Below, piece by piece: positions 1 through 64,000 of a DNA stretch of 64,000 nt. Position numbers and translations under genes: made by a program. The stretch's first letter is position 1; each line of letters starts with the position of its first letter. The notes beneath the pieces are model-generated. The model saw nothing but the letters and a program-made list of their open reading frames with translations. It was not told the origin of the DNA and did no database searches. This DNA is from Parvibium lacunae (GTDB taxonomy: Bacteria; Pseudomonadota; Gammaproteobacteria; Burkholderiales; Burkholderiaceae_D): the NCBI RefSeq assembly GCF_003335215.1, contig NZ_QPGB01000001.1, forward strand, positions 248,001-312,000. Direction: 5' to 3'.

Positions 1-351
1 CCGGGTTGGGTCATTGTGTCCTGCTACGTTGCCATTGGCCTGGGCACCCTGTTTGGCGGCTGGCGGATTGTGAAGACCATGGGGCAAAAAATTACAAAAC
101 TCAAACCCGTGGGTGGATTTTGTGCTGAAACAGGCGGGGCGATCACCCTCTTTTTAGCCACCGCTTTGGGAATCCCCGTCTCCACCACCCATACCATTAC
201 CGGGGCGATTGTTGGCGTTGGGTCAGCCAACAACGTGCGCGCGGTGCGATGGGGTGTTGCCGGTGGCATCGTCTGGGCCTGGGTATTTACCATTCCTGCT
301 TCGGCTTTCATGGCGGCGATGGCTTGGTGGCTGGGAACGCATTTGTTTTGA
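1..351 (+). CDS. Inorganic phosphate transporter, PiT family (C-terminal part)
   Basis: Open from the first base of the window, so the N-terminus lies outside; 116 residues are visible. The segment carries the PiT C-terminal repeat signature: a GAITLFLATALGIPVSTTHTI stretch followed by a second hydrophobic segment and a final Trp-rich membrane helix ending at the stop. PiT proteins are inner-membrane symporters that import phosphate or metal-phosphate with H+ or Na+. A strong rho-independent hairpin follows 54 bases after the stop, so this is the last gene of its transcript. Which subtype (PitA or a pho-linked Pit) cannot be told from this part. Confidence 0.93.
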   Translation, partial: PGWVIVSCYVAIGLGTLFGGWRIVKTMGQKITKLKPVGGFCAETGGAITLFLATALGIPVSTTHTITGAIVGVGSANNVRAVRWGVAGGIVWAWVFTIPASAFMAAMAWWLGTHLF

Positions 352-354
352 GCA

Positions 355-366
355 CCTAGCGCTAGG
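355..366. repeat. 12-base perfect palindrome after the pit stop
   Basis: CCTAGCGCTAGG lies four bases after the transporter stop codon and before the terminator hairpin. It is self-complementary over its full length. No function can be assigned. Confidence 0.5.
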
Positions 367-404
367 GGGGCTGTGTGAATGTTAGGCCACCTTAGAAGAG
401 ATAG

Positions 405-437
405 GCGAGGGTAAATACTTCAGCCCTCGCTGTTTTT
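405..437 (+). terminator. Rho-independent terminator of the phosphate transporter
   Basis: GCGAGGG (405-411) and CCCTCGC (424-430) form a 7-base GC-rich stem around a 12-base loop, followed by TGTTTTTC. This is a typical intrinsic terminator on the plus strand, separating pit from the FecR-domain gene at 481. Confidence 0.85.
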
Positions 438-480
438 CAGGTATTCTCCCGCCACTTTCTATTTGTACTGAGATTTCGCC

Positions 481-1653
481 ATGCGGTGCGCCCGTTTTTA
501 CAGATTAACCTTAATTGGCTTGATGATCGCCTGCTCTTCCTGGAGTTCAGCACAGTCAGGTCGTCGTCATGAGGTTGGCGTGATAGAGACCGTAACCGGA
601 CAGGTGCGGGTGGAGTCTGATGTGCGCCAGTCGCCCAACCCGCAGGTCGGTGAAACGCTCTATGAGGGAGAGTTACTGCAAACGGGGAATGACGGAGAAG
701 TTCATTTGCACCTGATGGACGGGGGCTATCTAGCTTTGCGCCCGAATGCGATGTTACGGTTTACCCGTTATCAAGCGTATGGTGATGCTGAGGATCGTGG
801 CACGCTGACCTTAGTGAAGGGCAGCATGCGCTTGATCACGGGTTGGATAGCCGCTGAGCAATCACGGCAATGGCAAATTAAAACACCAACGGCAACCGTC
901 ACCACGCGTGCAGCCGATCACGAAACCTGGGTTATTCCTGAATTCGATCCTGGTGGTGATGGAGGGACATACGTCCAGGTTTATCATGGCAAAACCACCC
1001 TGGCACAACGCCGTGAAATCATTGAAATGAGTGCTGGCCAAACCGGCATGGCCGGCATCAAAGATCGACCTCGCCTCTTAGAGCGGGCGCCGGGTTTCTA
1101 TCAACCTGGGCGTTATGATGATTTATTTACTGGTAAGTTTGACCGCTTGCAAGAAAACTTAGCTGAAATTCGGCGTAACCGCATCACCGCACTCAGAGCT
1201 GTTTTTCGCGATCGCCAGTTGCCTGTCGCCGACCAAAAAACACCCGCGCGTGAGCGTGGTTATGTTCCACCTGTTGGCGCAGTGGTCCCCGCTGCTACAA
1301 CGCCGATTCAACCTCGTTCAACAGCCCGTGCTGAATGTCGTCAACAGACAATCAAAACCCGCGCTGGAAAAAAGACAGTACGTACAACTTGCCAGCCTCA
1401 GGCTACGTCGCGGCTCGCCGGTGCGGCAAAAAAAGCTACAACAATCGCCCCTAAATCAATCCGTAATGCAACACACACTGCAGGCCGTGGTGCTGCTAAA
1501 TCTTCGTCTGCCGCGGCGGTAGCTGGGCGCCGTGCTAACCAGACTAAAGCCATGAAATCTAATACGCAAGGACCTAGTAAAAAGCCAGTCCCTAAATCCG
1601 CGCAAAAATCCACGCAGAAACAATCCCATCACGCAGATAAAGTCAAACGATAG
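481..1653 (+). CDS. Secreted FecR-domain protein with basic low-complexity tail
   Basis: 390 residues. Residues 1-25 look like a signal peptide (Arg-containing start, hydrophobic core, cleavage near SSAQS). Residues about 30-200 match the FecR domain layout: a GxVxVxS strand near the start, VGETLYEGELLQTGNDGEVHLHL, a predicted beta-rich fold, then a second block ending in MSAGQTGMAG. Such domains in periplasmic proteins often occur without FecI/FecR signalling, and no sigma factor gene is nearby. Residues 250-390 are rich in Lys, Ala, Arg, Thr and Ser and look disordered; they could bind peptidoglycan or other anionic polymers (inference). It is followed after 131 bases by the large oxidase/cytochrome lipoprotein, which may be a functional partner. 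Start ATG at 481 fits the signal peptide. Confidence 0.8.
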   Translation: MRCARFYRLTLIGLMIACSSWSSAQSGRRHEVGVIETVTGQVRVESDVRQSPNPQVGETLYEGELLQTGNDGEVHLHLMDGGYLALRPNAMLRFTRYQAYGDAEDRGTLTLVKGSMRLITGWIAAEQSRQWQIKTPTATVTTRAADHETWVIPEFDPGGDGGTYVQVYHGKTTLAQRREIIEMSAGQTGMAGIKDRPRLLERAPGFYQPGRYDDLFTGKFDRLQENLAEIRRNRITALRAVFRDRQLPVADQKTPARERGYVPPVGAVVPAATTPIQPRSTARAECRQQTIKTRAGKKTVRTTCQPQATSRLAGAAKKATTIAPKSIRNATHTAGRGAAKSSSAAAVAGRRANQTKAMKSNTQGPSKKPVPKSAQKSTQKQSHHADKVKR

Positions 1654-1784
1654 TGTTGTGCCTATTCACATTTTGTGTTTTTTAAAAATACAAGGTGATA
1701 TTTGTCACATTTCTTGATTATTTGCTGGCTTTAACGTACCATCCGCGACAATTTTGCAACACATAATCATAAATTGGGTGGGTC

Positions 1785-4700
1785 ATGGGTTCTATTTCTG
1801 CCGTTTCTCGGGCATTGCCTTCATTTGATGCTTTTTGTCGTGCTCGTTGTGCCAGATTATCTGGCTTGGTCGCGAGTATATTTTCGATCGCTCTGGTGGG
1901 TTGTGGTGGTGGTGACAAGACAGTGGCCCAGCTAACTGGCGCTAGCGATTCATCATCGCAGGCAGCAATTCAAGCAATACGCTCAACTGAAAAGCATATC
2001 GCTGGCGCCTGGGACCCTGTTTTTGATATGTCGTTGATCCCAATCCACATGGTTTTGCAGCCTGATGGCCGGGTTATGTATTACGGTAGCGATTTAAATG
2101 GAAGCCAAACGGCGGCATATCGTTATGGAATCTGGAATCCGGCAAATGGAACTAGCAGTAACAGTCTGATGATTTTGCCGAATGGAACAGGCAACGATTT
2201 GTTTTGTAGTTCACAAACCGTTCTATTGGATGGCAAAACCTTAATTGTGGGTGGTGATGAAGCGAATCCCGATAGTAATGTCGCAAACCGATCGACCAAT
2301 CTGTTTAGTTTTTTAGATAATTCGCTGGTCAAGCAGAACGATTTGAATCGTTTGCGCTGGTATTCCTCGACCACCATGTTGTTGAATGGTGAGGTTTATA
2401 TTCAGGGTGGATCAGGCGGGCATGATCGTCCAGAGGTACGACAAACTGATGGAACGTATCGTTTGCTCAATGGTGTTGACACCTCCGCCTATGATGCAAC
2501 CTTTCCAAAAAATTGGCTTGCCCCTGATGGACGTGTATTTGGGGTAGTCGGCAATGGTTACATGTACTATGTCAACCCGACCGGTAATGGTGCTTTAACG
2601 GCAGCCGGCCAACTTCCCGCTGCGAATGCGGGCGCAGCTACTGGTGCTGCCATGTTCCGGCCAGGACGCATTCTCAAACTGTCGACCAACTCTCCAGCCG
2701 CAGCCATCATTGATATAAATAATGGCCAAGCGGCTGTCACGAACACCGAGGCTGTTTCGTCGATTCGTATTCACAGTGTGGCGACAGTCCTGGCCGATGG
2801 CCGGGTGCTGGTCAGCGGTGGGAGCAGTACCGACAACGTATTGAACACCGCGAATAATGCCGCGGAGGTCTGGGATCCTGTCAGTGGGCAATGGACGATT
2901 GGACCAGCCCAACAACTTGCACGCCTTTATCACGGCACCGCCTTGCTGCTGCCTGATGCGCGTGTTCTGGTGGCGGGTGGTGGGGCGCCTGGCCCGCTGA
3001 CTAACAAGAACGGCGAAATTTATACCCCTTCTTATCTCTATAATTCTCAGGGTGCCCTGGCACCACGGCCTACGATTACCACTGCACCAACCGTGGTTGA
3101 ACCGGGGCAAAGCTTTAATATTGAGACCAGTACAGCCAATTTGTCGCGAGTTAGTTTGGTGCGATTTGGTTCTGTTTCACACAGCTGGAACAGTGATCAG
3201 CGTTTTATTGATTTACCTTGGCGCAATAATGGGTCGCAGCGTTTTGCGCTACAAATGCCGGCACGGGCAGCAGATACCCCCCCAGGCTTTTATATGCTGT
3301 TTGCCTTTGATACTCAGGGTGTCCCCTCAGTCGCTAAGATTCTACGGGTCAACATGCCTGGCGCGCGCGATGCCGCGCGCAGCCCTGCAGTGAACAACAT
3401 AGCCAACCAACGCAGTGACACGGGTGCTGTCATCGATATCCAGCCAACCGCATCGAATCCGCTCGGGCGGACCTTGCGTTGGAGTGCCAGTGGATTACCG
3501 AATGGACTGGTTATTGATGCCAACACAGGAAAAATTACCGGTAGCCCAAGGCAGCCTGGGACATTCTTCGCCACCGTTGCGGTTGACGATGGCAGTTGGG
3601 TGGGCTCCAGTTCGTTCCTCTGGGAAGTTGCCCAAGGCACATTGGTCTTGCAGCCTGTGCTACCCGTTTCAGCAGCACTAAGTCAACAAGACTTGACCTT
3701 TACGGCGAATGCGATTGGTTCAAATGTTCGCTATCAGTGGAATTTTGGTGATGGCAGTCCCGTTAGCGCGTGGTCAACGAGCCGTACAATTCGCTACCGC
3801 TACAGTGCTCCCGGTGTATATGCCGTTACCGTAACGGCGATTGACGACCAGGGGCGGCCACAGACGCAAACTTTCTTGCAGACGGTTGCCCTGACAGCGA
3901 CACCCACTCGCCCGGCGCGTTCTTCGGCTTTGCTGTTCGAGCAACCGAGTACAGGGAATGCACGTTTGTGGGTTGCTAATCCCGATGCTAATACGGTCAG
4001 TGTTTTCGATGCAGTTACCCAAAATAAACTGGCTGAAATTGTCGTGGGCCAACAACCCGTCACCCTAACCAGGGATGCCACAGGACAAATTTGGGTCGCT
4101 AATCGCCAAAGTGATTCGCTCAGCATTATCAATCCAACCAGTTTGACGGTTAGCCAAACAATGAATCTGGCTTCTGGCTCCGGTCCCTATGGGATTCTTG
4201 CGACCCCGAATAACCCCAATTTAATCCACGTGGTACTCGAAGGCCGGGGACAATTATTGAGAATTGACGCAGCGAAGCGCTTGGTTGGGCAAACCGTCAA
4301 TCTTGGTTCCCAACCCCGCCATCTCGCAATAACGCACAACGGCAGCAAGCTTTATGTGTCACGCTTCATTACGCCCCCCTTGCCTGGTGAAGCAACCGCA
4401 ACAGTACAACCGAATGCGGGTGGCGTTGCGCGTGGTGGCGAAGTGGTGGTTTTGAATGCTAACTTGGCGATCACAAAAACCATGATATTGCGACATAGCG
4501 ATAAGGTTGATAGTGAAAACCAAGGGCGTGGAATTCCGAATTATCTCGGGGCAATGGCGATTTCGCCCGATGGTAGCCAAGCTTTTGTTCCCTCGAAGCA
4601 AGATAATATTCTGCGTGGAACCTTGCGCGATGGCAGCAACCTGAACTTCCAAAGCACTGTGCGCGCGATCAGTTCCCGTATTCTCCTGGCCTCTGAGGCA

Positions 4701-6977
4701 GAAGACTTGGCAGGCCGAATTGATCACGATAACGCCAGCCTGGCGAGTGCGGCAGCATTTGATCCTCGCGGGGTTTGGTTGTTTGTAGCGCTTGAGACTA
4801 GCCGAGAAATAGCGATCTTAAACGCACATAACCGAACACAATTACTGCGTATTGAAACGGATTTTGCGCCTCAAGCACTTGAAGTTTCCCCCGATGGCAA
4901 GCGTTTATACGTCAGCAATTTCATGGCCCGTAATGTAGGGGTATACGACCTTGTTCCCTTGCTAGAGCAAGGGCGGCTGGTCGCGCCTCTCTTGCAAACG
5001 CTGCCGACCGTTGGGAATGAGCTGTTACCCCCGCAAGTGTTGCGGGGTAAGCAACTTTTTTATGATGCCCGCGATCCACGCCTGGCTCGCGATCGTTACA
5101 TGAGCTGTGCCACTTGCCATAATGACGGTGGTCACGATGGCCGAACCTGGGATTTAACCGGGATGGGCGAAGGCTTGCGTAATACAATCAGTCTGCGCGG
5201 GCGTGCGGGGATGACCCACGGACGTCTACATTGGACCGGTAACTTTGACGAGGTACAAGACTTCGAGGGTCAAATTCGTGGCTTGGCTGGGGGCACCGGG
5301 TTAATGCCTGACGCCGCTTTTAATACGGGTACCCGCAGTCAACCTCTTGGCGATAAAAAAGCGGGGTTGAGCAGCGATCTAGACGCCCTGGCGGCCTATC
5401 TTGGGTCGCTCACGCAGTTTGGCAGCAGTCCTTTGCGTGCGGCTAATGGCCAACTCAGCAGTGATGCGCTAATTGGTCGCAATTTATTTAATGCTCAATG
5501 TATTCAGTGTCATAGCGGCAGTATTGCGACCGATAGCCCTTCTGGAAAATTACATAAGTTGGCCACGATCAAAGCGAGCAGTGGCAAGCGCTTGGGGTCA
5601 ACGCTAACGGGCTTGGATACCCCGACGCTTCGTGATGTCTGGGCAACGGCACCCTATCTTCATGATGGCTCTGCAGCTACCTTGGAGGCGGCGATTCAAG
5701 CGCACCAGACAGGGTTGGATGCGACGAAACTGCGGCAACTAGCCAGTTACTTGCGTGAGGGGGGGCTGGATATGCTCCCATCCGCAGTTCAACTTGGCGC
5801 CAGCAATCTGAGTTTGGTGGGGGCTGCCGCTGTGCGTGCTGATGGCGCTATACAAATCACACCGAACAGTACAGCGCAGGGTGGCGCAGCTTGGTCCACT
5901 CTAGGGTGGTCAACTACTCAGGCCTTTACCACTAGTTTCGACTTTGTTTTACAAGGAGCCGCAAGACAGGCTGATGGCATAGCCCTGGTGATGCACGGCA
6001 GTGGGAACAACTTTTTGGGTGGACTAGGTGGCTGCATTGGTGTGTGTAATTTACCAAATTGGTCTGGCTTAGTCATTCAAACATGGGAAAACAATCGCGT
6101 GGGTCTCGCGACGAATACCCAGATTGCTAAACCTGCTGGCTTTGATCTCGGTAATGCCGCCAATATAAGTGGTCGGGCAACTTTGGCTTACAACCCCGTT
6201 ACCAAGCTGCTAACCAGTTACGTTACGTTGACCAGTAATGGCGTTAGCCGAACCTTAGTAGATGCAATGACGATTGATTTGACTGCGAAGTTTGGCCAAC
6301 GAGTCACCGTTGGCATTACAGGCGCGACCGGTGGCGCCAGTGCAGAACAGGTAATTCGAAATTGGACCGCTGATTTTGCCGAGCCAATCAATAATAGCTG
6401 GGTAAAACTAAACTGGGATGCACAGGCGCAGACCAACGGTAGCCTTTTATTAACCCCGAATACGCAAAATAAAACGGGGACGGCATGGGCCACACAACCG
6501 TTGTCAAGTAGCCAGAGTTTCACCACAGAGCTGGATTTTTCCTTACGTGGTACTGCTCGTCAAGCGGATGGCCTAGCGCTGGTACTGCAAAATACGGGTA
6601 CCGATTTCGTTGGTATGAATGGCGGCTGTCTGGGTGTGTGCAACTTACCTAATTGGATTGGAGCCGTTGTGCAAACCTGGGACAATAACCGATTAGGTTT
6701 TGCAAGTAATGCTCAAGCCGCCAAGTCAGCTGGTGTTGATTTGGGCAATCATGCGCTTATCCAGGGGCATTTAATTGTTCGTTACGATGCAAGCCGCAAG
6801 CTTCTAGAGATGACAGGAACTCTTGTAACCGATGGCGTTGTTCGCCCAATTAACGATACGCTGTCGATTGATCTCAGCGCTCGTTTCGGCCCTCGCTTTT
6901 TTATTGGGGTTGGCGCGGCAACAGGCGGTGCAGCAGCCGAGCAAATAGTCAGCCAGTGGGTGATACGACAACGCTAA
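1785..6977 (+). CDS. Giant lipoprotein: copper-radical oxidase, beta-propeller, di-haem cytochrome and twin lectin-like domains
   Basis: 1730 residues. An N-terminal export signal ends in a lipobox (LVGC, Cys40), so it is probably anchored in a membrane. Residues 72-425 are a kelch propeller and 428-525 a DUF1929-type domain, together the galactose oxidase fold. All five copper-radical residues align: Cys141 (LFCSS), Tyr193 (RWYSS), Tyr382-His383 (RLYHG) and His466 (VSHSW). Then come an Ig-like putative domain (about 532-616), a PKD domain (618-705, YQWNFGDGS), a YVTN-type propeller (725-1060), a MauG/di-haem peroxidase-like region with CATCH (1108-1112) and CIQCH (1239-1243), and two homologous L-type lectin-like modules (1336-1532 and 1535-1730, each with an ADG[IL]ALV and a CxGVCNLPNW block). 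Copper-radical oxidases turn alcohols or aldehydes into products plus H2O2, which a di-haem peroxidase could consume; coupling on one chain is my inference. Substrate unknown; lectin modules suggest a carbohydrate or cell-surface target. Confidence 0.82.
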   Translation: MGSISAVSRALPSFDAFCRARCARLSGLVASIFSIALVGCGGGDKTVAQLTGASDSSSQAAIQAIRSTEKHIAGAWDPVFDMSLIPIHMVLQPDGRVMYYGSDLNGSQTAAYRYGIWNPANGTSSNSLMILPNGTGNDLFCSSQTVLLDGKTLIVGGDEANPDSNVANRSTNLFSFLDNSLVKQNDLNRLRWYSSTTMLLNGEVYIQGGSGGHDRPEVRQTDGTYRLLNGVDTSAYDATFPKNWLAPDGRVFGVVGNGYMYYVNPTGNGALTAAGQLPAANAGAATGAAMFRPGRILKLSTNSPAAAIIDINNGQAAVTNTEAVSSIRIHSVATVLADGRVLVSGGSSTDNVLNTANNAAEVWDPVSGQWTIGPAQQLARLYHGTALLLPDARVLVAGGGAPGPLTNKNGEIYTPSYLYNSQGALAPRPTITTAPTVVEPGQSFNIETSTANLSRVSLVRFGSVSHSWNSDQRFIDLPWRNNGSQRFALQMPARAADTPPGFYMLFAFDTQGVPSVAKILRVNMPGARDAARSPAVNNIANQRSDTGAVIDIQPTASNPLGRTLRWSASGLPNGLVIDANTGKITGSPRQPGTFFATVAVDDGSWVGSSSFLWEVAQGTLVLQPVLPVSAALSQQDLTFTANAIGSNVRYQWNFGDGSPVSAWSTSRTIRYRYSAPGVYAVTVTAIDDQGRPQTQTFLQTVALTATPTRPARSSALLFEQPSTGNARLWVANPDANTVSVFDAVTQNKLAEIVVGQQPVTLTRDATGQIWVANRQSDSLSIINPTSLTVSQTMNLASGSGPYGILATPNNPNLIHVVLEGRGQLLRIDAAKRLVGQTVNLGSQPRHLAITHNGSKLYVSRFITPPLPGEATATVQPNAGGVARGGEVVVLNANLAITKTMILRHSDKVDSENQGRGIPNYLGAMAISPDGSQAFVPSKQDNILRGTLRDGSNLNFQSTVRAISSRILLASEAEDLAGRIDHDNASLASAAAFDPRGVWLFVALETSREIAILNAHNRTQLLRIETDFAPQALEVSPDGKRLYVSNFMARNVGVYDLVPLLEQGRLVAPLLQTLPTVGNELLPPQVLRGKQLFYDARDPRLARDRYMSCATCHNDGGHDGRTWDLTGMGEGLRNTISLRGRAGMTHGRLHWTGNFDEVQDFEGQIRGLAGGTGLMPDAAFNTGTRSQPLGDKKAGLSSDLDALAAYLGSLTQFGSSPLRAANGQLSSDALIGRNLFNAQCIQCHSGSIATDSPSGKLHKLATIKASSGKRLGSTLTGLDTPTLRDVWATAPYLHDGSAATLEAAIQAHQTGLDATKLRQLASYLREGGLDMLPSAVQLGASNLSLVGAAAVRADGAIQITPNSTAQGGAAWSTLGWSTTQAFTTSFDFVLQGAARQADGIALVMHGSGNNFLGGLGGCIGVCNLPNWSGLVIQTWENNRVGLATNTQIAKPAGFDLGNAANISGRATLAYNPVTKLLTSYVTLTSNGVSRTLVDAMTIDLTAKFGQRVTVGITGATGGASAEQVIRNWTADFAEPINNSWVKLNWDAQAQTNGSLLLTPNTQNKTGTAWATQPLSSSQSFTTELDFSLRGTARQADGLALVLQNTGTDFVGMNGGCLGVCNLPNWIGAVVQTWDNNRLGFASNAQAAKSAGVDLGNHALIQGHLIVRYDASRKLLEMTGTLVTDGVVRPINDTLSIDLSARFGPRFFIGVGAATGGAAAEQIVSQWVIRQR

Positions 6978-6995
6978 CCTCGTTACGCTTCATAC

Positions 6996-7031
6996 CAGCA
7001 GCCGCCGGATTTCCGGCGGCTGCTGTCATTT
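6996..7031 (+). terminator. Strong hairpin terminator after the giant lipoprotein
   Basis: A perfect 14-base stem (6996-7009 with 7012-7025, core GCCGCCGGA/TCCGGCGGC) with a two-base tip is followed by TCATTTT. It lies 18 bases after the stop and closes the transcript before the RND efflux genes. Confidence 0.85.
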
Positions 7032-7184
7032 TGGCACTCGAAAAATCTGAAATGGATACGGCCCGGTGTGAATAGAATATCTTTTCATTGAGCATAGGCG
7101 GAATAAAACCATTCGCGGTTTCGTTGCGTATGCCCCAAGCAGGTAAGATATGGTTTCAATTTACGGGAAACGCTTGGGCATTTT

Positions 7185-8666
7185 ATGTTTCGCTTCGGTG
7201 TATTGATCTGGATTCTGTTGCTCTCTGGTTGCCAGAGTCCTCGCGGTTTACTAACAACGCTGGGGCCTGACTACAAGCCCACTTCGGTCTCCACACCAAA
7301 AGAATGGCAGGTACCGCCACTACCACACAGCGGTTCTGTTGCCAGCTTAAAGGATTGGTGGAGCCAGTTTCGTGATCCACTCCTAATCTCCTTCATATCA
7401 GAGGCACAGGCAGTGAGCAGCAACGTCGCCGATGCCCAGGCCCTGATTGTGCGCGCCCGCGCTAACGCTGTTGTCGCAGAGGCTAAGCCTGTCCCCGCCT
7501 TAAATCTTACTGCTGATGCCAATCGCTCGGCCTTTAGTTTTGGTGGTCCAGTGACTTACCGCAGTTTGACCTCGATTGGTTTGCAAAGTAGCTGGGAAAT
7601 TGATTTGTTTGGGGGCTTGGCGCGTGAGCGTGAGGCGGCACTGGCTGCACTACAATCAGCCCAAGCGAACTGGCACGCTGCGCGGGTTGCTATTGCCGTT
7701 GAGGTAGCCACTGCCTATTTCAATTATCGCTACTGCCAAACTCAGATCATTCTGTTGCAGCAGGAACGAGACGCACAGGAACGTATCGTTCAGAGTCTAA
7801 CGGAGGCGGTTAAAGTTGGCTTGCAGCCAGCCGCTGTGGCAAGTTTGGCTCAAGCTAAACTGGCAGAGCTGCAACGCACCCTGACCGCACGCGCCACAGA
7901 TTGTGACGTTGCAATAAAAGGTCTTGTTGCACTCACTGCACAAGACGAGCCAACTTTGCGTCGTCAGCTCGCCGTGCAGTTGCCAGTAGCAACTGTCGCA
8001 CAGTTACCTGCTCCCCCGACATTTGTTTTGCCTACCTTGCCAGCGGAATTACTGAATCAACGTCCGGATTTATTTATGGCTGAGAGAGCTGTGGCGCAGG
8101 CCAGCGCTGCGATTGGCATTGAATCTGCTCGTTGGTATCCTCGGCTGAGTTTAACGGGTTCGATTACGCCAACCCGACAAAGTATTAATGATGGCCCTGT
8201 CAGCAATGTCAGAACGTGGTCGGTTGGACCTTCTCTGTTGTTACCATTAATCCAAGGTGGGCGACGAAGTGCAAACCTAGCGGCCGCACAGGCAGAGTAT
8301 GAAGCGGCCAAAGCAGCATATGTCAGTAAAGCGAGGCAGGCGGTGCGTGAAGTAGAAGAAGCCATGCTACGTGTCCAATCTGCGCAGCAAGAGTCAGCCT
8401 ATTTAGTGCAGGCTTACCAAGCTGTGCAAGAGAATATGACTGCCGTGACAACACGAGAGCAGGCGGGCTTCGCGAACCGGATTGAGTTACAAGACGCCCG
8501 GCGCAGCCTCTTGCAAGCAGAGCAAGCTTGGTTACAGGTTAAACACGAACAAATCAATGCATGGGTCAGTCTCTATCGTGCTTTAGGCGGTGGGTGGCAG
8601 CAGGATTCTCTAGCGTTGAACACAGACTACAGATTGAGCTCTAGTGCTCCACGCACACCACAGTAA
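7185..8666 (+). CDS. RND efflux outer membrane factor, NodT/OprM family lipoprotein
   Basis: 493 residues. The start has a short signal with lipobox LLSGC, giving a lipidated outer-membrane channel. Two homologous outer-membrane-efflux repeats are visible, with the family marks ATAYFNYR, LNQRPDLFMAERAVAQASAAIGIESARWYPRLSLTGS and a C-terminal coiled-coil hairpin (about residues 365-440). The family forms trimeric TolC-like tunnels through the outer membrane and periplasm. It is the first gene of a three-gene unit with the adaptor (48 bases downstream) and the inner-membrane pump, so it very likely supplies the exit duct for that pump. A usual length for the family. Confidence 0.92.
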   Translation: MFRFGVLIWILLLSGCQSPRGLLTTLGPDYKPTSVSTPKEWQVPPLPHSGSVASLKDWWSQFRDPLLISFISEAQAVSSNVADAQALIVRARANAVVAEAKPVPALNLTADANRSAFSFGGPVTYRSLTSIGLQSSWEIDLFGGLAREREAALAALQSAQANWHAARVAIAVEVATAYFNYRYCQTQIILLQQERDAQERIVQSLTEAVKVGLQPAAVASLAQAKLAELQRTLTARATDCDVAIKGLVALTAQDEPTLRRQLAVQLPVATVAQLPAPPTFVLPTLPAELLNQRPDLFMAERAVAQASAAIGIESARWYPRLSLTGSITPTRQSINDGPVSNVRTWSVGPSLLLPLIQGGRRSANLAAAQAEYEAAKAAYVSKARQAVREVEEAMLRVQSAQQESAYLVQAYQAVQENMTAVTTREQAGFANRIELQDARRSLLQAEQAWLQVKHEQINAWVSLYRALGGGWQQDSLALNTDYRLSSSAPRTPQ

Positions 8667-8714
8667 TACTGCTGATATAGGCATTTAGAACAGACAGATG
8701 TAACAAGGTAAATC

Positions 8715-9914
8715 ATGATCGCGAGAACTAAACGCAATTTAAAAATAGCTGGCATAGTGATTCAATGCAGTCATTTAACTATCCCTGCGGCTTACCTGCT
8801 GCCACTGACTGTTATGAGTGGTATCGTAGTAACGCATGAGAGTCAAGCGCAAACCCCGCCTGCACGACCTGCCCTTACCGTGACCGTAGTCCAGCCGCGC
8901 ATCCAGCGTATTCCGTTTAGCTTACAAGCGAATGGCAGCGTAGCGGCCTGGCAAGAGGCGATCATTGGCGCGGAAGTCAATGGTTTACGCCTCGCTGAAG
9001 TATTGGTTAATGTTGGCGATACCGTCCGCCGTGGGCAAGTGCTGGCTACCTTTGCGGCTGAAACGGTAGAGGCTGAGGTCGCTCAGGCCAAAGCCAATGT
9101 TGCTGAAGCCGATGCAACATGGCAAGAAGCACAGGCAAATGCCGAACGGGCTCGCCGCATTGCTGACAGTGGTGCGCTCAGTACACAGCAAATAGCGCAA
9201 TACCAAACCGCCGCACAAACGGCGCAAGCCCGATTGGCCGCTGCTCAGGCACAGTTACAAAATCAGCTACTTCGGCAGCGGCATACCCGCGTGCTCGCGA
9301 GTGATGATGGCGTGATCTCTGCACGGAGCGCGACAGCAGGGGCGGTCATCGCCCCTGGGCAAGAATTATTCCGCTTGATTCGGCAGCAGCGTTTAGAGTG
9401 GCGCGCCGAGGTTACGGCCAGTGAATTAGCCCGACTCAAAGTGGGGCAGCGTGTAAAAGTCCAAGTCGGGGCGCTGTCGCCTCTTACCGGACGGGTGCGG
9501 ATGATCGCCCCCACGGTCGATCCGCAAACCCGCAATGCGCTTGTGTATGTTGACCTGCCGGGCGCGATGTCGCAGGGGATTAAGCCCGGTATGTTTGCGC
9601 GCGGTGAGTTTTTACTTGGCGACAGTGACGCATTAACCTTGCCGCAAAGTGCGGTTGCCCTGCGGGATGGGTTTAGCTACGTCTTTAAATTACAAGCAAA
9701 CAACCGAGTGACGTTGGTCAAGGTCCAAACCGGTCGTCGGCTTGTCAATGAGCCAGGCAAAGAAACTAATAAGGAAACGGATAGCGCGATTGAGATATTG
9801 CAAGGGGTACAGCCAGGCGACAGCATCGTGGCCAGTGGTGCAGCCTTTTTGGCCGATGGCGATACCGTTAAAGTGGTTGCCCCTCCGGCGGCGCCAAGCT
9901 CGTCGGCAAGGTGA
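8715..9914 (+). CDS. RND efflux periplasmic adaptor (membrane fusion protein)
   Basis: 399 residues. The N-terminus has a hydrophobic segment ending near SQAQTPP, compatible with a signal peptide. A biotinyl-lipoyl-like half (GAEVNGLRLAEVLVNVGDTVRRGQVLATF, about residues 78-110) is followed by an Ala/Gln-rich alpha-hairpin (about 110-185) and the second lipoyl half (DDGVISARSATAGAVIAPGQELFRL). Beta-barrel and membrane-proximal domains complete the MFP fold. The adaptor links the pump encoded just downstream to the outer-membrane factor upstream. The stop is six bases before the pump start. Substrate cannot be inferred from the sequence. Confidence 0.93.
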   Translation: MIARTKRNLKIAGIVIQCSHLTIPAAYLLPLTVMSGIVVTHESQAQTPPARPALTVTVVQPRIQRIPFSLQANGSVAAWQEAIIGAEVNGLRLAEVLVNVGDTVRRGQVLATFAAETVEAEVAQAKANVAEADATWQEAQANAERARRIADSGALSTQQIAQYQTAAQTAQARLAAAQAQLQNQLLRQRHTRVLASDDGVISARSATAGAVIAPGQELFRLIRQQRLEWRAEVTASELARLKVGQRVKVQVGALSPLTGRVRMIAPTVDPQTRNALVYVDLPGAMSQGIKPGMFARGEFLLGDSDALTLPQSAVALRDGFSYVFKLQANNRVTLVKVQTGRRLVNEPGKETNKETDSAIEILQGVQPGDSIVASGAAFLADGDTVKVVAPPAAPSSSAR

Positions 9915-9920
9915 TCGACC

Positions 9921-12900
9921 ATGACAACCCCGATTCACACTGCCGTTACTCCAGCGCCAGAGACAACCATGAATATCTCCGCCTGGTGTATCAAAAACCC
10001 GATTCCAGCCCTGATGCTGTTTGTCTTGCTGACCTTTGGCGGCATGCTCAGCTTCAAGGCAATGAAAATTCAGAATTTCCCCGATCTGGATTTGCCGACG
10101 GTCACCGTCACCGCTTCTTTACCCGGCGCCTCACCAGCGCAACTGGAAAATGATGTCGCGCGTAAAATTGAAAACTCCTTGGCAACCCTGCAAGGGTTAA
10201 AGCATATCTACACCAAGGTGCAGGATGGCGGGGTGACACTCACCGCCGAGTTCCGGCTTGAGAAGCCCGTGCAAGAGGCGGTAGATGATGTGCGTTCGGC
10301 TGTCAGTCGTGTGCGTGCCGATTTACCCGGCGATCTGCGCGATCCAATTATCAACAAACTCGATTTAGCGGGAGCGCCCGTGCTGGCCTTTACGGTCGCC
10401 TCCTCGCGCATGGATGAAGAAGCGCTCTCTTGGTTTGTCGATGACACCATCACCAAACAACTCCTCACGGTTAAGGGCGTTGGTGCGGTTAACCGGGTCG
10501 GGGGCGTGAATCGTGAAATCAGTATCGCGCTCGATCCGCTCAAATTACAGGCGTTAGGGGTCAGTGCGGCCGAAATCTCACGCCAGCTACGCCAAGTGCA
10601 GCAAGAAAGCGCGGGCGGTCGAACCGACTTGGGGCAAGGCGAGCAGCCAGTCAGAACCCTGGCAACTGTGCAAACAGCGGCAGAGCTGGCGGCAATCAGT
10701 TTATCCATCACTGGCGGTAATGGGCCGGGCCGGCGGATTCGCCTCGATGAAATTGCAACCGTCACAGATACAACAGCCGAGCCACGCTCGGTAGCGCTGT
10801 TGAATGGGCAGCCCGTTGTCGGTTTTGAGGTTACCCGCAGTCGTGGCGCGAGCGAGGTCGATGTGGGCGCGGGCGTCGAAAAAGTGTTAAAAAGCTTGCG
10901 CGACCAACACCCCGATATTGAGGTTACCCAGGCCTTTGATTTTGTCACCCCAGTGGCTGAAGAGTTTCGCGGCTCAATGAGTTTACTTTATGAAGGGGCT
11001 GTTTTAGCTGTCATCGTTGTCTGGCTATTTTTACGTGACTGGCGGGCCACCTTTGTCTCTGCCGTTGCCTTGCCGTTGTCGGTTATCCCCGCGTTTATCG
11101 GTATGGCTTACTTTGGGTTTTCGATCAATGTCGTCACCCTACTTGCCCTCTCTCTGGTGATCGGTATTTTGGTCGACGATGCGATTGTTGAGGTCGAAAA
11201 TATTGTCCGCCATTTGCGCATGGGAAAGTCACCCTATCAAGCTGCGCTAGAAGCGGCGGATGAAATCGGCTTAGCAGTTATCGCAACCACCTTTACGCTG
11301 ATCGCCGTTTTTTTGCCGACGGCATTTATGAGCGGCATCGCTGGCAAGTTTTTCAAGCAGTTTGGTTGGACAGCGGCGCTGGCCGTGTTTGCTTCCCTCG
11401 TCGTGGCGCGTATGTTAACGCCAATGATGGCAGCCTACCTGCTCAAGCCTACCGCGAGCCATGTGCCAGCGACGGGTCGTTTGATGCAGGGCTACCTAAA
11501 GGCCGCTGCCTGGTGTCTCGACCATCGTTGGTTAACGATGCTTGGCGCTGGCTTATTTTTTATCGGCTCGATTTTACTGATTCCGTTACTGCCGACGGGC
11601 TTTATCCCCCCTGACGACAATTCACAAACACAAGTCCACTTAGAGTTACCGCCTGGCTCAACACTGGCGCAAACCCAAGCCGCTGCCGAGTCTGCGCGCG
11701 CTCTGGTGCACCAAGTTAAGTATGTAGAGAGTGTTTACACCACCATTGGTGGCGGCAGTGCAGGGAGCGACCCCTTTGCCCCTGCCGGGGCCAGTGAAGT
11801 CCGCAAAGCCACCCTAACCATTATTTTGGCTGATCGGCGTCAACGCCTGGTCCGCAAGCAAGTCACCGAGCAAGAAATCCGCCAACAGCTTCAAGCTTTA
11901 CCGGGTGTCCGCACCAAAGTCGGTTTGGGCGGCTCTGGTGAAAAATATATCCTCGTTTTGCGTGGCGACGACCCCGTGGCACTCAGCACTGCCGCGCGGG
12001 CGGTTGAGAAAGACTTACGAACCATTCCGGGTTTAGGCAGCATTGCGTCCAGCGCCGCGCTGATTCGGCCAGAAATCGCTGTCCGCCCCGACTTTTCTCG
12101 GGCCGCAGATTTAGGGGTAACCACGGCCAGCTTGGCAGAAACGCTCCGCATTGCAACAGTAGGTGACTACGATGTGGCACTGCCAAAATTGAATCTCTCG
12201 CAGAGACAAGTTCCGGTCGTCGTTCGGCTCGACAAGCAAGCCCGCCAAGATTTGCGTATTTTGGAGCGCCTGACCGTGCCCAGTAGCAAAGGCAGCGCAG
12301 TCATGATCAATCAGGTCGCCGATCTCAGCCTCGCCAGCGGCCCGGCCGTGATCGACCGCTATGACCGTGCGCGTAACATCAACTTCGAAATTGAATTATC
12401 CGGGGTGCCGCTAGGCGAGGTTACCAAAGCGGTACAACAGTTACCTAGCATTCAAAATCTGCCCGCTGGCGTTAAACAAATTGAAATCGGTGATGCGGAG
12501 GTCATGGGCGAACTATTCGCCAGTTTCGGGCTGGCGATGCTGACCGGTGTCTTGTGCATTTACATAGTACTGGTTTTATTGTTCAAAGATTTCTTGCAGC
12601 CGATTACCATTCTCGCCGCCTTACCGTTATCGCTAGGTGGCGCGTTTGTTGCGCTTTTGGTCGCGGGCAAAAGCTTCTCCATGCCATCGCTGATTGGCTT
12701 GATCATGCTGATGGGCATTGCGACCAAAAACTCAATTTTGTTGGTTGAGTATGCGATTGTGGCCCGTCGCCAAGGCATGAATCGGCTCGATGCGCTGCTC
12801 GATGCATGCCACAAGCGGGCGCAACCGATTGTCATGACGACGATTGCGATGGGCGCGGGCATGCTCCCTATCGCGATTGGCTGGGGCATTGCAGACCCCT

Positions 12901-13067
12901 CATTTCGCAGCCCGATGGCGATTGCGGTGATCGGCGGGCTGATTACCTCAACTTTCCTGAGCCTGCTAGTGATTCCCGTGGTTTATACCTGGGTTGATGA
13001 CGTGGAAAACTGGTTGTTGAAGTGGCGGCGGCGCTGGCAAAAAGCTGCGCCTCCTGTCACCGTCTGA
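9921..13067 (+). CDS. RND efflux pump, HAE-1-like inner membrane permease
   Basis: 1048 residues, the normal size of AcrB/MexB-like pumps. Twelve membrane helices are expected, with two large periplasmic loops. The proton-relay aspartates are present in TM4 (GILVDDAIVEVENIVRHL), and the family start MNISAWCIKNPIPALMLF lies 16 residues in. The upstream ATG at 9921 is used because AAGGTGA precedes it at good spacing, whereas the ATG at 9969 lacks such a site; an in-frame start at 9969 remains possible. The pump takes hydrophobic or amphiphilic compounds from the periplasm and inner membrane and drives them through the adaptor and outer-membrane factor encoded upstream, powered by proton influx. 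No adjacent regulator gene is seen. It converges with phoH on the other strand with only 25 bases between stops. Confidence 0.94.
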   Translation: MTTPIHTAVTPAPETTMNISAWCIKNPIPALMLFVLLTFGGMLSFKAMKIQNFPDLDLPTVTVTASLPGASPAQLENDVARKIENSLATLQGLKHIYTKVQDGGVTLTAEFRLEKPVQEAVDDVRSAVSRVRADLPGDLRDPIINKLDLAGAPVLAFTVASSRMDEEALSWFVDDTITKQLLTVKGVGAVNRVGGVNREISIALDPLKLQALGVSAAEISRQLRQVQQESAGGRTDLGQGEQPVRTLATVQTAAELAAISLSITGGNGPGRRIRLDEIATVTDTTAEPRSVALLNGQPVVGFEVTRSRGASEVDVGAGVEKVLKSLRDQHPDIEVTQAFDFVTPVAEEFRGSMSLLYEGAVLAVIVVWLFLRDWRATFVSAVALPLSVIPAFIGMAYFGFSINVVTLLALSLVIGILVDDAIVEVENIVRHLRMGKSPYQAALEAADEIGLAVIATTFTLIAVFLPTAFMSGIAGKFFKQFGWTAALAVFASLVVARMLTPMMAAYLLKPTASHVPATGRLMQGYLKAAAWCLDHRWLTMLGAGLFFIGSILLIPLLPTGFIPPDDNSQTQVHLELPPGSTLAQTQAAAESARALVHQVKYVESVYTTIGGGSAGSDPFAPAGASEVRKATLTIILADRRQRLVRKQVTEQEIRQQLQALPGVRTKVGLGGSGEKYILVLRGDDPVALSTAARAVEKDLRTIPGLGSIASSAALIRPEIAVRPDFSRAADLGVTTASLAETLRIATVGDYDVALPKLNLSQRQVPVVVRLDKQARQDLRILERLTVPSSKGSAVMINQVADLSLASGPAVIDRYDRARNINFEIELSGVPLGEVTKAVQQLPSIQNLPAGVKQIEIGDAEVMGELFASFGLAMLTGVLCIYIVLVLLFKDFLQPITILAALPLSLGGAFVALLVAGKSFSMPSLIGLIMLMGIATKNSILLVEYAIVARRQGMNRLDALLDACHKRAQPIVMTTIAMGAGMLPIAIGWGIADPSFRSPMAIAVIGGLITSTFLSLLVIPVVYTWVDDVENWLLKWRRRWQKAAPPVTV

Positions 13068-13092
13068 CTACTCAGCGCAGCACAATCGAGCA

Positions 13093-14823
13093 CTACAGAA
13101 TTTCTGCCGCAAAGTCGGCCAAGCGCGAACGCTCGCCACGTTGTAAGGTGACATGCCCGCTGTGATCCCAGCCTTTGAAGCGGTCCACCACATACGTCAA
13201 GCCGGAGGAGCCTTCGGTGAGGTAGGGCGTATCAATCTGCGCGATATTCCCTAGGCACACCACTTTCGTGCCGGGGCCAGCGCGGGTGATCAGCGTTTTC
13301 ATTTGTTTGGGGGTTAAGTTCTGCGCTTCGTCGATGATCAGGAACTTATTGACGAAGGTGCGGCCACGCATGAAGTTAAGCGACTTGATACGAATTTTGG
13401 CTTTGATCAGATCCGTTGTGGCAGCACGACCCCATTCGCCAGCGCTGGCATCGGTTTTATTGAGGATTTCCAGGTTGTCTTCCAATGCACCCATCCACGG
13501 GGCCATTTTCTCTTCTTCGGTACCGGGTAAGAAACCAATGTCTTCCCCAACGGGCACCGTGACACGGGTCATAATGATTTCACTGTAAGCCTTGCTTTCC
13601 ATGATCTGGGCGAGGCCTGCGGCCAGTGCCATTAATGTTTTACCGGTACCAGCTTGACCGAGCATAGAGACAAAATCGCAGTCCGGGTCCATCAGCATAT
13701 TCAGCGCGAAATTTTGTTCACGGTTACGTGCAGTGAGGCCCCATACGGCATTTTTATGATGGGTGTAGTCACGCAGCGTTTTTAGTACTGCCGTTTTCCC
13801 ATTTAGCTCTTTGACCTGAGCATAAAATGGGGTGCCGGTTTCGAGATAGATAAACTGATTCAGCACCATGCTGGGTACCTGCGGACCCGTTAACCGATAG
13901 TAGGTATAGCCGCCTTGCTGCCAGGACTCCATGCCTTTGCCATGCTTATCCCAGAAGTTTTCTGGCAGGCTAAGAATACCGGTGTACAACAAGTCAGAAT
14001 CTTCCAGCACTTGGTCGTTAAAGTAATCTTCTGCCGCCAAGCCTAAGGCACGCGCTTTAATGCGCATGTTAATGTCTTTGGACACCAGCACCACTGGCCG
14101 TTGTGGCTTATCTTCTTGCAGCGCACGCACAACCGAGAGAATTTGATTATCACCCTTGCCCAGAGGGAGGGTGGTTGGGAGCGTGTTCGCCAGCACGTGT
14201 GTTTGCAAATACAGCCGGCCCAATGCATCTTTATTGCCAAGCGCATTCAGTGCAATGCCAGCATCAATATCCGGCTCGCTGGCAACCAGCGAATCTAAAC
14301 TCCGGCTGGCTTGACGGGCATTACGTGCGACTTCTGACATCCCTTTTTTATGCCCATCCAACTCTTCCAAGGTGGTCATTGGAATAAACACATCATGCTC
14401 TTCGAATCGGAACAGGGAAGAAGGGTCATGCATCAGGACGTTCGTATCAAGCACAAACAGTTTGCGAATCGTATCGACCGCTTTTTGAGGTTGCGGGTTT
14501 TTCGGCGTTTTTGGCGTCTTGGGTGGGTTAAGCGTCTGCCCTTGGGGAGGAATCAGATTTGCATTGGCTGCGGATGGCGTTGTTCCCGGCACATTACTGC
14601 TGCGGCTGGCGGCGGGGGCGGCAATCGGTGCGAGCGGTTGCGCTGTGGTCGCTCGTGTCTTCTCTTGCAGTTTTGGGCTGACCAAGGCTGCCGTTTGCCC
14701 ACCTGTTTTTGCTGCGGTTTTACCTTTTTTCTCCTGCACTGGCGGGGTTAGTTTTTTGGCTTCTAACCGTTCATCCAAATGAATTAAGGTCGCAGGTTTG
14801 GTAGGGGCTTTGGGTAGCGGCAT
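13093..14823 (-). CDS. PhoH-family ATPase with N-terminal PIN domain
   Basis: 576 residues. Residues 1-118 are Pro/Ala/Thr/Lys-rich and probably disordered. A PIN ribonuclease domain follows (about 122-260; KLFVLDTNVLMHDP with Asp126, then TLEELDGHKKG). The C-terminal half is the PhoH ATPase with Walker A GQAGTGKT near residue 388, Walker B FLIIDEAQNLTP and a CLGNIAQID sensor stretch. PIN-PhoH proteins are ATP-dependent RNA helicase/ribonuclease candidates; in actinobacteria one is tied to a toxin-antitoxin unit, but here it stands alone beside a peroxiredoxin gene. The unusually long low-complexity N-terminus is a feature of this copy. RNA targets are unknown. Confidence 0.9.
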   Translation of the reverse strand: MPLPKAPTKPATLIHLDERLEAKKLTPPVQEKKGKTAAKTGGQTAALVSPKLQEKTRATTAQPLAPIAAPAASRSSNVPGTTPSAANANLIPPQGQTLNPPKTPKTPKNPQPQKAVDTIRKLFVLDTNVLMHDPSSLFRFEEHDVFIPMTTLEELDGHKKGMSEVARNARQASRSLDSLVASEPDIDAGIALNALGNKDALGRLYLQTHVLANTLPTTLPLGKGDNQILSVVRALQEDKPQRPVVLVSKDINMRIKARALGLAAEDYFNDQVLEDSDLLYTGILSLPENFWDKHGKGMESWQQGGYTYYRLTGPQVPSMVLNQFIYLETGTPFYAQVKELNGKTAVLKTLRDYTHHKNAVWGLTARNREQNFALNMLMDPDCDFVSMLGQAGTGKTLMALAAGLAQIMESKAYSEIIMTRVTVPVGEDIGFLPGTEEEKMAPWMGALEDNLEILNKTDASAGEWGRAATTDLIKAKIRIKSLNFMRGRTFVNKFLIIDEAQNLTPKQMKTLITRAGPGTKVVCLGNIAQIDTPYLTEGSSGLTYVVDRFKGWDHSGHVTLQRGERSRLADFAAEIL

Positions 14824-14861
14824 ACAGGCTCCGGGTTATACAAAAGCAGGCTAAAAAAGTG

Positions 14862-14898
14862 AAAAAGCCGCCGGGACAATCATCCCATGCGGCTTTCA
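14862..14898 (-). terminator. Terminator of the peroxiredoxin gene
   Basis: Read on the minus strand, GAAAGCCGC pairs with GCGGCTTTTT around a nested GGGA/TCCC hairpin, ending in a run of T. It lies 31 bases after the peroxiredoxin stop and just upstream of phoH, so phoH has its own transcription start. Confidence 0.8.
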
Positions 14899-14928
14899 GA
14901 AACAGTGCGCGACCAGCTCACGCGCGAA

Positions 14929-15405
14929 TCACAGAGTTTTAACAAATTCCAATACCTCAGCAACGTGTCCAGGTACTTTAACACCACGCCAGACCTTGCG
15001 CACCACGCCCGTTGTATCCAACACAAAAGTGCTGCGCTCAACCCCACGCACTTGTTTGCCGTACATGTTTTTCATCTTCACGGTGTCAAACAGCGTGCAT
15101 ACCGCTTCATCGGTATCGGCAATCAGCTCAAAGGGGAACCCCATTTTGCTTTTGAAGTTGTGGTGAGACTTCAGGCTGTCACGCGAAATCCCAAAAATTT
15201 TCGTATTGGCTGCCAGAAACGCTTCGTGCATGTCGCGGAACTGTTGGCCTTGAGTGGTACAGCCGGGTGTACTGTCTTTGGGGTAAAAATACAGCACCAC
15301 GTTGTGCCCCCGCTGGGCGGCTAACTCAAACTCGCCATTGTCTGTGCCAGCGGTACAGGCGGCGGTGAAGTTGGGTACTTCTTTATTCAAAGTCAAATCC
15401 GTCAT
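14929..15405 (-). CDS. bcp: Thioredoxin-dependent peroxiredoxin, BCP/PrxQ family
   Basis: 158 residues from the ATG at 15405; a longer reading frame runs upstream, but its extra 25 residues are unlike the family and overlap arnD. The motif DSTPGCTTQGQQFRD gives the peroxidatic Cys, and the fold is a thioredoxin-like peroxiredoxin (VVLYFYPKDSTPGC, GISRDSLKSH, TFVLDTTGVV). The resolving Cys found five residues after the active Cys in E. coli Bcp is missing here (Gln instead), so this copy is probably of the 1-Cys type or uses a Cys further along (for example EAVC). It reduces H2O2 and organic peroxides in the cytosol. It follows arnD by 25 bases on the same strand and may be co-transcribed. Confidence 0.9.
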   Translation of the reverse strand: MTDLTLNKEVPNFTAACTAGTDNGEFELAAQRGHNVVLYFYPKDSTPGCTTQGQQFRDMHEAFLAANTKIFGISRDSLKSHHNFKSKMGFPFELIADTDEAVCTLFDTVKMKNMYGKQVRGVERSTFVLDTTGVVRKVWRGVKVPGHVAEVLEFVKTL

Positions 15406-15430
15406 CGTACAAGCCTCATGAATGCCATTT

Positions 15431-16348
15431 TTATACAATGGGCGCACCTTGTAACAATACGTCCCCAGTACGCCCTGCAACTTCCCCCCATGTTACTGCA
15501 TGTTTGGGGAGATTTTGCGTTTGCAGCACATGAAAGTATTGTGACATGGTGCTCAGCTCGTATCCTTGCGCTTGCCAGCCGCGTAATAGCTCGGCAAAGA
15601 CGGGCAGCAGTTTCATGCCTTCTAGCTCGGCATGCAGGGTAAACACATGATCTTGCTGCTGGGCGGCGGTATAACGCAGCAAATGCTGGGCGACATTGCT
15701 CTCATCAATCACCGTGCCATTCACTTCCCGGCCAAGCAACTCATCCAAGGTGGGGAGGGTGGTCGGCATTTCAATATGCGCCAAAGTTTTGCCATTCACT
15801 ACCGGCCAGAAAGGATGCGTACCGCGACTATCGCTGGCATAGCGCAGGCCATTCGCGCTGTGCTGTGACAGCGCGTGGTCATTCATCTGCCAGCCTGCCG
15901 CGCCATGCGTGGGGGCGGCATAGCCAAAAATGGCCTGAAAGCGCTCAAAGGCTTTGCGTAAGTGTTTATCAGTCCACGCGGCGGGCTTGTGGCGCACATA
16001 GTCTTGCCAAGTGAAATGATCCCAGCAATGAATCCCACACTCATGTCCCGCTTGCGCCACTTGCCGTAAAACTTGTTGGCCACGTTTACCAATGTCAGGG
16101 CCGGGCAGCACCGTGCCGTAGAGCAGGGTTTTAATGCCGTAGTGGCTTACCACCGAGGTGCGCTGCACCTTGGCAAAAAAACCGGGGCGGAACACGCGCT
16201 TAATCGCTCTGCCCGTATGGTCTGGGCCGAGCGAAAACAGGAACGTGGCGGGCGCATTCACAGCGGCGAGCGCTGAAAGCAAACGTGGCACGCCTTCTAG
16301 CGTGCCACGGAGGGTGTCGACATCGATTTTTAGAACTAATTTAGGCAT
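15431..16348 (-). CDS. arnD: 4-deoxy-4-formamido-L-arabinose-phosphoundecaprenol deformylase
   Basis: 305 residues from the ATG at 16348; the upstream extension of ten residues is rejected because the family starts MPKLVLKIDVDT. It aligns along its length with E. coli ArnD: KIDVDTLRGTLEGVPRLL with the metal Asp, a GIHCWDHFTWQ block with the NodB-type His, and a TLHAELEG block near the end. ArnD removes the formyl group from undecaprenyl-phosphate-L-Ara4FN at the inner membrane, making the transfer to undecaprenol irreversible. It is the last arn gene in this direction, 80 bases after the decarboxylase gene with an inverted repeat in the gap. One neighbour, the peroxiredoxin, follows. Confidence 0.93.
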   Translation of the reverse strand: MPKLVLKIDVDTLRGTLEGVPRLLSALAAVNAPATFLFSLGPDHTGRAIKRVFRPGFFAKVQRTSVVSHYGIKTLLYGTVLPGPDIGKRGQQVLRQVAQAGHECGIHCWDHFTWQDYVRHKPAAWTDKHLRKAFERFQAIFGYAAPTHGAAGWQMNDHALSQHSANGLRYASDSRGTHPFWPVVNGKTLAHIEMPTTLPTLDELLGREVNGTVIDESNVAQHLLRYTAAQQQDHVFTLHAELEGMKLLPVFAELLRGWQAQGYELSTMSQYFHVLQTQNLPKHAVTWGEVAGRTGDVLLQGAPIV

Positions 16349-16355
16349 TGAATTA

Positions 16356-16422
16356 ACCACAGAGATCACAGAGCACACTGAGTAGAATGGGTTTTCTCCG
16401 TGCTCTCAGTGCGCTCCGTGGT
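16356..16422. repeat. Imperfect inverted repeat of the CCACAGAG...CTCCGTGG type
   Basis: ACCACAGAG at one end and CTCCGTGGT at the other enclose CAGAGCAC/GTGCTCTC in between, so the whole gap between arnD and the decarboxylase can fold into a long imperfect hairpin. Intergenic repeats with CCACAGAG/CTCCGTGG ends are known as dispersed elements in several proteobacterial genomes; whether this one is repeated in the genome cannot be seen here. It could stabilise or separate messenger segments within the operon. Confidence 0.6.
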
Positions 16423-16427
16423 AAAAA

Positions 16428-17471
16428 TTACTCCACCAACTGCTTGGCCGCAGCGACCTGACCACGATACGCATCAAAAATGCCGCGCAAGGCATCTTTC
16501 ATATCGACGGTAGGTGCCCAACCCAACTCTTCTTTGGTGTTGGCGATTTTAGGTACGCGGTTTTGCACGTCTTGGTAGCCTTTGCCGTAGTACTCAGCGG
16601 AGGTGCTTTCTACCAGCTGTACTTTGGCGGCGCTTTCGCGATACTCAGGATATTCTTTGGCGAGTTCCAGCATCATGTTGGCCAGCTCTCGCACAGAGTA
16701 GTTGTTGCTGGGGTTGCCAATGTTATAAATCTTGCCGTTGGCGATGTTGTCTTTATTGTCGATGATGCGGACCAGCGCATCAATGCCGTCATCAATGTAG
16801 GTAAACGCCCGTTTCTGGTGACCGCCGTCTACCAGTGTGATGTTTTCGCCGCGCACGATGTGGCCGAAGAACTGCGTAATCACACGGGAAGACCCTTCTT
16901 TGGGGGTATGAATGGAATCGAGGCCAGCACCAATCCAGTTAAAGGGGCGGAAGAGGGTGTATTGCAAACCTTCTTGCTGGCCGTAACCCGCAATCACGCG
17001 GTCCATCAATTGCTTGGCGCAGGCGTAAATCCAGCGCGGCTTGTCGATGGGGCCATAGACGAGTGAAGAGGCATAGGGATCAAACTCGTTGTCGCTACAC
17101 ATGCCATACACTTCAGAAGTGGAGGGGAAAATCACCCGTTTTTTGTACTTAACGGCTTGGCGAATAATCGGCAAGTTAGCTTCAAAGTCCAGCTCAAACA
17201 CCCGCAGCGGCTCACGCACATAGGTGGCGGGGGTGGCAATCGCTACCAGCGGCAGAATCACATCGCACTTGCGCACATGGTATTCAATCCATTCTTTATT
17301 GATGGTGATGTCACCTTCAAAAAAGTGGAAGCGCGGATGATCGAGGTATTCGGTGATCCGCTCGGTTTGCATGTCCATGCCATAAATTTCCCAGTCGGTC
17401 GTTTCCAAAATACGTTTGGAAAGATGGTGACCAATAAAGCCATTGACGCCCAGGATAAGAATTTTTTTCAT
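16428..17471 (-). CDS. arnA: UDP-glucuronate oxidative decarboxylase, ArnA C-terminal domain as a separate protein
   Basis: 347 residues, equal to the C-terminal half of E. coli ArnA. An NAD-binding GVNGFIGHH motif sits at the N-terminus, followed by SDR-type catalytic residues in STSEVYG and YACAKQLMD. The family-specific blocks VIFPSTSEVYGMCSD, FRPFNWIGAGLDSI and EGSSRVITQF are present. It oxidises UDP-glucuronate to UDP-4-keto-arabinose with loss of CO2, the first step of L-Ara4N synthesis. In enterobacteria this domain is fused to the formyltransferase; here the two are neighbouring genes 30 bases apart, in the reverse order to the fused protein only in that each has its own start. Product goes to ArnB. 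Confidence 0.93.
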   Translation of the reverse strand: MKKILILGVNGFIGHHLSKRILETTDWEIYGMDMQTERITEYLDHPRFHFFEGDITINKEWIEYHVRKCDVILPLVAIATPATYVREPLRVFELDFEANLPIIRQAVKYKKRVIFPSTSEVYGMCSDNEFDPYASSLVYGPIDKPRWIYACAKQLMDRVIAGYGQQEGLQYTLFRPFNWIGAGLDSIHTPKEGSSRVITQFFGHIVRGENITLVDGGHQKRAFTYIDDGIDALVRIIDNKDNIANGKIYNIGNPSNNYSVRELANMMLELAKEYPEYRESAAKVQLVESTSAEYYGKGYQDVQNRVPKIANTKEELGWAPTVDMKDALRGIFDAYRGQVAAAKQLVE

Positions 17472-17501
17472 GATGAAAGAATCGTTAAATCAGCAAATCG
17501 T

Positions 17502-18458
17502 TTATGTCAGTGTTAGCTGGGTATTTCCCAGCAACTCGGTAAAGTTTTCCGGCGTTAAATCAGCATTTAAATCGAATTCGTTATCGATATGTTGAATATC
17601 TGCTTTCAGAACCCGCAACGTGCCTTCAGCGTTGCTTAGGTACAAGCCATTATTGTCGCAGTAAAACGTGGGCTTTTCAAAACGTGGCGCGGGATCTAAG
17701 TCAATCGCTGTTTTCCATAAGCGTATCCGCTGTCTCTCGCCGTGCAGCGTCACCTCAAAAAATGCCCCCGGATAATAAGGCGGTGCAACAGCTCGCACCA
17801 GGTTATGAATCTCTTGCGGGGTGCTGTGCCAATCAATGCGGCCATCTTCGGGCTGGCGGCCGCTAAAGTAACTGCCTTCGCTTAAATCCAGCGGGGTGCG
17901 CTCATGCGTGTTGTCCAGCAAGTGCGGTAAGGCTTGACAGAGGGTGATCTCGGCAGCAACCGTGACTTTATCAAATACCTCTTTCGCCGTGTCGTCCGCC
18001 AAAATAGGCACGGCTGTTTGCGCTACGATATCGCCCGCATCGGGCTTCACTTCCATGTAATGCAGTGTTGCCCCGGTTTCAGTTTCACCGTTAATGATGG
18101 CCCAATTCACCGGCGCCCGACCCCGATATTTCGGTAGCAGCGAGCCATGCATATTGAGTGCGCCATGCAGTGGAATCCACAAAATATCTTGGCATAGCAT
18201 TTTGCGGTAATAGAAGGAAAAGATGAAGTCTGGCGCGAGTTCCTCAAACTGCGCAATCCATTCTGCGCTATTGGGGTCTGCCGGGGTAATGTAGGGAATC
18301 TCATATTCATGACAGACGTCGATTACTCGCTCAAACCACACTGTTTCAGCCGGATCGTCGCTGTGTGTTACAACCAATGGAACCTCGACACCCGCAGAAA
18401 GCAGCGCCTTAAGACAGCGGACCCCCACGTTGTGATAGGCAAAGACGAGTGCGCGCAT
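17502..18458 (-). CDS. arnA: UDP-L-Ara4N formyltransferase, ArnA N-terminal domain as a separate protein
   Basis: 318 residues, matching the N-terminal half of E. coli ArnA. The 10-formyl-THF transferase residues Asn102, His104 and Asp140 sit at the same numbers as in E. coli (NMHGSLLPKYRGRAP and VKPDAGDIV). It formylates UDP-L-Ara4N so the sugar can be moved onto undecaprenyl phosphate. The gene is 12 bases downstream of arnC and 30 bases upstream of the decarboxylase gene on the same strand, which supports one operon. Split ArnA is seen in other betaproteobacteria (general knowledge). Confidence 0.92.
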   Translation of the reverse strand: MRALVFAYHNVGVRCLKALLSAGVEVPLVVTHSDDPAETVWFERVIDVCHEYEIPYITPADPNSAEWIAQFEELAPDFIFSFYYRKMLCQDILWIPLHGALNMHGSLLPKYRGRAPVNWAIINGETETGATLHYMEVKPDAGDIVAQTAVPILADDTAKEVFDKVTVAAEITLCQALPHLLDNTHERTPLDLSEGSYFSGRQPEDGRIDWHSTPQEIHNLVRAVAPPYYPGAFFEVTLHGERQRIRLWKTAIDLDPAPRFEKPTFYCDNNGLYLSNAEGTLRVLKADIQHIDNEFDLNADLTPENFTELLGNTQLTLT

Positions 18459-18470
18459 GGTTCCTCCGAC

Positions 18471-19418
18471 TTATTGTTTCGTTTCGGTGCTATCCAAGAC
18501 TGCCTGAATCAAATACCGTGGGCGTTGCCGCACTTGCTGGTAAATGCGGCCCACGTATTCACCCAGCAGGCCGATTGAAAACAGCAGCACACCAATCATG
18601 AAAAAGGCGATGCCAAACAGGGTAAACAAGCCTTCGGCTTCTGGCCCCATCATAATCCGGCGCACTGCCAAATAGACCACAAACAGCGCGGATAACACCG
18701 ACAAGACCACGCCCATGAGCGACACAAACTGCAAAGGCACCACGGAAAAGCCTGTTACCAGATCGAAATTCAGCCGAATCAGCTTGTAGAGCGAATATTT
18801 TGATTCCCCAGCAGCGCGTTCCTCATGTTCCACCACAATCTCAGCGGGCTTTTGCGCAAAGGTGTAAGCCAGGGCAGGGATAAAGGTGTTGACTTCACGG
18901 CAGGCCGAAATGGTATCAACGATGCGGCGGCTGTAGGCACGTAGCATGCAACCTTGATCTGTCATGTGAATATTCGTGATGCGCTCACGCAGCCGGTTCA
19001 TGGCCCGCGAGGCATAGGTGCGGAAGAAAGAATCTTGTCGCTGGCGGCGAATGCTGCCGACGTAATCGTGCCCTTCGCGCATTTTGGCTACGAGGTTACC
19101 AATTTCTTCGGGCGGGTTTTGTAAATCGGCATCCAGCGTAATGATGATTTCGCCACGCACATGCTCAAAGCCCGCAATAATCGCCATGTGCTGACCAAAA
19201 TTACCGTTAAACAAAATCACGCGGGTCACATCGGTGCGGGCTTGTTGCTGAGCGGCCAGCATGGCGGCAGAGCGATCCACGCTGCCATCATTAATAAAAA
19301 TAATTTCGTAGCTTTCGCCCAGCTTATCTAGGGCTGGATACAGCCGCGCAAACAAGGCATCGAGGCCTGCTTCTTCGTTATAAACAGGGATGACGACGGA
19401 AATTGCTGGGTTAGCCAT
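18471..19418 (-). CDS. arnC: Undecaprenyl-phosphate Ara4FN transferase
   Basis: 315 residues. The GT2 glycosyltransferase domain (about 1-220) has SVVIPVYNEEAGL, the DxD-like TLDADLQNPPEEI and a QDSFFR block. Two C-terminal membrane helices (about 230-255 and 265-290) are followed by GEYVGRIYQQVRQRPRY, the usual end of ArnC/DPM-like enzymes. It transfers formylated L-Ara4N to undecaprenyl phosphate on the cytoplasmic face of the inner membrane. It lies nine bases after arnB and 12 bases before the formyltransferase gene. Dolichyl-phosphate-mannose-synthase-like enzymes are similar, but the neighbourhood settles the call. Confidence 0.92.
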   Translation of the reverse strand: MANPAISVVIPVYNEEAGLDALFARLYPALDKLGESYEIIFINDGSVDRSAAMLAAQQQARTDVTRVILFNGNFGQHMAIIAGFEHVRGEIIITLDADLQNPPEEIGNLVAKMREGHDYVGSIRRQRQDSFFRTYASRAMNRLRERITNIHMTDQGCMLRAYSRRIVDTISACREVNTFIPALAYTFAQKPAEIVVEHEERAAGESKYSLYKLIRLNFDLVTGFSVVPLQFVSLMGVVLSVLSALFVVYLAVRRIMMGPEAEGLFTLFGIAFFMIGVLLFSIGLLGEYVGRIYQQVRQRPRYLIQAVLDSTETKQ

Positions 19419-19427
19419 AAATTTTGT

Positions 19428-20576
19428 TCAAGATTGAGTACAGATTTCCAAAGCAGTAATCACGCGATCTACCTCGCTGTCTGCCATCGTCGGGAATAAG
19501 GGCAGGGTAATCGTCCCTGCGCCTACGCGCTCGGCCTGCGGGAATTGCCCCGCCGCCCAGCCCTGCTGGCGGTATAGCGTAAATAAATGCACGGCGGGGT
19601 AGTGTACCCCAATCCCAATGTTGAACTCGGTTTTCAGGCGCTCAATCACCTTGGCGCGGCTAATGTGCGTGGGCAAAACCAGCTGAAACATGTGCCAGTT
19701 GGACTGTGCGTAGTCTTCTACTGGTAATTCCACGCCCGCCAAGACCAAGGGCGAATTACTCAGTCGCGCAAAGTACTGTTTGGCCAGGGCACGACGGCGG
19801 GCGGTAAAGCCCACCAGTTGCGGCAGTTGGTGTAGGCCAATCACCGCCGCCATGTCGGTCAGGTTGTACTTGCCGCCAATCACATCTACATCCATACCGT
19901 CTGCCCCGTTGCGGCTCACCCCTTGCAGGCGTAGGCGCTCGGCCAGTTTGAGCGTGGCCTCGTCGGTATCTTTCGGGAACACCAAGCAGCCGCCTTCGGT
20001 CGTGGTGAGGTTTTTATTGGCATGAAAGCTAAACGAGGCGTAATCCCCAAAGCTACCAATCTTGCCGTGGTAAGTGTTGCCAAGGTATTCCGCATCTATC
20101 GCTTGCGCCGCGTCTTCCACCACCCGCAAGCCATGCTGCTGGGCTATGGCGTAAATCGTATCTAAGTCAGCGGGTAAGCCAGTTAAATGCACGGGCATGA
20201 TGGCCTTGGTGCGCGGTGTAATGGCAGCAGCAATCTTGCTCGCATCAATGTTGCGGGTGCGCGGATCAATATCCACAAACACCGGCTTCGCACCCAGCTC
20301 CAGAATCACATTACAGGTAGACACCCACGTTAGCGGGGTGGTAATCACCTCATCCCTTGCTTGCACGCCACACAGCTTGAGCGCAATTTGCAAGGTACAG
20401 GTGCCGGAGTTATAGCAGCGCACCGGGCGGCCAAAATACTCGCCCAGCGCCGCCTCAAGGGCCTGCACCTTCGGGCCGCTGGTAATCCAGCCCGAGCGCA
20501 GCACTTCGCCCACAGCTGCTATGGTGGCTTCATCAATGGTCGGGCGGGCGAAGGGGAGGAAAGGCTGTGTGCTCAT
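19428..20576 (-). CDS. arnB: UDP-4-amino-4-deoxy-L-arabinose--oxoglutarate aminotransferase
   Basis: 382 residues, a DegT/DnrJ/EryC1-family PLP aminotransferase. The PLP lysine is Lys188 in SFHANKNLTTTEGG; VVEDAAQAID supplies the ring-stacking Asp. It turns UDP-4-keto-arabinose into UDP-L-Ara4N using glutamate. It is the first gene of the arnB-arnC-arnA-arnA-arnD run. No good ribosome binding site is visible before the ATG. Its first 170 bases and 74 bases of upstream sequence occur again as a damaged copy at 23579-23807, so this border of the operon has been duplicated by the accessory DNA inserted upstream. Confidence 0.94.
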   Translation of the reverse strand: MSTQPFLPFARPTIDEATIAAVGEVLRSGWITSGPKVQALEAALGEYFGRPVRCYNSGTCTLQIALKLCGVQARDEVITTPLTWVSTCNVILELGAKPVFVDIDPRTRNIDASKIAAAITPRTKAIMPVHLTGLPADLDTIYAIAQQHGLRVVEDAAQAIDAEYLGNTYHGKIGSFGDYASFSFHANKNLTTTEGGCLVFPKDTDEATLKLAERLRLQGVSRNGADGMDVDVIGGKYNLTDMAAVIGLHQLPQLVGFTARRRALAKQYFARLSNSPLVLAGVELPVEDYAQSNWHMFQLVLPTHISRAKVIERLKTEFNIGIGVHYPAVHLFTLYRQQGWAAGQFPQAERVGAGTITLPLFPTMADSEVDRVITALEICTQS

Positions 20577-20650
20577 GCTGAATGGCTAATAAACGTTTGG
20601 AGGCGTCAGGCTGCGTAAATGTGCTGACCTAAAACGAGATGTTACCGTGA
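20407..20650. repeat. Direct repeat copy 1: arnB 5' end plus upstream region
   Basis: This stretch, covering the first codons of arnB and the bases before it, matches 23579-23807 in the same orientation with scattered substitutions and a 15-base deletion in the other copy. It marks one side of a 3-kb block of accessory genes. Confidence 0.85.
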
Positions 20651-20743
20651 TTTAGACGTTCTTTAAGTTTGATGCCTTTACCTATGGCTCTAAATCGCAT
20701 ATCTCAAGTGGTTTCGGTGGGGTACTATTGCCCTGTTTTATGC

Positions 20744-20815
20744 CAAGAGGAACTCATGGCGGATTGGTAGCTTGCCACCAATGGTGATGCGGTTTTAAAA
20801 TTGAGCCTATATGAT
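20744..20815 (+). pseudogene. Remnant of a DUF4160 gene
   Basis: Read in frame from 20744, the translation is QEELMADW, stop, LATNGDAVLKLSLYDKG. This resembles the C-terminus of DUF4160 proteins (ELMADW-LA-NG), with a TAG at 20768-20770 where the family has a sense codon. DUF4160 genes usually sit directly before DUF2442 genes, as here. No intact upstream part is seen, so the partner of the DUF2442 gene has been lost. A short inverted repeat (ATTGGTAGC/GCCACCAAT, 20763-20782) overlaps it. Confidence 0.55.
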
Positions 20816-20831
20816 AAGGGTGTAAGGGTCA

Positions 20832-21065
20832 ATGATGAATCCCTCGGTTAAATCGGTAGCGGCTATTGAAGGCTATACCCTAAGTCTGTTATTTGAAAAT
20901 GGTGAACAGCGACTGTTCGATGTTTCTCCATATCTAGACAAAGGTATTTTTACTGAATTGAAAGACCCTGAATACTTTAAACAAGTGCGGGTGTCGTTTG
21001 GCTCGGTTGAATGGCCGCATGAGCAAGATTTCAGTAAAGATACGCTTTATCTTTTGAGCAAGTAA
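20832..21065 (+). CDS. DUF2442 domain protein
   Basis: 77 residues, full length for the family. Typical features are the start KSVAAIEGYTLSLLFENGEQRLFDVSPYL, the GIFTELKDPEYFKQVRVSFGSVEWP block and the acidic-aromatic end EQDFSKDTLYLLSK. DUF2442 proteins have no settled function; they often pair with DUF4160 in mobile or toxin-antitoxin-like settings. Here the DUF4160 partner survives only as a fragment upstream. The 3' end overlaps the convergent antitoxin gene by 35 bases. The purine-rich AAGGGT ahead of the ATG could act as the ribosome binding site. Confidence 0.8.
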   Translation: MMNPSVKSVAAIEGYTLSLLFENGEQRLFDVSPYLDKGIFTELKDPEYFKQVRVSFGSVEWPHEQDFSKDTLYLLSK

Positions 21066-21288
21066 GCTGGGCAATCTGCTGATTATTGGCATCAATATCG
21101 TCAGGCACCACAAATTGGCCCTTTGCCACGCCTAATCGCGCATTACGGCTGCTTTGTTCTATTGGCACTAGCTTCGCCACGGCTCGGCCATTCCGGGTAA
21201 TCACAATCTCACGCGCTTTGCCTTGTTTAATGGTTTCTACCAAACGTGATAGTGAGGACTGGGCTTGTAGCATGCTCACGGGTTGCAT
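21031..21288 (-). CDS. Phd/YefM-type antitoxin, orphan
   Basis: 85 residues. The N-terminal Phd/YefM dimer and DNA-binding fold is clear (VSMLQAQSSLSRLVETIKQGKAREIVITRNGRAVAKLVPIE). The family C-terminus is recognisable to DIDANNQQIAQL; the last residues TCSKDKAYLY lie in the overlap with DUF2442 and look like read-through into foreign sequence, so the toxin-binding tail is probably cut off. No toxin gene follows on the minus strand. An internal ATG at 21273 could also be the start. A second, broken copy of the 5' part lies at 23403-23516. Confidence 0.8.
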   Translation of the reverse strand: MQPVSMLQAQSSLSRLVETIKQGKAREIVITRNGRAVAKLVPIEQSSRNARLGVAKGQFVVPDDIDANNQQIAQLTCSKDKAYLY

Positions 21289-21309
21289 CGTGGCTACTTG
21301 AGTTTATCG

Positions 21310-21345
21310 TAGGACGAACATAAAACACGGCTTGTCCCCAGTTGT
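21310..21345. repeat. Short dispersed repeat, copy 1 (GGACGAAYATAA...TCCCC)
   Basis: GGACGAACATAAAACACGG followed by CTTGTCCCC; a close copy is at 23899-23933 and a partial one near 24470-24495. It lies upstream of the antitoxin gene. The function is not known; it may be residue of a cassette border. Confidence 0.5.
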
Positions 21346-21401
21346 TAGTTAAATCAGCTGAGGCAGATTTATGATTTTTAATCAGTTTTTGGTGAAAAAA
21401 T

Positions 21402-21854
21402 ATGAGCTGTATCATCCATTTTATCGGTGACAATGCCAATGTCGATGAGCTTCAGCGTCTGTGCCCAATAGCTCCCTGTAATGTATTTGTGAAGGGTGAA
21501 CCCAGAACCACACGACCCAATGCTCGTCTTGCAAGGACCTCTGGAATCAGTGTTGTGGCAAGCGACGCTGAATTTGAAGCGTTTGAGCAGCAACAAGCGG
21601 AGGCGATAAAATTTCTTAGACGTTACCATACTGAACTCAAAGCAATGCGGATGGTAGTTGGTGTTGAGATGGCTTCGATTGACTTCGGTATCTACATGCG
21701 GAACGTTATCGTTCAGAATGATTCTTTCGGACCGGATTTACTTGCTGAGATTGCTAGCTTGCAATTACGACTTGTCTTGAGTCAATACCCGCCTCAGGGG
21801 AGAGCAAAGCGGGTTAAACAATATCGGCGAGCGCTTCGAGGTACTTCTTTCTAA
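21402..21854 (+). CDS. Hypothetical protein
   Basis: 150 residues; not recognised. It has no signal peptide or membrane segment. Visible features are two Cys in LCPIAPCNVF, a basic stretch, a helical region rich in Glu, Gln and Ala (SDAEFEAFEQQQAEAIKFLRRYHTEL) and a basic C-terminus (RAKRVKQYRRALRG). It sits alone in the accessory insert within the arn cluster and, like the next gene, reads opposite to the cassette-type genes. AT content is higher than in the arn genes, suggesting acquisition. Coding status rests on ORF length only. Confidence 0.55.
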   Translation: MSCIIHFIGDNANVDELQRLCPIAPCNVFVKGEPRTTRPNARLARTSGISVVASDAEFEAFEQQQAEAIKFLRRYHTELKAMRMVVGVEMASIDFGIYMRNVIVQNDSFGPDLLAEIASLQLRLVLSQYPPQGRAKRVKQYRRALRGTSF

Positions 21855-22005
21855 TTTCTCAATATTAGAGACGTTCAATTGGAGCATGGCCCATTTGATT
21901 GTTTGATTATTAATGATAAGGTCTCTCCCATTTAGAAAGAGATTGCACTAATACTCACATTAAACGGTATTCATTTACATGAAAATTCTTGCTTTCAGGT
22001 GATCA

Positions 22006-22563
22006 ATGCAGATAGTTGATTTGTTATTTAATTGGGTGGCTTGGCCCATCATTTTTTTAACAAGTTCGTTATGGCTCTATCAGGGAGGCTATGCACTTGC
22101 AACGCGTTCATTTGCCCGTGAAGCGAAGATTCGCATGATATTAGCCTTGTTGATCTGCATCGGATTCAGTGGATATTATTGGACCCTGAACTATTTATAT
22201 AGTCACACTAAATTATCTCCAGGCACTACTTCTACTTACAGTCAACTACCTCAAAACTGGGGAGAGGATAGTCCTCCAGCTGACCGTGAGGAAAATAGTC
22301 GCATCATCGCCTCGATTGCTTTTGTCGAGTCAAATCAATTACTCAAGTACGTTGATAGATCGGGCGACTGGAAAGAATATTGCCCGACATTAGAAGATGC
22401 CAAGCGTATACGACAAAAAGCAGAGCTTCGCACTGCATCTTCGATTGCATCGAATCAATCATTTAATTCCGCTATTCGTGTCTTGGTTTTCGGGGTGGTC
22501 GCACTGCTACTTGGGTTTATCAAAGGGCGGTCAGCAACCCCGATTAATTCAGCATTTAGATAA
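22006..22563 (+). CDS. Hypothetical membrane protein
   Basis: 185 residues; not recognised. Three hydrophobic segments are likely: about residues 10-30 (VAWPIIFLTSSLWLYQGGYAL), 43-63 (MILALLICIGFSGYYWTLNYL) and 155-173 (AIRVLVFGVVALLLGFI). The middle part is polar (residues 70-150). The protein lies in the inserted accessory block, with 151 bases of AT-rich sequence before it in which no other gene is seen. It reads opposite to the neighbouring minus-strand cassette genes. Confidence 0.55.
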   Translation: MQIVDLLFNWVAWPIIFLTSSLWLYQGGYALATRSFAREAKIRMILALLICIGFSGYYWTLNYLYSHTKLSPGTTSTYSQLPQNWGEDSPPADREENSRIIASIAFVESNQLLKYVDRSGDWKEYCPTLEDAKRIRQKAELRTASSIASNQSFNSAIRVLVFGVVALLLGFIKGRSATPINSAFR

Positions 22564-22762
22564 CCCTTAACCATCTAATTTTTAAGTTATGTGCGACTTA
22601 TAGATGGCTCAAAAACACAGGCCCAAGTTAAATATGGGAATCAGTCCGCATACAGTTTTTAACCCAAACTCTAAGTCCGGTTCGGGCTAAATTGGCGGGC
22701 AGGCCAGCTAAGCCAACGTCCCTTGTAACCCGTCCGTGTTTAACGAGAGATTAGAAAGCTGA
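22564..22762. other. Intergenic region between convergent genes with hairpin and conserved-looking tail
   Basis: CCATCTA (about 22572) and TAGATGG (about 22601) bracket a smaller AAGT/ACTT stem, a possible terminator for the plus-strand gene. The rest (22620-22760), read on the minus strand, starts TCTAAT and continues through GTTAAACACGGACGGG; the residue string SLNTDG that it encodes in one frame is a recurrent artefactual tail in betaproteobacterial annotations, which suggests a dispersed repeat. I see no gene here. Confidence 0.4.
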
Positions 22763-23260
22763 TTATGCATACTTAGCCCATGTAACAAGTTTTTTGATGC
22801 CGCGAGCTCCCAAAAGGAGCCAAAAACCAAACAGCAGATAAAAAATATTGAAGGCAAGCTCAAGCTTCCAAGTGGCGTGCATTGAGAATGCATCAGCGTA
22901 TAAAACGTAACCCAAATAATTTAATGTAAAAAAATGCACCAAAGAAGGTATGGCTTTAGATAAAGCCCACAAACCTATCAGGCTACAGCCCATGCTGAAC
23001 CAACTATCAAAGGTTTTGCTTTCGTTGGTTTCGGCTGCCGATTTAGGTAGCAACTTATGTGCAATGCTTTGTGGGAAAAACCAAATGGCGAGACACACTA
23101 AAACCGTGATAGCAATGCCAGTAAAAATGAATAATGGTGAGAGAGATGCGCTATTGTTTTTAACCATGGCAATAGTTCCAACCATGTTGCTGGTAGCAAA
23201 CACAAACAACCAGAGTGAGAACAAACGAACGGCAACTGTTAATACTTGATACGGTGACAT
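22763..23260 (-). CDS. Small membrane protein, cassette-borne
   Basis: 165 residues; function not known. Four hydrophobic helices are visible: about 8-28 (VRLFSLWLFVFATSNMVGTIA), 42-63 (LFIFTGIAITVLVCLAIWFF), 86-110 and 133-155 (ELAFNIFYLLFGFWLLLGA). The ATG lies seven bases after the GTTAGAA end of an attC-like site, the spacing seen for integron cassette genes. It is the last gene of the minus-strand array; no clear attC follows its stop. Similar four-helix proteins are common cassette passengers (recollection, not searched). Confidence 0.65.
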   Translation of the reverse strand: MSPYQVLTVAVRLFSLWLFVFATSNMVGTIAMVKNNSASLSPLFIFTGIAITVLVCLAIWFFPQSIAHKLLPKSAAETNESKTFDSWFSMGCSLIGLWALSKAIPSLVHFFTLNYLGYVLYADAFSMHATWKLELAFNIFYLLFGFWLLLGARGIKKLVTWAKYA

Positions 23261-23267
23261 AACTGCT

Positions 23268-23374
23268 TTCTAACGTCCAATCTGCACCATTGGCAGTGCA
23301 GATTTAATTTGTTGATCGGTACATTGCATAATTAACCCCCCCATAGTCCGTTGATTTTTTGTGTCCGGTTAAGC
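23268..23374 (-). repeat. attC-like site A
   Basis: On the minus strand a GCTTAAC box (RYYYAAC) at 23368-23374 leads to a GTTAGAA box at 23268-23274 that abuts the next gene. The inner 50 bases (23268-23317) form a palindrome: GATCAAC, spacer, ATCTGCAC / GTGCAGAT stem, spacer, GTTAGA. The whole stretch resembles sites B (25660-25765) and C (24361-24468). The stem pair C-G here is A-T in site B, so base pairing is kept although the sequence changes. Confidence 0.6.
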
Positions 23375-23402
23375 AAAAGGCACCTTTCCCCAAAAAATAG
23401 TA

Positions 23403-23516
23403 CACCACGGCTCGGCCACTCCCGGTAATCACAATCTCACATGATTTTCCTTGCTCGATGGCTTATACCAAACGCGAAAGCAGGGACTGGGCTTGCAGCA
23501 TGTTCATGGCTTGCAT
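23403..23516 (-). pseudogene. Broken second copy of the Phd-type antitoxin gene
   Basis: The minus strand from ATG 23516 reads MQAMNMLQAQSLLSRLV followed by a TAA, then AIEQGKSCEIVITGSGRAV in the same frame, and then homology ends. It matches 21175-21288 closely, including some upstream sequence. The in-frame stop and lost C-terminus make it non-functional. It lies directly beside the broken arnB copy. Confidence 0.8.
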
Positions 23517-23578
23517 TGTGGCTCCTTAAGTTCATCATAGCGTGAACTTAAAACGTGCTCTGTCACCGTTAAGTCCCC

Positions 23579-23807
23579 GAGTTATAGCAGCGCACCGGGC
23601 GGCCAAAATACTCACCCAACGCCGCTTCAAGGGCTTACACCTTCGGGCCGCTGGTAATTCAGCCAGAGCGCAATACATCACCTACGACGGCAATGGTTGG
23701 GCGGGCGAAGGGGAGGAAAGGCTGTGTGCTCATGCTGAATGGCTAATAAACGTATGGAGGCGTCAGGCTAGGTAAATGCGCTGACCTAAAACGAGATGTT
23801 ACCCTGA
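23579..23807 (-). pseudogene. Truncated duplicate of the arnB 5' end with its upstream region
   Basis: The stretch repeats 20407-20650. Its start codon is at 23732 (minus strand); the reading frame begins MSTQPFLPFARPTIA, has a 15-base deletion relative to arnB and meets a TGA where arnB has the Trp of SGWITSG. Homology stops at 23579, where the antitoxin remnant region begins. It is a relic of a duplication or recombination at the arnB border and cannot encode an enzyme. Confidence 0.88.
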
Positions 23808-23970
23808 ATCGCGGGGAGTTTAAGGCTGGTCGCTTAACAGACTTGGGGCCTTGGGTCTTAGGTGCTGTTGCGCAGCCACGCTAACACTGACGTTCACCGT
23901 GGGACGAATATAACCGTGGTCTATCCCCGTTTTGCCCTGCTTGTGTTTTCAGTAGGGACATGGGTAGGAT
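23808..23970. other. Intergenic region with a copy of the GGACGAAYATAA repeat
   Basis: Between the arnB relic and the next gene. It contains GGGACGAATATAACCGTGG then TCTATCCCC at 23899-23933, matching 21310-21345. A short GCTAACACTGACGTT string (23880-23894) resembles half an attC site. No gene is seen. Confidence 0.4.
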
Positions 23971-24354
23971 CTATGTGGCTACACCACTGATATCCTCCAC
24001 TGTAATGTGTTTCTCTTCACCTTTTCCGGCGACGATTAGCTCCAAAAGGACGGCCACTTTGTCGTCAACAGGCACTGGGCACTCGACCACGGCAAACAAT
24101 CCTGTGGTGTTTGGTGAGAAAAATTTAACAGTAATTGTAGACGGAAAGTACATATCTGACTCAGCCGTTATGGGTGATGCAATCGCGCTCAGGTAATCGG
24201 CTTCTATTGCGGTGGCTGGAGGACGATCATATGCGAGGGCGTAACCAAACTTTCTGGCAAGACTAGCGTAGTCATGGCTCAGCACTAAAGAGCGCGCCTC
24301 TTCACCAAAGGCTATGAGTGAACTCTCATCGATCTGTGTGTGGAGTAATTTCAT
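23971..24354 (-). CDS. Hypothetical cassette protein
   Basis: 127 residues; not recognised. It is soluble, acidic, without signal peptide. The N-terminal half looks helical (GEEARSLVLSHDYASLARKFGYALAYDR) and the C-terminal half strand-rich (TVKFFSPNTTGLFAVVECPVPVDDKVAVLLELIVAG). The ATG lies six bases after a GTTAGAG box of attC-like site C. Its own 3' side has no intact attC before the arnB and antitoxin relics, suggesting that this part of the array was rearranged. Confidence 0.6.
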   Translation of the reverse strand: MKLLHTQIDESSLIAFGEEARSLVLSHDYASLARKFGYALAYDRPPATAIEADYLSAIASPITAESDMYFPSTITVKFFSPNTTGLFAVVECPVPVDDKVAVLLELIVAGKGEEKHITVEDISGVAT

Positions 24355-24360
24355 GGGGAG

Positions 24361-24468
24361 CTCTAACGAGCAATATGTACCTTCACAGCTACATGTCTAA
24401 TTAGTTGATCGGTGTATGGCATCAATGAAAACTCATAATTGGTTTGATTTTCCTGTCCTTGGTTGGGG
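24361..24468 (-). repeat. attC-like site C
   Basis: Same family as sites A and B. The inner 50-base palindrome (24361-24410) is GATCAAC, TAATTAG, a weaker ATGTAGC/GGTACAT stem, then GTTAGAG. A further RYYYAAC box, GTCTAAC, lies at 24543-24549 shortly after the lipoprotein stop, so the functional site could be longer. Confidence 0.55.
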
Positions 24469-24564
24469 GATAAATGTGGTCTGTCCCTGTTTTAATGCCC
24501 CATTTTTCCACATTTTTCCATAGTCCCCATTTTTTCATTTCGACGTTAGACGTGCGCCGTTTTA

Positions 24565-24951
24565 TTAAGGTGCCTGGCATCGAACACCCACCCACATGTA
24601 CTCGCCACTTCGCGGCCCCACTAACTCAGGAGTAATTGTTTGTACATTCTCGGAAGAACAGAAATGTCGCGCTACTACTTCTGCTTCAGCAAAGCGAGCA
24701 AGCTCTTCCTTGATTCGATCTGGGCCAACGCGAGCTAACAGAGTGAAATACTGCTTGTTTCCGACTTCAACGCGAAAACTTTCTGCGTGTGCAATATCGG
24801 TCGTTACCCAACCAAAAGTGTAGTTTGGGATCGGAGTGGCTGGGGGTGGAATATACCGCTGTGGGATCACATGTACGAAATCTGTCGTCGGCGGCGCAGT
24901 CGCACAGCCCACCAATGCCAACAACGCCATAAATCCAAAGTAATGACGCAT
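24565..24951 (-). CDS. Small lipoprotein, cassette-borne
   Basis: 128 residues. A signal with lipobox ALVGC (Cys at residue 16) marks an exported lipoprotein; the rest is soluble and carries two later Cys (FCSSEN and VRCQAP) that could form a disulphide. No known domain is recognised. The ATG lies seven bases after a canonical GTTAGGC attC end, and the stop is followed by a GTCTAAC box, so the gene fills one cassette of about 600 bases. Confidence 0.7.
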   Translation of the reverse strand: MRHYFGFMALLALVGCATAPPTTDFVHVIPQRYIPPPATPIPNYTFGWVTTDIAHAESFRVEVGNKQYFTLLARVGPDRIKEELARFAEAEVVARHFCSSENVQTITPELVGPRSGEYMWVGVRCQAP

Positions 24952-24958
24952 ATGGAAA

Positions 24959-25021
24959 GCCTAACGTTGGAGGTAAGCGGACTGCCGCTTGCGGCAGGTC
25001 CGCTTGACCGAAGGATTAGAT
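24959..25021 (-). repeat. Canonical attC-type recombination site (63 bases)
   Basis: On the minus strand it runs from ATCTAAT (25015-25021) to GTTAGGC (24959-24965). Between them AAGCGGAC and GTCCGCTT pair, enclosing CTGCCGC AA GCGGCAG, giving an almost perfect hairpin. The stop codon of the upstream gene lies inside the first box and the next gene starts seven bases after the second, exactly the arrangement of integron gene cassettes. Confidence 0.8.
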
Positions 25022-25654
25022 CGCAGCGCCATATACAACCCCCGCAACAAGAAACGCCAGAATGGTCAAGGACTGTCCTGCTGTGAAGTACCCAAGCCAT
25101 ATCAAATTATTGACGAGGGGCAAATAACCTACTTGTGGGTTGTTCATCTGTCCTTTCAGTTTCCAGGTAACAAGAAACTTAACCCACCAAGGCAAAGGCT
25201 TTAGGAACTCTGAAAGTATGCGCTCGATACGCACCCCGGTTTGCAGAGTGATCCCCCAAAACTCAGTACCTTTTTGGATTTTTTCCTCTTCTTCTTGATA
25301 TTTTGCGAAGTGTTCTTTAAATGTCTTAAGCACTGCGGCAATGGTTTGAGTAGCGATGTACGACTTCATTGCAGTCACTTTTGCCAACAAACCAAAGAAA
25401 CAGGAAACACAGAGTAGCCCGCCACAAACTAAGAAGCCTTGTTTGGTTAACAGCGGGATCACTTTGTCTGAGTTGGTTATGAGGAACGATGCTATTGCTG
25501 CCGCGCCGACTAAAAGCCATGTTGAGAATTTTTCGATTGGCTGAATAGCACAACCAGAAGTTTCAAACATAGAAGAGACAATAGCATTTTCCGTGTTTTC
25601 GCGGGCTAAGCGATTCCACTCCAGTAGCGGTTGAATGCGAGGGTCTTCAGACAT
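25016..25654 (-). CDS. Hypothetical membrane protein, cassette-borne
   Basis: 212 residues from ATG 25654, chosen because it lies five bases after the GTTAGAT box of site B; an upstream in-frame ATG at 25693 would lie inside that site. Hydrophobic segments are at about 45-65 (FSTWLLVGAAAIASFLITNS), 75-95 (GFLVCGGLLCVSCFFGLLA) and 190-212 (QSLTILAFLVAGVVYGAAI), with a charged helical stretch (FKEHFAKYQEEEEKIQKGTE) between. Function unknown. Its stop codon forms part of the downstream attC. Confidence 0.65.
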   Translation of the reverse strand: MSEDPRIQPLLEWNRLARENTENAIVSSMFETSGCAIQPIEKFSTWLLVGAAAIASFLITNSDKVIPLLTKQGFLVCGGLLCVSCFFGLLAKVTAMKSYIATQTIAAVLKTFKEHFAKYQEEEEKIQKGTEFWGITLQTGVRIERILSEFLKPLPWWVKFLVTWKLKGQMNNPQVGYLPLVNNLIWLGYFTAGQSLTILAFLVAGVVYGAAI

Positions 25655-25659
25655 ATGCG

Positions 25660-25765
25660 ATCTAACGTGCAATATGCACCTTTTTCGGTGCATATTTAAT
25701 TGGTTGATCAGTGTACAACATGATTAAAAATCCCATAACCCGTTGATTTGTGTGTGCGGTTGAGT
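25660..25765 (-). repeat. attC-like site B
   Basis: Minus strand: ACTCAAC (25759-25765), then an inner palindrome GATCAAC, CAATTAA, ATATGCACC-GAAAAA-GGTGCATAT, TGCAC, GTTAGAT (25660-25709). The stem is perfect. About 130 bases here align with site A. The cassette gene ATG follows at once. Confidence 0.65.
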
Positions 25766-25860
25766 AAAAAACAGCTACCCCAAAAATTGTGCGCCTAATC
25801 TACTGAACTTATTTTCTATGTGGTCCCAGCCCAAATTAATGTAGCACAAAAATTAATCGC

Positions 25861-25975
25861 ATTGCAGTGCCCTCAAGACCTCGCCAATACATACACCCCA
25901 ATAATAATGATGCCGATTCCCACCCAGCGCTGGATGGAGAGCGGTTCGCCAAGCAAGTGCCGCGCGCTGAGGGGG
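25861..25975 (-). pseudogene. Duplicate of the arnE 3' end
   Basis: The minus strand encodes LLGEPLSIQRWVGIGIII, then IGVYVLARS and a stop at 25873, nearly identical to the last 31 residues of ArnE. The match covers 26852-26968. Homology stops abruptly at about 25975. Together with true arnE it flanks the 268-codon gene at 25992-26798 as a direct repeat. Confidence 0.88.
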
Positions 25976-25991
25976 ATAACACGTTCGAGAG

Positions 25992-26798
25992 TTAGAGAAC
26001 ATGACCAAAGAACTCGTGCAGCCATTTCTGATTAATTCCAATATTGCTTTGCCACCAGCAGGCAGGGTAAGGCATATCGACGAACCGTCGATCGGGAAGG
26101 TGACGTTCTATTACAGGAACAAAGGTGTTGGAGTAGCCGGAATGAATCGGCGTTTCGAGAACCCCGCAGAATCCAAGAATTGCGATAAGAACATCCCGTT
26201 CGCTCTTGTTTGACTTAAATATCTTCGCAAATTGGGAGTGTAGATTTGCGCTTGATGTATTCTCAGGAGCCACCTCGATAGCAGCAATAATCTTGCGAAA
26301 AATCTCGATATCGGCATTGGTTGGTTCTGTGGCCGGCTCTTTCAGAAACAGGCTTAAATCCATTACCGCGTAAATAACTTGGTCGTGTCGAACGCCGCCC
26401 CATTTGAAGCGTTCAAAGTTGAGTACATTTAGGTCATGCTCTAAGCCACCAGTCATATAAAAACCACAGATTCTGCATTGATGTTTCATGTTTGTAGATG
26501 CATGTGGTCGGATGTGCTGGAAAACTGAATAGCTTCCCAACGCCGAGCGCCAGTCTAGGCGTCTCGTCGATAGGCTTGCGAGGAAAGCGTCGGCGACTTT
26601 GCGCCGGTTAAGCATAGCGACAAGCTCGTTAACCTGGGCAATTGCTTGATCGTGATCTAGCGTTACAGGATCAAACATTACCCCCTTAGATTTGGCGTAC
26701 TCAAAGTCCTCAGGGCACGGCATTCTATCGCCGTCGGCTTTCCAGCCAGATGCTGACCAATATGACTTTAGGAGAATGTTGAGGGCTGTCTTATCCAT
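25992..26798 (-). CDS. Hypothetical protein between arnE repeats
   Basis: 268 residues; not recognised. It is soluble, with no signal peptide. A possible metal-binding pair CRICGFY (near residue 110) is followed by GGLEHDLNVLNFERF; other Cys are single. The C-terminus is Trp- and His-rich (PACWWQSNIGINQKWLHEFFGHVL). The gene stands between the broken and the intact arnE 3' ends, so it looks like cargo of a single insertion event. It might be a defence or stress gene, but nothing in the sequence proves it. Confidence 0.55.
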   Translation of the reverse strand: MDKTALNILLKSYWSASGWKADGDRMPCPEDFEYAKSKGVMFDPVTLDHDQAIAQVNELVAMLNRRKVADAFLASLSTRRLDWRSALGSYSVFQHIRPHASTNMKHQCRICGFYMTGGLEHDLNVLNFERFKWGGVRHDQVIYAVMDLSLFLKEPATEPTNADIEIFRKIIAAIEVAPENTSSANLHSQFAKIFKSNKSERDVLIAILGFCGVLETPIHSGYSNTFVPVIERHLPDRRFVDMPYPACWWQSNIGINQKWLHEFFGHVL

Positions 26799-26865
26799 GG
26801 TTTAAGCCTACGGTCTCTAGTTTGTCACATTAAATGGGTCCGGCTAGAGTATTACGCCAGTGCCT

Positions 26866-27249
26866 TCAAGACCGCGCCAACACATACACCCCAACAATAA
26901 TGATGCCAATCCCTACCCAGCGTTGGATGGAGAGGGGTTCACCGAGTAAGTACCAGGCACCAAGGGCATTCAGAATATAGCCCAGCGATAAGAGCGGGTA
27001 AGCAATGCTCACATCTACCCGCGAGAGACCCAAAATCCACACCACCACGCTGATGGCGTAACAGGTCAGGCCGCCAATAATCGGGATTTGTGTGGCGAGT
27101 TTAAAACCAATCGGAATAATGTTTTCACGGGTAAAGGTAAAGGCCCCGGCGCTGGCGACGACGGCGTTCACACCCATTTTGAGCAGGAGCTGGGCAATAG
27201 CATTGAGGGCGATGCCGGTGAGGAGAAGGCCGAGAGCGGGTAGGTTCAT
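26866..27249 (-). CDS. arnE: ArnE-like L-Ara4N-phosphoundecaprenol flippase subunit (EamA/SMR type)
   Basis: 127 residues with four predicted membrane helices (starting LPALGLLLTGIALNAIAQLLL, then ITCY/ISVVVWILGL, AYPLLSLGYILNALGAWYLL and VGIGIIIVGVYVLA). It has the half-size EamA layout of ArnE and ArnF, which together flip undecaprenyl-phosphate-L-Ara4N across the inner membrane. Only one such gene is present here, so it may work as a homodimer or with a subunit elsewhere. It is nine bases downstream of arnT. Its 3' end is duplicated at 25861-25975. Confidence 0.85.
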   Translation of the reverse strand: MNLPALGLLLTGIALNAIAQLLLKMGVNAVVASAGAFTFTRENIIPIGFKLATQIPIIGGLTCYAISVVVWILGLSRVDVSIAYPLLSLGYILNALGAWYLLGEPLSIQRWVGIGIIIVGVYVLARS

Positions 27250-27258
27250 GGTGAGGGT

Positions 27259-29019
27259 TTATTGCGTCGGAGAGGTGAGCGGTTTGCTAATGAGGATGCG
27301 GCGCTGATCTTGATAGCGTATGTCAAATTTCACCCCGAGCGCGGTTAACTCGGGCAGCCGGTCTGGCTTAACCAAGGCAATGGCTTTTTTTTCTTGCTGC
27401 CAGCGCTGGGCAAATTGGGCCAGATCAGGTATCTGTTTATGCGGCTCTTGGGCGACCCCGAGATACATTTCATCTTTGGTGGCGACCAAGATCGCGGGGC
27501 GTTGCGTGTAAAACAGCAGCCCATGCTCAAAAATATCAACGCTATACAGTGGGGTGTCTGTTTCCAGGTAGGGGCTGAGCGTTTGCGCCATGACCCGCGC
27601 TGAGCTGCTGGGCGAGAGCACTTGGTGGCCCAGCAAAATGCCGTGGCCGGCCACAAAGCTGGCTAGCCCGAGCAAGAGGTAGGCAGACCAGCTTGGCTGT
27701 GGCTGCTGACGATGGCGGTGGGCGAGCCAGGCAGTGATGGCGCTGGCGGTGACTAGCAAGCCCAAGCACAGCAATAAAATTTCAGCATATTGCCAATATA
27801 GATCGCGGTAAAACAGGTCTTTGTTGATTTGCTGCGGGTAGAGCAGGGCAATGGCTGCGGCAAAGATACCGGTGACCACCGTAACCGCCAAGGCATGCCA
27901 GCGTAGCGAGCGGTTGGCGGTGGCGGCAAGCTGCGGCGCAAGCAGCATGCACAGCGCAGGGAAGATGGGCAAAATATAGCCGGGTAGCTTGGAGCTGGAA
28001 ACACTGAAAAAAACAAAAATCAGGCCAACCCACAGCCACAGTAACAGCGTTTGGCGTTGCTCAAACGGCATGGCTTGAGGGCGCTTGAGGGCAGGCAACA
28101 ACTGGCAAACGCCTTGCCATAAGGCTTTAAACAGCCACGAGGTCCAGGGGAGCAGGCCAGCCAGCAAAATAGGGATGAAGTACCAGGGGGGGCCTTCACG
28201 CCGATGCCCTTTGCTGACAAAGCGTTGAAAGTGTTCGTGAATAAAAAAGAACTCTGGAAACTCGGGGTTACGCAGTGAAACCAAGATAAACCAAGGGGCG
28301 GTGATGGCGAAAAAAAGCGCCAAGCCCCGCAGCCACTCTAAACGGCGCAGGCACCGCCAGTCGCGGGTGAGCAAGATATAAACAACCAGCACACCGCCGG
28401 GTAACACAATGCCGATTAAGCCTTTGCTCATGACGGCTAGCGCCATGCTGGCCCAGCTTGCTAGCATCCAGCGCCTTGCCTGTAATGGCGCGTGAGTGTG
28501 GTCGGCGTGCAGGGCCAGTAACAGGCAGCACAACGTGGCGTGCATAAAAAAACTCAACCCCATATCGAGCGAGTTGATATGGCCGCCGCCAATCCAAAAC
28601 AAGCTGCTCGCTAACATGCCAGCCCCCAGCCAGGGGATGGCCGAGGCAGTGCCAGCTAAGTTGGGCGTGGTGGTGCTGCTTGTGAGCCGCCGCAGCGTAA
28701 ACCATGTGAGCCAGATCGCCAGTGCGCCGGTGAGGGCGGTCCATAGCCGTGCTGTCCAGGCGGCGGGGCCAAAGGCGGTGAAGGCTGCTGCGGTCGCCCA
28801 GTATTGCAGGGGCGGTTTTTCAAAATATTTGAGATCACTCAGGCGTGGGGTAATCCAGTCACCACTGGCGACCATTTCACGGGGGATTTCGGCATAGCGT
28901 GTCTCGTCGGTGCGAATTAAATCGCGGACTTCAAGGGTGCCAAACCAGAGGGCGATAAAGAGCAGCAAACAAACACTCAGCCAACGTCGCCAAGTGATAG
29001 GGGCAGTGACGGAATTCAT
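27259..29019 (-). CDS. arnT: ArnT-like lipid A 4-amino-4-deoxy-L-arabinose transferase
   Basis: 586 residues, PMT-type glycosyltransferase. The first periplasmic loop has the acidic motif RTDETRYAEIPREM, and multiple helices follow, including the WLTWF and LPGGVLVVYILL segments. A soluble C-terminal domain of about 130 residues ends the protein. It transfers L-Ara4N from undecaprenyl phosphate to lipid A on the periplasmic face, lowering negative charge and raising resistance to cationic peptides such as polymyxin. Its start overlaps the upstream Mth938-like gene by four bases, and arnE follows. Other PMT-family sugar transferases look alike; the arn context makes this call likely. Confidence 0.88.
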   Translation of the reverse strand: MNSVTAPITWRRWLSVCLLLFIALWFGTLEVRDLIRTDETRYAEIPREMVASGDWITPRLSDLKYFEKPPLQYWATAAAFTAFGPAAWTARLWTALTGALAIWLTWFTLRRLTSSTTTPNLAGTASAIPWLGAGMLASSLFWIGGGHINSLDMGLSFFMHATLCCLLLALHADHTHAPLQARRWMLASWASMALAVMSKGLIGIVLPGGVLVVYILLTRDWRCLRRLEWLRGLALFFAITAPWFILVSLRNPEFPEFFFIHEHFQRFVSKGHRREGPPWYFIPILLAGLLPWTSWLFKALWQGVCQLLPALKRPQAMPFEQRQTLLLWLWVGLIFVFFSVSSSKLPGYILPIFPALCMLLAPQLAATANRSLRWHALAVTVVTGIFAAAIALLYPQQINKDLFYRDLYWQYAEILLLCLGLLVTASAITAWLAHRHRQQPQPSWSAYLLLGLASFVAGHGILLGHQVLSPSSSARVMAQTLSPYLETDTPLYSVDIFEHGLLFYTQRPAILVATKDEMYLGVAQEPHKQIPDLAQFAQRWQQEKKAIALVKPDRLPELTALGVKFDIRYQDQRRILISKPLTSPTQ

Positions 29020-29411
29020 GCGGTGGGGTCCGATTCTAGGATTAATGCAGCAGCGACTTGGCGGCCTTCACTCATCAGGATGTTATACGTCCGACAAGCA
29101 GCTTGGGTATCCATGATTTCAACCCCAACTTGCAGCGCATGCAAGCGGCTGAGTAAGCGGGGGTGGGGGAAGCGCTGGCGGCGGCCCGTGCCAAGTAGAA
29201 TCACTTCGAGAGGGAAGCTAAATGGGGTGTCAGCCAAGTAATCAAGGCTGTCAGGCGCAAGCTGATCGAGATGTTGCACGGCCCAGGATTCGAGGTGGCG
29301 CGGATGTAAAAAAAGAGAGTGGGGGTAACGCTGCTGGTTGATTTCCAGGTAATTCACATCATAAGCAGTGATGGTGTTCAGTGCTGATGCGGTGTCGGCG
29401 TGTAATTTCAT
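29016..29411 (-). CDS. Mth938-like (DUF498) domain protein
   Basis: 131 residues from ATG 29411; an upstream ATG at 29450 adds 13 residues unlike the family. It shows the Mth938/NDUFAF3-like pattern: DVNYLEINQQRYPHSLFL, LEVILLGTGRRQRFPHPRLL and a VGVEIMDTQAACRTYNILMSEGRQVAAAL end. The family is soluble and its bacterial role is not settled. The stop overlaps the arnT start (ATGA), so the two are translationally coupled. Confidence 0.8.
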   Translation of the reverse strand: MKLHADTASALNTITAYDVNYLEINQQRYPHSLFLHPRHLESWAVQHLDQLAPDSLDYLADTPFSFPLEVILLGTGRRQRFPHPRLLSRLHALQVGVEIMDTQAACRTYNILMSEGRQVAAALILESDPTA

Positions 29412-29569
29412 GCTGTTATGCTGGAATTTGTGGGCGGCTGTGATCAACAAGGTGGCAGAATAAGGCTAAAATCACTAAATTCCGCTGTAGCCACATTGTA
29501 ACTTGGAATTGTTTCCTGAGTGCCAGCCATGATCGGCTTTCACCCAGGCTCCCGCCAGAAAGAAAAGCC

Positions 29570-30799
29570 ATGAAGCCCATTCAAAAATCGGCCAAATTAG
29601 ACAACGTTTGCTATGAAATTCGTGGCCCGGTAATGCGCCGCGCCAAGCAAATGGAAGAGGAAGGCCAGCGTATTATCAAGCTCAATATTGGTAATCTCGC
29701 GGCTTTTGGTTTAGAGGCGCCGGATGAAGTCCGGCAGGATGTGATTCGCAATCTGGGTAATGCGGCGGCTTATTCAGACTCGCAGGGCTTGTTTGCCGCC
29801 CGTAAAGCGATTATGCATTACACCCAAGAAAAGCGGATCGCGGGTGTGCAGATCGATGATATTTATCTGGGCAATGGCGCGTCAGAGTTGATCGTGATGG
29901 CCATGCAGGGGTTGCTGAACAATGGCGATGAGGTCTTGGTGCCCGCGCCGGACTATCCGCTCTGGACTGCCGCTGTGAGCTTGGCGGGTGGGGTGCCGCG
30001 CCATTACATTTGTGATGAAGGGGCCGATTGGACCCCGGATCTGGATGATCTGCGCAGCAAAATTACTGATCGCACGAAAGCGATGGTAATTATTAATCCT
30101 AATAACCCCACTGGCGCGCTGTACCCCGATGCGGTGCTGCATGCCATGATTGAAATTGCACGGCAGCATGATCTGATTATTTATGCCGACGAGATTTACG
30201 ACAAAGTGCTGTACGACGGTAATACCCACACTTCCATTGCCTCGCTGGCTGATGATGTGCTGTTTGTGACGTTTAACGGCTTGTCTAAAAACTATCGTGC
30301 TTGCGGCTACCGTGCGGGCTGGATGATTGTGTCGGGTGAAAAGCGCCATGCCAAAGACTATATCGACGGGCTGAATATTTTAGCGGCGATGCGTCTCTGC
30401 CCGAATGTGCCGGCGCAATACGCCATTCAAACTGCTTTGGGGGGCTACCAGAGCATTAACGATCTGGTGGCGCCAACTGGCCGCCTGAGCCGCCAGCGCG
30501 ACTTGGCATATGACATGCTCACGGCGATTCCTGGCATTAGCTGTGTGAAGCCCAAAGCCGCGCTATATATGTTTCCGCGCCTCGACCCCAAGATTTATCC
30601 AATCCAAGATGATCAGCAGTTCATGCTGGCGCTGCTGGAAGAAGAAAAAGTGTTGTTGGTACAGGGCACAGGCTTTAACTGGCCCCGCCCAGACCATTTC
30701 CGCTTGGTCTTTTTGCCCAACACCGACGACTTGCAGGATTCGATGCACCGTATCGCCCGCTTTTGCGAGGGCTATCGGCGTCGCTTAGGCACTGATTAA
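29570..30799 (+). CDS. alaA: Alanine-synthesising aminotransferase, AlaA/AlaT type
   Basis: 409 residues, fold type I PLP aminotransferase. Family marks are the start KSAKLDNVCYEIRGPV, the GNGASELIVMAMQGLL block, INPNNPTGA, and the PLP Lys240 in GLSKNYRACGYRAGW. AlaA/AlaT makes alanine from pyruvate and glutamate in the cytosol. It begins a plus-strand run with a GNAT enzyme, homoserine dehydrogenase and threonine synthase, an order common in betaproteobacteria. A GAAAGAAAAG purine stretch precedes the ATG. Confidence 0.92.
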   Translation: MKPIQKSAKLDNVCYEIRGPVMRRAKQMEEEGQRIIKLNIGNLAAFGLEAPDEVRQDVIRNLGNAAAYSDSQGLFAARKAIMHYTQEKRIAGVQIDDIYLGNGASELIVMAMQGLLNNGDEVLVPAPDYPLWTAAVSLAGGVPRHYICDEGADWTPDLDDLRSKITDRTKAMVIINPNNPTGALYPDAVLHAMIEIARQHDLIIYADEIYDKVLYDGNTHTSIASLADDVLFVTFNGLSKNYRACGYRAGWMIVSGEKRHAKDYIDGLNILAAMRLCPNVPAQYAIQTALGGYQSINDLVAPTGRLSRQRDLAYDMLTAIPGISCVKPKAALYMFPRLDPKIYPIQDDQQFMLALLEEEKVLLVQGTGFNWPRPDHFRLVFLPNTDDLQDSMHRIARFCEGYRRRLGTD

Positions 30800-30868
30800 C
30801 GATACCGATGGCTTTTCCTGCTCGATGCGAGTAGAGGAACACCGAGCTTGATGGAATAGGAACCTACA

Positions 30869-31309
30869 ATGGAAATGCTGATATTAGCGAGCGGCGGTAA
30901 AATCCACCACCCAGCCTGGTTGCTGCGGGCCGAAGCCGTGCATCGGCAACTTCGCACGCAGATGGCTCATGATTACAGCGCTAAAATTCAGCGCGTGACG
31001 GCGGGTGGCGCAACCTTATGCGCGGCAGTTGATGGCGCTAAAGTGCTCGGCCTTGCGCTATATCGCTGTTATGAAAATACCTATACCGGCCTGCATTTTT
31101 ATATCGATGATCTGGTAACAGATGAAGCCCATCGCAGCCAAGGCGTGGGGAAATTTATGCTTGATTACCTGCAGCGGGAAGCCCGCAAACTCGACGCAGA
31201 TTGTATTGCCTTGGATTCAGGAACACAGCGTCAGCAGGCGCATCGTTTTTATTTTCGGGAAGGATTCACGATTCCTTCTTTTAATTTTCGCAAAGGATTA
31301 AAAAAGTGA
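30869..31309 (+). CDS. GNAT-family N-acetyltransferase
   Basis: 146 residues. The acetyl-CoA binding motif is DDLVTDEAHRSQGVGKFMLDYLQREA, followed by LDSGTQRQQAHRFYFREGF, the usual GNAT beta5-alpha4 region. The substrate is unknown. Its end overlaps the homoserine dehydrogenase GTG start by four bases, so translation is coupled; a link to amino-acid metabolism is possible but not shown. Confidence 0.85.
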   Translation: MEMLILASGGKIHHPAWLLRAEAVHRQLRTQMAHDYSAKIQRVTAGGATLCAAVDGAKVLGLALYRCYENTYTGLHFYIDDLVTDEAHRSQGVGKFMLDYLQREARKLDADCIALDSGTQRQQAHRFYFREGFTIPSFNFRKGLKK

Positions 31310-32646
31310 CAGCAGTCAAAATAGGGGTAATCGGGGCCGGCACCGTTGCCGGTGGCGTCTTTCATGTGTTGCTGCGGAATCAAGCTGAGATTACCCGCCG
31401 CGCTGGCTGCAAGCTCCATATTGTGGCCGTTTCTTCCCGCACCCGCAGCAAGATCGATAATTTGTTGACAACATTGAATGCGAATGATGTTGAGGTCGTG
31501 GCCGATCCCTTTGCGGTTGTGCGCAACCCCAACATTGAGGTGGTATGCGAACTGATTGGCGGCACCACTCTGGCACGCGAACTGGTGCTGGAAGCGATTG
31601 CCCATGGCAAACATGTGGTGACGGCTAACAAAGCGTTGCTGGCTGTACATGGTAATGAAATTTTTGCCAAGGCCCGTGAAAAAGGCGTGATCGTGGCCTT
31701 TGAAGCCGCCGTGGCTGGGGGTATTCCCATTATTAAAGCCGTGCGTGAAGGCCTGTCAGCGAACCGCATTCAGTGGGTGAGCGGCATTATCAATGGCACC
31801 ACCAACTTTATCCTCAGCGAAATGCGCAGTAAAGGGCTGGATTTTGGTACCGTGCTGGCCGAAGCGCAGCGCTTGGGCTACGCCGAAGCCGATCCCACGT
31901 TTGATGTCGAAGGCGTGGATGCTGCCCACAAGCTCACACTGCTATCTGCGATTGCGTTTGGGATTCCGGTGCAATTCGACAAAGCCTACACCGAAGGCAT
32001 TACCAAACTTACCGCGCAAGATATTCGTTATGCCGAAGAACTCGGCTACCGCATTAAGCTCTTGGGGATTACCCGCCGCCATCCAGAAGGCGTCGAGCTG
32101 CGCGTGCACCCCACGCTTATTCCTAGCAAGCGCTTGATTGCCAATGTAGAAGGCGCGATGAATGCGGTCTTGGTTAAAGGTGATGCTGTCGGTGCCACGC
32201 TGTACTACGGTGCCGGTGCCGGTGCCGAGCCAACCGCGTCTGCCGTGGTCGCCGATTTGGTGGATGTCACCCGTTTATTGAATGCCGATCCATCCCACCG
32301 CGTACCGTCCCTGGCCTTCCAGCACGATGCGCTGGATAACGCCCCGATTCTGCCGATCAGCGAAGTACACACTGCTTATTACCTGCGGATTCGCGTGGCT
32401 GACCAGCCGGGCGTGTTGGCCGACATCACCCGCATTCTGGCCGACCAGCAAATTTCGCTGGATGCCGTTTTGCAGAAAGAAGCCGAGTTGTTTGAGCCGG
32501 CCAGCCAAGGCGTGGCACAAACCGATTTGATTCTGCTCACGCACCAAACGCAAGAAAAACTCATGAATGCCGCGCTGGAAAAAATCCAAGCGCTGTCGAG
32601 TGTGCTGGCCCCGGTCACGCGCATTCGCATGGAAGAACTCAACTAA
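31306..32646 (+). CDS. hom: Homoserine dehydrogenase
   Basis: 446 residues from a GTG start. An NAD(P)-binding GVIGAGTVAGG sits at the N-terminus, the catalytic region follows (AEADPTFDVEGVDAAHKLTLLS), and a C-terminal ACT domain (residues about 360-440, YYLRIRVADQPGVLADITRIL) gives feedback control by threonine. It reduces aspartate semialdehyde to homoserine. thrC follows after 19 bases, giving two of the committed threonine steps in one operon. Confidence 0.95.
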   Translation: MTAVKIGVIGAGTVAGGVFHVLLRNQAEITRRAGCKLHIVAVSSRTRSKIDNLLTTLNANDVEVVADPFAVVRNPNIEVVCELIGGTTLARELVLEAIAHGKHVVTANKALLAVHGNEIFAKAREKGVIVAFEAAVAGGIPIIKAVREGLSANRIQWVSGIINGTTNFILSEMRSKGLDFGTVLAEAQRLGYAEADPTFDVEGVDAAHKLTLLSAIAFGIPVQFDKAYTEGITKLTAQDIRYAEELGYRIKLLGITRRHPEGVELRVHPTLIPSKRLIANVEGAMNAVLVKGDAVGATLYYGAGAGAEPTASAVVADLVDVTRLLNADPSHRVPSLAFQHDALDNAPILPISEVHTAYYLRIRVADQPGVLADITRILADQQISLDAVLQKEAELFEPASQGVAQTDLILLTHQTQEKLMNAALEKIQALSSVLAPVTRIRMEELN

Positions 32647-32665
32647 TTCATTAAAGCTACACCGT

Positions 32666-34102
32666 ATGCAATACGTTTCTACACGCGGAGGCTCTGCCCC
32701 GCAAGAATTCTCACAAATCCTGCTTGAAGGCTTGGCCGTTGATGGCGGCTTGGCCATGCCCGTCAGCTATCCCAAGGTGACGGATGCCGAGCTGACGGCT
32801 TGGCGCAAGTTGAGTTACGCCGATCTGGCGTTTAAAATTCTCAGCAAGTTCGCGACCGATATTCCCGCTGACGATCTGCGCGCTTTGGTTAAAAAAACCT
32901 ACACCGCGCAGGTGTATTGCAATGGCCGTAACCCCGCGCAAGCCAACGAGATTACGCCACTCACCACGCTGGAAAAAGACCTGCATATTCTGGAGCTGTC
33001 CAACGGCCCCACGCTGGCGTTTAAAGATATGGCCATGCAGTTGCTGGGCAACTTGTTTGAATACGCACTCGCCAAAACCAATAGTGAACTCAACATCCTC
33101 GGCGCTACCAGTGGCGACACCGGCTCGGCAGCCGAATACGCCATGCGCGGCAAGCGCGGTGTGCGCGTGTTTATGCTCTCGCCCCACGGCAAAATGAGTG
33201 CCTTCCAGCGTGCGCAAATGTATTCGCTGCAAGACGAAAACATTTTCAATATCGCCATTCGCGGCATGTTTGATGATGCGCAAGATATCGTAAAAGCCGT
33301 GTCGAACGACCACGCTTTCAAAGCTCGCCAAAAAATAGGTACCGTTAATTCTATTAACTGGGCGCGGGTCTTGGCGCAAGCGGTCTATTACTTCAAAGGC
33401 TACTTTGCGGCCACCACTAGCAACGATCAGCAAGTATCGTTTACCGTGCCGTCAGGTAATTTTGGTAACGTCCTGGCCGGGCACATCGCCCGCCAAATGG
33501 GCTTGCCGATTCGCCGCTTAGTCGCCGCCACCAATGAGAATAACGTGTTGGACGAATTCTTCCGCACCGGCGTATATCGCGTGCGCAAGTCCAGCGAGAC
33601 TTACGAGACGTCTAGCCCCTCGATGGATATTTCCAAGGCCTCTAACTTCGAGCGCTTTGTGTACGACCTGCTCGGCCAAGATGGCGCTGCCGTCAAAGCC
33701 CTGTGGCAGCAAGTGGATAGCCAAGGGTATTTCGATTTGTCGCAGCACCCCGCCTTCCCCGAAACCGCCAGCCGCTATGGGTTTGGCTCAGGCTGCAGCA
33801 CGCATGCCGACCGCTTGCAAACCATTCGCGAGACCCAAGCCAAATATGGTGTGCTCATCGACACCCACACGGCCGATGCCATGAAAGTCGCGCAAGAATG
33901 GCGCGAACCCGGCATCCCCATGCTGGTGTTAGAAACCGCCTTACCGATTAAGTTTGCTGAGACTGTCAAAGAAGCCACTGGGCAAGCCGCCCCACGTCCA
34001 CCGGCCTTTGCCGGGATTGAAGATTTACCGCAGCGCTGCGAAGTGATGGACGTGAATGTGCAAACGGTGAAAGACTTTATCACGCAGCGGACGGGGTTGT
34101 AA
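32666..34102 (+). CDS. thrC: Threonine synthase
   Basis: 478 residues from ATG 32666, where the family start MQYVSTRGGSAPQEFSQ begins; the reading frame is open further upstream, but that part overlaps hom and is not family-like. PLP lysine is in NGPTLAFKDMAMQLLGN; GATSGDTGSAAEYAM and VPSGNFGNVLAG are the phosphate-binding loops. It converts O-phosphohomoserine to threonine. Its length fits the long (fungal/proteobacterial) class II enzymes. The 3' end overlaps the convergent DGC gene by 23 bases. Confidence 0.95.
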   Translation: MQYVSTRGGSAPQEFSQILLEGLAVDGGLAMPVSYPKVTDAELTAWRKLSYADLAFKILSKFATDIPADDLRALVKKTYTAQVYCNGRNPAQANEITPLTTLEKDLHILELSNGPTLAFKDMAMQLLGNLFEYALAKTNSELNILGATSGDTGSAAEYAMRGKRGVRVFMLSPHGKMSAFQRAQMYSLQDENIFNIAIRGMFDDAQDIVKAVSNDHAFKARQKIGTVNSINWARVLAQAVYYFKGYFAATTSNDQQVSFTVPSGNFGNVLAGHIARQMGLPIRRLVAATNENNVLDEFFRTGVYRVRKSSETYETSSPSMDISKASNFERFVYDLLGQDGAAVKALWQQVDSQGYFDLSQHPAFPETASRYGFGSGCSTHADRLQTIRETQAKYGVLIDTHTADAMKVAQEWREPGIPMLVLETALPIKFAETVKEATGQAAPRPPAFAGIEDLPQRCEVMDVNVQTVKDFITQRTGL

Positions 34103-34490
34103 TATTGCTCGACTGCTCAGTCTTTTCTAGCTCTACGAGCAATGCAGGCCAATGTTCATTGGCCTGTTCCATATCTAGTAATTGATGTTTGTGCTTTTTG
34201 ATCGATAAGTCACTGAGCGTGATGTGTTTATCGGGCTTGACGCACACTTTTTCTAAACAAGCTTTCACGCAGTGCATCGCGCATCCATCAATCGCCCAAA
34301 TGATGCGACCAGACTGGGCCTGTTTGACCAAGGCCGGTACACCGCCACCCACCCCAGCAATACATGACATTTCTGCACGCTCTTCTTGCGTAAGCTTTAG
34401 GGCGTAATAGTTGGCAGTCTGTGCTGCATCAGAGCAGCCGGAACAACTATAGACCAGCGGGCGAGTGCGTAGGGTGTGAATGTCAGGCAT
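34080..34490 (-). CDS. Putative zinc-binding DGC-domain protein
   Basis: 136 residues. It has the DGC-family pattern: YSCSGCSDAAQTANYYALKL near the start, SCIAGVGGGVPALVKQA, and the signature Asp68-Gly69-Cys70 in IDGCAMHCVKACLE, with further Cys to residue 83, enough to bind a metal. The family has no proven role, but it often sits with anaerobic respiratory genes, as here next to narL. A degenerate palindrome like the nar-region operator candidates lies about 58 bases upstream (34539-34556). Confidence 0.8.
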   Translation of the reverse strand: MPDIHTLRTRPLVYSCSGCSDAAQTANYYALKLTQEERAEMSCIAGVGGGVPALVKQAQSGRIIWAIDGCAMHCVKACLEKVCVKPDKHITLSDLSIKKHKHQLLDMEQANEHWPALLVELEKTEQSSNITTPSAA

Positions 34491-34562
34491 GACATCAGTG
34501 TAATGACGATATACCGAATTGCCTATCCTTCTATAGAGCTAGACCATTCTGTTTAGAACACT

Positions 34563-35234
34563 TTATTGTTGTGTGCGTAATTTATCTAAGCCATGATCGA
34601 CCGCATATACTGCAGCTTGCACACGGCTACTTAGGTTCAGTTTTTTTAAAATATTCTGTACGTGAATTTTGACGGTACTTTCCGCGACATCAAGGCGGCG
34701 TGCGATTTCCTTATTGCTTTCTCCCATGGCTAACCCTTGCAATACATCCATTTCGCGCGGGGTTAGCTTCTCCCACTCTGCGGTTGTGGCTGAAGTCACT
34801 TTGCTTGGTTGCATTAGTTGGGCAACGAGTTTAGTTGTCATGTTTTCATCAACCACCGCTTCACCCTGTGCGGCACGCTCAATCGCACGGACGAGATAAT
34901 CGGTATCAATGTTTTTAAGCAAGTAACCCTTAGCTCCGCGTTCGAGCGCTTGTTTGAGATCGTCCGCATCTTCTGAGACGGTCAGCATCAGGATAATTTG
35001 TTGTGGGCGTTCTTGCAAAATCATTTGTAAAGCCTGTAGGCCGGAAATGCCAGGCATGTGCAGATCAAGCAAGATGACATCAGGCATTAGTTGTTGAGCA
35101 CGTTTTAAGCCTTCTGCGCCATCAGCGGCTTCCCCTACAACGGTAAATTGCGGATAGCGTTGCAACAAAGATTTAACCCCACTGCGAAATAGGGCGTGAT
35201 CATCAATCAGTAAAATATTGATTGGCTTAGACAT
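34563..35234 (-). CDS. narL: Nitrate/nitrite response regulator, NarL type
   Basis: 223 residues from ATG 35234 (five residues after an upstream in-frame ATG). The receiver domain has DD at 11-12, the phospho-acceptor Asp57 (LLDLHMPG) and Lys near 107. The C-terminal LuxR-type HTH (about 155-215) reads LTPREMDVLQGLAMGESNKEIARRLDVAESTVKIHVQNILKKLNL, close to E. coli NarL, but two DNA-contact positions differ (Val to Ile and Lys to Gln in the KIHVQN stretch), so its target sequence may differ. It lies 41 bases downstream of narX and forms a two-component pair. Confidence 0.92.
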   Translation of the reverse strand: MSKPINILLIDDHALFRSGVKSLLQRYPQFTVVGEAADGAEGLKRAQQLMPDVILLDLHMPGISGLQALQMILQERPQQIILMLTVSEDADDLKQALERGAKGYLLKNIDTDYLVRAIERAAQGEAVVDENMTTKLVAQLMQPSKVTSATTAEWEKLTPREMDVLQGLAMGESNKEIARRLDVAESTVKIHVQNILKKLNLSSRVQAAVYAVDHGLDKLRTQQ

Positions 35235-35275
35235 GATTTGCTTTTGCACTCCATTCAGCTAGTCTCATGAATTAT

Positions 35276-37240
35276 TCAGGCGGCCAGTCGTTGCGCTTGC
35301 GCGAGATGTAAATTAATCATGGTCCCTTGACCCATTTGTGTTTCAATATTTAGCGTCGCTGAAATTTTATTCGCTCGCTCGCGCATGATATTTAAACCCA
35401 CATGTGAACTGTTTTTAAATTGTTTCGTGGCTAAGTCAAAGCCGCAGCCATTGTCTCGAATCTTCAGCGTGAAATCATGGTGATTGTGTACGGTGACGGA
35501 CACCTGTGTGGCCTGCGCATGCTTGCGAATATTGGATAGGGCTTCTTGCAGAATAAACAAAATCTGTAGTTGCTGATCACGGGGTAAGGCCGGACCATCG
35601 TTTTCTACCTCAAGGGTGACTGGTAGCGTAGTTTGGCGAGTGAAGCGGTCTATGGTGTTGCGCATCGCACGTTCGATATCACCTTCTTCCAATTTGCTGC
35701 GAAAGTCTAAAAGCAGTTCACGGACATCTTCATAACTCTCTTGCACTCCTGCCTGTAGAAACGGTACGATTTCTGTGGCTTGTTCCCAGTCCTTTGTTTG
35801 AATCGACTCTTGCAAGAGCTGCACTTGAATATTGAGATAAGACAAGCCTTGTGCAATGCTGTCATGCAGCCCCTGGGCAACCAAATTCCGTTCTTGGGCA
35901 ATAGCCAGCTCCCGAGCTTGTTGGCTTAGGCGCATGGTTTGAATGGCTGCTCCTAGATGTTGACCCAAGGTTTGGAGTAAGCGTTGTTCTGGCAGCGAGA
36001 GTTGCCGGTCATGCTTGAAGTGGAGCGTAAAAATCCCGAGTTTTTGTCCTTGATAGTCAATTTGAAAAATCCCCGTTTTTAAGAATCCCATTTCGCCGCA
36101 GTGGGGTTTTATTTCAACACTGGGTTGTGTGGTGCCGATCGGTTGAATGGGAATCCGCAGATCGTATAACTGGCTTTTGCCGCTAGCCATGGCCACGCCA
36201 CAATGACAATCGCCAGCGCGTAAACAGAATTCATCTTCGGCCATTTCAGGGGAGTAGCCTTGGGTGCTGACGAGATGCAGGGTTTTATCTCGTTCCGAGT
36301 ACAGTCGGAGTGAGCCGCCGTCCGCAGTAAAGTGTTGAATCGTTTGTTCAATAAAACCCTGACACAAAAGTTCTAGTGCATGCGGTTCATTTAGGAAGGT
36401 CGTGGTTTTATAGAGTACGCTTAACTCGTGATTCTGTTGTTCAAGTGTTTGCGTTTTTTCTGCGACGCGTTGTTCGAGTGATTGATAGAGTTGGCTGAGT
36501 TGTTCAGCCATATGATTAAAAGTCTGTGCGAGTTCACCAAATTCATCATCCGATTCGATGGGGACACGGGCATTAAACTCTTTTCGCGCCATACGGCCAA
36601 TCGCACTCTGCATTGATTGCACGGGTTGGATAATCCATAAATACAGTAAGTAAATGATGGCGACTGTACCCGCAATAGACATCGCAATCAGGACTAATTG
36701 TGAAATTCGTAGCCAGGTCGTTTTATGCGCATTATCACTTTCAATCAGTTTAACCAGTTGCTGTAGCTGCGCAACATAGGGTTCTAGTTCTGTTCTGTAG
36801 TCACGGCTCAGTGACGTATTATTTTGAACAGGGCTCGTCTCTAGGGCCTGTAATGCCAATGGGCGCATTTTTTGCGTCCACAGTGTCTTAACCGTTTCTA
36901 GGCTACGATTTACCTCCGGGTTATTGGGCATTACAAGGGGCCGTGTCGGGTCACCTACACTGAGAGATGTCAGCGTGTCATCAATGCCTTGAATTTCCTC
37001 ACGCAGTGGGTAGTGATTCTGATGGTGACTGAGCTGTGTATCTTCCAGCGCCAGCGCGAGACGATAGGCTCGCATGCGTAAGCTACCGGCATCATTGATC
37101 GCCGCAGCCTCACCTTCCATTTGCCAAGATAGCCATAAGGTGCCTCCCATCATGGTTAAACCAACAAATAACACGAGAAGTGACAAGCCGATAATTCGGC
37201 CAGAGAGTGAACGGAGCCAATTCAAAGGTTGTGTTGACAT
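35276..37240 (-). CDS. narX: Nitrate/nitrite sensor histidine kinase, NarX type
   Basis: 654 residues. TM1 is about 17-39 and TM2 about 182-204, flanking a periplasmic helical sensor with the P-box (AGSLRMRAYRLAL, residues 51-63) that binds nitrate in E. coli NarX. Then come HAMP (205-255), a coiled-coil, a GAF-like region with Cys residues (about 285-435; CLRAGDCHCG) and the HisKA_3 kinase core with His459 (GLHDSIAQGLSYL) and an HATPase (NIRKHAQATQ, DNGCGFD). On nitrate it phosphorylates NarL. The gap to carbonic anhydrase is only 57 bases and shows no clear promoter. Confidence 0.93.
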   Translation of the reverse strand: MSTQPLNWLRSLSGRIIGLSLLVLFVGLTMMGGTLWLSWQMEGEAAAINDAGSLRMRAYRLALALEDTQLSHHQNHYPLREEIQGIDDTLTSLSVGDPTRPLVMPNNPEVNRSLETVKTLWTQKMRPLALQALETSPVQNNTSLSRDYRTELEPYVAQLQQLVKLIESDNAHKTTWLRISQLVLIAMSIAGTVAIIYLLYLWIIQPVQSMQSAIGRMARKEFNARVPIESDDEFGELAQTFNHMAEQLSQLYQSLEQRVAEKTQTLEQQNHELSVLYKTTTFLNEPHALELLCQGFIEQTIQHFTADGGSLRLYSERDKTLHLVSTQGYSPEMAEDEFCLRAGDCHCGVAMASGKSQLYDLRIPIQPIGTTQPSVEIKPHCGEMGFLKTGIFQIDYQGQKLGIFTLHFKHDRQLSLPEQRLLQTLGQHLGAAIQTMRLSQQARELAIAQERNLVAQGLHDSIAQGLSYLNIQVQLLQESIQTKDWEQATEIVPFLQAGVQESYEDVRELLLDFRSKLEEGDIERAMRNTIDRFTRQTTLPVTLEVENDGPALPRDQQLQILFILQEALSNIRKHAQATQVSVTVHNHHDFTLKIRDNGCGFDLATKQFKNSSHVGLNIMRERANKISATLNIETQMGQGTMINLHLAQAQRLAA

Positions 37241-37297
37241 GGTCTATATCTGTTTCACAGTGTGGCGGTGTGCGTACATTGTCATTGCTTTACAGGT

Positions 37298-37993
37298 TTA
37301 CCAGCTATCCAGCGTGTTCGGATGCGTGACCCCACTAATCATTGCTAAAAACTGATCGGCACGTGCGGAATAGGCATACAGAGCCCCCTCTTGCAAATTG
37401 AAATACCAGCCATGCAAACTCAGCTTTTGTTGTTCAACCGCCTGCTTGAGCCAAGGATAGCTTAGCAGGTTATGAAGTGAATTGATGATACTCGCCATTT
37501 CCGCTGCATGTCGTTGCTGTTCAGTACTGAGTGGGTGCAAACAATGGGCTTTGAGCACGCGTTCTTTCGCGGGCGCAGCAATGGATAGCCATTTACTCAC
37601 AAAATCAGGGCCTTCAATATGTGGACTTTGTTGAGCATGGCTGATGGGTTCGCTAAAGAGTGCCCGAATCCCCCCGCATTGTGAATGGCCGAGAATGATC
37701 ACCCGATTAATTGCCAAATTGAGTACCGCAAATTGAATGGCTGCGCTGACGCCGTGATAGTGGTGATCGCTATCACAGGGGGGCACCAGATTAGCAATAT
37801 TTCTCACCACAAAAATCTCGCCTGGATCGCACCCCAATAATAAAGCCGGATCGGCGCGTGAATCACAACACGCAATGACGAGTGTGTTGGGGTGTTGACC
37901 TTGGCGGAGTTCATCGAATAGGGCATGGTCATCAGCAAAATACTTTGATTGAAATTGCTGAAAACCCTGAAGAAATTTCTCAATATCATGCAT
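37298..37993 (-). CDS. can: Beta-class carbonic anhydrase
   Basis: 231 residues. The zinc site residues are in ACCDSRADP (Cys and Asp) and HSQCGGIRALF (His and Cys); the SDHHYHGVSAAIQFAV block also fits. It hydrates CO2 to bicarbonate in the cytosol. The gene lies between moaA and narX on the same strand, 29 bases downstream of moaA, so it is probably in the same transcript. An anhydrase in a nitrate island is plausible because CO2/bicarbonate balance changes during anaerobic growth (inference). Confidence 0.93.
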   Translation of the reverse strand: MHDIEKFLQGFQQFQSKYFADDHALFDELRQGQHPNTLVIACCDSRADPALLLGCDPGEIFVVRNIANLVPPCDSDHHYHGVSAAIQFAVLNLAINRVIILGHSQCGGIRALFSEPISHAQQSPHIEGPDFVSKWLSIAAPAKERVLKAHCLHPLSTEQQRHAAEMASIINSLHNLLSYPWLKQAVEQQKLSLHGWYFNLQEGALYAYSARADQFLAMISGVTHPNTLDSW

Positions 37994-38022
37994 ATTGATA
38001 CCCCTGTGTCCCGGTGTGCTGG

Positions 38023-39060
38023 CTAACCGCCAGTGCTTGCCATAAACCGCACGATTTTATGGGGTTGTTGGGTAAAGTCATGCTTTTCTGGCTTTTTGGC
38101 GATGGCATTCAAAAGCTGATCTTTTAACTCATCTAGCGATAAGCCCTGGCGTATGAGTGCTCGCAAAGGTACCCGATCATTTTGCCCGAGGCATAGATGT
38201 AAGTTGCCTTCTACACTCAAGCGCAAACGATTACAGGTGGCACAGAAATGTTGCGAGATCGGTGTAATAAATCCAATAAATCTTTTTCCATCCTGTGTTT
38301 GCCAGTAACGCGCGGGGCCCCCACCGAGTTCCTGTGCTGCCGGTTCGAGCTGATAGCGTTGAACAAGCTGATTTTGGATTGACTGTAGGTTGATATATGG
38401 GGTTTGCTGTCCAGTCTGTCCGATTGGCATGGTTTCAATCATGCGCAAGGTTAGCCCCTGATTAAAACAATAGTCCACCATTTTTTCATAATCGCTTATT
38501 TCTAAATTTGCCAGTGCGACCATATTGATTTTAATTTGTCTGAACCCAGCCTCTTGTGCGGCGGCAATACCCGCCATCACAGCAGGAAGGCTGTCGCTGC
38601 CTGTAATATCGGCCATGCAGCGACGTTCTAATGAGTCTAGGCTAATATTCAGTCGATGTAATCCGGCTGCTTTTAAGGCGTGTGCGTGCTTGGCTAATTG
38701 TGTGCCATTGGTGGATAGTGAAATGTCTTCAATCAGAGGTAGTGCAGCAATACCGTGTACAAATTCGGTCAGATTCTTCCGCAATAGTGGTTCACCACCC
38801 GTTAACCGCACCCGCTTAACGCCTAACTCCGAAAAGGCTTGAATCACTTGCAATTGTTCGTCCAGTGTGAGCCAGTTTTCTGGTTCACTAAAATCGCGGA
38901 AGCGCTTGGGTAGACAATAGTGACAGCGCAAATCGCAGCGATCCGTCACGGAAACCCGTAGATAGTCGATTTTTCGGCCAAACGGGTCAATTAACCCGGC
39001 TTGCACCGTAGTGGGAGACGTGGCAGAAAGTGAAAAGGGGTTGATAGGCATAGCATCCAT
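38023..39060 (-). CDS. moaA: GTP 3',8-cyclase (molybdenum cofactor)
   Basis: 345 residues. The radical-SAM cluster motif CDLRCHYCLP lies near residue 45, and the second C-terminal cluster is in FCATCNRLRLSVEGNLHLCLG. The protein ends STGG, the conserved C-terminal Gly-Gly needed for activity. It converts GTP to 3',8-cyclo-GTP, the first step in molybdopterin synthesis, which NarG needs. An ATG three codons on (39051) is a possible alternative start. moaC is not in the window. A perfect CTAGT-type palindrome lies 58-75 bases upstream. Confidence 0.94.
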   Translation of the reverse strand: MDAMPINPFSLSATSPTTVQAGLIDPFGRKIDYLRVSVTDRCDLRCHYCLPKRFRDFSEPENWLTLDEQLQVIQAFSELGVKRVRLTGGEPLLRKNLTEFVHGIAALPLIEDISLSTNGTQLAKHAHALKAAGLHRLNISLDSLERRCMADITGSDSLPAVMAGIAAAQEAGFRQIKINMVALANLEISDYEKMVDYCFNQGLTLRMIETMPIGQTGQQTPYINLQSIQNQLVQRYQLEPAAQELGGGPARYWQTQDGKRFIGFITPISQHFCATCNRLRLSVEGNLHLCLGQNDRVPLRALIRQGLSLDELKDQLLNAIAKKPEKHDFTQQPHKIVRFMASTGG

Positions 39061-39117
39061 AACACTATTGTTATGGATAAGCCGTGCTTACACCATTCGA
39101 CAAGCTAGCTAGCCTCT

Positions 39118-39135
39118 CTAGTTCTTTTGAACTAG
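39118..39135. promoter_or_regulatory. 18-base palindrome upstream of moaA (candidate operator)
   Basis: CTAGTTCTTTTGAACTAG: 7-base perfect arms with a 4-base centre. It lies between the ODP stop (39151) and the moaA start (39060). There is no T-run on the minus strand, so it is not a typical terminator. The same layout recurs at 47361 and 50227. Confidence 0.55.
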
Positions 39136-39150
39136 GGGCTGGGTTATGAA

Positions 39151-39885
39151 TTAAACAACTCCGACAGGTAACTCATCCAGCCAGTTAATAAAGCGCATGA
39201 CGTCATTACCTTGATAGATTGCCCCATGCTGCGGGCAAAGCTGTTCAATCGTCAGCTTACTTGCACGTTCACACCAGTCACGTTTAGCGGTATTCGAACC
39301 CAGCCAACGCTGATGGAAACCTTTAGCAAAACGAATATGCTCGTCAAAGCTTTTAACAAACAATTCAGCGTGCTGTGGTGGGAGAAGTGCAGCACCAATG
39401 TCCCCACTGAATAAAATCTTAGCCTTGGCATCGTAAAGATGAAAATTTCCGGAAGAATGTAAATAGTGCGCTGGGATGGTTTGTAAAGAGAGTTTGTCTA
39501 CAATTAGTTCTTTCCCTTGATCTGGAATGGATTGGATGGTTTCTTCATCTCCGCCAAAGTGGGGAATAAAACTTTTCCATAAACCACTGACATGACAAAT
39601 CAAGTTGGGATTGAAGGATAGCCATAACGCTAATGAAGAAATCACATCAGGGTCCTGGTGGGACGAAAAAATTTGGGTGACGCACAGTGGATCAATGACT
39701 TCAGAAAGGGCGCTAAAGACAGCAGGAAAAATTTCCATGCCGCCAGGATCGGTTAGTAGGGCATGCTGCTGATATTGGATCAGATATTCATTCGTATCAA
39801 TCAGGCAGTCTGGTTTGCTTGGATCACGCGCCAGCGCGTACCATTGATGGGGCCCATCAGAATAAATCAGTGTCGCTTTTTTCAT
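39151..39885 (-). CDS. ODP-type oxygen-binding di-iron protein (MBL/flavodiiron fold)
   Basis: 244 residues, metallo-beta-lactamase fold without a flavodoxin domain. The di-iron ligands of the flavodiiron/ODP type are visible: His76-Gln-Asp78-Pro-Asp80 (SSHQDPDV), His143, Asp162 (FSGDIG) and His220 (CPQHGAIY). The SHQDPD variant is typical of oxygen-binding di-iron proteins, one of which serves as an O2/iron sensor for chemotaxis in Treponema denticola (family knowledge). The start overlaps the stop of the chemoreceptor-tip-like gene by four bases (ATGA type), so the two are coupled. Downstream of narI, it probably senses O2 or NO for this respiratory operon (inference). Confidence 0.82.
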   Translation of the reverse strand: MKKATLIYSDGPHQWYALARDPSKPDCLIDTNEYLIQYQQHALLTDPGGMEIFPAVFSALSEVIDPLCVTQIFSSHQDPDVISSLALWLSFNPNLICHVSGLWKSFIPHFGGDEETIQSIPDQGKELIVDKLSLQTIPAHYLHSSGNFHLYDAKAKILFSGDIGAALLPPQHAELFVKSFDEHIRFAKGFHQRWLGSNTAKRDWCERASKLTIEQLCPQHGAIYQGNDVMRFINWLDELPVGVV

Positions 39886-40469
39886 GCATCTGTCCTAATG
39901 GCTTTTTTCAGTATTTCTAGGTTCGGAAGAATCTGGTCTATGTAGTCGGCAAATTCATCTGATGCTTCAGTTAAACCCGTGCCCATATCCCGCACATAGG
40001 CCGCTTCGATTTTGGCAGAACGGGCAATCACTGAACCAAACAGGCAGACTTGATAAGCCCCCTCCAGCCAGGTATACATAGATTGATGTGCCTGCGTAAT
40101 GTGTTGATTCAGTGCGTGACTGGTATGTTGAGATTGATGAATGCACCGTCCTAGCACGGTTGGATTTTTCAATTGCAAGGCTGTTTGCTGGAGCAGCGCT
40201 AATTGTCGTTCCAATTTAAGCTGCTGGGTAGCTAAACTGACTAAATCAGCACTGGCCGTTCCCAGCCCCTGCATTTGCTGCCGGAGTGATTGGCTGAACT
40301 CGCGCAGCTCTTTGGATATAACCCCAAAGGCACGCGCTTTCTCTCCAAATTGTTTGGCCAGCACAATCGCGTTAATGCCCAAAAGATTGATTTGGAAGGC
40401 ATGTACCGCAATGTTTTTGATGCCTTCTTTTAAGGCGGTGACTCGCTGTAATTCGCGCTGGTTTTCCAT
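39882..40469 (-). CDS. Small soluble protein with a chemoreceptor signalling-tip-like region
   Basis: 195 residues, no membrane segment. Residues 15-64 (GIKNIAVHAFQINLLGINAI, then VLAKQFGEKARAFGVISKELREFSQSL) align with the hairpin tip of methyl-accepting chemotaxis proteins (IAxQTNLLALNAAIEAARAGExGRGFAVVAxEVR). Glu and Ala positions needed for CheA/CheW binding and methylation are partly replaced (for example VLAK for IEAA), so canonical signalling is not assured. The rest is helical with scattered His and Cys (GRCIHQSQHTSHAL). It lies 38 bases after narI and is coupled to the ODP-type gene, suggesting a dedicated sensor-signaller pair in the nar operon. Confidence 0.7.
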   Translation of the reverse strand: MENQRELQRVTALKEGIKNIAVHAFQINLLGINAIVLAKQFGEKARAFGVISKELREFSQSLRQQMQGLGTASADLVSLATQQLKLERQLALLQQTALQLKNPTVLGRCIHQSQHTSHALNQHITQAHQSMYTWLEGAYQVCLFGSVIARSAKIEAAYVRDMGTGLTEASDEFADYIDQILPNLEILKKAIRTDA

Positions 40470-40507
40470 ATTTTCCCCTAGAGCCCTTTATCGCCTGTGA
40501 GGCTTAT

Positions 40508-41191
40508 TTAGCGTGGTCGGACAATTTGCCAAGCACGACCTAGGTAAGTCACACTCGCAAAGCCACTCCACACATGGACCAAGCGTGTAAAGGGGAAAAT
40601 TACAAACAAAGTCATGCCCATGAATAGGTGCAGTTTGAAAAGTAAATCAGCATCGAGGATATAACTGGCGGCATCACCCTGAAAGGTGAAAATATGTTGC
40701 GCCCAAGTCATCAGTTGCACCATCGCGTGACCGTCTAAATGGTGAGAAGATACCGCGATGGTAGATAAACCGAGCAGTAGCGTGGTGAGCAACCATAGTA
40801 GTAACACTTTATCGCCGATTTTGGTTACTGCGCGAATACGCGGGTTGCTGAGCCGACGGTGCAGCAGAATCAGCAAGCCGAGTAGACAACAGCTTCCCAT
40901 AATGCCGCCTGCGGTCATCGCAACCAGTTGTTTAAAGCCGTGGCTGACGCCCAGTGCATCCCATACCGCCACGGGCGTGAGTAAGCCAACGAGGTGGCCG
41001 AAAAATAGCCCGATTACCCCGATATGAAACAGGATGTTGCCCACACGCAAATTACCCTGGTAGAGGACTTGAGAGCTATCCGTTTTCCAGGTGTATTGTT
41101 CGCGCTCAAAACGTGCGAGGCTTCCAAATAAAAAAATGCATAAAGCAATATAGGGATAAATGCCAAATAGAAATTGATGCAAGGTATTCAT
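40508..41191 (-). CDS. narI: Respiratory nitrate reductase gamma subunit (cytochrome b)
   Basis: 227 residues with five membrane helices. It starts LHQFLFGIYPYIALCIFLFGSLARF as NarI does, and the b-haem histidines are in the paired membrane helices (GVIGLFFGHLVGLL, FKLHLFMGMTLFVIFPFTRLVHVWS). It oxidises quinol at the periplasmic face and passes electrons to NarH. It follows narJ by 19 bases. Confidence 0.95.
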   Translation of the reverse strand: MNTLHQFLFGIYPYIALCIFLFGSLARFEREQYTWKTDSSQVLYQGNLRVGNILFHIGVIGLFFGHLVGLLTPVAVWDALGVSHGFKQLVAMTAGGIMGSCCLLGLLILLHRRLSNPRIRAVTKIGDKVLLLWLLTTLLLGLSTIAVSSHHLDGHAMVQLMTWAQHIFTFQGDAASYILDADLLFKLHLFMGMTLFVIFPFTRLVHVWSGFASVTYLGRAWQIVRPR

Positions 41192-41210
41192 AGTGAGATT
41201 CTCCTTGGCC

Positions 41211-41882
41211 TTACATGGCGGTAGTCATGCGGGACGCTGCTGGATAAAACTGAATCGGCTGAGGGGTGTTGGTAGATTCACAGCCTGGCTTCAGCAGCGG
41301 TTCTACCCCCATGGAATCTGGGCCAAATTTTTCCAGCGCCTCATCCATGTCTTTGATGGGTGGCATGGTTAAGGCTTGCGGTACCACGGTGGTTAAGCTA
41401 CGTAAGACTTTGAACACACCGGCATAGGGGCTGGCATTTCGTTCTAGCCTCTCGCCAATCGCTGCCAGTACATGAATGGCATCACCGAGTAGGGTTTCCG
41501 CTTCCTGCGTGGGAACGAGGCTAAGAAATTCCAGAAACAGTGGCACATGGTCGGGTAATTCCGCCGCGTGGGGTTCATACCCGTGCGTCTGGTATTCGTT
41601 GAGTAAATCCACCATCGCTTGCCCACGGTCACGGCTTTCACCATGAATATGTTCAAATAGATGTAGCGAGTGTGCCGGATTACGATCAAATGTGGCTACA
41701 TAGTTTTCCTGCAATTCAATTAAGGAGTGCGCCTGCATAAAATTCAGGAGCGGTTGCAGGGTGGTGTACTGCATGTTGCCTAGGCGCGAAGGAACCTCTG
41801 GCAGCGCTGCGAGTAGCCCCTCTTCGGGGTAACTGAGCAAGGCCGATAGCACACGCAAGGTAGAAGAAATAGTATGGGTCAT
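41211..41882 (-). CDS. narJ: Nitrate reductase molybdenum cofactor assembly chaperone
   Basis: 223 residues from ATG 41882, preceded by GAGGAGAAT at good spacing; the longer frame upstream overlaps narH out of frame and is rejected. The TorD-like helical family pattern is clear (LRVLSALLSYPEEGLLAALPEV, LFEHIHGESRDRGQAMVDLL, ELPDHVPLFLEFLS). NarJ binds NarG and allows insertion of Mo-bis-MGD and the FS0 cluster before membrane attachment. It is not part of the finished enzyme. Confidence 0.94.
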   Translation of the reverse strand: MTHTISSTLRVLSALLSYPEEGLLAALPEVPSRLGNMQYTTLQPLLNFMQAHSLIELQENYVATFDRNPAHSLHLFEHIHGESRDRGQAMVDLLNEYQTHGYEPHAAELPDHVPLFLEFLSLVPTQEAETLLGDAIHVLAAIGERLERNASPYAGVFKVLRSLTTVVPQALTMPPIKDMDEALEKFGPDSMGVEPLLKPGCESTNTPQPIQFYPAASRMTTAM

Positions 41883-41892
41883 TCGATTCTCC

Positions 41893-43455
41893 TCATTCTG
41901 TCGTGGTTTTTTTGCGGGACTTGGGCATGTCCACAAAAACGGTGCTGCCTTGGGGCTTTTTGCCAAACAGTGAACCCGATGAAGTGCCGCCGGAGCAACC
42001 ATTGCCAAAGCTGAAACCACAACTGCCTTTTTCGTTAAAGCTGTCTTCCACTAGCTCTTTGTGGCTGGTGGGAATCACGAAGCGATCTTCGTAATTCGCA
42101 ATGGCCATAATCTGGTACATGTCTTCTACCAAGGCCGGTGTCAGACCGACGCGCTGTAAGAGCGCAGCATCGCCCTTACCGTGCACCACTTCACTGCGTT
42201 TGTAAGCGCGCATCGCGATCATCCGATCCAGTGCGGTGACAATGGGCTGCTCTTTACCGGCAGTCAGCAGGTTGGCGAGATAGCGTACGGGAATCCGTAA
42301 AGATTTCACATCGGGAATAATGCTGTCGCCATAAGTGGTGTGTGGCATTTGTCCATTTTCAAAAGCTGCTTGAATGGGGGACAGGGGTGGGATGTACCAC
42401 ACCATGGGTAAGGTGCGGTATTCTGGATGTAAAGGGAACGCCACTTTCCAGTCCATTGCCATTTTGTACACGGGCGAACGCTGAGCCGCTTCTAACCAAC
42501 TTTCGGGAATGCCCTGTTTGCGTGCTTCGGCCAGAATGGCGGGATCATTCGGGTTGAGGAAGCAACCGAGTTGGGCTTCGTAGAGTTCCTGTTCGTTTTC
42601 AATGGCGGCAGCTTCGGCAATTTTGTCCGCGTCGTACAGCATCACACCCAGATAGCGAATTCGACCCACGCAGGTTTCAGAGCAGACTGTGGGTTGGCCG
42701 GCTTCAATCCGGGGAAAGCAAAAAGTACATTTTTCTGCCTTGCCGCTTTGCCAGTTGAAATAGATTTTTTTGTACGGGCAGCCAGAAATACACATGCGCC
42801 AGCCGCGGCACTTGTCTTGATCGACCAGCACAATCCCATCATCCTCGCGCTTGTACACTGAGCCAGAAGGGCACGAGGCCACGCAAGTCGGGTTCAAGCA
42901 ATGCTCGCACAAACGGGGCAAGTACATCATGAAAGTATTTTCAAAGGTGGAATACATCTCCTTTTGAATCCCTTCAAAAAGCTGGTCACGGCTGCGGGCG
43001 CTGAACTCGCCGCCGAGATCGTCTTCCCAGTTCGGGCCCCACTCAATCTTTTCCATTTTTTTACCCGTTATCACCGAGACTGGGCGCGCCGTGGGCGGCG
43101 TTTGACTGAGGGGTGCTTTTTGCAGGTGCTCGTAGTCGTAGGTAAACGGTTCGTAATAGTCGTCGATTTGCGGCAAATTTGGGTTAGCAAATAGGTTACT
43201 GAGAATTTTCAGCTTGCCGCCCTGTTTGGGTCGTAATTGACCATCGGGTGTGCGTTCCCAGCCCCCTTGCCATTTTTCCTGATTTTCCCATTGTTTGGGA
43301 TAACCCACGCCAGGTTTGGTTTCTACATTATTAAACCAAGCGTATTCCACGCCATCGCGGCTGGTCCAGACGTTTTTACAAGTGACTGAGCAAGTGTGAC
43401 AGCCGATACATTTATCGAGATTCAACACCATACCAATTTGGGCGCGAATTTTCAT
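41893..43455 (-). CDS. narH: Respiratory nitrate reductase beta subunit (Fe-S)
   Basis: 520 residues. Four cysteine clusters are visible: CIGCHTCSVTC, CEHCLNPTCVASCP, CRGWRMCISGCPY (Trp replaces Cys, the usual [3Fe-4S] site) and CTFCFPRIEAGQPTVCSETC. It carries electrons from NarI haem to NarG. The C-terminus has a Gly/Ser/Cys-rich stretch (GSCGFSFGNGCSGGTSSGSLFG) beyond the usual end. Its start overlaps the narG stop by four bases and narJ follows after ten bases. Confidence 0.95.
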   Translation of the reverse strand: MKIRAQIGMVLNLDKCIGCHTCSVTCKNVWTSRDGVEYAWFNNVETKPGVGYPKQWENQEKWQGGWERTPDGQLRPKQGGKLKILSNLFANPNLPQIDDYYEPFTYDYEHLQKAPLSQTPPTARPVSVITGKKMEKIEWGPNWEDDLGGEFSARSRDQLFEGIQKEMYSTFENTFMMYLPRLCEHCLNPTCVASCPSGSVYKREDDGIVLVDQDKCRGWRMCISGCPYKKIYFNWQSGKAEKCTFCFPRIEAGQPTVCSETCVGRIRYLGVMLYDADKIAEAAAIENEQELYEAQLGCFLNPNDPAILAEARKQGIPESWLEAAQRSPVYKMAMDWKVAFPLHPEYRTLPMVWYIPPLSPIQAAFENGQMPHTTYGDSIIPDVKSLRIPVRYLANLLTAGKEQPIVTALDRMIAMRAYKRSEVVHGKGDAALLQRVGLTPALVEDMYQIMAIANYEDRFVIPTSHKELVEDSFNEKGSCGFSFGNGCSGGTSSGSLFGKKPQGSTVFVDMPKSRKKTTTE

Positions 43456-46400
43456 TTTGCTGCTCCTTCTTTAGCTACCTCTTCACTTGTTTTTTCAAGC
43501 GCTTTTTCAACCGCATCTTCAACCCTAGGGCCTTCCAGCCATTCCACTTTGCGCATTTTTCGGAGGACGACAAACTCATCACGGTTACTGCCCACCGTGC
43601 CGTAGTAATTAAAGCCATACGCTTGCTGGGCATACCCCCCAATCATGTGCGTGGGTTTTAAGACCGTACGGGTGACGGAGTTGTGAATGCCACCGCGTTT
43701 GCCGCTGGTTTCTGCGCCGGGGACGTTCACGATTTTTTCTTGGGCGTGATACATCAAGCACATGCCTTGCGGCACCCGCTGGCTCACGACCACGCGCGCC
43801 GTGAGGGTGCCGTTGACGTTAAACACTTCGACCCAATCGTTATCGACCAGTCCCGCTTGTTTCGCCTCGGCTTCGCTAATCCACACGTGTGGACCACCGC
43901 GACTGAGGGTGAGCATGCGCAGGTTGTCCGAGTAGGTACTGTGAATGCCCCATTTTTGGTGCGGGGTAATCCAGTTCAATACCAACTCTTTTTCCCCGTT
44001 CGGATATTGGCCGAGCATCGGGGCGATGGTTTTGGTGTCAATCGCAGGTTTGTAAACGCAAAAGCCCTCACCAAAGTCCAGCATCCAACGGTGATCTTGG
44101 TAGAACTGTTGCCGCCCGGTCAGGGTGCGCCAAGGAATCAGTTCATGCACATTCGTATAGCCTGCGTTGTAGCTGACTTCTTCCGATTCCAACCCAGACC
44201 AAGTGGGGGCTGAAATAATTTTGCGTGGTTGTGCTTGAACATCGCGGAAACGGATTTTGTCGTGTTCCCGCCCGACGGCTAAATGGGTGTGGTCACGTCC
44301 GGTAATTTTGCTCAAGGCTTCCCAGGCTTTCACCGAAACATGGCCGTTGGTTTCTGGGGCAAAGGTCAGAATCATCTCCGCTGCATCAATCGCGGTATTG
44401 AGTTGTGGACGCCCTTGGCTCACGCCGCCTTCGGTCACGGTTTTATTGAGTGCACCCAGCTCATGCACTTCATGCTCGGTGTTCCAGCTAATGCCTTTAC
44501 CACCATTACCGAGTTTGTCCAACAGGGGGCCGACAGAGGTGAATTTTTTATAAATCTCTTTGTAATTGCGCTCCACCACGGTCATATTCGGTGCGGTTTT
44601 GCCGGGGATGAGATCGCACTCGCCATGTTTCCAGTCTTTGGGTTCCAGGGCCTGCCCCAATTCCGCAGGGGTATCGTGCATGAGCGGCGTCAACACCAAG
44701 TCCTTGCGGGTGCCAAGATAATCGCCGCCGATCTCGGTAAATTTTTTAGCAAGGAGTTTATAAATTTCCCAATCGGTTTTACTTTCCCAAAGCGGCTGCA
44801 CGGCTTCACTCAGCGGGTGAATGAAGGGGTGCATGTCGGAGGTGTTGAGATCGTCTTTCTCATACCAGGTAGCCGTCGGTAGCACGATATCGCCATACAG
44901 ACAGGTGGTACTCATGCGGAAATCCAATACGGTGAGCAAATCCAGTTTGCCTTCGGCGCCTTGGGCTTGAAATTCCACCTCGGTCGGTTTAATGGCTTGG
45001 CTCGCATCATCGAATAGGGCGTTTTGCGTGCCGAGTAAGTACTTGAGGAAATACTCATGGCCTTTGCCGCTCGAACCCAAAATATTGGAGCGCCACACGA
45101 ACATATTGCGTGGGAAGTTGGCGGGGTTGTCCGGCGCTTCACAGCTCATGCGCAGCGCGCCATTTTTAAGTTGTGCCGTGGCATATTGCACGGGGTCTTG
45201 TCCAGCCTGTACCGCCGCTGCGGTGACATCCAGTGGGTTGGTTTGCAGTTGCGGGGCCGAGGGCAGCCAGCCCATGCGTTCCGACTTAGCGTTCAAGTCG
45301 ATCATGCTCATGTTCTGGTAGGTTTCTTGTTTGGCAGTGGCGGCAAGGATGCTATCAACGGGCAATTTTTCATGCCGCCATTGACTGGTGTGCGCATAGA
45401 AAAAGCTGGTGCCATTCATCTGACGCGGTGGTCTTTGCCAATCCAGTGCAAAGGCGAGGGGAGCCCAGCCAAATTGTGGACGGAGTTTTTCTTGCCCGAC
45501 GTAGTGGGCCCAGCCACCGCCACTTTGGCCGACGCAGCCGCACATCATCAATAAGTTGATAATGCCGCGATACGTCATGTCCATGTGATACCAGTGGTTG
45601 AGCGCGGCTCCCACAATCACCATGCTCTTGCCATGGGTGTCGTGGGCATTTTGCGCAAATTCACGGGCGACTTGAATCACCAGTTCCGCTTTTACGCCCG
45701 TGACTTTTTCCTGCCATTTTGGCGTGTAGGGTAAGTCTTCTAAATAGGAATTGGGGGTGCGTTCGCTTTGTAACTCGGTTACGCCTCGATTAACGCCATA
45801 GTTGGCGAGTTGTAAGTCGAAGACGGTAGCGACAAATGCGGTGCTGCCATCGGCTAAGGTGATTTGTTTAACCGGTACACGTTGTTTTATCAGTTCGCCG
45901 CGGTCGCTACAGAAATAAGGGAAGTTGACCTCGATCACGGTATCGTGCTGGCCGAGCAGGGTGAGTTGAGGATCAATTTCTTCACCGGTTTGCCCTTCTT
46001 TCATTTCCAGATTCCAGCGGCCCACTTTGCCGTTCTCAGCCTTGTCTTCCCCCCAGCGGAAACCGATGGTGCCATTGGGCACGACGAGTTTTTGGCTGCG
46101 GCTATCGATGAGCAGGGTTTTCCAGTCAGGGTTGTTGCTTTCTTTATGCTGCTCTGCAAGATGTGAGGCACGCAGGAAATGATCGGTTACGTATTGCCCA
46201 TTCGTCTGCTGGCGTAATAACACGAGCATTGGCATATCGGTATACTGTTTGGCGTATTGCGTGAAGTAATCCGAGCGTCTCACGCCTTGATGGAATTCGC
46301 TCAAAATTACATGGCCCATCGCCATTGCCAGGGCGGCATCGGTGCCTTGTTTGGGGGCAAGCCAAATATCGCCAAACTTTGCCATCTCGCCAAAGTCACT

Positions 46401-47243
46401 CGAAACCGCCACGGTCTTGGTACCTTTGTAGCGCACTTCGGTGTAGAAGTGGGCATCAGGGGTGCGTGTCATGGGGACGTTAGAACCCCACACCATCAAA
46501 TACGTTGAGTTATACCAGTCAGCCGATTCAGGCACGTCCGTTTGTTCGCCCCAAATCTGTGGGCTGGCGGGCGGCAGGTCGCAATACCAATCGTAGAAGC
46601 TCAGACATGCGCCACCCAATAAGCTGAGGTAGCGTGCCCCGGCGGCATACGACACCATCGACATCGCCGGAATGGGTGAGAAGCCAATCAAGCGGTCCGG
46701 GCCAAACTGTTTAATGGTGTAGGCATTGGCAGCCGCAATCATTTCAGTGGCCGTATCCCAGTCCGCGCGAACAAAGCCGCCTTGCCCGCGCACACTTTTA
46801 TAACGCTTGGCTTTCTCGGGGTTTTGGCTGATGCTTTCCCAGGCGGCAATCGGGTCGAGCGTTTTGCGGGCTTCGCGCCACATTTCCATCAGGCGGCCAC
46901 GAATCATGGGGTATTTCACACGCTGGGCGGAATACACGTACCAGCTATAGGAAGCCCCACGGGGGCAGCCACGCGGCTCATGGTTAGGTAAATCTGGGCG
47001 AGTGCGCGGGTAATCCGTCTGTTGCGTTTCCCAGGTGATGAGGCCATTTTTCACATAGACTTTCCAGCTACAAGAACCGGTGCAGTTGACACCATGCGTG
47101 GAACGCACAATTTTGTCGTGTTGCCAGCGGCTGCGATACGCGTTTTCCCATGTGCGGTCTTCATTGACGACTGCACCGTGGCCATCCGCAAATGTCGATT
47201 TAATTTTGCCTAAGTAATTGAGACGATCAAGAAAGTGGCTCAT
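43452..47243 (-). CDS. narG: Respiratory nitrate reductase alpha subunit (molybdenum)
   Basis: 1263 residues, close to 1247 in E. coli. The FS0 ligands are His50, Cys54, Cys58 and Cys93 (HGVNCTGSC ... RGCPRGAS). The Mo-ligand Asp lies in LSFYDWYCDLPPASP, as in E. coli NarG. The enzyme reduces nitrate to nitrite at the cytoplasmic face of the inner membrane with bis-MGD. It is cytoplasmic: no Tat signal is present, only the vestigial N-terminus. The 161 bases upstream hold a GC-rich hairpin and an 18-base palindrome. Confidence 0.97.
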   Translation of the reverse strand: MSHFLDRLNYLGKIKSTFADGHGAVVNEDRTWENAYRSRWQHDKIVRSTHGVNCTGSCSWKVYVKNGLITWETQQTDYPRTRPDLPNHEPRGCPRGASYSWYVYSAQRVKYPMIRGRLMEMWREARKTLDPIAAWESISQNPEKAKRYKSVRGQGGFVRADWDTATEMIAAANAYTIKQFGPDRLIGFSPIPAMSMVSYAAGARYLSLLGGACLSFYDWYCDLPPASPQIWGEQTDVPESADWYNSTYLMVWGSNVPMTRTPDAHFYTEVRYKGTKTVAVSSDFGEMAKFGDIWLAPKQGTDAALAMAMGHVILSEFHQGVRRSDYFTQYAKQYTDMPMLVLLRQQTNGQYVTDHFLRASHLAEQHKESNNPDWKTLLIDSRSQKLVVPNGTIGFRWGEDKAENGKVGRWNLEMKEGQTGEEIDPQLTLLGQHDTVIEVNFPYFCSDRGELIKQRVPVKQITLADGSTAFVATVFDLQLANYGVNRGVTELQSERTPNSYLEDLPYTPKWQEKVTGVKAELVIQVAREFAQNAHDTHGKSMVIVGAALNHWYHMDMTYRGIINLLMMCGCVGQSGGGWAHYVGQEKLRPQFGWAPLAFALDWQRPPRQMNGTSFFYAHTSQWRHEKLPVDSILAATAKQETYQNMSMIDLNAKSERMGWLPSAPQLQTNPLDVTAAAVQAGQDPVQYATAQLKNGALRMSCEAPDNPANFPRNMFVWRSNILGSSGKGHEYFLKYLLGTQNALFDDASQAIKPTEVEFQAQGAEGKLDLLTVLDFRMSTTCLYGDIVLPTATWYEKDDLNTSDMHPFIHPLSEAVQPLWESKTDWEIYKLLAKKFTEIGGDYLGTRKDLVLTPLMHDTPAELGQALEPKDWKHGECDLIPGKTAPNMTVVERNYKEIYKKFTSVGPLLDKLGNGGKGISWNTEHEVHELGALNKTVTEGGVSQGRPQLNTAIDAAEMILTFAPETNGHVSVKAWEALSKITGRDHTHLAVGREHDKIRFRDVQAQPRKIISAPTWSGLESEEVSYNAGYTNVHELIPWRTLTGRQQFYQDHRWMLDFGEGFCVYKPAIDTKTIAPMLGQYPNGEKELVLNWITPHQKWGIHSTYSDNLRMLTLSRGGPHVWISEAEAKQAGLVDNDWVEVFNVNGTLTARVVVSQRVPQGMCLMYHAQEKIVNVPGAETSGKRGGIHNSVTRTVLKPTHMIGGYAQQAYGFNYYGTVGSNRDEFVVLRKMRKVEWLEGPRVEDAVEKALEKTSEEVAKEGAAK

Positions 47244-47303
47244 CTCGGACTCCCTCTATGTAAGGATGGTAATGATTTTCAGTGTTAGCTTATTGAAAGA
47301 CGG

Positions 47304-47343
47304 GTGGCTTGCGTATTCCCCAGTGGAGGAGGGCGCAAGCCAC
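47304..47343. other. GC-rich hairpin in the narK2-narG gap
   Basis: GTGGCTTGCG (47304-47313) and CGCAAGCCAC (47334-47343) form a 10-base perfect stem with a 20-base loop. On the minus strand it is followed by CCGTCTTTC, a weak T-run. It may be a partial terminator or processing site setting narK and narG transcript levels apart. Confidence 0.6.
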
Positions 47344-47360
47344 ATTCGAGCTAGAATTGG

Positions 47361-47378
47361 CTAGTCACAAAGAACTAG
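47361..47378. promoter_or_regulatory. 18-base palindrome upstream of narG (candidate operator)
   Basis: CTAGTCACAAAGAACTAG, the same CTAGT-N8-ACTAG form as at 39118 and 50227, lying about 118-135 bases before narG. A further CTAGAATTGG precedes it by ten bases. Confidence 0.5.
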
Positions 47379-47404
47379 ATGCCAAGGTCGATTGAGTGTG
47401 AAAA

Positions 47405-48787
47405 TTAGCAAGGCATCTCCGCGCCTTTGCGCGAGTAGAACCACCAGGTGATGACTAAGCAACTTAGGTAGAAGCCGATAAATATCCAAAGCGCGGCATC
47501 AGGGCTGCCCGTCATGCTGATGGCACTGCCAAAGCTTTTGGGTATGAAGAAACCCCCATATGCGCCAATCGCGCCTGCAAATCCCAATACGGCTGCGGAT
47601 TCCCGACCGGCGTCTGTTTGCGCTTGTTTCTGCCCCGCGTGGTTGCGTGCGGCTAAACGTTGGTGATGGGTTAAGAAAATCACCGGAATCATGCGGAAAG
47701 TAGAACCATTCCCAATCCCGGTCAGGGCAAAGAGCACAATAAAGATACCGAGAAACGCGTGGAAGTTACCTCCGACACCTTGATGTGGGAGAGTTTGCAG
47801 CAAGCCATACACTGCCAGTGCCATCAGCAAGAATGTCCAGAATGTCACGCGCGCACCGCCAATTTTGTCGGAGAGCCAACCGCCAATCGGACGCACCAAT
47901 GCGCCTACCAAGGGGCCAAGGAAGGCGTATTTCGTGGGATCAATCTCGGGAAACAAGGCTTTGGTTAACATGGCCAAGCCGGCGGAGAAACCAATGAAAG
48001 AGCCAAAGGTACCGATATATAGCCAGCACATGAGCCAATTGTGTTTGCGTTTGAAAATCACAGCTTGTTCGCTGAAGGACGATTTGGCTTCCGCGAGGTC
48101 ATTCATGCCTAGCCAAGCCGCAATGGTGGCAAAGACAATAAACGGTACCCAAATAAAGCCAGCGTTTTGCAGCCACAAACTTTTTTCCACCCCATTTTTA
48201 GTGAAATGCTGTGCTTCCCCGCCGAGTGAGCCAAATACCGCTGAAGTAATGACAATCGGGACTAAAAACTGCATCAATGAGACGCCCAAATTTCCCAATC
48301 CTGCATTAAGGCCCAGCGCTGTACCTTTTTCTGCTTTTGGAAAAAAGAAACTGATGTTGGCCATACTGGAACTAAAGTTACCACCGCCGAAGCCGCACAG
48401 CAGGGCGAGGATAAGCATTGTCGGGTAGCTGGTATTCGGGTCTTGTACCGCAAAGCCAATCCCGAGCGCGGGTAGCAGCAGGCTAGCCGTAGAAAGTGCC
48501 GTCCACTTGCGTCCGCCAATAATCGGCACCAAGAAAGAATAAAAAATACGCAGGGTGGCTCCCGATAACGCGGGCAAAGCGGCGAGCCAGAAGAGCTGAT
48601 CGGTAGTGAACTTAAAGCCCACGCTAGGGAGCTTAACCACCACCATACTCCATACCATCCAGACACTAAAGGCGAGGGTGAGCGCCGGAATGGATATCCA
48701 CAAATTACGCTGGGCGACGCCTTTGCCCTGCTGCTGCCAGAAGCTGGGGTTTTCGGGTTCCCAGCGTTGGATGACGTGTGAGCTCAT
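47405..48787 (-). CDS. narK2: Nitrate/nitrite antiporter, NarK2 type
   Basis: 460 residues, major facilitator family with 12 helices. The nitrate signature GFGGGNFSSSMANISFFFPKAEKGTALGLNAGLGNLGVS is present, as is a second GNGSTFRMIPVIF block. It probably exchanges external nitrate for internal nitrite, feeding NarG and removing its toxic product. A charged insert (HHQRLAARNHAGQKQAQTDAGRESA) after the second signature is typical for this subgroup. It lies between narK1 and narG on the same strand. Confidence 0.9.
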   Translation of the reverse strand: MSSHVIQRWEPENPSFWQQQGKGVAQRNLWISIPALTLAFSVWMVWSMVVVKLPSVGFKFTTDQLFWLAALPALSGATLRIFYSFLVPIIGGRKWTALSTASLLLPALGIGFAVQDPNTSYPTMLILALLCGFGGGNFSSSMANISFFFPKAEKGTALGLNAGLGNLGVSLMQFLVPIVITSAVFGSLGGEAQHFTKNGVEKSLWLQNAGFIWVPFIVFATIAAWLGMNDLAEAKSSFSEQAVIFKRKHNWLMCWLYIGTFGSFIGFSAGLAMLTKALFPEIDPTKYAFLGPLVGALVRPIGGWLSDKIGGARVTFWTFLLMALAVYGLLQTLPHQGVGGNFHAFLGIFIVLFALTGIGNGSTFRMIPVIFLTHHQRLAARNHAGQKQAQTDAGRESAAVLGFAGAIGAYGGFFIPKSFGSAISMTGSPDAALWIFIGFYLSCLVITWWFYSRKGAEMPC

Positions 48788-48876
48788 GAATTACTCCTTT
48801 TCATATAAAAGGCATGCTCATTCATGCTTTGCGACGAGAGCGATGCCATATCGGTTGTGCCTTTAACAGGGGTGAA

Positions 48877-50124
48877 TCAAGTTGCTTGTTTGGGTTTGAC
48901 TTCTAAGAAGTGTTGGCCTTTGACTTCGGTGAAGTACATCAGAATCAACGAAACCCAAGTCACGCCGTACATCAACATGAAGCAGGACGAACGCACGCCC
49001 GTGAGATCGACCAGCACCCCGAACAGTATTGGTAAGACAAACCCGCCTAAGCCACCGGCCAAACCCACTACGCCGGATACGGCACCGATGTTGTGGCTGT
49101 ATTCATTGGAGATGTATTTAAAGACGGAGGCTTTGCCAAAGGCCCAAGCCATACCCATGATGAACATGAGAATGGTGAAGGTGACTGGGGTGAGGCCAAT
49201 ATGGAAAGATTTGGGGCCGTTGACAGTGACGATCGTGAAATCAGTTTGCGGATAAGAGAGAATGAACAGACAAATCCACGTCACCCACATGACCCACCAG
49301 GTCACGCTATGGGCCCCCCATTTATCGGACATCCAGCCCCCAATCGCGCGTAAGACGCCACCGGGCAAAGAGAAGCAGGCGGCGAGTAAGGCCGCCGATT
49401 GCAGCGTAAAACCATATTCATTCACATAGTATTTCGTCATCCACAGCGACAGGGCGACATAACCACCGAAGACAATCGAGTAATACTGGCAATACTTGAG
49501 GACACGTGGGTCTTTCATCACGGCGAGTTGCTCACGCAAACTAGCGCTGTTTTGAACAAGGTGTTCTTTTTTCTGAAAAGAACTGAACCAGAAAATGACG
49601 GCCATTACGGTCATCCCAATCGCATAGACTTTGGGAACGAGTACCCAGCCACCTGCCGCAATCAAGGTCGGTGCAATAAATTTGTTGACAGCGGCCCCGG
49701 AGTTACCTGCACCAAACACCCCCATGGCCATGCCCTGTTTATTTTTAGGAAACCAGCGCGCGACATAGGGAGTGCCCACGGAAAAAGAGCCGCCAGCTAC
49801 CCCTACAAACAAACCAAGCACGAGAAAGTGCCAGTACGCGGTCGCGTATTGAATACACCAGATGGGAAGGATAGTGGCGAGCATGCAGCCAAACAGGACG
49901 ATACGGCCACCAAACTTATCGGTTAAAAAACCCAAGGGCACGCGCACCAGCGAACCGGTCAGTACCGGAATAGCGGTCAGCAAACCAAATTCGGTTTCGT
50001 TGAGTCCCAACTGTTTTTTGAGTGGAATCCCAATCACCGCAAACATCATCCATACAGCGAAGCAGACTGTGAATGAGGCGGTACTGGCAATCAGTACCGA
50101 ATACGCTTTATTTTTATCTTCCAT
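48877..50124 (-). CDS. narK1: Nitrate/proton symporter, NarK1 type
   Basis: 415 residues, 12-helix MFS protein. The N-terminus SFTVCFAVWMMFAVIGIPLKKQLGLNETEFGLL is typical of NarK1; VGVAGGSFSVGTPYVARWFPKNKQGMAMGVFGAGNSGAAV is the nitrate signature. It is thought to import nitrate with protons, starting respiration before nitrite builds up. Tandem NarK1 and NarK2 ahead of narGHJI, or fused as one protein, is known in denitrifiers. A candidate operator lies about 103-120 bases upstream. Confidence 0.9.
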   Translation of the reverse strand: MEDKNKAYSVLIASTASFTVCFAVWMMFAVIGIPLKKQLGLNETEFGLLTAIPVLTGSLVRVPLGFLTDKFGGRIVLFGCMLATILPIWCIQYATAYWHFLVLGLFVGVAGGSFSVGTPYVARWFPKNKQGMAMGVFGAGNSGAAVNKFIAPTLIAAGGWVLVPKVYAIGMTVMAVIFWFSSFQKKEHLVQNSASLREQLAVMKDPRVLKYCQYYSIVFGGYVALSLWMTKYYVNEYGFTLQSAALLAACFSLPGGVLRAIGGWMSDKWGAHSVTWWVMWVTWICLFILSYPQTDFTIVTVNGPKSFHIGLTPVTFTILMFIMGMAWAFGKASVFKYISNEYSHNIGAVSGVVGLAGGLGGFVLPILFGVLVDLTGVRSSCFMLMYGVTWVSLILMYFTEVKGQHFLEVKPKQAT

Positions 50125-50226
50125 GCCTTTCTCCTAACCTGAATTGACGCTTTAAGGTTAAAGAAAAGACCGGATAAAAACGATTCGTCGAAGGGAGGGA
50201 TGGCCTTAGAAAAAGGAGGGGGGCGC

Positions 50227-50244
50227 CTAGTTATTAAGGACTAG
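50227..50244. promoter_or_regulatory. 18-base palindrome upstream of narK1 (candidate operator)
   Basis: CTAGTTATTAAGGACTAG, same CTAGT-N8-ACTAG form as at 39118 and 47361. It overlaps the last codon of nnrS and lies at the far end of the narK1 promoter region. Confidence 0.5.
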
Positions 50245-51434
50245 TAATGTTTTTGTGGATGGCTTAACTGGGGCCAATAAGCAAAGCAAAATATGCCCAA
50301 ACTACTTATCCAGAAACTAGCGGAAAGCCACAGACAATGCGTGTAATAGCGTGGTTCCAAAATCGGTAGGTAGGCGTAAAGGGCAACGGGTAAAATCGCC
50401 CGACTGCCTGCGGCCGCCTGTATTCCCAGATAAATAAACCATTCAGCACGTCCAGTGCGTAGCGGAGAGCCGGTGTAAGCCATGCTAGTACGGGTCATCA
50501 TGCCCATGATCATGCCACTGATGCCGCCCACCGCGATCGCATGTAGGGCAATGCTCAGGGGGATAGTGCCGTGCGGCATGTGCGCGCCAGCAAGTAAAGC
50601 AAAGCCGATGATGATCCAGAGGTACGACAGATGCAGAATCCAAAGCAAGGGCTGATGGCGGCTCGTCCAGGGGCGCCAGCCAAGCCAGCGCAAGCCATGT
50701 GCTAATGCGGTAGCCAATGGCACCATAAATCTTATCAATCCGGGTATTGCTATGAACGCATGGCATAGATGCAGCAAGCCGCACATTAGCGTGAAAAATA
50801 TAGCGATACGATCTAACCAGGCCCATCGCCATTGCCGCAGACTGGCGGTGGCATTGGCAGTGAAAGCGGGGATCATCCGCCCACCCATCACGCTAATGAG
50901 ACTAGCGATGACGAAGAGTGCGCTATCGAGAAATATGAGCGGCGAAAGCGTATTGAGGGGGATACGCCAACTCAGCCAACAGCCTAAATCAATAACAATA
51001 AACAGGCTGATTAAACCCAATATGTAGCCTTGTCGCCAGATTCTAGCTTGAAGTAGTTTTTTTAATGACGGCTGTGCCAGGTTAGTCAGCAATAAAATTT
51101 CTAGCGCAAAGGCAACATCCACCCACGGAGATAAATAAAGTAGACGAATGATTAACCATCGCCATAGTCGTCGTCTTAGTAATTGACTGGCGGCGGTCTT
51201 GGCATGCAACGATGTGTGAGCAGGGGTGAATAAAAAGCCGATGATGATGGCCCAGATATAGCCATAGACCATTTCGTGAGCATGCCATAACGCCTTTGGA
51301 AAAGGCGGAGACATCGGTAGGCCAGTTGTAAATACAAACCAGTGTGTGATGTCGAACGGGCTTAGCCAGTAAGGAACCGCCCAGATGGCAAAGAGACTGC
51401 CGAGGAAGTAAAACGGACGCAAAAACGGCGGCAT
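50241..51434 (-). CDS. nnrS: NnrS-family haem-copper membrane protein
   Basis: 397 residues with about 12 membrane helices. The family mark is LWHAHEMVYGY with His51 and His53, plus further His in helices (HLCHAFIAIPG, GLRWLGW, HAIAVGGISGMIMGMMTRTS). NnrS proteins protect against nitrosative stress during denitrification, perhaps by limiting iron-NO complex formation. It lies 20 bases downstream of the FNR-like gene and upstream of narK1. Confidence 0.9.
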   Translation of the reverse strand: MPPFLRPFYFLGSLFAIWAVPYWLSPFDITHWFVFTTGLPMSPPFPKALWHAHEMVYGYIWAIIIGFLFTPAHTSLHAKTAASQLLRRRLWRWLIIRLLYLSPWVDVAFALEILLLTNLAQPSLKKLLQARIWRQGYILGLISLFIVIDLGCWLSWRIPLNTLSPLIFLDSALFVIASLISVMGGRMIPAFTANATASLRQWRWAWLDRIAIFFTLMCGLLHLCHAFIAIPGLIRFMVPLATALAHGLRWLGWRPWTSRHQPLLWILHLSYLWIIIGFALLAGAHMPHGTIPLSIALHAIAVGGISGMIMGMMTRTSMAYTGSPLRTGRAEWFIYLGIQAAAGSRAILPVALYAYLPILEPRYYTHCLWLSASFWISSLGIFCFAYWPQLSHPQKHY

Positions 51435-51454
51435 GTTACGCTGAAATAGGTTTG

Positions 51455-52264
51455 TTATTTTTTATTGGAGACAACCTCTCGCTGCTCGCTGAGCTTTTCA
51501 AATGCACTTGGCTGCACAATATGTAATTGTCGGGCGTGAATTTCAATGATTTTTTTCTGCCGTAAATCAGCCAGTAAGCGGCAGACTGTTTCCAGGGTTA
51601 GTCCGAGGTGATTCGCAATATCGCTGCGTGTCATCGGTAAGTCAATCCAATAGGAAATGGATGTGTTGGCGCTAGGTGCAGTCATACCGAGCCTGATTTG
51701 AGCTTGTTGTCTAGTGTGCGTTTGTAATAAAAAACGAATGAAGCGTGGGAGTGCGGGTAAGTGACTACGCCAAACATACTGTTGTTGGTATTGGCTAATC
51801 GCGGCCCCCATTTGTTGCCATAACAGAGCTGGCTGGGCTGGGCTGGCTGTGGCGCTATTGAGAGCCTGTTTATCCAGTTGGCTCGGATTTAATTCAATCA
51901 CACAAACGGCGCAATCGCCAATGGCCTCATACACCACGGTTTGTGGCATGGGTGCAAGCGTGTGTAAAGCTATCAACTCCCCAGCGTAATGAAAATCAAT
52001 AATTCCATGCGCCGTGCCAAGTGAGAGGGTGCTTTTGAGTGTGCCCGCATGCAGGGCATAAAAGGTAGGGTGGGGCATCGAACGGAAACAGAGTTTCTGC
52101 TTGTTTTTGAGCGCTAACATGCAGTGCGTGATGGTATTTTCAGCCGGTGTCTCATCCTTGCCCATAGAGGAAAAACAAACTGTTTGCAGTTGGCATCCCG
52201 AACAGGCCATTGAGGCCGTGGGCGTCTTGCCAACAGTATTACGGAGACGAACCTGAATGTCCAT
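51455..52264 (-). CDS. fnr: FNR-type oxygen-responsive transcription regulator
   Basis: 269 residues. The [4Fe-4S] ligands of FNR are present: Cys21, Cys24, Cys30 (CSGCQLQTVC) and Cys121 (or Cys118). A cAMP-type sensor domain, dimer helix and C-terminal HTH follow (MTRSDIANHLGLTLETVCRLLADLRQKKII). In the recognition helix ETVCR replaces the ETISR of E. coli FNR: Ser to Cys at a DNA-contact position, so the target site may differ from TTGAT-N4-ATCAA. It probably switches on the surrounding nar and nrd genes without oxygen. It sits directly upstream of nnrS. Confidence 0.88.
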   Translation of the reverse strand: MDIQVRLRNTVGKTPTASMACSGCQLQTVCFSSMGKDETPAENTITHCMLALKNKQKLCFRSMPHPTFYALHAGTLKSTLSLGTAHGIIDFHYAGELIALHTLAPMPQTVVYEAIGDCAVCVIELNPSQLDKQALNSATASPAQPALLWQQMGAAISQYQQQYVWRSHLPALPRFIRFLLQTHTRQQAQIRLGMTAPSANTSISYWIDLPMTRSDIANHLGLTLETVCRLLADLRQKKIIEIHARQLHIVQPSAFEKLSEQREVVSNKK

Positions 52265-52304
52265 GTGCGGGAGCTTGAGCGTAATCCGTATCTCAGCCTA
52301 TACC

Positions 52305-53057
52305 CTAGCAGCAGGATTTAGCGGGATTGTTGGACGTTACTTGGCACCCTCCGCGAAATTCCTCCCCGACTTGGGTTTCCGGCTCAAATAAAGGAAACAA
52401 GACATTATTTTCTAGGTGAATATGGTTAACCAGATCATCGGCCAATTGTGCGAGCCCCGCATAGAGGGCACGCCAGGTCGTACATGCGCCCGGTGGCGGG
52501 GTCATCTCTTGCGTGAGCGCTGCCAACCGCTCAAGAGTTGCACCATGATCAATATGTTCGCTGCGCATCATACCGATAGGGTGGACAACAAATGCATTGC
52601 CGCCCGCTTTGAGCATGGGGAATAGCACTTGCTCTTCTTTCTGCATATGGTTGAGTAAATCGACTTCCATCTCAGTTAATAACTGCGCGAGACCCACTGG
52701 GGCGTTTGGATGATCGCGATGGACTGCTTCGACGCGGCGTGCCATGAGAATGAGTTCAGGTAATTGCGCACGGTGAACGTCGTGGTAGCGAGTCAAAATG
52801 TGGTCAATCAGAGCGGGCACATCAGTAATGCTTAGCGCGGTATCGTCATGACGCCGCTCAGCGAGTTGGGCAAGTTCTTGCAGAATGGGTTCCAGGTCTA
52901 AGTGTTTCTTATCGGCTGCCGCTTCCAGGCTGATTTGGCCGCCGCAGCAGTAGTCCATTTTGAGGCGGCGAAAAATAGCGGTCGCGCCTGGTAACGCGAC
53001 GGCAATTTGCCCGATGGCTTGCGTAGGATCTAGCGTGAAAGTAGCGGCGGTGGTCAT
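52305..53057 (-). CDS. ric: Iron-sulphur cluster repair di-iron protein, RIC/ScdA/YtfE family
   Basis: 250 residues. The ScdA-type N-terminus has YCCGGQ (about residues 36-41), and the hemerythrin-like part supplies the di-iron His and Glu ligands (LLNHMQKEEQVLFP, RSEHIDHG, LVNHIHLENNVLFPLFEP). It repairs [Fe-S] clusters damaged by nitric oxide or oxidation in the cytosol. A tail with Cys (GGCQV...KSCC) ends it. It lies between nrdG and fnr on the same strand. Confidence 0.9.
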   Translation of the reverse strand: MTTAATFTLDPTQAIGQIAVALPGATAIFRRLKMDYCCGGQISLEAAADKKHLDLEPILQELAQLAERRHDDTALSITDVPALIDHILTRYHDVHRAQLPELILMARRVEAVHRDHPNAPVGLAQLLTEMEVDLLNHMQKEEQVLFPMLKAGGNAFVVHPIGMMRSEHIDHGATLERLAALTQEMTPPPGACTTWRALYAGLAQLADDLVNHIHLENNVLFPLFEPETQVGEEFRGGCQVTSNNPAKSCC

Positions 53058-53099
53058 GATGGGGACTCCAGTATTTAATCGTGATGCGGTAATGGGTAA

Positions 53100-53819
53100 T
53101 TAGTTGCCTCGTATTTGCAAGGTGCGATAAAACGGGGCCTGCGTGAATTGATTTAATACGCTGCGGGCGGCTTCTGGCAATCCATCGGAAGAACTAGGCC
53201 ATCCGTTGGAGCGGCCACATTGCCAAACGTAATGTTTAACCCTGGCATCGGTTAATTCTTCTAGCAAACATTGCAAACGCTGTGCTTCCAGTAAACTGGG
53301 ATCCAGCGTGGTTCTTATTTCGTAGTCAATCCCACTCGATAAAACGTGGCTTAGCGACTGAAAAGCCTGCGTACCGCTTTGTCGGCGTTGTGTGAGGCGT
53401 GGATAATCCGCGTGGCAGGTTTTAATATCCAGGCCGACCCAATCCAGCAATGGGAGGAGTGCTGCTAGTCTTTCTGGGTAGATGCCTGCGGTATGTAAAC
53501 CCACACGCAATCCAAGGTCTTTCACAGCTTGGATGGCGTGAGAGAGGTGGCCTTCCAGAGTGGGTTCGCCGCCGCTGAAAACCACGGCATCTAGGCAACC
53601 CTGACGTTGGCGGAGTATGTCGACGATGTCTGACCACTTCAGTTTTAAGCTGGCTTGCTGCCAATTGCTAGGTGATGACAGCGTGATCTGGCGCGGCTGT
53701 AAAGCGGGGTTGTGACAATAGTGGCAGCGCCATGGGCAGCCCTGGATAAACACCACGGCACTCAGTAAACCAGGGTAGTCCAGTGTACTAAAGGGCTCGA
53801 AGCCGCCTATACGCAACAT
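53100..53819 (-). CDS. nrdG: Anaerobic ribonucleotide reductase activating protein
   Basis: 239 residues. The radical-SAM motif FIQGCPWRCHYCHN (CxxxCxxC) is near residue 30; VVFSGGEPTLEG follows. It makes the glycyl radical on NrdD. Its start overlaps the small glycyl-radical gene by 13 bases, so the three nrd genes are translationally linked. At 239 residues it is longer than E. coli NrdG (154), as in the Pseudomonas-like class. Confidence 0.92.
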   Translation of the reverse strand: MLRIGGFEPFSTLDYPGLLSAVVFIQGCPWRCHYCHNPALQPRQITLSSPSNWQQASLKLKWSDIVDILRQRQGCLDAVVFSGGEPTLEGHLSHAIQAVKDLGLRVGLHTAGIYPERLAALLPLLDWVGLDIKTCHADYPRLTQRRQSGTQAFQSLSHVLSSGIDYEIRTTLDPSLLEAQRLQCLLEELTDARVKHYVWQCGRSNGWPSSSDGLPEAARSVLNQFTQAPFYRTLQIRGN

Positions 53820-54061
53820 GAGTCTACAGCCTGTGCTGCGGACGCCATTGGCGCAGGCACGGAATGCGATGCGCTTAGTGTGGGTGCCACAAAATACTGA
53901 CGCTCGGCGAATTCTCCTTGTTTCCCGATATTGAAGGCGCTGACGGGACGGTGATAGCCCATCACGCGCGTCCAGACCTCACAGCGCTGGCGCCGTGCTT
54001 GATAGGCTGCGGGCAATGTGTTGATAGTAGAAACAGAGGGATTAACAGTTTGTGTGTGCAT
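53807..54061 (-). CDS. Separate glycyl-radical segment of class III ribonucleotide reductase
   Basis: 84 residues from ATG 54061, which follows AAGGAG at seven bases, a strong ribosome site. The protein holds CEVWTRVMGYHRPVSAFN then IGKQGEFAERQYF, the NrdD C-terminal block with the radical glycine (RVxGY; E. coli RVCGY with Gly681) and the NxGKQ tail. In E. coli this lies at the end of NrdD itself. Here the large subunit stops just upstream (20 bases overlap) in another frame, so the radical site is on a small partner protein. Ribosome site and conserved motif argue for a real gene, not a sequencing slip. Similar short frames are found in related bacteria (recollection). Confidence 0.8.
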   Translation of the reverse strand: MHTQTVNPSVSTINTLPAAYQARRQRCEVWTRVMGYHRPVSAFNIGKQGEFAERQYFVAPTLSASHSVPAPMASAAQAVDSCCV

Positions 54062-56090
54062 CCTGAGGCTCCTTGGTTGGTAGGGGTGAAACGGGGGTAG
54101 GGGATGTGTGTTGATATTCAGCGAGTAGCTGTTCATCACACTTGGGGCAATATTCATGCTGGCCTGATAAATAACCATGCGTCGGGCAAATGGAAAACGT
54201 GGGCGTGATGGTCAAATACGGTAAGCGGAAGCGTGAGAGAGCGCGTTTGACTAAAGTTTTACAACTGCTGGCGGAGGGCAGGGCTTCGCCCATATACAGG
54301 TGTAGTACCGTACCGCCGGTGTATTTACGCTGTAATTCATCCTGTTCCGTGAGCGCTTGAAATGGATCAGCGGTATAGCCAACCGGCAACTGGGAGGAGT
54401 TGGTGTAATACGGGTGCGTGTTGGTGCCCGCCTGCAAAATATCGGGGTAACGTTGTTTATCTTCTTTGGCAAAGCGGTATGTTGTCCCTTCGGCGGGCGT
54501 GGCTTCGAGGTTGTACAAATGTCCGGTACGTTCTTGAAAGTCCGTTAAACGTTGGCGAATATGGTCGAGCAGAGCCAAGGCGTATTGCTTACCCGTTGGA
54601 TGGGTAATGTCATAGGCATCATGACTAAAGTTGCGTAGCATCTCATTAATGCCATTGACCCCGATGGTGGAGAAGTGATTACGTAAGGTGCCGAGGTAGC
54701 GCTTGGTGTAGGGAAATAAGCCCTGATCCATATAACCCTGTATGACTTTGCGTTTGATTTCTAAACTCTGGCTGGCTAAATCGAGTAGATGATCAACGGC
54801 CTGTAGTAAGCCCATCCAATCCTGTGCGTAGCGATAACCCAGGCGGGCGCAATTGAGGGTTACGACACCGAGCGAACCGGTTTGTTCCGCCGAGCCAAAA
54901 AGCCCGTTACCGCGTTTGAGTAGCTCGCGCAAATCCAGTTGTAAGCGGCAGCACATCGAGCGAATCATGTGCGGCTGTAAATCCGAATTTAAAAAATTTT
55001 GGAAGTAAGGCAGGCCATATTTCGCCGTCATTTCAAAGAGCCGCTCGGTATTGGGATGTTCCCAGTCAAAATCGGGGGTGATGTTATAGGTTGGGATTGG
55101 AAAGGTAAATACACGGCCTTGGGTATCCCCATCCATCATGACTTCTAAATAAGCTTGGTTAATCATGTCCATTTCCGCTTGCAGATCACCATAGCAGAAA
55201 GGCATTTCCTGACGCGCTATTACGGGTACCTGCTCGCGTAAATCAGCGGGGCAGACCCAATCAAACGTGAGATTGGTAAAGGGTGTTTGAGTTCCCCAGC
55301 GCGAGGGCACATTCAGGTTGTAAATCAGTTCCTGCATCGCTTGTTTGACCTGCGGATAGCTGAGCTGATCCTGCCGGATGTAGGGCGCTAGATACGTGTC
55401 GAATGAACTGAACGCTTGCGCGCCAGCCCATTCATTTTGAAGCGTGCCCAGAAAATTGACGATTTGCCCAATCGCGCTTGATAAATGTTTGGGGGGACCC
55501 GCTTCAACCCGCCCTGGTACGCCATTCAAGCCTTCATGCAATAAGGTTCGCAGCGACCATCCAGCACAGTAGCCAGATAGCATGTCGAGGTCATGAATAT
55601 GTAAATCCGCATCACGATGGGCGGCCCCAATCGCGGGTGGATAAATATGGTTGAGCCAATAATTAGCAATCACCTTGCCCGATATATTCAGAATTAATCC
55701 GCCCAATGAGTAGCCTTGATTGGCATTGGCTTTCACGCGCCAATCGTCTTGTGACAGATATTCATTGACTGCGCGTTCCACATCCACCAAGCAGCGTTGG
55801 TCATCGCGCCGGGTTTGATGCTGAAAACGGTAAGCGATATAGGCACGGGCGGTACGTAGATAGCCTGCTTGGATGAGTGCGGTTTCAACGTGGTCTTGAA
55901 TATGTTCAACGTGGTAGCACCCTGCCTGCTGTATCTGTAACGCAGACTCCACTAGCGTGCTCAGGCGTTCGGCCTCAGTGGGGCCAAATTCCTGAGTGGC
56001 TTGCCCTGCGCGAGTTAGGGCATGGGTAATGCGGGTCCGCTCATACGGGCGGGTCAAGCCACTGCGTTTTTGAATGAGAGGGTTAAACAT
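54042..56090 (-). CDS. nrdD: Anaerobic ribonucleoside-triphosphate reductase, main chain lacking the glycyl-radical end
   Basis: 682 residues from ATG 56090 (preceded by AGGAAA); an upstream ATG at 56120 adds ten residues before the family start. An ATP-cone is at residues 5-95; active-site Cys blocks GYCAGWSLRTLLHEGLNG and RSMCCRLQLDLRELLKRGNG follow, with the finger-loop region. The C-terminal zinc site is CPTHGYL ... YCPKC. After this the chain ends without RVxGY, found instead on the 84-residue protein next to it. It reduces NTPs to dNTPs using formate in E. coli-like enzymes. Activity should need the small protein and NrdG. Confidence 0.92.
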   Translation of the reverse strand: MFNPLIQKRSGLTRPYERTRITHALTRAGQATQEFGPTEAERLSTLVESALQIQQAGCYHVEHIQDHVETALIQAGYLRTARAYIAYRFQHQTRRDDQRCLVDVERAVNEYLSQDDWRVKANANQGYSLGGLILNISGKVIANYWLNHIYPPAIGAAHRDADLHIHDLDMLSGYCAGWSLRTLLHEGLNGVPGRVEAGPPKHLSSAIGQIVNFLGTLQNEWAGAQAFSSFDTYLAPYIRQDQLSYPQVKQAMQELIYNLNVPSRWGTQTPFTNLTFDWVCPADLREQVPVIARQEMPFCYGDLQAEMDMINQAYLEVMMDGDTQGRVFTFPIPTYNITPDFDWEHPNTERLFEMTAKYGLPYFQNFLNSDLQPHMIRSMCCRLQLDLRELLKRGNGLFGSAEQTGSLGVVTLNCARLGYRYAQDWMGLLQAVDHLLDLASQSLEIKRKVIQGYMDQGLFPYTKRYLGTLRNHFSTIGVNGINEMLRNFSHDAYDITHPTGKQYALALLDHIRQRLTDFQERTGHLYNLEATPAEGTTYRFAKEDKQRYPDILQAGTNTHPYYTNSSQLPVGYTADPFQALTEQDELQRKYTGGTVLHLYMGEALPSASSCKTLVKRALSRFRLPYLTITPTFSICPTHGYLSGQHEYCPKCDEQLLAEYQHTSPTPVSPLPTKEPQDAHTNC

Positions 56091-56234
56091 GGTTTTCCTA
56101 TATTTAGTGTGTGAAATCAATGCTAGATACTAAATGTAGGGTTTTCAAGATGGTTTAGGATGTTCGATTTAGAAAAGCCGATTTGTTTGATCTACCTGAT
56201 AATCCAAAAAACAAAGTGGTTTTAATCTCCCCAT

Positions 56235-56250
56235 AAAGAACTAGTTCTTT
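56235..56250. promoter_or_regulatory. 16-base palindrome between nrdD and mobB (candidate operator)
   Basis: AAAGAACTAGTTCTTT is fully self-complementary. It shares the half AAAGAACTAG with the narG palindrome but is joined at CTAG instead of ending with it. It lies 78 bases before the mobB ATG and 145 before the nrdD ATG. A TATAAT at 56292-56297 follows on the plus strand. Confidence 0.5.
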
Positions 56251-56327
56251 TGCAGATAAGCTGGACATATCGGGTTGTCAGTAATCACTCGTATAATCTG
56301 TTGCATTCCATTCATTCAGAGCACACT

Positions 56328-56855
56328 ATGCGTTGCCCCCATGTACTCGGGATCGTTGGTTACAGCGGCTCGGGCAAAACCACTCTCATCGAAGCCATGT
56401 TGCCCTTGCTATGTACGCGGGGCTTGCGGGTGGCGCTGATTAAACACACCCACAAAGATGTGGATGTAGATAAACCCATCGACGGCAAAGCTAAAGATAC
56501 CTGGCGGCATCGTAAGGCGGGGGCGCAGCAGGTGTTGCTGGTCGCTCCGAAGCGTTGGGTGCATATCAATGAGCTGGATGAATTACATCCGCCCCCCACA
56601 CTGGAAGAGCAACTCGATTTATTAGCGCCGTGCGATTTGGTGCTGGTAGAAGGTTTTAAGTTTGCCCAAATTCCTAAAATTGAAATCACGCGCAAGTTGG
56701 AGCCACTGCTATACCCTGCGGATAGCCGTGTGATTGCGGTGGCGAGTACACTGGGCCAGGAGGCCTTTGCCAAAAAAGTGCCGCACTACTTAAATCTGGA
56801 TGAACCCGCCGAAGTGGCGGCATTTATTCTGCAACGCTTGGGACTACACAAATGA
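56328..56855 (+). CDS. mobB: Molybdopterin-guanine dinucleotide biosynthesis adaptor
   Basis: 175 residues from ATG 56328; the frame is open further upstream but family homology begins at MRCPHVLGIVGYSGSGKTT. The P-loop GYSGSGKT is near residue 12, followed by VALIKHTHKDVDVD and GAQQVLLVAP. MobB binds GTP and helps MobA attach GMP to molybdopterin, forming the bis-MGD found in NarG. Its stop overlaps the moeA start by four bases. Confidence 0.92.
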   Translation: MRCPHVLGIVGYSGSGKTTLIEAMLPLLCTRGLRVALIKHTHKDVDVDKPIDGKAKDTWRHRKAGAQQVLLVAPKRWVHINELDELHPPPTLEEQLDLLAPCDLVLVEGFKFAQIPKIEITRKLEPLLYPADSRVIAVASTLGQEAFAKKVPHYLNLDEPAEVAAFILQRLGLHK

Positions 56856-58123
56856 CCATGCCGACTAACGATGCTACTGCCGCTACCACTATCAAGCCCG
56901 CTTTACGTTCGGTGGATGATGCGCTGGATACGCTGCTGGCTGCGGCGAGTGCTTTGCCGTTACCTGCGCTAGAAACGGTGGCGCTGGAACACGCGGCGGG
57001 CCGCGTGGTGGCGCAAAATATTTACGCTCCCTGTGCGGTACCACCCCATGCCAATTCGGCGATGGATGGCTATGCAGTGAGGATTGTCGATGTGGCCAGT
57101 GGGCAAGCCTTGCCAATTAGCCAGCGGATTGCGGCAGGGCAAGTACCGCAGCCTTTAGCGGCGGGGACGGTGGCGCGGATTTTTACGGGTGCGCCGATCC
57201 CAGTGGGGGCGGATGCTGTGATCATGCAAGAGCGGGCGGTGGTGACGGAGGCGGGTGTAAATTTTGAAACCGTGCCGCAGCCACAAGAAAACATTCGCGC
57301 GGTGGGGGAAGATATTCAGCACGGCCAATGTTTGTTTTCAGCGGGGCAGCGTTTAAGCGCGGCGGATGTGGGGCTGCTAGCTTCGGTCGGGATTGCGCAA
57401 GTCCCTGTGCGTGCGGCCTTGCGTGTGGCGATATTTTTTACGGGCGATGAATTGGTGACACCGGGCGAACCGCTCCCTGAGGGCGCGATTTATAACTCGA
57501 ATCGTTATTTTTTGCGGCCTTTGTTAGAGCGCTTGGGCTGTGTGGTGACCGACTACGGCATCGTGCGCGATAACTTGGCGCAAACTCAAGCCATGCTCGA
57601 ACGGGCGGCTGCTGAACATGAGGTGATTATCACGGCGGGTGGCGTTTCGGTGGGCGAAGAAGATCATGTGAAAGCCGCCGTACAAGCCTGCGGCGAGCTG
57701 GACTTATGGGCGATTGCGGTCAAGCCCGGTAAGCCGCTGGCCTTTGGCAAAATCACAAAACACCCTGCCAGCACCGCCCATCAGGCTGCCTTCATTGGTT
57801 TGCCGGGGAATCCAGTCTCGGCGTATGTCACCTTCTTGCTCTTTGCGCGGCCGTATTTGCTGCGGCGAATGGGGGTGCAGAACGTACAGCCCACGGGCTT
57901 GCCGCTCTCAGCCGCCTTTGCGTGGCCCAAGGCCGATAAGCGGCGTGAATTTCTACGTGCGCGTATCAATCAAAACGGTCAAGTCGAACTCTTCCCCAAC
58001 CAAAAAAGTGGGGTGCTGACTTCCTGCGCCTGGGCGGAGGGCTTGGTGGATAACGCGCCCAGCCAAACGATTGCCCCCGGTGACTTGGTGCGCTTTATTC
58101 CGCTCTCGGCCTTGGTGAACTAA
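56852..58123 (+). CDS. moeA: Molybdopterin molybdenumtransferase
   Basis: 423 residues. Family blocks are PPHANSAMDGYAVR (with the catalytic Asp), GTVARIFTGAPIPVGADAVIMQE, FFTGDELVTPG, TAGGVSVGEEDHVKAAV and GLPGNPVSAYVTFLLFARP. It inserts molybdate into adenylylated molybdopterin. The gene overlaps mobB by four bases and moaD follows after 15 bases, giving a compact cofactor operon. Confidence 0.95.
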   Translation: MTMPTNDATAATTIKPALRSVDDALDTLLAAASALPLPALETVALEHAAGRVVAQNIYAPCAVPPHANSAMDGYAVRIVDVASGQALPISQRIAAGQVPQPLAAGTVARIFTGAPIPVGADAVIMQERAVVTEAGVNFETVPQPQENIRAVGEDIQHGQCLFSAGQRLSAADVGLLASVGIAQVPVRAALRVAIFFTGDELVTPGEPLPEGAIYNSNRYFLRPLLERLGCVVTDYGIVRDNLAQTQAMLERAAAEHEVIITAGGVSVGEEDHVKAAVQACGELDLWAIAVKPGKPLAFGKITKHPASTAHQAAFIGLPGNPVSAYVTFLLFARPYLLRRMGVQNVQPTGLPLSAAFAWPKADKRREFLRARINQNGQVELFPNQKSGVLTSCAWAEGLVDNAPSQTIAPGDLVRFIPLSALVN

Positions 58124-58138
58124 GTTGGATAAATCGAA

Positions 58139-58393
58139 ATGACGCTCACGATCAAATATTTTGCCAGCCTGCGTGAAGCCCTGAATTGTGCCGAAGAGCG
58201 TGTGCCGCATACCGCCGAGTTGGCGACGGTGCAGGCGCTCAAAGCTCACCTGCAAACACGTGGTGAACCTTGGCAAAGTGCGCTGGCCAATCCGCAACTA
58301 CGCTGCGCGGTGAACCAAGAGCAAGTGCCGTTTACGCATCCGCTACAAGCAGGAGATGAGATTGCTTTTTTTCCCCCGGTAACCGGCGGCTGA
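58139..58393 (+). CDS. moaD: Molybdopterin synthase small subunit
   Basis: 84 residues, ubiquitin-like fold. It starts MTLTIKYFASLREAL and ends FFPPVTGG, the C-terminal Gly-Gly that becomes the thiocarboxylate sulphur donor. It partners with MoaE, encoded 152 bases downstream. Confidence 0.94.
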   Translation: MTLTIKYFASLREALNCAEERVPHTAELATVQALKAHLQTRGEPWQSALANPQLRCAVNQEQVPFTHPLQAGDEIAFFPPVTGG

Positions 58394-58431
58394 TTCCAGT
58401 TTGAAATCAAAGCAATAACTGTGTTGACAGC

Positions 58432-58481
58432 GCAACTTCATGCTCGCTGTACATTTAGGTACTATCTGTGCGTGAAGTTGC
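58432..58481. other. Inverted repeat in the moaE leader
   Basis: GCAACTTCA (58432-58440) pairs perfectly with TGAAGTTGC (58473-58481) around a 32-base loop. It lies 65-114 bases before moaE, after a TTGACA box (58424-58429). It could be a leader structure or an operator. I see no resemblance to the molybdenum cofactor riboswitch. Confidence 0.45.
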
Positions 58482-58545
58482 TAGTCGCGTTGTTCTTGCT
58501 CTGATTTCTTGCTGGAATCATATTGTGTTGTAGTAATTAATATTT

Positions 58546-59043
58546 ATGACGATTTCAATTCAAACCAACGATTTTGATGTAAACGTCGAGCTGCAAGCCC
58601 TGCGGGCAGGCTGCGCTGACCCCGGCAAAATCGGCGCGATTGCAAGCTTTATCGGTTTAGCGCGGGATTTGAATGACGGTGATGTGGTGAATACGCTGGA
58701 GTTGGAACACTACCCCGGCATGACGGAAAAAGCCTTGAGCAAAATTGAAGCCGACGCCCGTGCGCGTTGGCCGCTTTTGAATGTGCGGATCATTCACCGC
58801 ATTGGCACCCTCTTGCCGCAAGCGCAGATTGTGTTGGTGTTGGTCGCCAGCAGCCACCGGGCGGCGGCATTTGCGGCCTGTGAATTCATCATGGATACCC
58901 TTAAAACGACCGCGCCGTTTTGGAAGAAAGAGCAAACCGCGCAAGGCACACGCTGGGTCGAAGCCAAAGCCAGTGATGAGGCTGCCACGGCGCGCTGGCG
59001 CTCTGTCGGCTCAAATGCCGCACCCGAACAGAAAGGATCATGA
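58546..59043 (+). CDS. moaE: Molybdopterin synthase large subunit
   Basis: 165 residues. Family marks are [83 protein letters not shown] with the catalytic Lys. With MoaD it adds two sulphurs to cyclic pyranopterin phosphate. A 22-residue tail ([23 protein letters not shown]) is not conserved. Its stop overlaps the crcB start. Confidence 0.95.
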
Positions 59044-59423
59044 TGAGCCCACTGGGTTTCTTGGCGGTTGGAGTAGGCGCTGCCCTTGGGGCTTGGTTGC
59101 GCTGGTGGTTGGGGTTGGTGCTGAATAGTGCTGGAGCAACGGTGCCGCTGGGCACCTGGTTGGCCAACCTGATCGGTGGCTACCTGATAGGCCTGGCAGC
59201 TGCTGGGCTGAGCACCCTGCCTGAGCTGAATCCGGCGTGGCGTTTACTCATCATCACCGGTTTTTTGGGAGGATTGACCACTTTTTCAACCTTCTCGGCC
59301 GAAAACTTTCAACACTGGCAAGAAGGGCGCTGGATTGCCGCTGGCGTTCATATGCTGGCTCACGTGCTGGCATCCCTTTTTGCCACCTATTTAGGCTGGC
59401 TGAGCGCGCAACGCTTTATCTAG
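59040..59423 (+). CDS. crcB: Fluoride ion channel
   Basis: 127 residues with four membrane helices. The family marks are [31 protein letters not shown] and [15 protein letters not shown], whose TTFST lies at the ion site. Fluc channels let fluoride out of the cell as antiparallel dimers. The start (ATGATG at 59040 or 59043) overlaps the moaE stop, so it has no separate leader and no fluoride riboswitch can precede it. Confidence 0.94.
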
Positions 59424-59499
59424 GCCTTTGCACTGGGTTTATCTATTTTGATTGAGATGGCCGCTTCATTGCTTAAGCCTTAGCCATTTTTGCCGATAT

Positions 59500-59527
59500 A
59501 TGCCTAATCTCGGTTTAGGTTAGGCAT
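59500..59527. other. Inverted repeat overlapping the ribosome site of the next gene
   Basis: ATGCCTAA (59500-59507) pairs with TTAGGCAT (59520-59527), one base before the ATG at 59529. The hairpin would hide the translation start of the solute-binding protein; it may also be an operator. Confidence 0.5.
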
Positions 59528-59528
59528 C

Positions 59529-60365
59529 ATGCAAGTTCCTGGTTTAGTCATCCGTATGTTGGTCTTGGTCACGCTATTGACCGGGGCCTGCTGGTTTTCA
59601 AATTCGGCTTGGGCAAATTCACCCGACCGCCTGAGCCGCATCCTGCAGCAAAAATCGCTGCGGGTTTGTATTTGGCCAGACTACTACAGCATCACCTTTC
59701 GTAATCCGCGCACGGGCCAGCTTAATGGTTTCGACATTGATATGGCGCAGCAATTTGCAAAAGACTTGGGCGTGGAGCTGACCTTTGTCAATAGCTCGTT
59801 TGCGGCTCTGATGGATAATCTGGTGGGCGATCAATGTGACATTGCGATGCATGGGGTTGCAATCACTGAAGCCCGGTTGGAAAAACTGAGTTTCAGCGAG
59901 CCTTATCTCAAGAGCGATTTTTATGCGGTGACAACCAAGAGCCACCCCACGGTGACACAATGGGACGATATTGACAAACCCGATGTGGTGGTGGGAATAA
60001 TGGGGGGCACTGTGATGGAGCCGGTTATGCGTAAAGCGCTACGGCAAGCGCAAATCGAATTGATCTATGCGCCGAAAACGCGAGAGCAAGAGTTGGAAGC
60101 AGGGCGGATTGATGTGTTTATTACCGATTATCCGTATAGTCGGAAGGTATTAGACAACGCCGACTGGGCCGCCTTGCTGGGGCCGAGTAAGCCATTTTTT
60201 ATTACCAATTATGCCTATGCTATCGCCAAGGTTAAAACACCGGGAGATCAGCGCTGGTTGAACCGTATCAATCAATTTTTACTCGCCACGAAAAACGATG
60301 GCCGGCTCCTTGCGATTGCCCGTCGTTACAAACTGGAACGAATAGCGGTGTCTGATAAAAAATAA
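59529..60365 (+). CDS. Periplasmic solute-binding protein, family 3
   Basis: 278 residues. A signal peptide ends about SAWA (residue 29). The SBP_bac_3 fold shows LRVCIWPDYYSITFRNPRTGQLNGFDIDMAQQFAKDLGVEL, DIAMHGVAITEARLEKLSFSEPY, and VGIMGGTVMEPVMRKAL. It probably binds an amino acid or related anion in the periplasm. No ABC permease or ATPase is nearby; instead a sensor kinase starts six bases after the stop, so it may be a signalling partner for that kinase (inference). Confidence 0.88.
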   Translation: MQVPGLVIRMLVLVTLLTGACWFSNSAWANSPDRLSRILQQKSLRVCIWPDYYSITFRNPRTGQLNGFDIDMAQQFAKDLGVELTFVNSSFAALMDNLVGDQCDIAMHGVAITEARLEKLSFSEPYLKSDFYAVTTKSHPTVTQWDDIDKPDVVVGIMGGTVMEPVMRKALRQAQIELIYAPKTREQELEAGRIDVFITDYPYSRKVLDNADWAALLGPSKPFFITNYAYAIAKVKTPGDQRWLNRINQFLLATKNDGRLLAIARRYKLERIAVSDKK

Positions 60366-60371
60366 TCACCT

Positions 60372-63131
60372 ATGTCGCGGCTATCGCTCAAAAAAATTCC
60401 TCTAAGTACTTGGGCTGCCATTTGTAGTCTGATCTTTGTGGCGTTGGTGATTAGCGCGATTGGCTACGACATCAAACGCAATCGCGACGACTTTCAAAAA
60501 GATCGAATCAAGCAGGCGACTGCGTATACACGGGTGTTTGAAGAGCAGCTAAACGCCATGTTAAAGCGCAAGGAACAGCTGTTGCGTTTTCTGGTGGCGC
60601 AGTCACAGGCCTATCGCCAACAGGCGGCACTGGAAAGTTCAAACCCAGCCTATGCCACTTGGCTAAAAGGCTTGATGAATGAAGGTTTACGCACCGGTCC
60701 CCATTTGCGTTCGCTGGCGTTTGTCACCAAAGAAGGATTGGTGTTGGCGTCAACCAGTGAGCGTAGTCAAGGCAAGCAGCTCAAGCCAGATCAACTGAGT
60801 GCGTTAATCCGTACGCCCGCTAGTCCCGTCGATCAGTACGATGCCTTACGAATTGAGTATGCGTGGGCGGGCCGTGATCTTGTCGATGGCATGCCCATTC
60901 TAGAGCCGATTCGTTCGCCCCGGCTACCGACCTTTCTGCCCCTGGTGCTAGAAGACCCACAGGGTTACTGGATTGCTTTGCTGAATCTGGATGCGGTTGC
61001 CAATTATCAGCAACAGATCTTAGATGACCCTAATTCATACACCGAGTTGTGGCGGATTAATCAACATTGGTTATTTAGCGCTCAAGTGAATCGGCAAGCA
61101 CAGCGACCACCGCAAGCGTTTCTGGCACATCATGAAAAAATTTTCAAAACACTCCTGCCAAAAGAGCACGGTGTATTTGTCTTGCCTGAATCAGGAGATG
61201 TGGTTGCCTATCGCCTCTTAAAGAATTTTCCTTTGATGGTGATTACACAACTCGATTGGCAATCAGCACACCACGAGTTAGAAAGCCGTGAAACATTTAC
61301 CTTGTTTGCAGGGGCACTGGTGTGTTTCTTTTTACTGCTGGTCGGCGGCCTGATCGTTCGTGCCCAGCGCCGGCAGGAGCGTCAACGCGACATCATGCGG
61401 AAAACCTATCGGCGCTTGCAGGATCGCGAAGCACGGCTAAATACCGTGTTGGAAACCGTGCCCGATGCGATTTTGATTCTGAATGATTGCGGTGAAATCA
61501 TTCAGGCTAACTCAGCCTCGACCGCTATGCTCGAAGGACAGACAGGGATGACGCCAGTCGGGCATACGATGAATGAATACATCGCTGAGTGGACAGAATA
61601 TTGGCACCTGCATGGCAAGTCTCGTTTTGTGAATAGCCAGCCACGCGACTTAAATAAAGACGAAAGTTTTTGGGATACTTGGCAAAACCCGCTGATTGCT
61701 GTGCTGGGTCAGCCTTCAACTTTGCTTGCTCAAGCCAAGAAAACCCAGCTTATTGTTTCCCGGCGAGATGGCAGTTCGTTACCGGTCGAAATCAGAATCA
61801 GTGACTTTGCAGACAGCCATGCCCAGTTTGGGCAGGTCACTTATTTAATTATGCTGCGCGATATTAGCCGCCAGCAAGCCGATGAAGAAAAACTGAAAAG
61901 CATCAGTGGCCGCCTTGCACGGGCCTTGAGTGGCGCGAATGATGGTCTGTGGGAAACTAACCTGGATACTGGCGAAGTCTATTACTCACCCCGCTATTTG
62001 CAATTGCTGGGCATGGAGGGACACAGCTTACCCACTGACCGCAAAGATTTTTTAGCTGAAGTGGTGTGTCCTGACGATGTGGTAGATTATGAACGCAATA
62101 TTCAGGAACACTTTGTGCAGCGTGGACGAGGTCGTTTTGATGTTCGTTACCGTCATGCCAATGGCGAATACCGGTGGTTTCGTGTGCGTGGTCAAACGAC
62201 CTTTGATCCCAATACCGGCCAGCGTTTGATGTCGGGGGTGATTACCGATATCCATGCACAAAAAATTGCGGAACAGGAGTTAGCAGCACATCGCGACCGC
62301 TTGGCGGAGCTGGTTGAAGCGAAAACCTTGGAATTACAAGCAACGGCGAATAAAGCCGATGCAGCGAACCGCGCTAAATCTGAATTTTTAGCCAATATGT
62401 CGCATGAGTTACGAACCCCGATGCACGCTATTTTGTCGTTCGCGAAATTGGGCGCAGAAAAAGTGACGCAGATTGAGCCGGCCAAGCTAGCGCATTACTT
62501 CAATAACATTCATACGAGCGGCAGCCGTTTATTACGCTTGCTGAATGATTTGCTTGATCTTTCCAAGCTTGAGGCCGGAAAAATGGAGATGCATAAAACC
62601 AATACCGATCTCTCTGAGCTGATTCAGGAAGTGCTGCAAGAGCTTTCAGCATTAATCCAAGCCAAACATTTAACGATTTCTTTTACCCCGATTCCGGCCG
62701 CGCTGTACGCTGATGCCGCCCGAATTATGCAAGTGATTCGTAATCTGCTTTCAAACGCCATCAAATTCACGCCCGAAGCGGGGACTATCTATATCACCGT
62801 GACCGGCAGCATGCAGTCTGCCCAGCCGGTTCAGGTCAGAACCACCTTGAATGACACCCAGACACAAACCTTGCCTGCAATGCAGCGGATCTGGGAAATG
62901 ACGGTTCAAGACACCGGTGGGGGTATTCCAGCAGCAGAAATGGAAAGTATTTTTGATAAGTTTGTGCAGTCGAGTAAAACCAAGTCTGGCGCTGGCGCTG
63001 GCGGAACGGGGCTGGGCTTACCGATTTGCCGCGAAATTGTGCAGGCGCATGGTGGCATCATTTATGCCGAGTCGCGCCCACAGGTCGCCACTGGGGCTTG
63101 CTTCGTGGTGCGCTTACCGCTCGCCCTTTAA
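60372..63131 (+). CDS. PAS-domain sensor histidine kinase with periplasmic sensor
   Basis: 919 residues. TM1 is about 13-33 and TM2 about 313-335, bracketing a 280-residue periplasmic dCache-like region. Two PAS domains follow (about 352-500 and 510-640; the second ends in the PAC stretch HANGEYRWFRVRGQ), then HisKA with His678 (NMSHELRTPMHAIL), and HATPase (VIRNLLSNAIKFTPEAG, GAGGTGLGLPICREIV). No receiver domain or response regulator gene is adjacent, so its target is unknown. It is tightly linked to the solute-binding protein just upstream. Confidence 0.92.
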   Translation: MSRLSLKKIPLSTWAAICSLIFVALVISAIGYDIKRNRDDFQKDRIKQATAYTRVFEEQLNAMLKRKEQLLRFLVAQSQAYRQQAALESSNPAYATWLKGLMNEGLRTGPHLRSLAFVTKEGLVLASTSERSQGKQLKPDQLSALIRTPASPVDQYDALRIEYAWAGRDLVDGMPILEPIRSPRLPTFLPLVLEDPQGYWIALLNLDAVANYQQQILDDPNSYTELWRINQHWLFSAQVNRQAQRPPQAFLAHHEKIFKTLLPKEHGVFVLPESGDVVAYRLLKNFPLMVITQLDWQSAHHELESRETFTLFAGALVCFFLLLVGGLIVRAQRRQERQRDIMRKTYRRLQDREARLNTVLETVPDAILILNDCGEIIQANSASTAMLEGQTGMTPVGHTMNEYIAEWTEYWHLHGKSRFVNSQPRDLNKDESFWDTWQNPLIAVLGQPSTLLAQAKKTQLIVSRRDGSSLPVEIRISDFADSHAQFGQVTYLIMLRDISRQQADEEKLKSISGRLARALSGANDGLWETNLDTGEVYYSPRYLQLLGMEGHSLPTDRKDFLAEVVCPDDVVDYERNIQEHFVQRGRGRFDVRYRHANGEYRWFRVRGQTTFDPNTGQRLMSGVITDIHAQKIAEQELAAHRDRLAELVEAKTLELQATANKADAANRAKSEFLANMSHELRTPMHAILSFAKLGAEKVTQIEPAKLAHYFNNIHTSGSRLLRLLNDLLDLSKLEAGKMEMHKTNTDLSELIQEVLQELSALIQAKHLTISFTPIPAALYADAARIMQVIRNLLSNAIKFTPEAGTIYITVTGSMQSAQPVQVRTTLNDTQTQTLPAMQRIWEMTVQDTGGGIPAAEMESIFDKFVQSSKTKSGAGAGGTGLGLPICREIVQAHGGIIYAESRPQVATGACFVVRLPLAL

Positions 63132-63232
63132 TCAGTATGGTGTTCCTCGTTTTGCCTTGTGCGCCCGCTAGCGCCATAAACTCAGCATGGCTACTTTGAC
63201 ACAGCCCATTTGACCTAGCGCAAATCTAGGTG

Positions 63233-63260
63233 CTTGAAAGTGACGTGGTGATCCCTATAT
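63233..63260 (+). promoter_or_regulatory. Sigma-32-type heat-shock promoter of clpB
   Basis: CTTGAAA (63233-63239) and CCCTATAT (63253-63260) with a 13-base gap match the heat-shock consensus CTTGAA and CCCCATNT. The clpB ATG lies 29 bases downstream, after AGGAG (63278-63282). Confidence 0.75.
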
Positions 63261-63288
63261 CTATAGCATTAGATTATGAGGAGTCATC

Positions 63289-64000
63289 ATGCGAATCGAC
63301 AAACTAACGACGAAATTTCAAGAAGCGATTGCCGATGGCCAAAGCTTGGCCGTGGGCAATGACAATCAATATATCGAACCCGTTCACCTATTGCTGGCCT
63401 TGCTCAAGCAGGAAGATGGCGCGGCGCGCTCGCTCCTGGCGCGGGCCGGGGCCAATGTGCAAAAACTCAGTGGCGAGCTGGAAGCGGCCATTCGGCGCCT
63501 GCCGCAGGTGAGTGGCACTGATGGTCAAGTGCAAATTGGCCGTGACTTGTTGGGTTTATTGAATCAGGCGGATAAAGAAGCCCAAAAGCGTGGCGATCAA
63601 TTTATTGCCAGCGAGATGTTTTTGCTCGCGGTGGCGGATGATAAGGGCACGGCGGGACAGCTCGCACGCGAATGCGGCCTCACCCGCAAGGCGCTGGACA
63701 CAGCGGTGCAAGCCGTACGTGGTAACCAAAGCGTGAACTCGCAAGAAGGCGAGGGCAATCGCGAGGCCCTGAAAAAATATTGTATTGATCTGACCGACCG
63801 CGCTCGTCAGGGCAAGCTTGACCCGGTGATTGGGCGCGATGATGAAATCCGCCGTGCAATCCAAATTCTGCAACGCCGCAGTAAAAACAATCCCGTGTTG
63901 ATTGGCGAGCCCGGCGTGGGTAAGACCGCGATTGTGGAAGGCCTGGCGCAACGGATTGTGAATGGCGAAGTCCCCGAGAGTTTGAAAAACAAACGTATCT
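63289..64000 (+). CDS. clpB: ClpB disaggregase (N-terminal part)
   Basis: The first 237 residues are in the window; the gene runs off the end. The Clp N-terminal domain ([45 protein letters not shown]) is followed by the linker and AAA-1 with Walker A GEPGVGKT near residue 206 after [23 protein letters not shown]. ClpB resolves protein aggregates with DnaK and ATP. The heat-shock promoter upstream fits. Start ATG 63289 has AGGAG seven bases before it. Confidence 0.95.

Follow-up and report, generated by a model that had tools for sequence, protein, structure and literature searches.

An intact open reading frame of Parvibium lacunae, 1785-6977 (+), encodes a protein of 1730 aa in which a copper-radical oxidase (CRO), a di-haem cytochrome c module and two lectin domains are joined in one chain. 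Positions refer to the window, the whole stretch of 64,000 nucleotides that was analyzed. We tentatively read this protein as a secreted, probably lipid-anchored, glycan-targeted CRO with its own haem partner for activation or re-oxidation and for peroxide handling, a reading held at slightly less than even confidence. A preliminary description of this DNA had named no known enzyme with such a domain order, and none was found in the open-access literature; likewise, no description of a CRO/di-haem fusion was found there (subscription papers and preprints lay outside this scope). A plasmid-borne homologue is annotated merely as a discoidin domain-containing protein.

Domain organization of the fused protein

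The Pfam matches followed the order kelch, GO-like E-set, He_PIG, PKD, YNCE, CCP_MauG, RoxA-like cytochrome c, and two L-type lectin stretches. The scores were 76.5 bits for the GO-like E-set (PF09118, cut-off 25), 54 bits for PKD, 27.5 bits for YNCE (cut-off 27.1), 35.9 bits for CCP_MauG (cut-off 25.6), and 110 bits for the L-type lectin family PF18483 over two stretches (cut-off 78.3). A Glyoxal_oxid_N match to the same frame fell slightly under its cut-off. The domains were assigned as follows:

1785..1904 (+), predicted signal peptide with lipobox LVGC and lipid-bearing Cys40 (from the sequence)
1977..3350 (+), CRO domain (AA5-like), kelch propeller plus GO-like E-set, residues 65-522 (Pfam, alignment with solved galactose oxidase)
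3384..3629 (+), He_PIG Ig-like spacer, residues 534-615 (Pfam)
3681..3881 (+), PKD domain, residues 633-699 (Pfam; found in 46 of 46 homologue middle regions scanned)
3915..4979 (+), YncE/YVTN-type beta-propeller, residues 711-1065 (Pfam, NCBIfam, AlphaFold2, Foldseek)
4980..5777 (+), di-haem cytochrome c module, residues 1066-1331 (Pfam, structure-database matches)
5793..6368 (+), L-type (legume-like) lectin domain 1, boundaries approximate (PF18483, PF00139)
6393..6962 (+), L-type lectin domain 2, residues 1537-1726 (PF18483, PF00139)

This order, together with the LVGC signal peptide, bears out the earlier proposal that oxidase, di-haem module, and lectins form one secreted chain. The LVGC motif at the end of the signal peptide (Cys40) is consistent with a lipoprotein. 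By a crude test, 51 of 76 fused homologues were lipobox positive, and most of the remaining ones carried another signal-like segment. A frameshift or chance artefact was ruled out, as the frame is intact and the architecture is conserved in homologues; the copper ligands are invariant in 76-78 fused homologues and both CxxCH motifs are present in 88 of 88 homologues, which argues that the fusion did not arise by chance.

The carbohydrate targeting suggested earlier agrees with the C-terminal tails of the family, which carry PA14 (28 of 55), F5/8C (6), ricin (3), and legume lectin (3) domains as well as CBM6, CBM35, CBM60, and jacalin domains. Across the fused family, the PKD domain is constant and the tails interchange among carbohydrate-binding domains. 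Both lectins of the window (5793-6962) keep the ADG motif of legume lectins. The stretch that usually reads EFDTW and binds metal reads VIQTW in one and VVQTW in the other; metal and sugar binding may therefore differ.

Copper-radical oxidase domain

Residues 57-522 aligned end to end with galactose oxidase 9g8h (E 2e-51) with five ligands in register, and the residue numbers that the preliminary description had given for these five copper-radical positions proved exact. The features of AA5 enzymes are present, namely the Cys-Tyr pair, the second Tyr, and the two His in the galactose oxidase register, with a GO-like E-set after the kelch propeller. The key residues and their conservation among fused homologues were as follows:

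2205..2207 (+), Cys141, partner in the Tyr-Cys cofactor (kept in 76 of 76 where present)
2361..2363 (+), Tyr193, equatorial ligand, expected to form the Tyr-Cys cofactor (77 of 77 where present)
2928..2933 (+), Tyr382 (axial) and His383 (equatorial), copper ligands (both 78 of 78)
3180..3182 (+), His466, copper ligand (78 of 78)

Judged from homology to solved enzymes, the copper ligands would meet in the folded domain, and we infer copper-radical chemistry at this site. The domain thus shares the kelch propeller and E-set, the Tyr-Cys pair, and every copper ligand with galactose oxidase (AA5; 9g8h, 1gof), but it is fused to a haem module and its clade is without the Trp290/Arg330 pair, which is a signature of galactose oxidase (PMC11267884). 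In the window clade, the position of this galactose 6-oxidase (AA5_2) signature shows Gly at 290 and no Arg at 330; by the GGSW register, the Trp290 position falls in a shortened loop near residue 210, where the alignment is less sure for the window. Galactose is therefore probably not the substrate of the window enzyme. Trp290 is nearly constant in clade D, and Arg330 occurs in 13 of its members. A hint, and no more, of an aldehyde or small alcohol substrate comes from RWY at the Tyr193 position and from the subthreshold Glyoxal_oxid_N match. The domain did not reach the NCBIfam cut-off for GlxA (NF052501), scoring 120 of 800 bits.

In a CRO tree, the fused domains fell into several clades, with stand-alone CROs interspersed. 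Well-supported branches of this quick tree (SH-aLRT support only) forced at least three changes between the fused and stand-alone states.

Propeller and di-haem module

AlphaFold2 modeled the propeller and the di-haem part as one confident body (pLDDT 90, pTM 0.91). In Foldseek searches with this model, an archaeal YVTN propeller ranked first and hydrazine synthase beta (5c2v_B) second. The di-haem part alone matched hydrazine synthase gamma first and then Shewanella BccP; this separate model was of moderate confidence (pLDDT 76, pTM 0.73) and served the fold match only. A search of solved structures matched residues ~1082-1306 to di-haem peroxidases and hydrazine synthase gamma. The haem module is thus closest to hydrazine synthase beta/gamma and then to bacterial cytochrome c peroxidases (BCCPs).

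Hydrazine synthase (5c2v), which is among the top fold matches, shares the succession of a seven-bladed propeller and a di-haem CCP-like unit. Unlike that enzyme, the window protein has no alpha subunit counterpart, no Cys lies near the position of the third haem-binding residue, Cys165, and gamma-His144 is replaced by Trp. The module also missed the hydrazine synthase cut-offs of NCBIfam (57 of 1250 and 53 of 625 bits). A 2025 study reported Trp in place of gamma-His144 in non-anammox homologues of hydrazine synthase beta/gamma (PMC12758564), a group that the window module fits in this residue.

The earlier placement of two CxxCH motifs at 1108-1112 and 1239-1243 was exact. Profile alignment of the module with BCCPs (hhalign, probability 99.9%) matched Trp1150, Gln1163, His1307, and Leu1173 to the BCCP positions of the inter-haem Trp, distal Gln, axial Met, and catalytic Glu, respectively. 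Conservation was assessed in 88 module homologues:

5106..5120 (+), haem 1 site CATCH, residues 1108-1112, putative open catalytic haem (CxxCH in 88 of 88)
5232..5234 (+), Trp1150, at the inter-haem Trp of BCCP/MauG (88 of 88; profile alignment)
5271..5273 (+), Gln1163, aligned to the distal Gln of BCCP (87 of 88; profile alignment)
5301..5303 (+), Leu1173, where BCCP has its catalytic Glu (86 of 88 homologues have Leu; profile alignment)
5499..5513 (+), haem 2 site CIQCH, residues 1239-1243 (CxxCH in 88 of 88)
5703..5705 (+), His1307, where haem 2 has its axial Met in BCCP and its Tyr in MauG (83 of 88)

The module accordingly resembles bacterial di-haem cytochrome c peroxidase, MauG, and MbnH in its fold, two CxxCH motifs, inter-haem Trp, and distal Gln, but it differs from them in its attachment to a propeller and a CRO and at two residues. 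Haem 2 of the window protein has neither the axial Met of BCCP nor the Tyr of MauG, His1307 standing there, and the profile alignment placed Leu1173 where the distal pocket of BCCP has its catalytic Glu. The loop corresponding to the His-bearing loop of BCCP contains no His that could act as the removable distal ligand. From these residues, haem 1 appears to be open and electronically linked through the Trp to haem 2, which is probably bis-His. With a His as the axial ligand of haem 2, which is also the situation in MauG Y294H, bis-Fe(IV) chemistry of the MauG type may be blocked.

The view that the module has the residues for a peroxide reaction was thus upheld for Trp1150 and Gln1163 and failed at the catalytic Glu position. 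Since Leu1173 stands where BCCP and MauG have their catalytic Glu, the textbook mechanism of O-O cleavage is not supported. The acids E1156, D1159, and E1161, called invariant (Glu1156 is kept in 88 of 88 homologues and Glu1161 in 87 of 88), lie near Leu1173 in the sequence and could take the place of this Glu. Use of peroxide by the haem module is plausible, and cleavage by the textbook route is not guaranteed.

Extent of the fused family

The propeller/di-haem alignment was scanned over ~85,000 species genomes and gave at least 548 relatives, of which the best 80 were kept. A CRO was on the same chain in nearly all of these 80 that were not cut by a contig end; since this selection favours window-like proteins, two unselected genome samples were added. 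The genome survey proposed in the preliminary description found the architecture in several classes and two phyla: a CRO and a di-haem module share one chain in 79 ORFs (including the window, earlier loci, and a few locus duplicates) from Beta-, Gamma-, and Alphaproteobacteria and Verrucomicrobiota. These 79 ORFs led us to reject the idea of an oddity unique to the window genome. The titles of the relatives included many Burkholderiales, Steroidobacter, Leucothrix, Methylophilaceae, Methylobrevis, and Verrucomicrobiota.

Among 300 genomes of the order, 8 had the module, 12 a CRO, and 5 both (P 2e-6), and among 398 genomes of the phylum the counts were 3 (2 of them fused), 9, and 2 (P 0.001), both P values being inflated by genome relatedness and by the window's own genome. 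The 8 genomes of the first sample comprised 2 with the fusion, 3 of one genus with separate genes, and 3 of another genus with the module and no CRO detected. The architecture is thus rare per genome but recurrent. In a module tree, the window clade stayed together. The window genome has one CRO and one CCP_MauG-type match.

Several loci departed from the common arrangement. In the genus with separate genes (L021/L106-L108 in genome G043, and genomes G173 and G328), a module protein of 735-864 aa accompanies 2-3 CROs encoded by separate genes in each genome, which is a split form of the fused pair. In L020 (ORF 5314-9276), the module follows LVIVD repeats, Big_5, and PKD without a CRO; in two further genomes of that genus (G183 and G279), the module was present and no CRO was detected. 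The 2568-aa product of ORF 5764-13470 of Rivibacter subsaxonicus (L036) contains one CRO and two propeller/di-haem modules with four CxxCH motifs. One homologue (L029) is split into two reading frames. Among the best 80, the loci that lacked a CRO were genes starting at the end of a contig. Six apparent CRO-less homologues (L053, L054, L058, L074, L083, and L095) were rejected as such, as their ORFs begin at a contig end. Distant module relatives (29-32% identity) were also found on IMG/VR contigs filed as viral (L102-L104), which are more likely cellular DNA.

Linkage to Sco and cytochrome c genes

A gene for the copper chaperone Sco1/SenC lay downstream on the same strand within 2 kb in 31 of 65 loci, compared with 5 of 79 upstream. 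Clade D had it downstream in 22 of 26 loci, and 21 loci of this clade also had a monohaem cytochrome c gene. The window clade had Sco in only 3 of 18 loci; in the window, neither Sco nor a monohaem cytochrome c gene lies alongside ORF 1785-6977, and the single Sco of this genome is located elsewhere. When neighbouring ORFs were clustered all against all, a noisy comparison that included overlapping frames, the Sco/cytochrome c group was the only one widely shared.

Proposed mechanism and alternative explanations

In the proposed mechanism, the CRO domain would oxidize an alcohol or aldehyde group and produce H2O2, while the lectins would keep the enzyme on its polysaccharide. The di-haem module, with its open haem 1, probably bis-His haem 2, and bridging Trp, would be a one-electron redox partner that generates or restores the Tyr-Cys radical (activation or maturation) and may take up the H2O2 made by the adjacent CRO, and haem 2 would exchange electrons with a cytochrome c. 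The domain order, the conserved metal and haem ligands, the recurrent fusion, and the Sco linkage in relatives were observed; how the haems are ligated, which way electrons move, the reaction with peroxide, and the substrate are inferred in this scheme.

Three known systems combine a CRO with a haem peroxidase. Maturation of Streptomyces GlxA requires Sco and the haem peroxidase DtpA under copper scarcity (PMC4736821); in a fungal tandem pair, the haem peroxidase activates the copper-radical alcohol oxidase, as EPR showed in the absence of substrate (PMC9770985); and systems with lignin peroxidase or horseradish peroxidase restore the activity of glyoxal oxidase (PMC10928124). Known haem peroxidases thus activate CROs, beyond merely consuming their peroxide. 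The GlxA system, in which a CRO needs a haem peroxidase and Sco to mature, parallels the arrangement proposed here and has an extracellular glycan setting as well, but GlxA, DtpA, and Sco are separate proteins, and DtpA is a DyP-type b-haem enzyme, whereas the window has a c-type di-haem module. All members of this trio (oxidase, haem protein, and Sco) occur in the fused family, Sco often, with oxidase and haem part fused. The fungal pairs (tandem peroxidase and alcohol oxidase, lignin peroxidase and glyoxal oxidase) likewise match a CRO with an activating haem peroxidase; unlike the window protein, they are separate proteins, their haem peroxidases have another fold, and their chains contain no propeller/di-haem unit or lectin. 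These three systems, and the family's own oxidase, haem protein, and frequent Sco, favour activation or re-oxidation of the Tyr-Cys site with peroxide handling; the invariant copper ligands of the fused proteins, the recurrence of the pair on one chain or in one genome, the retained Trp1150 and Gln1163, and the interchangeable carbohydrate-binding tails also speak for the proposed mechanism. Against it stand Leu1173 at the catalytic Glu position, the His on haem 2, the window's lack of an adjacent Sco or cytochrome c gene, and modules that lack a CRO and either follow LVIVD repeats or stand on their own. The narrower claim of a self-activating CRO, in which the attached module makes or restores the radical in the same chain, is possible but leans to the doubtful side.

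The module might instead act purely as a cytochrome c peroxidase: with cell-derived electrons it would turn H2O2 from the CRO into water and so protect enzyme, cell surface, and substrate, while taking no part in CRO activation. The above-threshold CCP_MauG match, the BCCPs among its best structural matches, the monohaem cytochrome c genes after 21 loci, and the fused protein being the single CCP_MauG-type match in the window genome all fit this explanation, but hydrazine synthase gamma is the best fold match, the catalytic Glu is missing, and haem 2 with His instead of Met is expected to have a lower potential; we consider it unlikely. Electrons could also pass directly from the copper site to the haems and then, by way of a cytochrome c, into the respiratory chain, so that O2 would be partly replaced and little H2O2 formed. 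Such a dehydrogenase, for which cellobiose dehydrogenase is a flavin/haem analogue, agrees with two haems sharing a chain with the copper site, the downstream cytochrome c gene of clade D, and nitrate respiration genes in the window genome. It is nevertheless improbable: to our knowledge, the known CROs are two-electron oxidases that use O2, and with the two sites separated by the Ig-like, PKD, and propeller domains, a short path is uncertain. Least credible to us is a scaffold for two independent catalysts, in which the propeller/di-haem unit performs its own hydrazine-synthase-like or RoxA-like chemistry on another substrate and shares only the targeting. Its similarity to hydrazine synthase beta/gamma and RoxA-like proteins and the modules without a CRO, for example with LVIVD and Big_5 and in genomes with no detected CRO, speak for this, but the module is strongly and repeatedly linked to CROs and keeps neither the third Cys nor gamma-His144 specific to hydrazine synthase.

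In the test tube, the peroxidase that accompanies a CRO is usually added by hand. With the oxidase and haem module in one chain, the question of how a CRO gains and keeps its radical in nature becomes testable through domain deletions in a single protein, and the fused family may have built into one chain what fungi and Streptomyces achieve with oxidase-plus-peroxidase pairs. If activation within the chain holds, a self-activating CRO would show at the protein level how such oxidases can stay active in nature; the bacterial family concerned swaps its glycan-binding tails, and many of its members would receive their copper from Sco. The fused protein would also be a bacterial bi-catalyst ready for use in oxidizing glycans or aldehydes, with no need to add a peroxidase.

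Other genes around the fused loci

In the window, a FecR-like protein is encoded upstream (481-1653) and a complete RND efflux operon downstream (7185-13067). Except for one TolC-like match, they had no counterparts beside the homologues, and no operon is therefore claimed. The region 35276-56120 (-) encodes NarG/NarH respiratory nitrate reductase, a NarX/NarQ-like sensor kinase, and an anaerobic ribonucleotide reductase, a gene content from which the organism is probably a facultative anaerobe. The plasmid homologue L017 (CP099607.1 178853-199547) is surrounded by genes for the degradation of gallate and protocatechuate, and in L022-L024, which hold the closest relatives of the window protein, a homogentisate-dioxygenase-like gene lies downstream by our reading of the sequence; these neighbours point to a possible link of the fused family to aromatic compounds.
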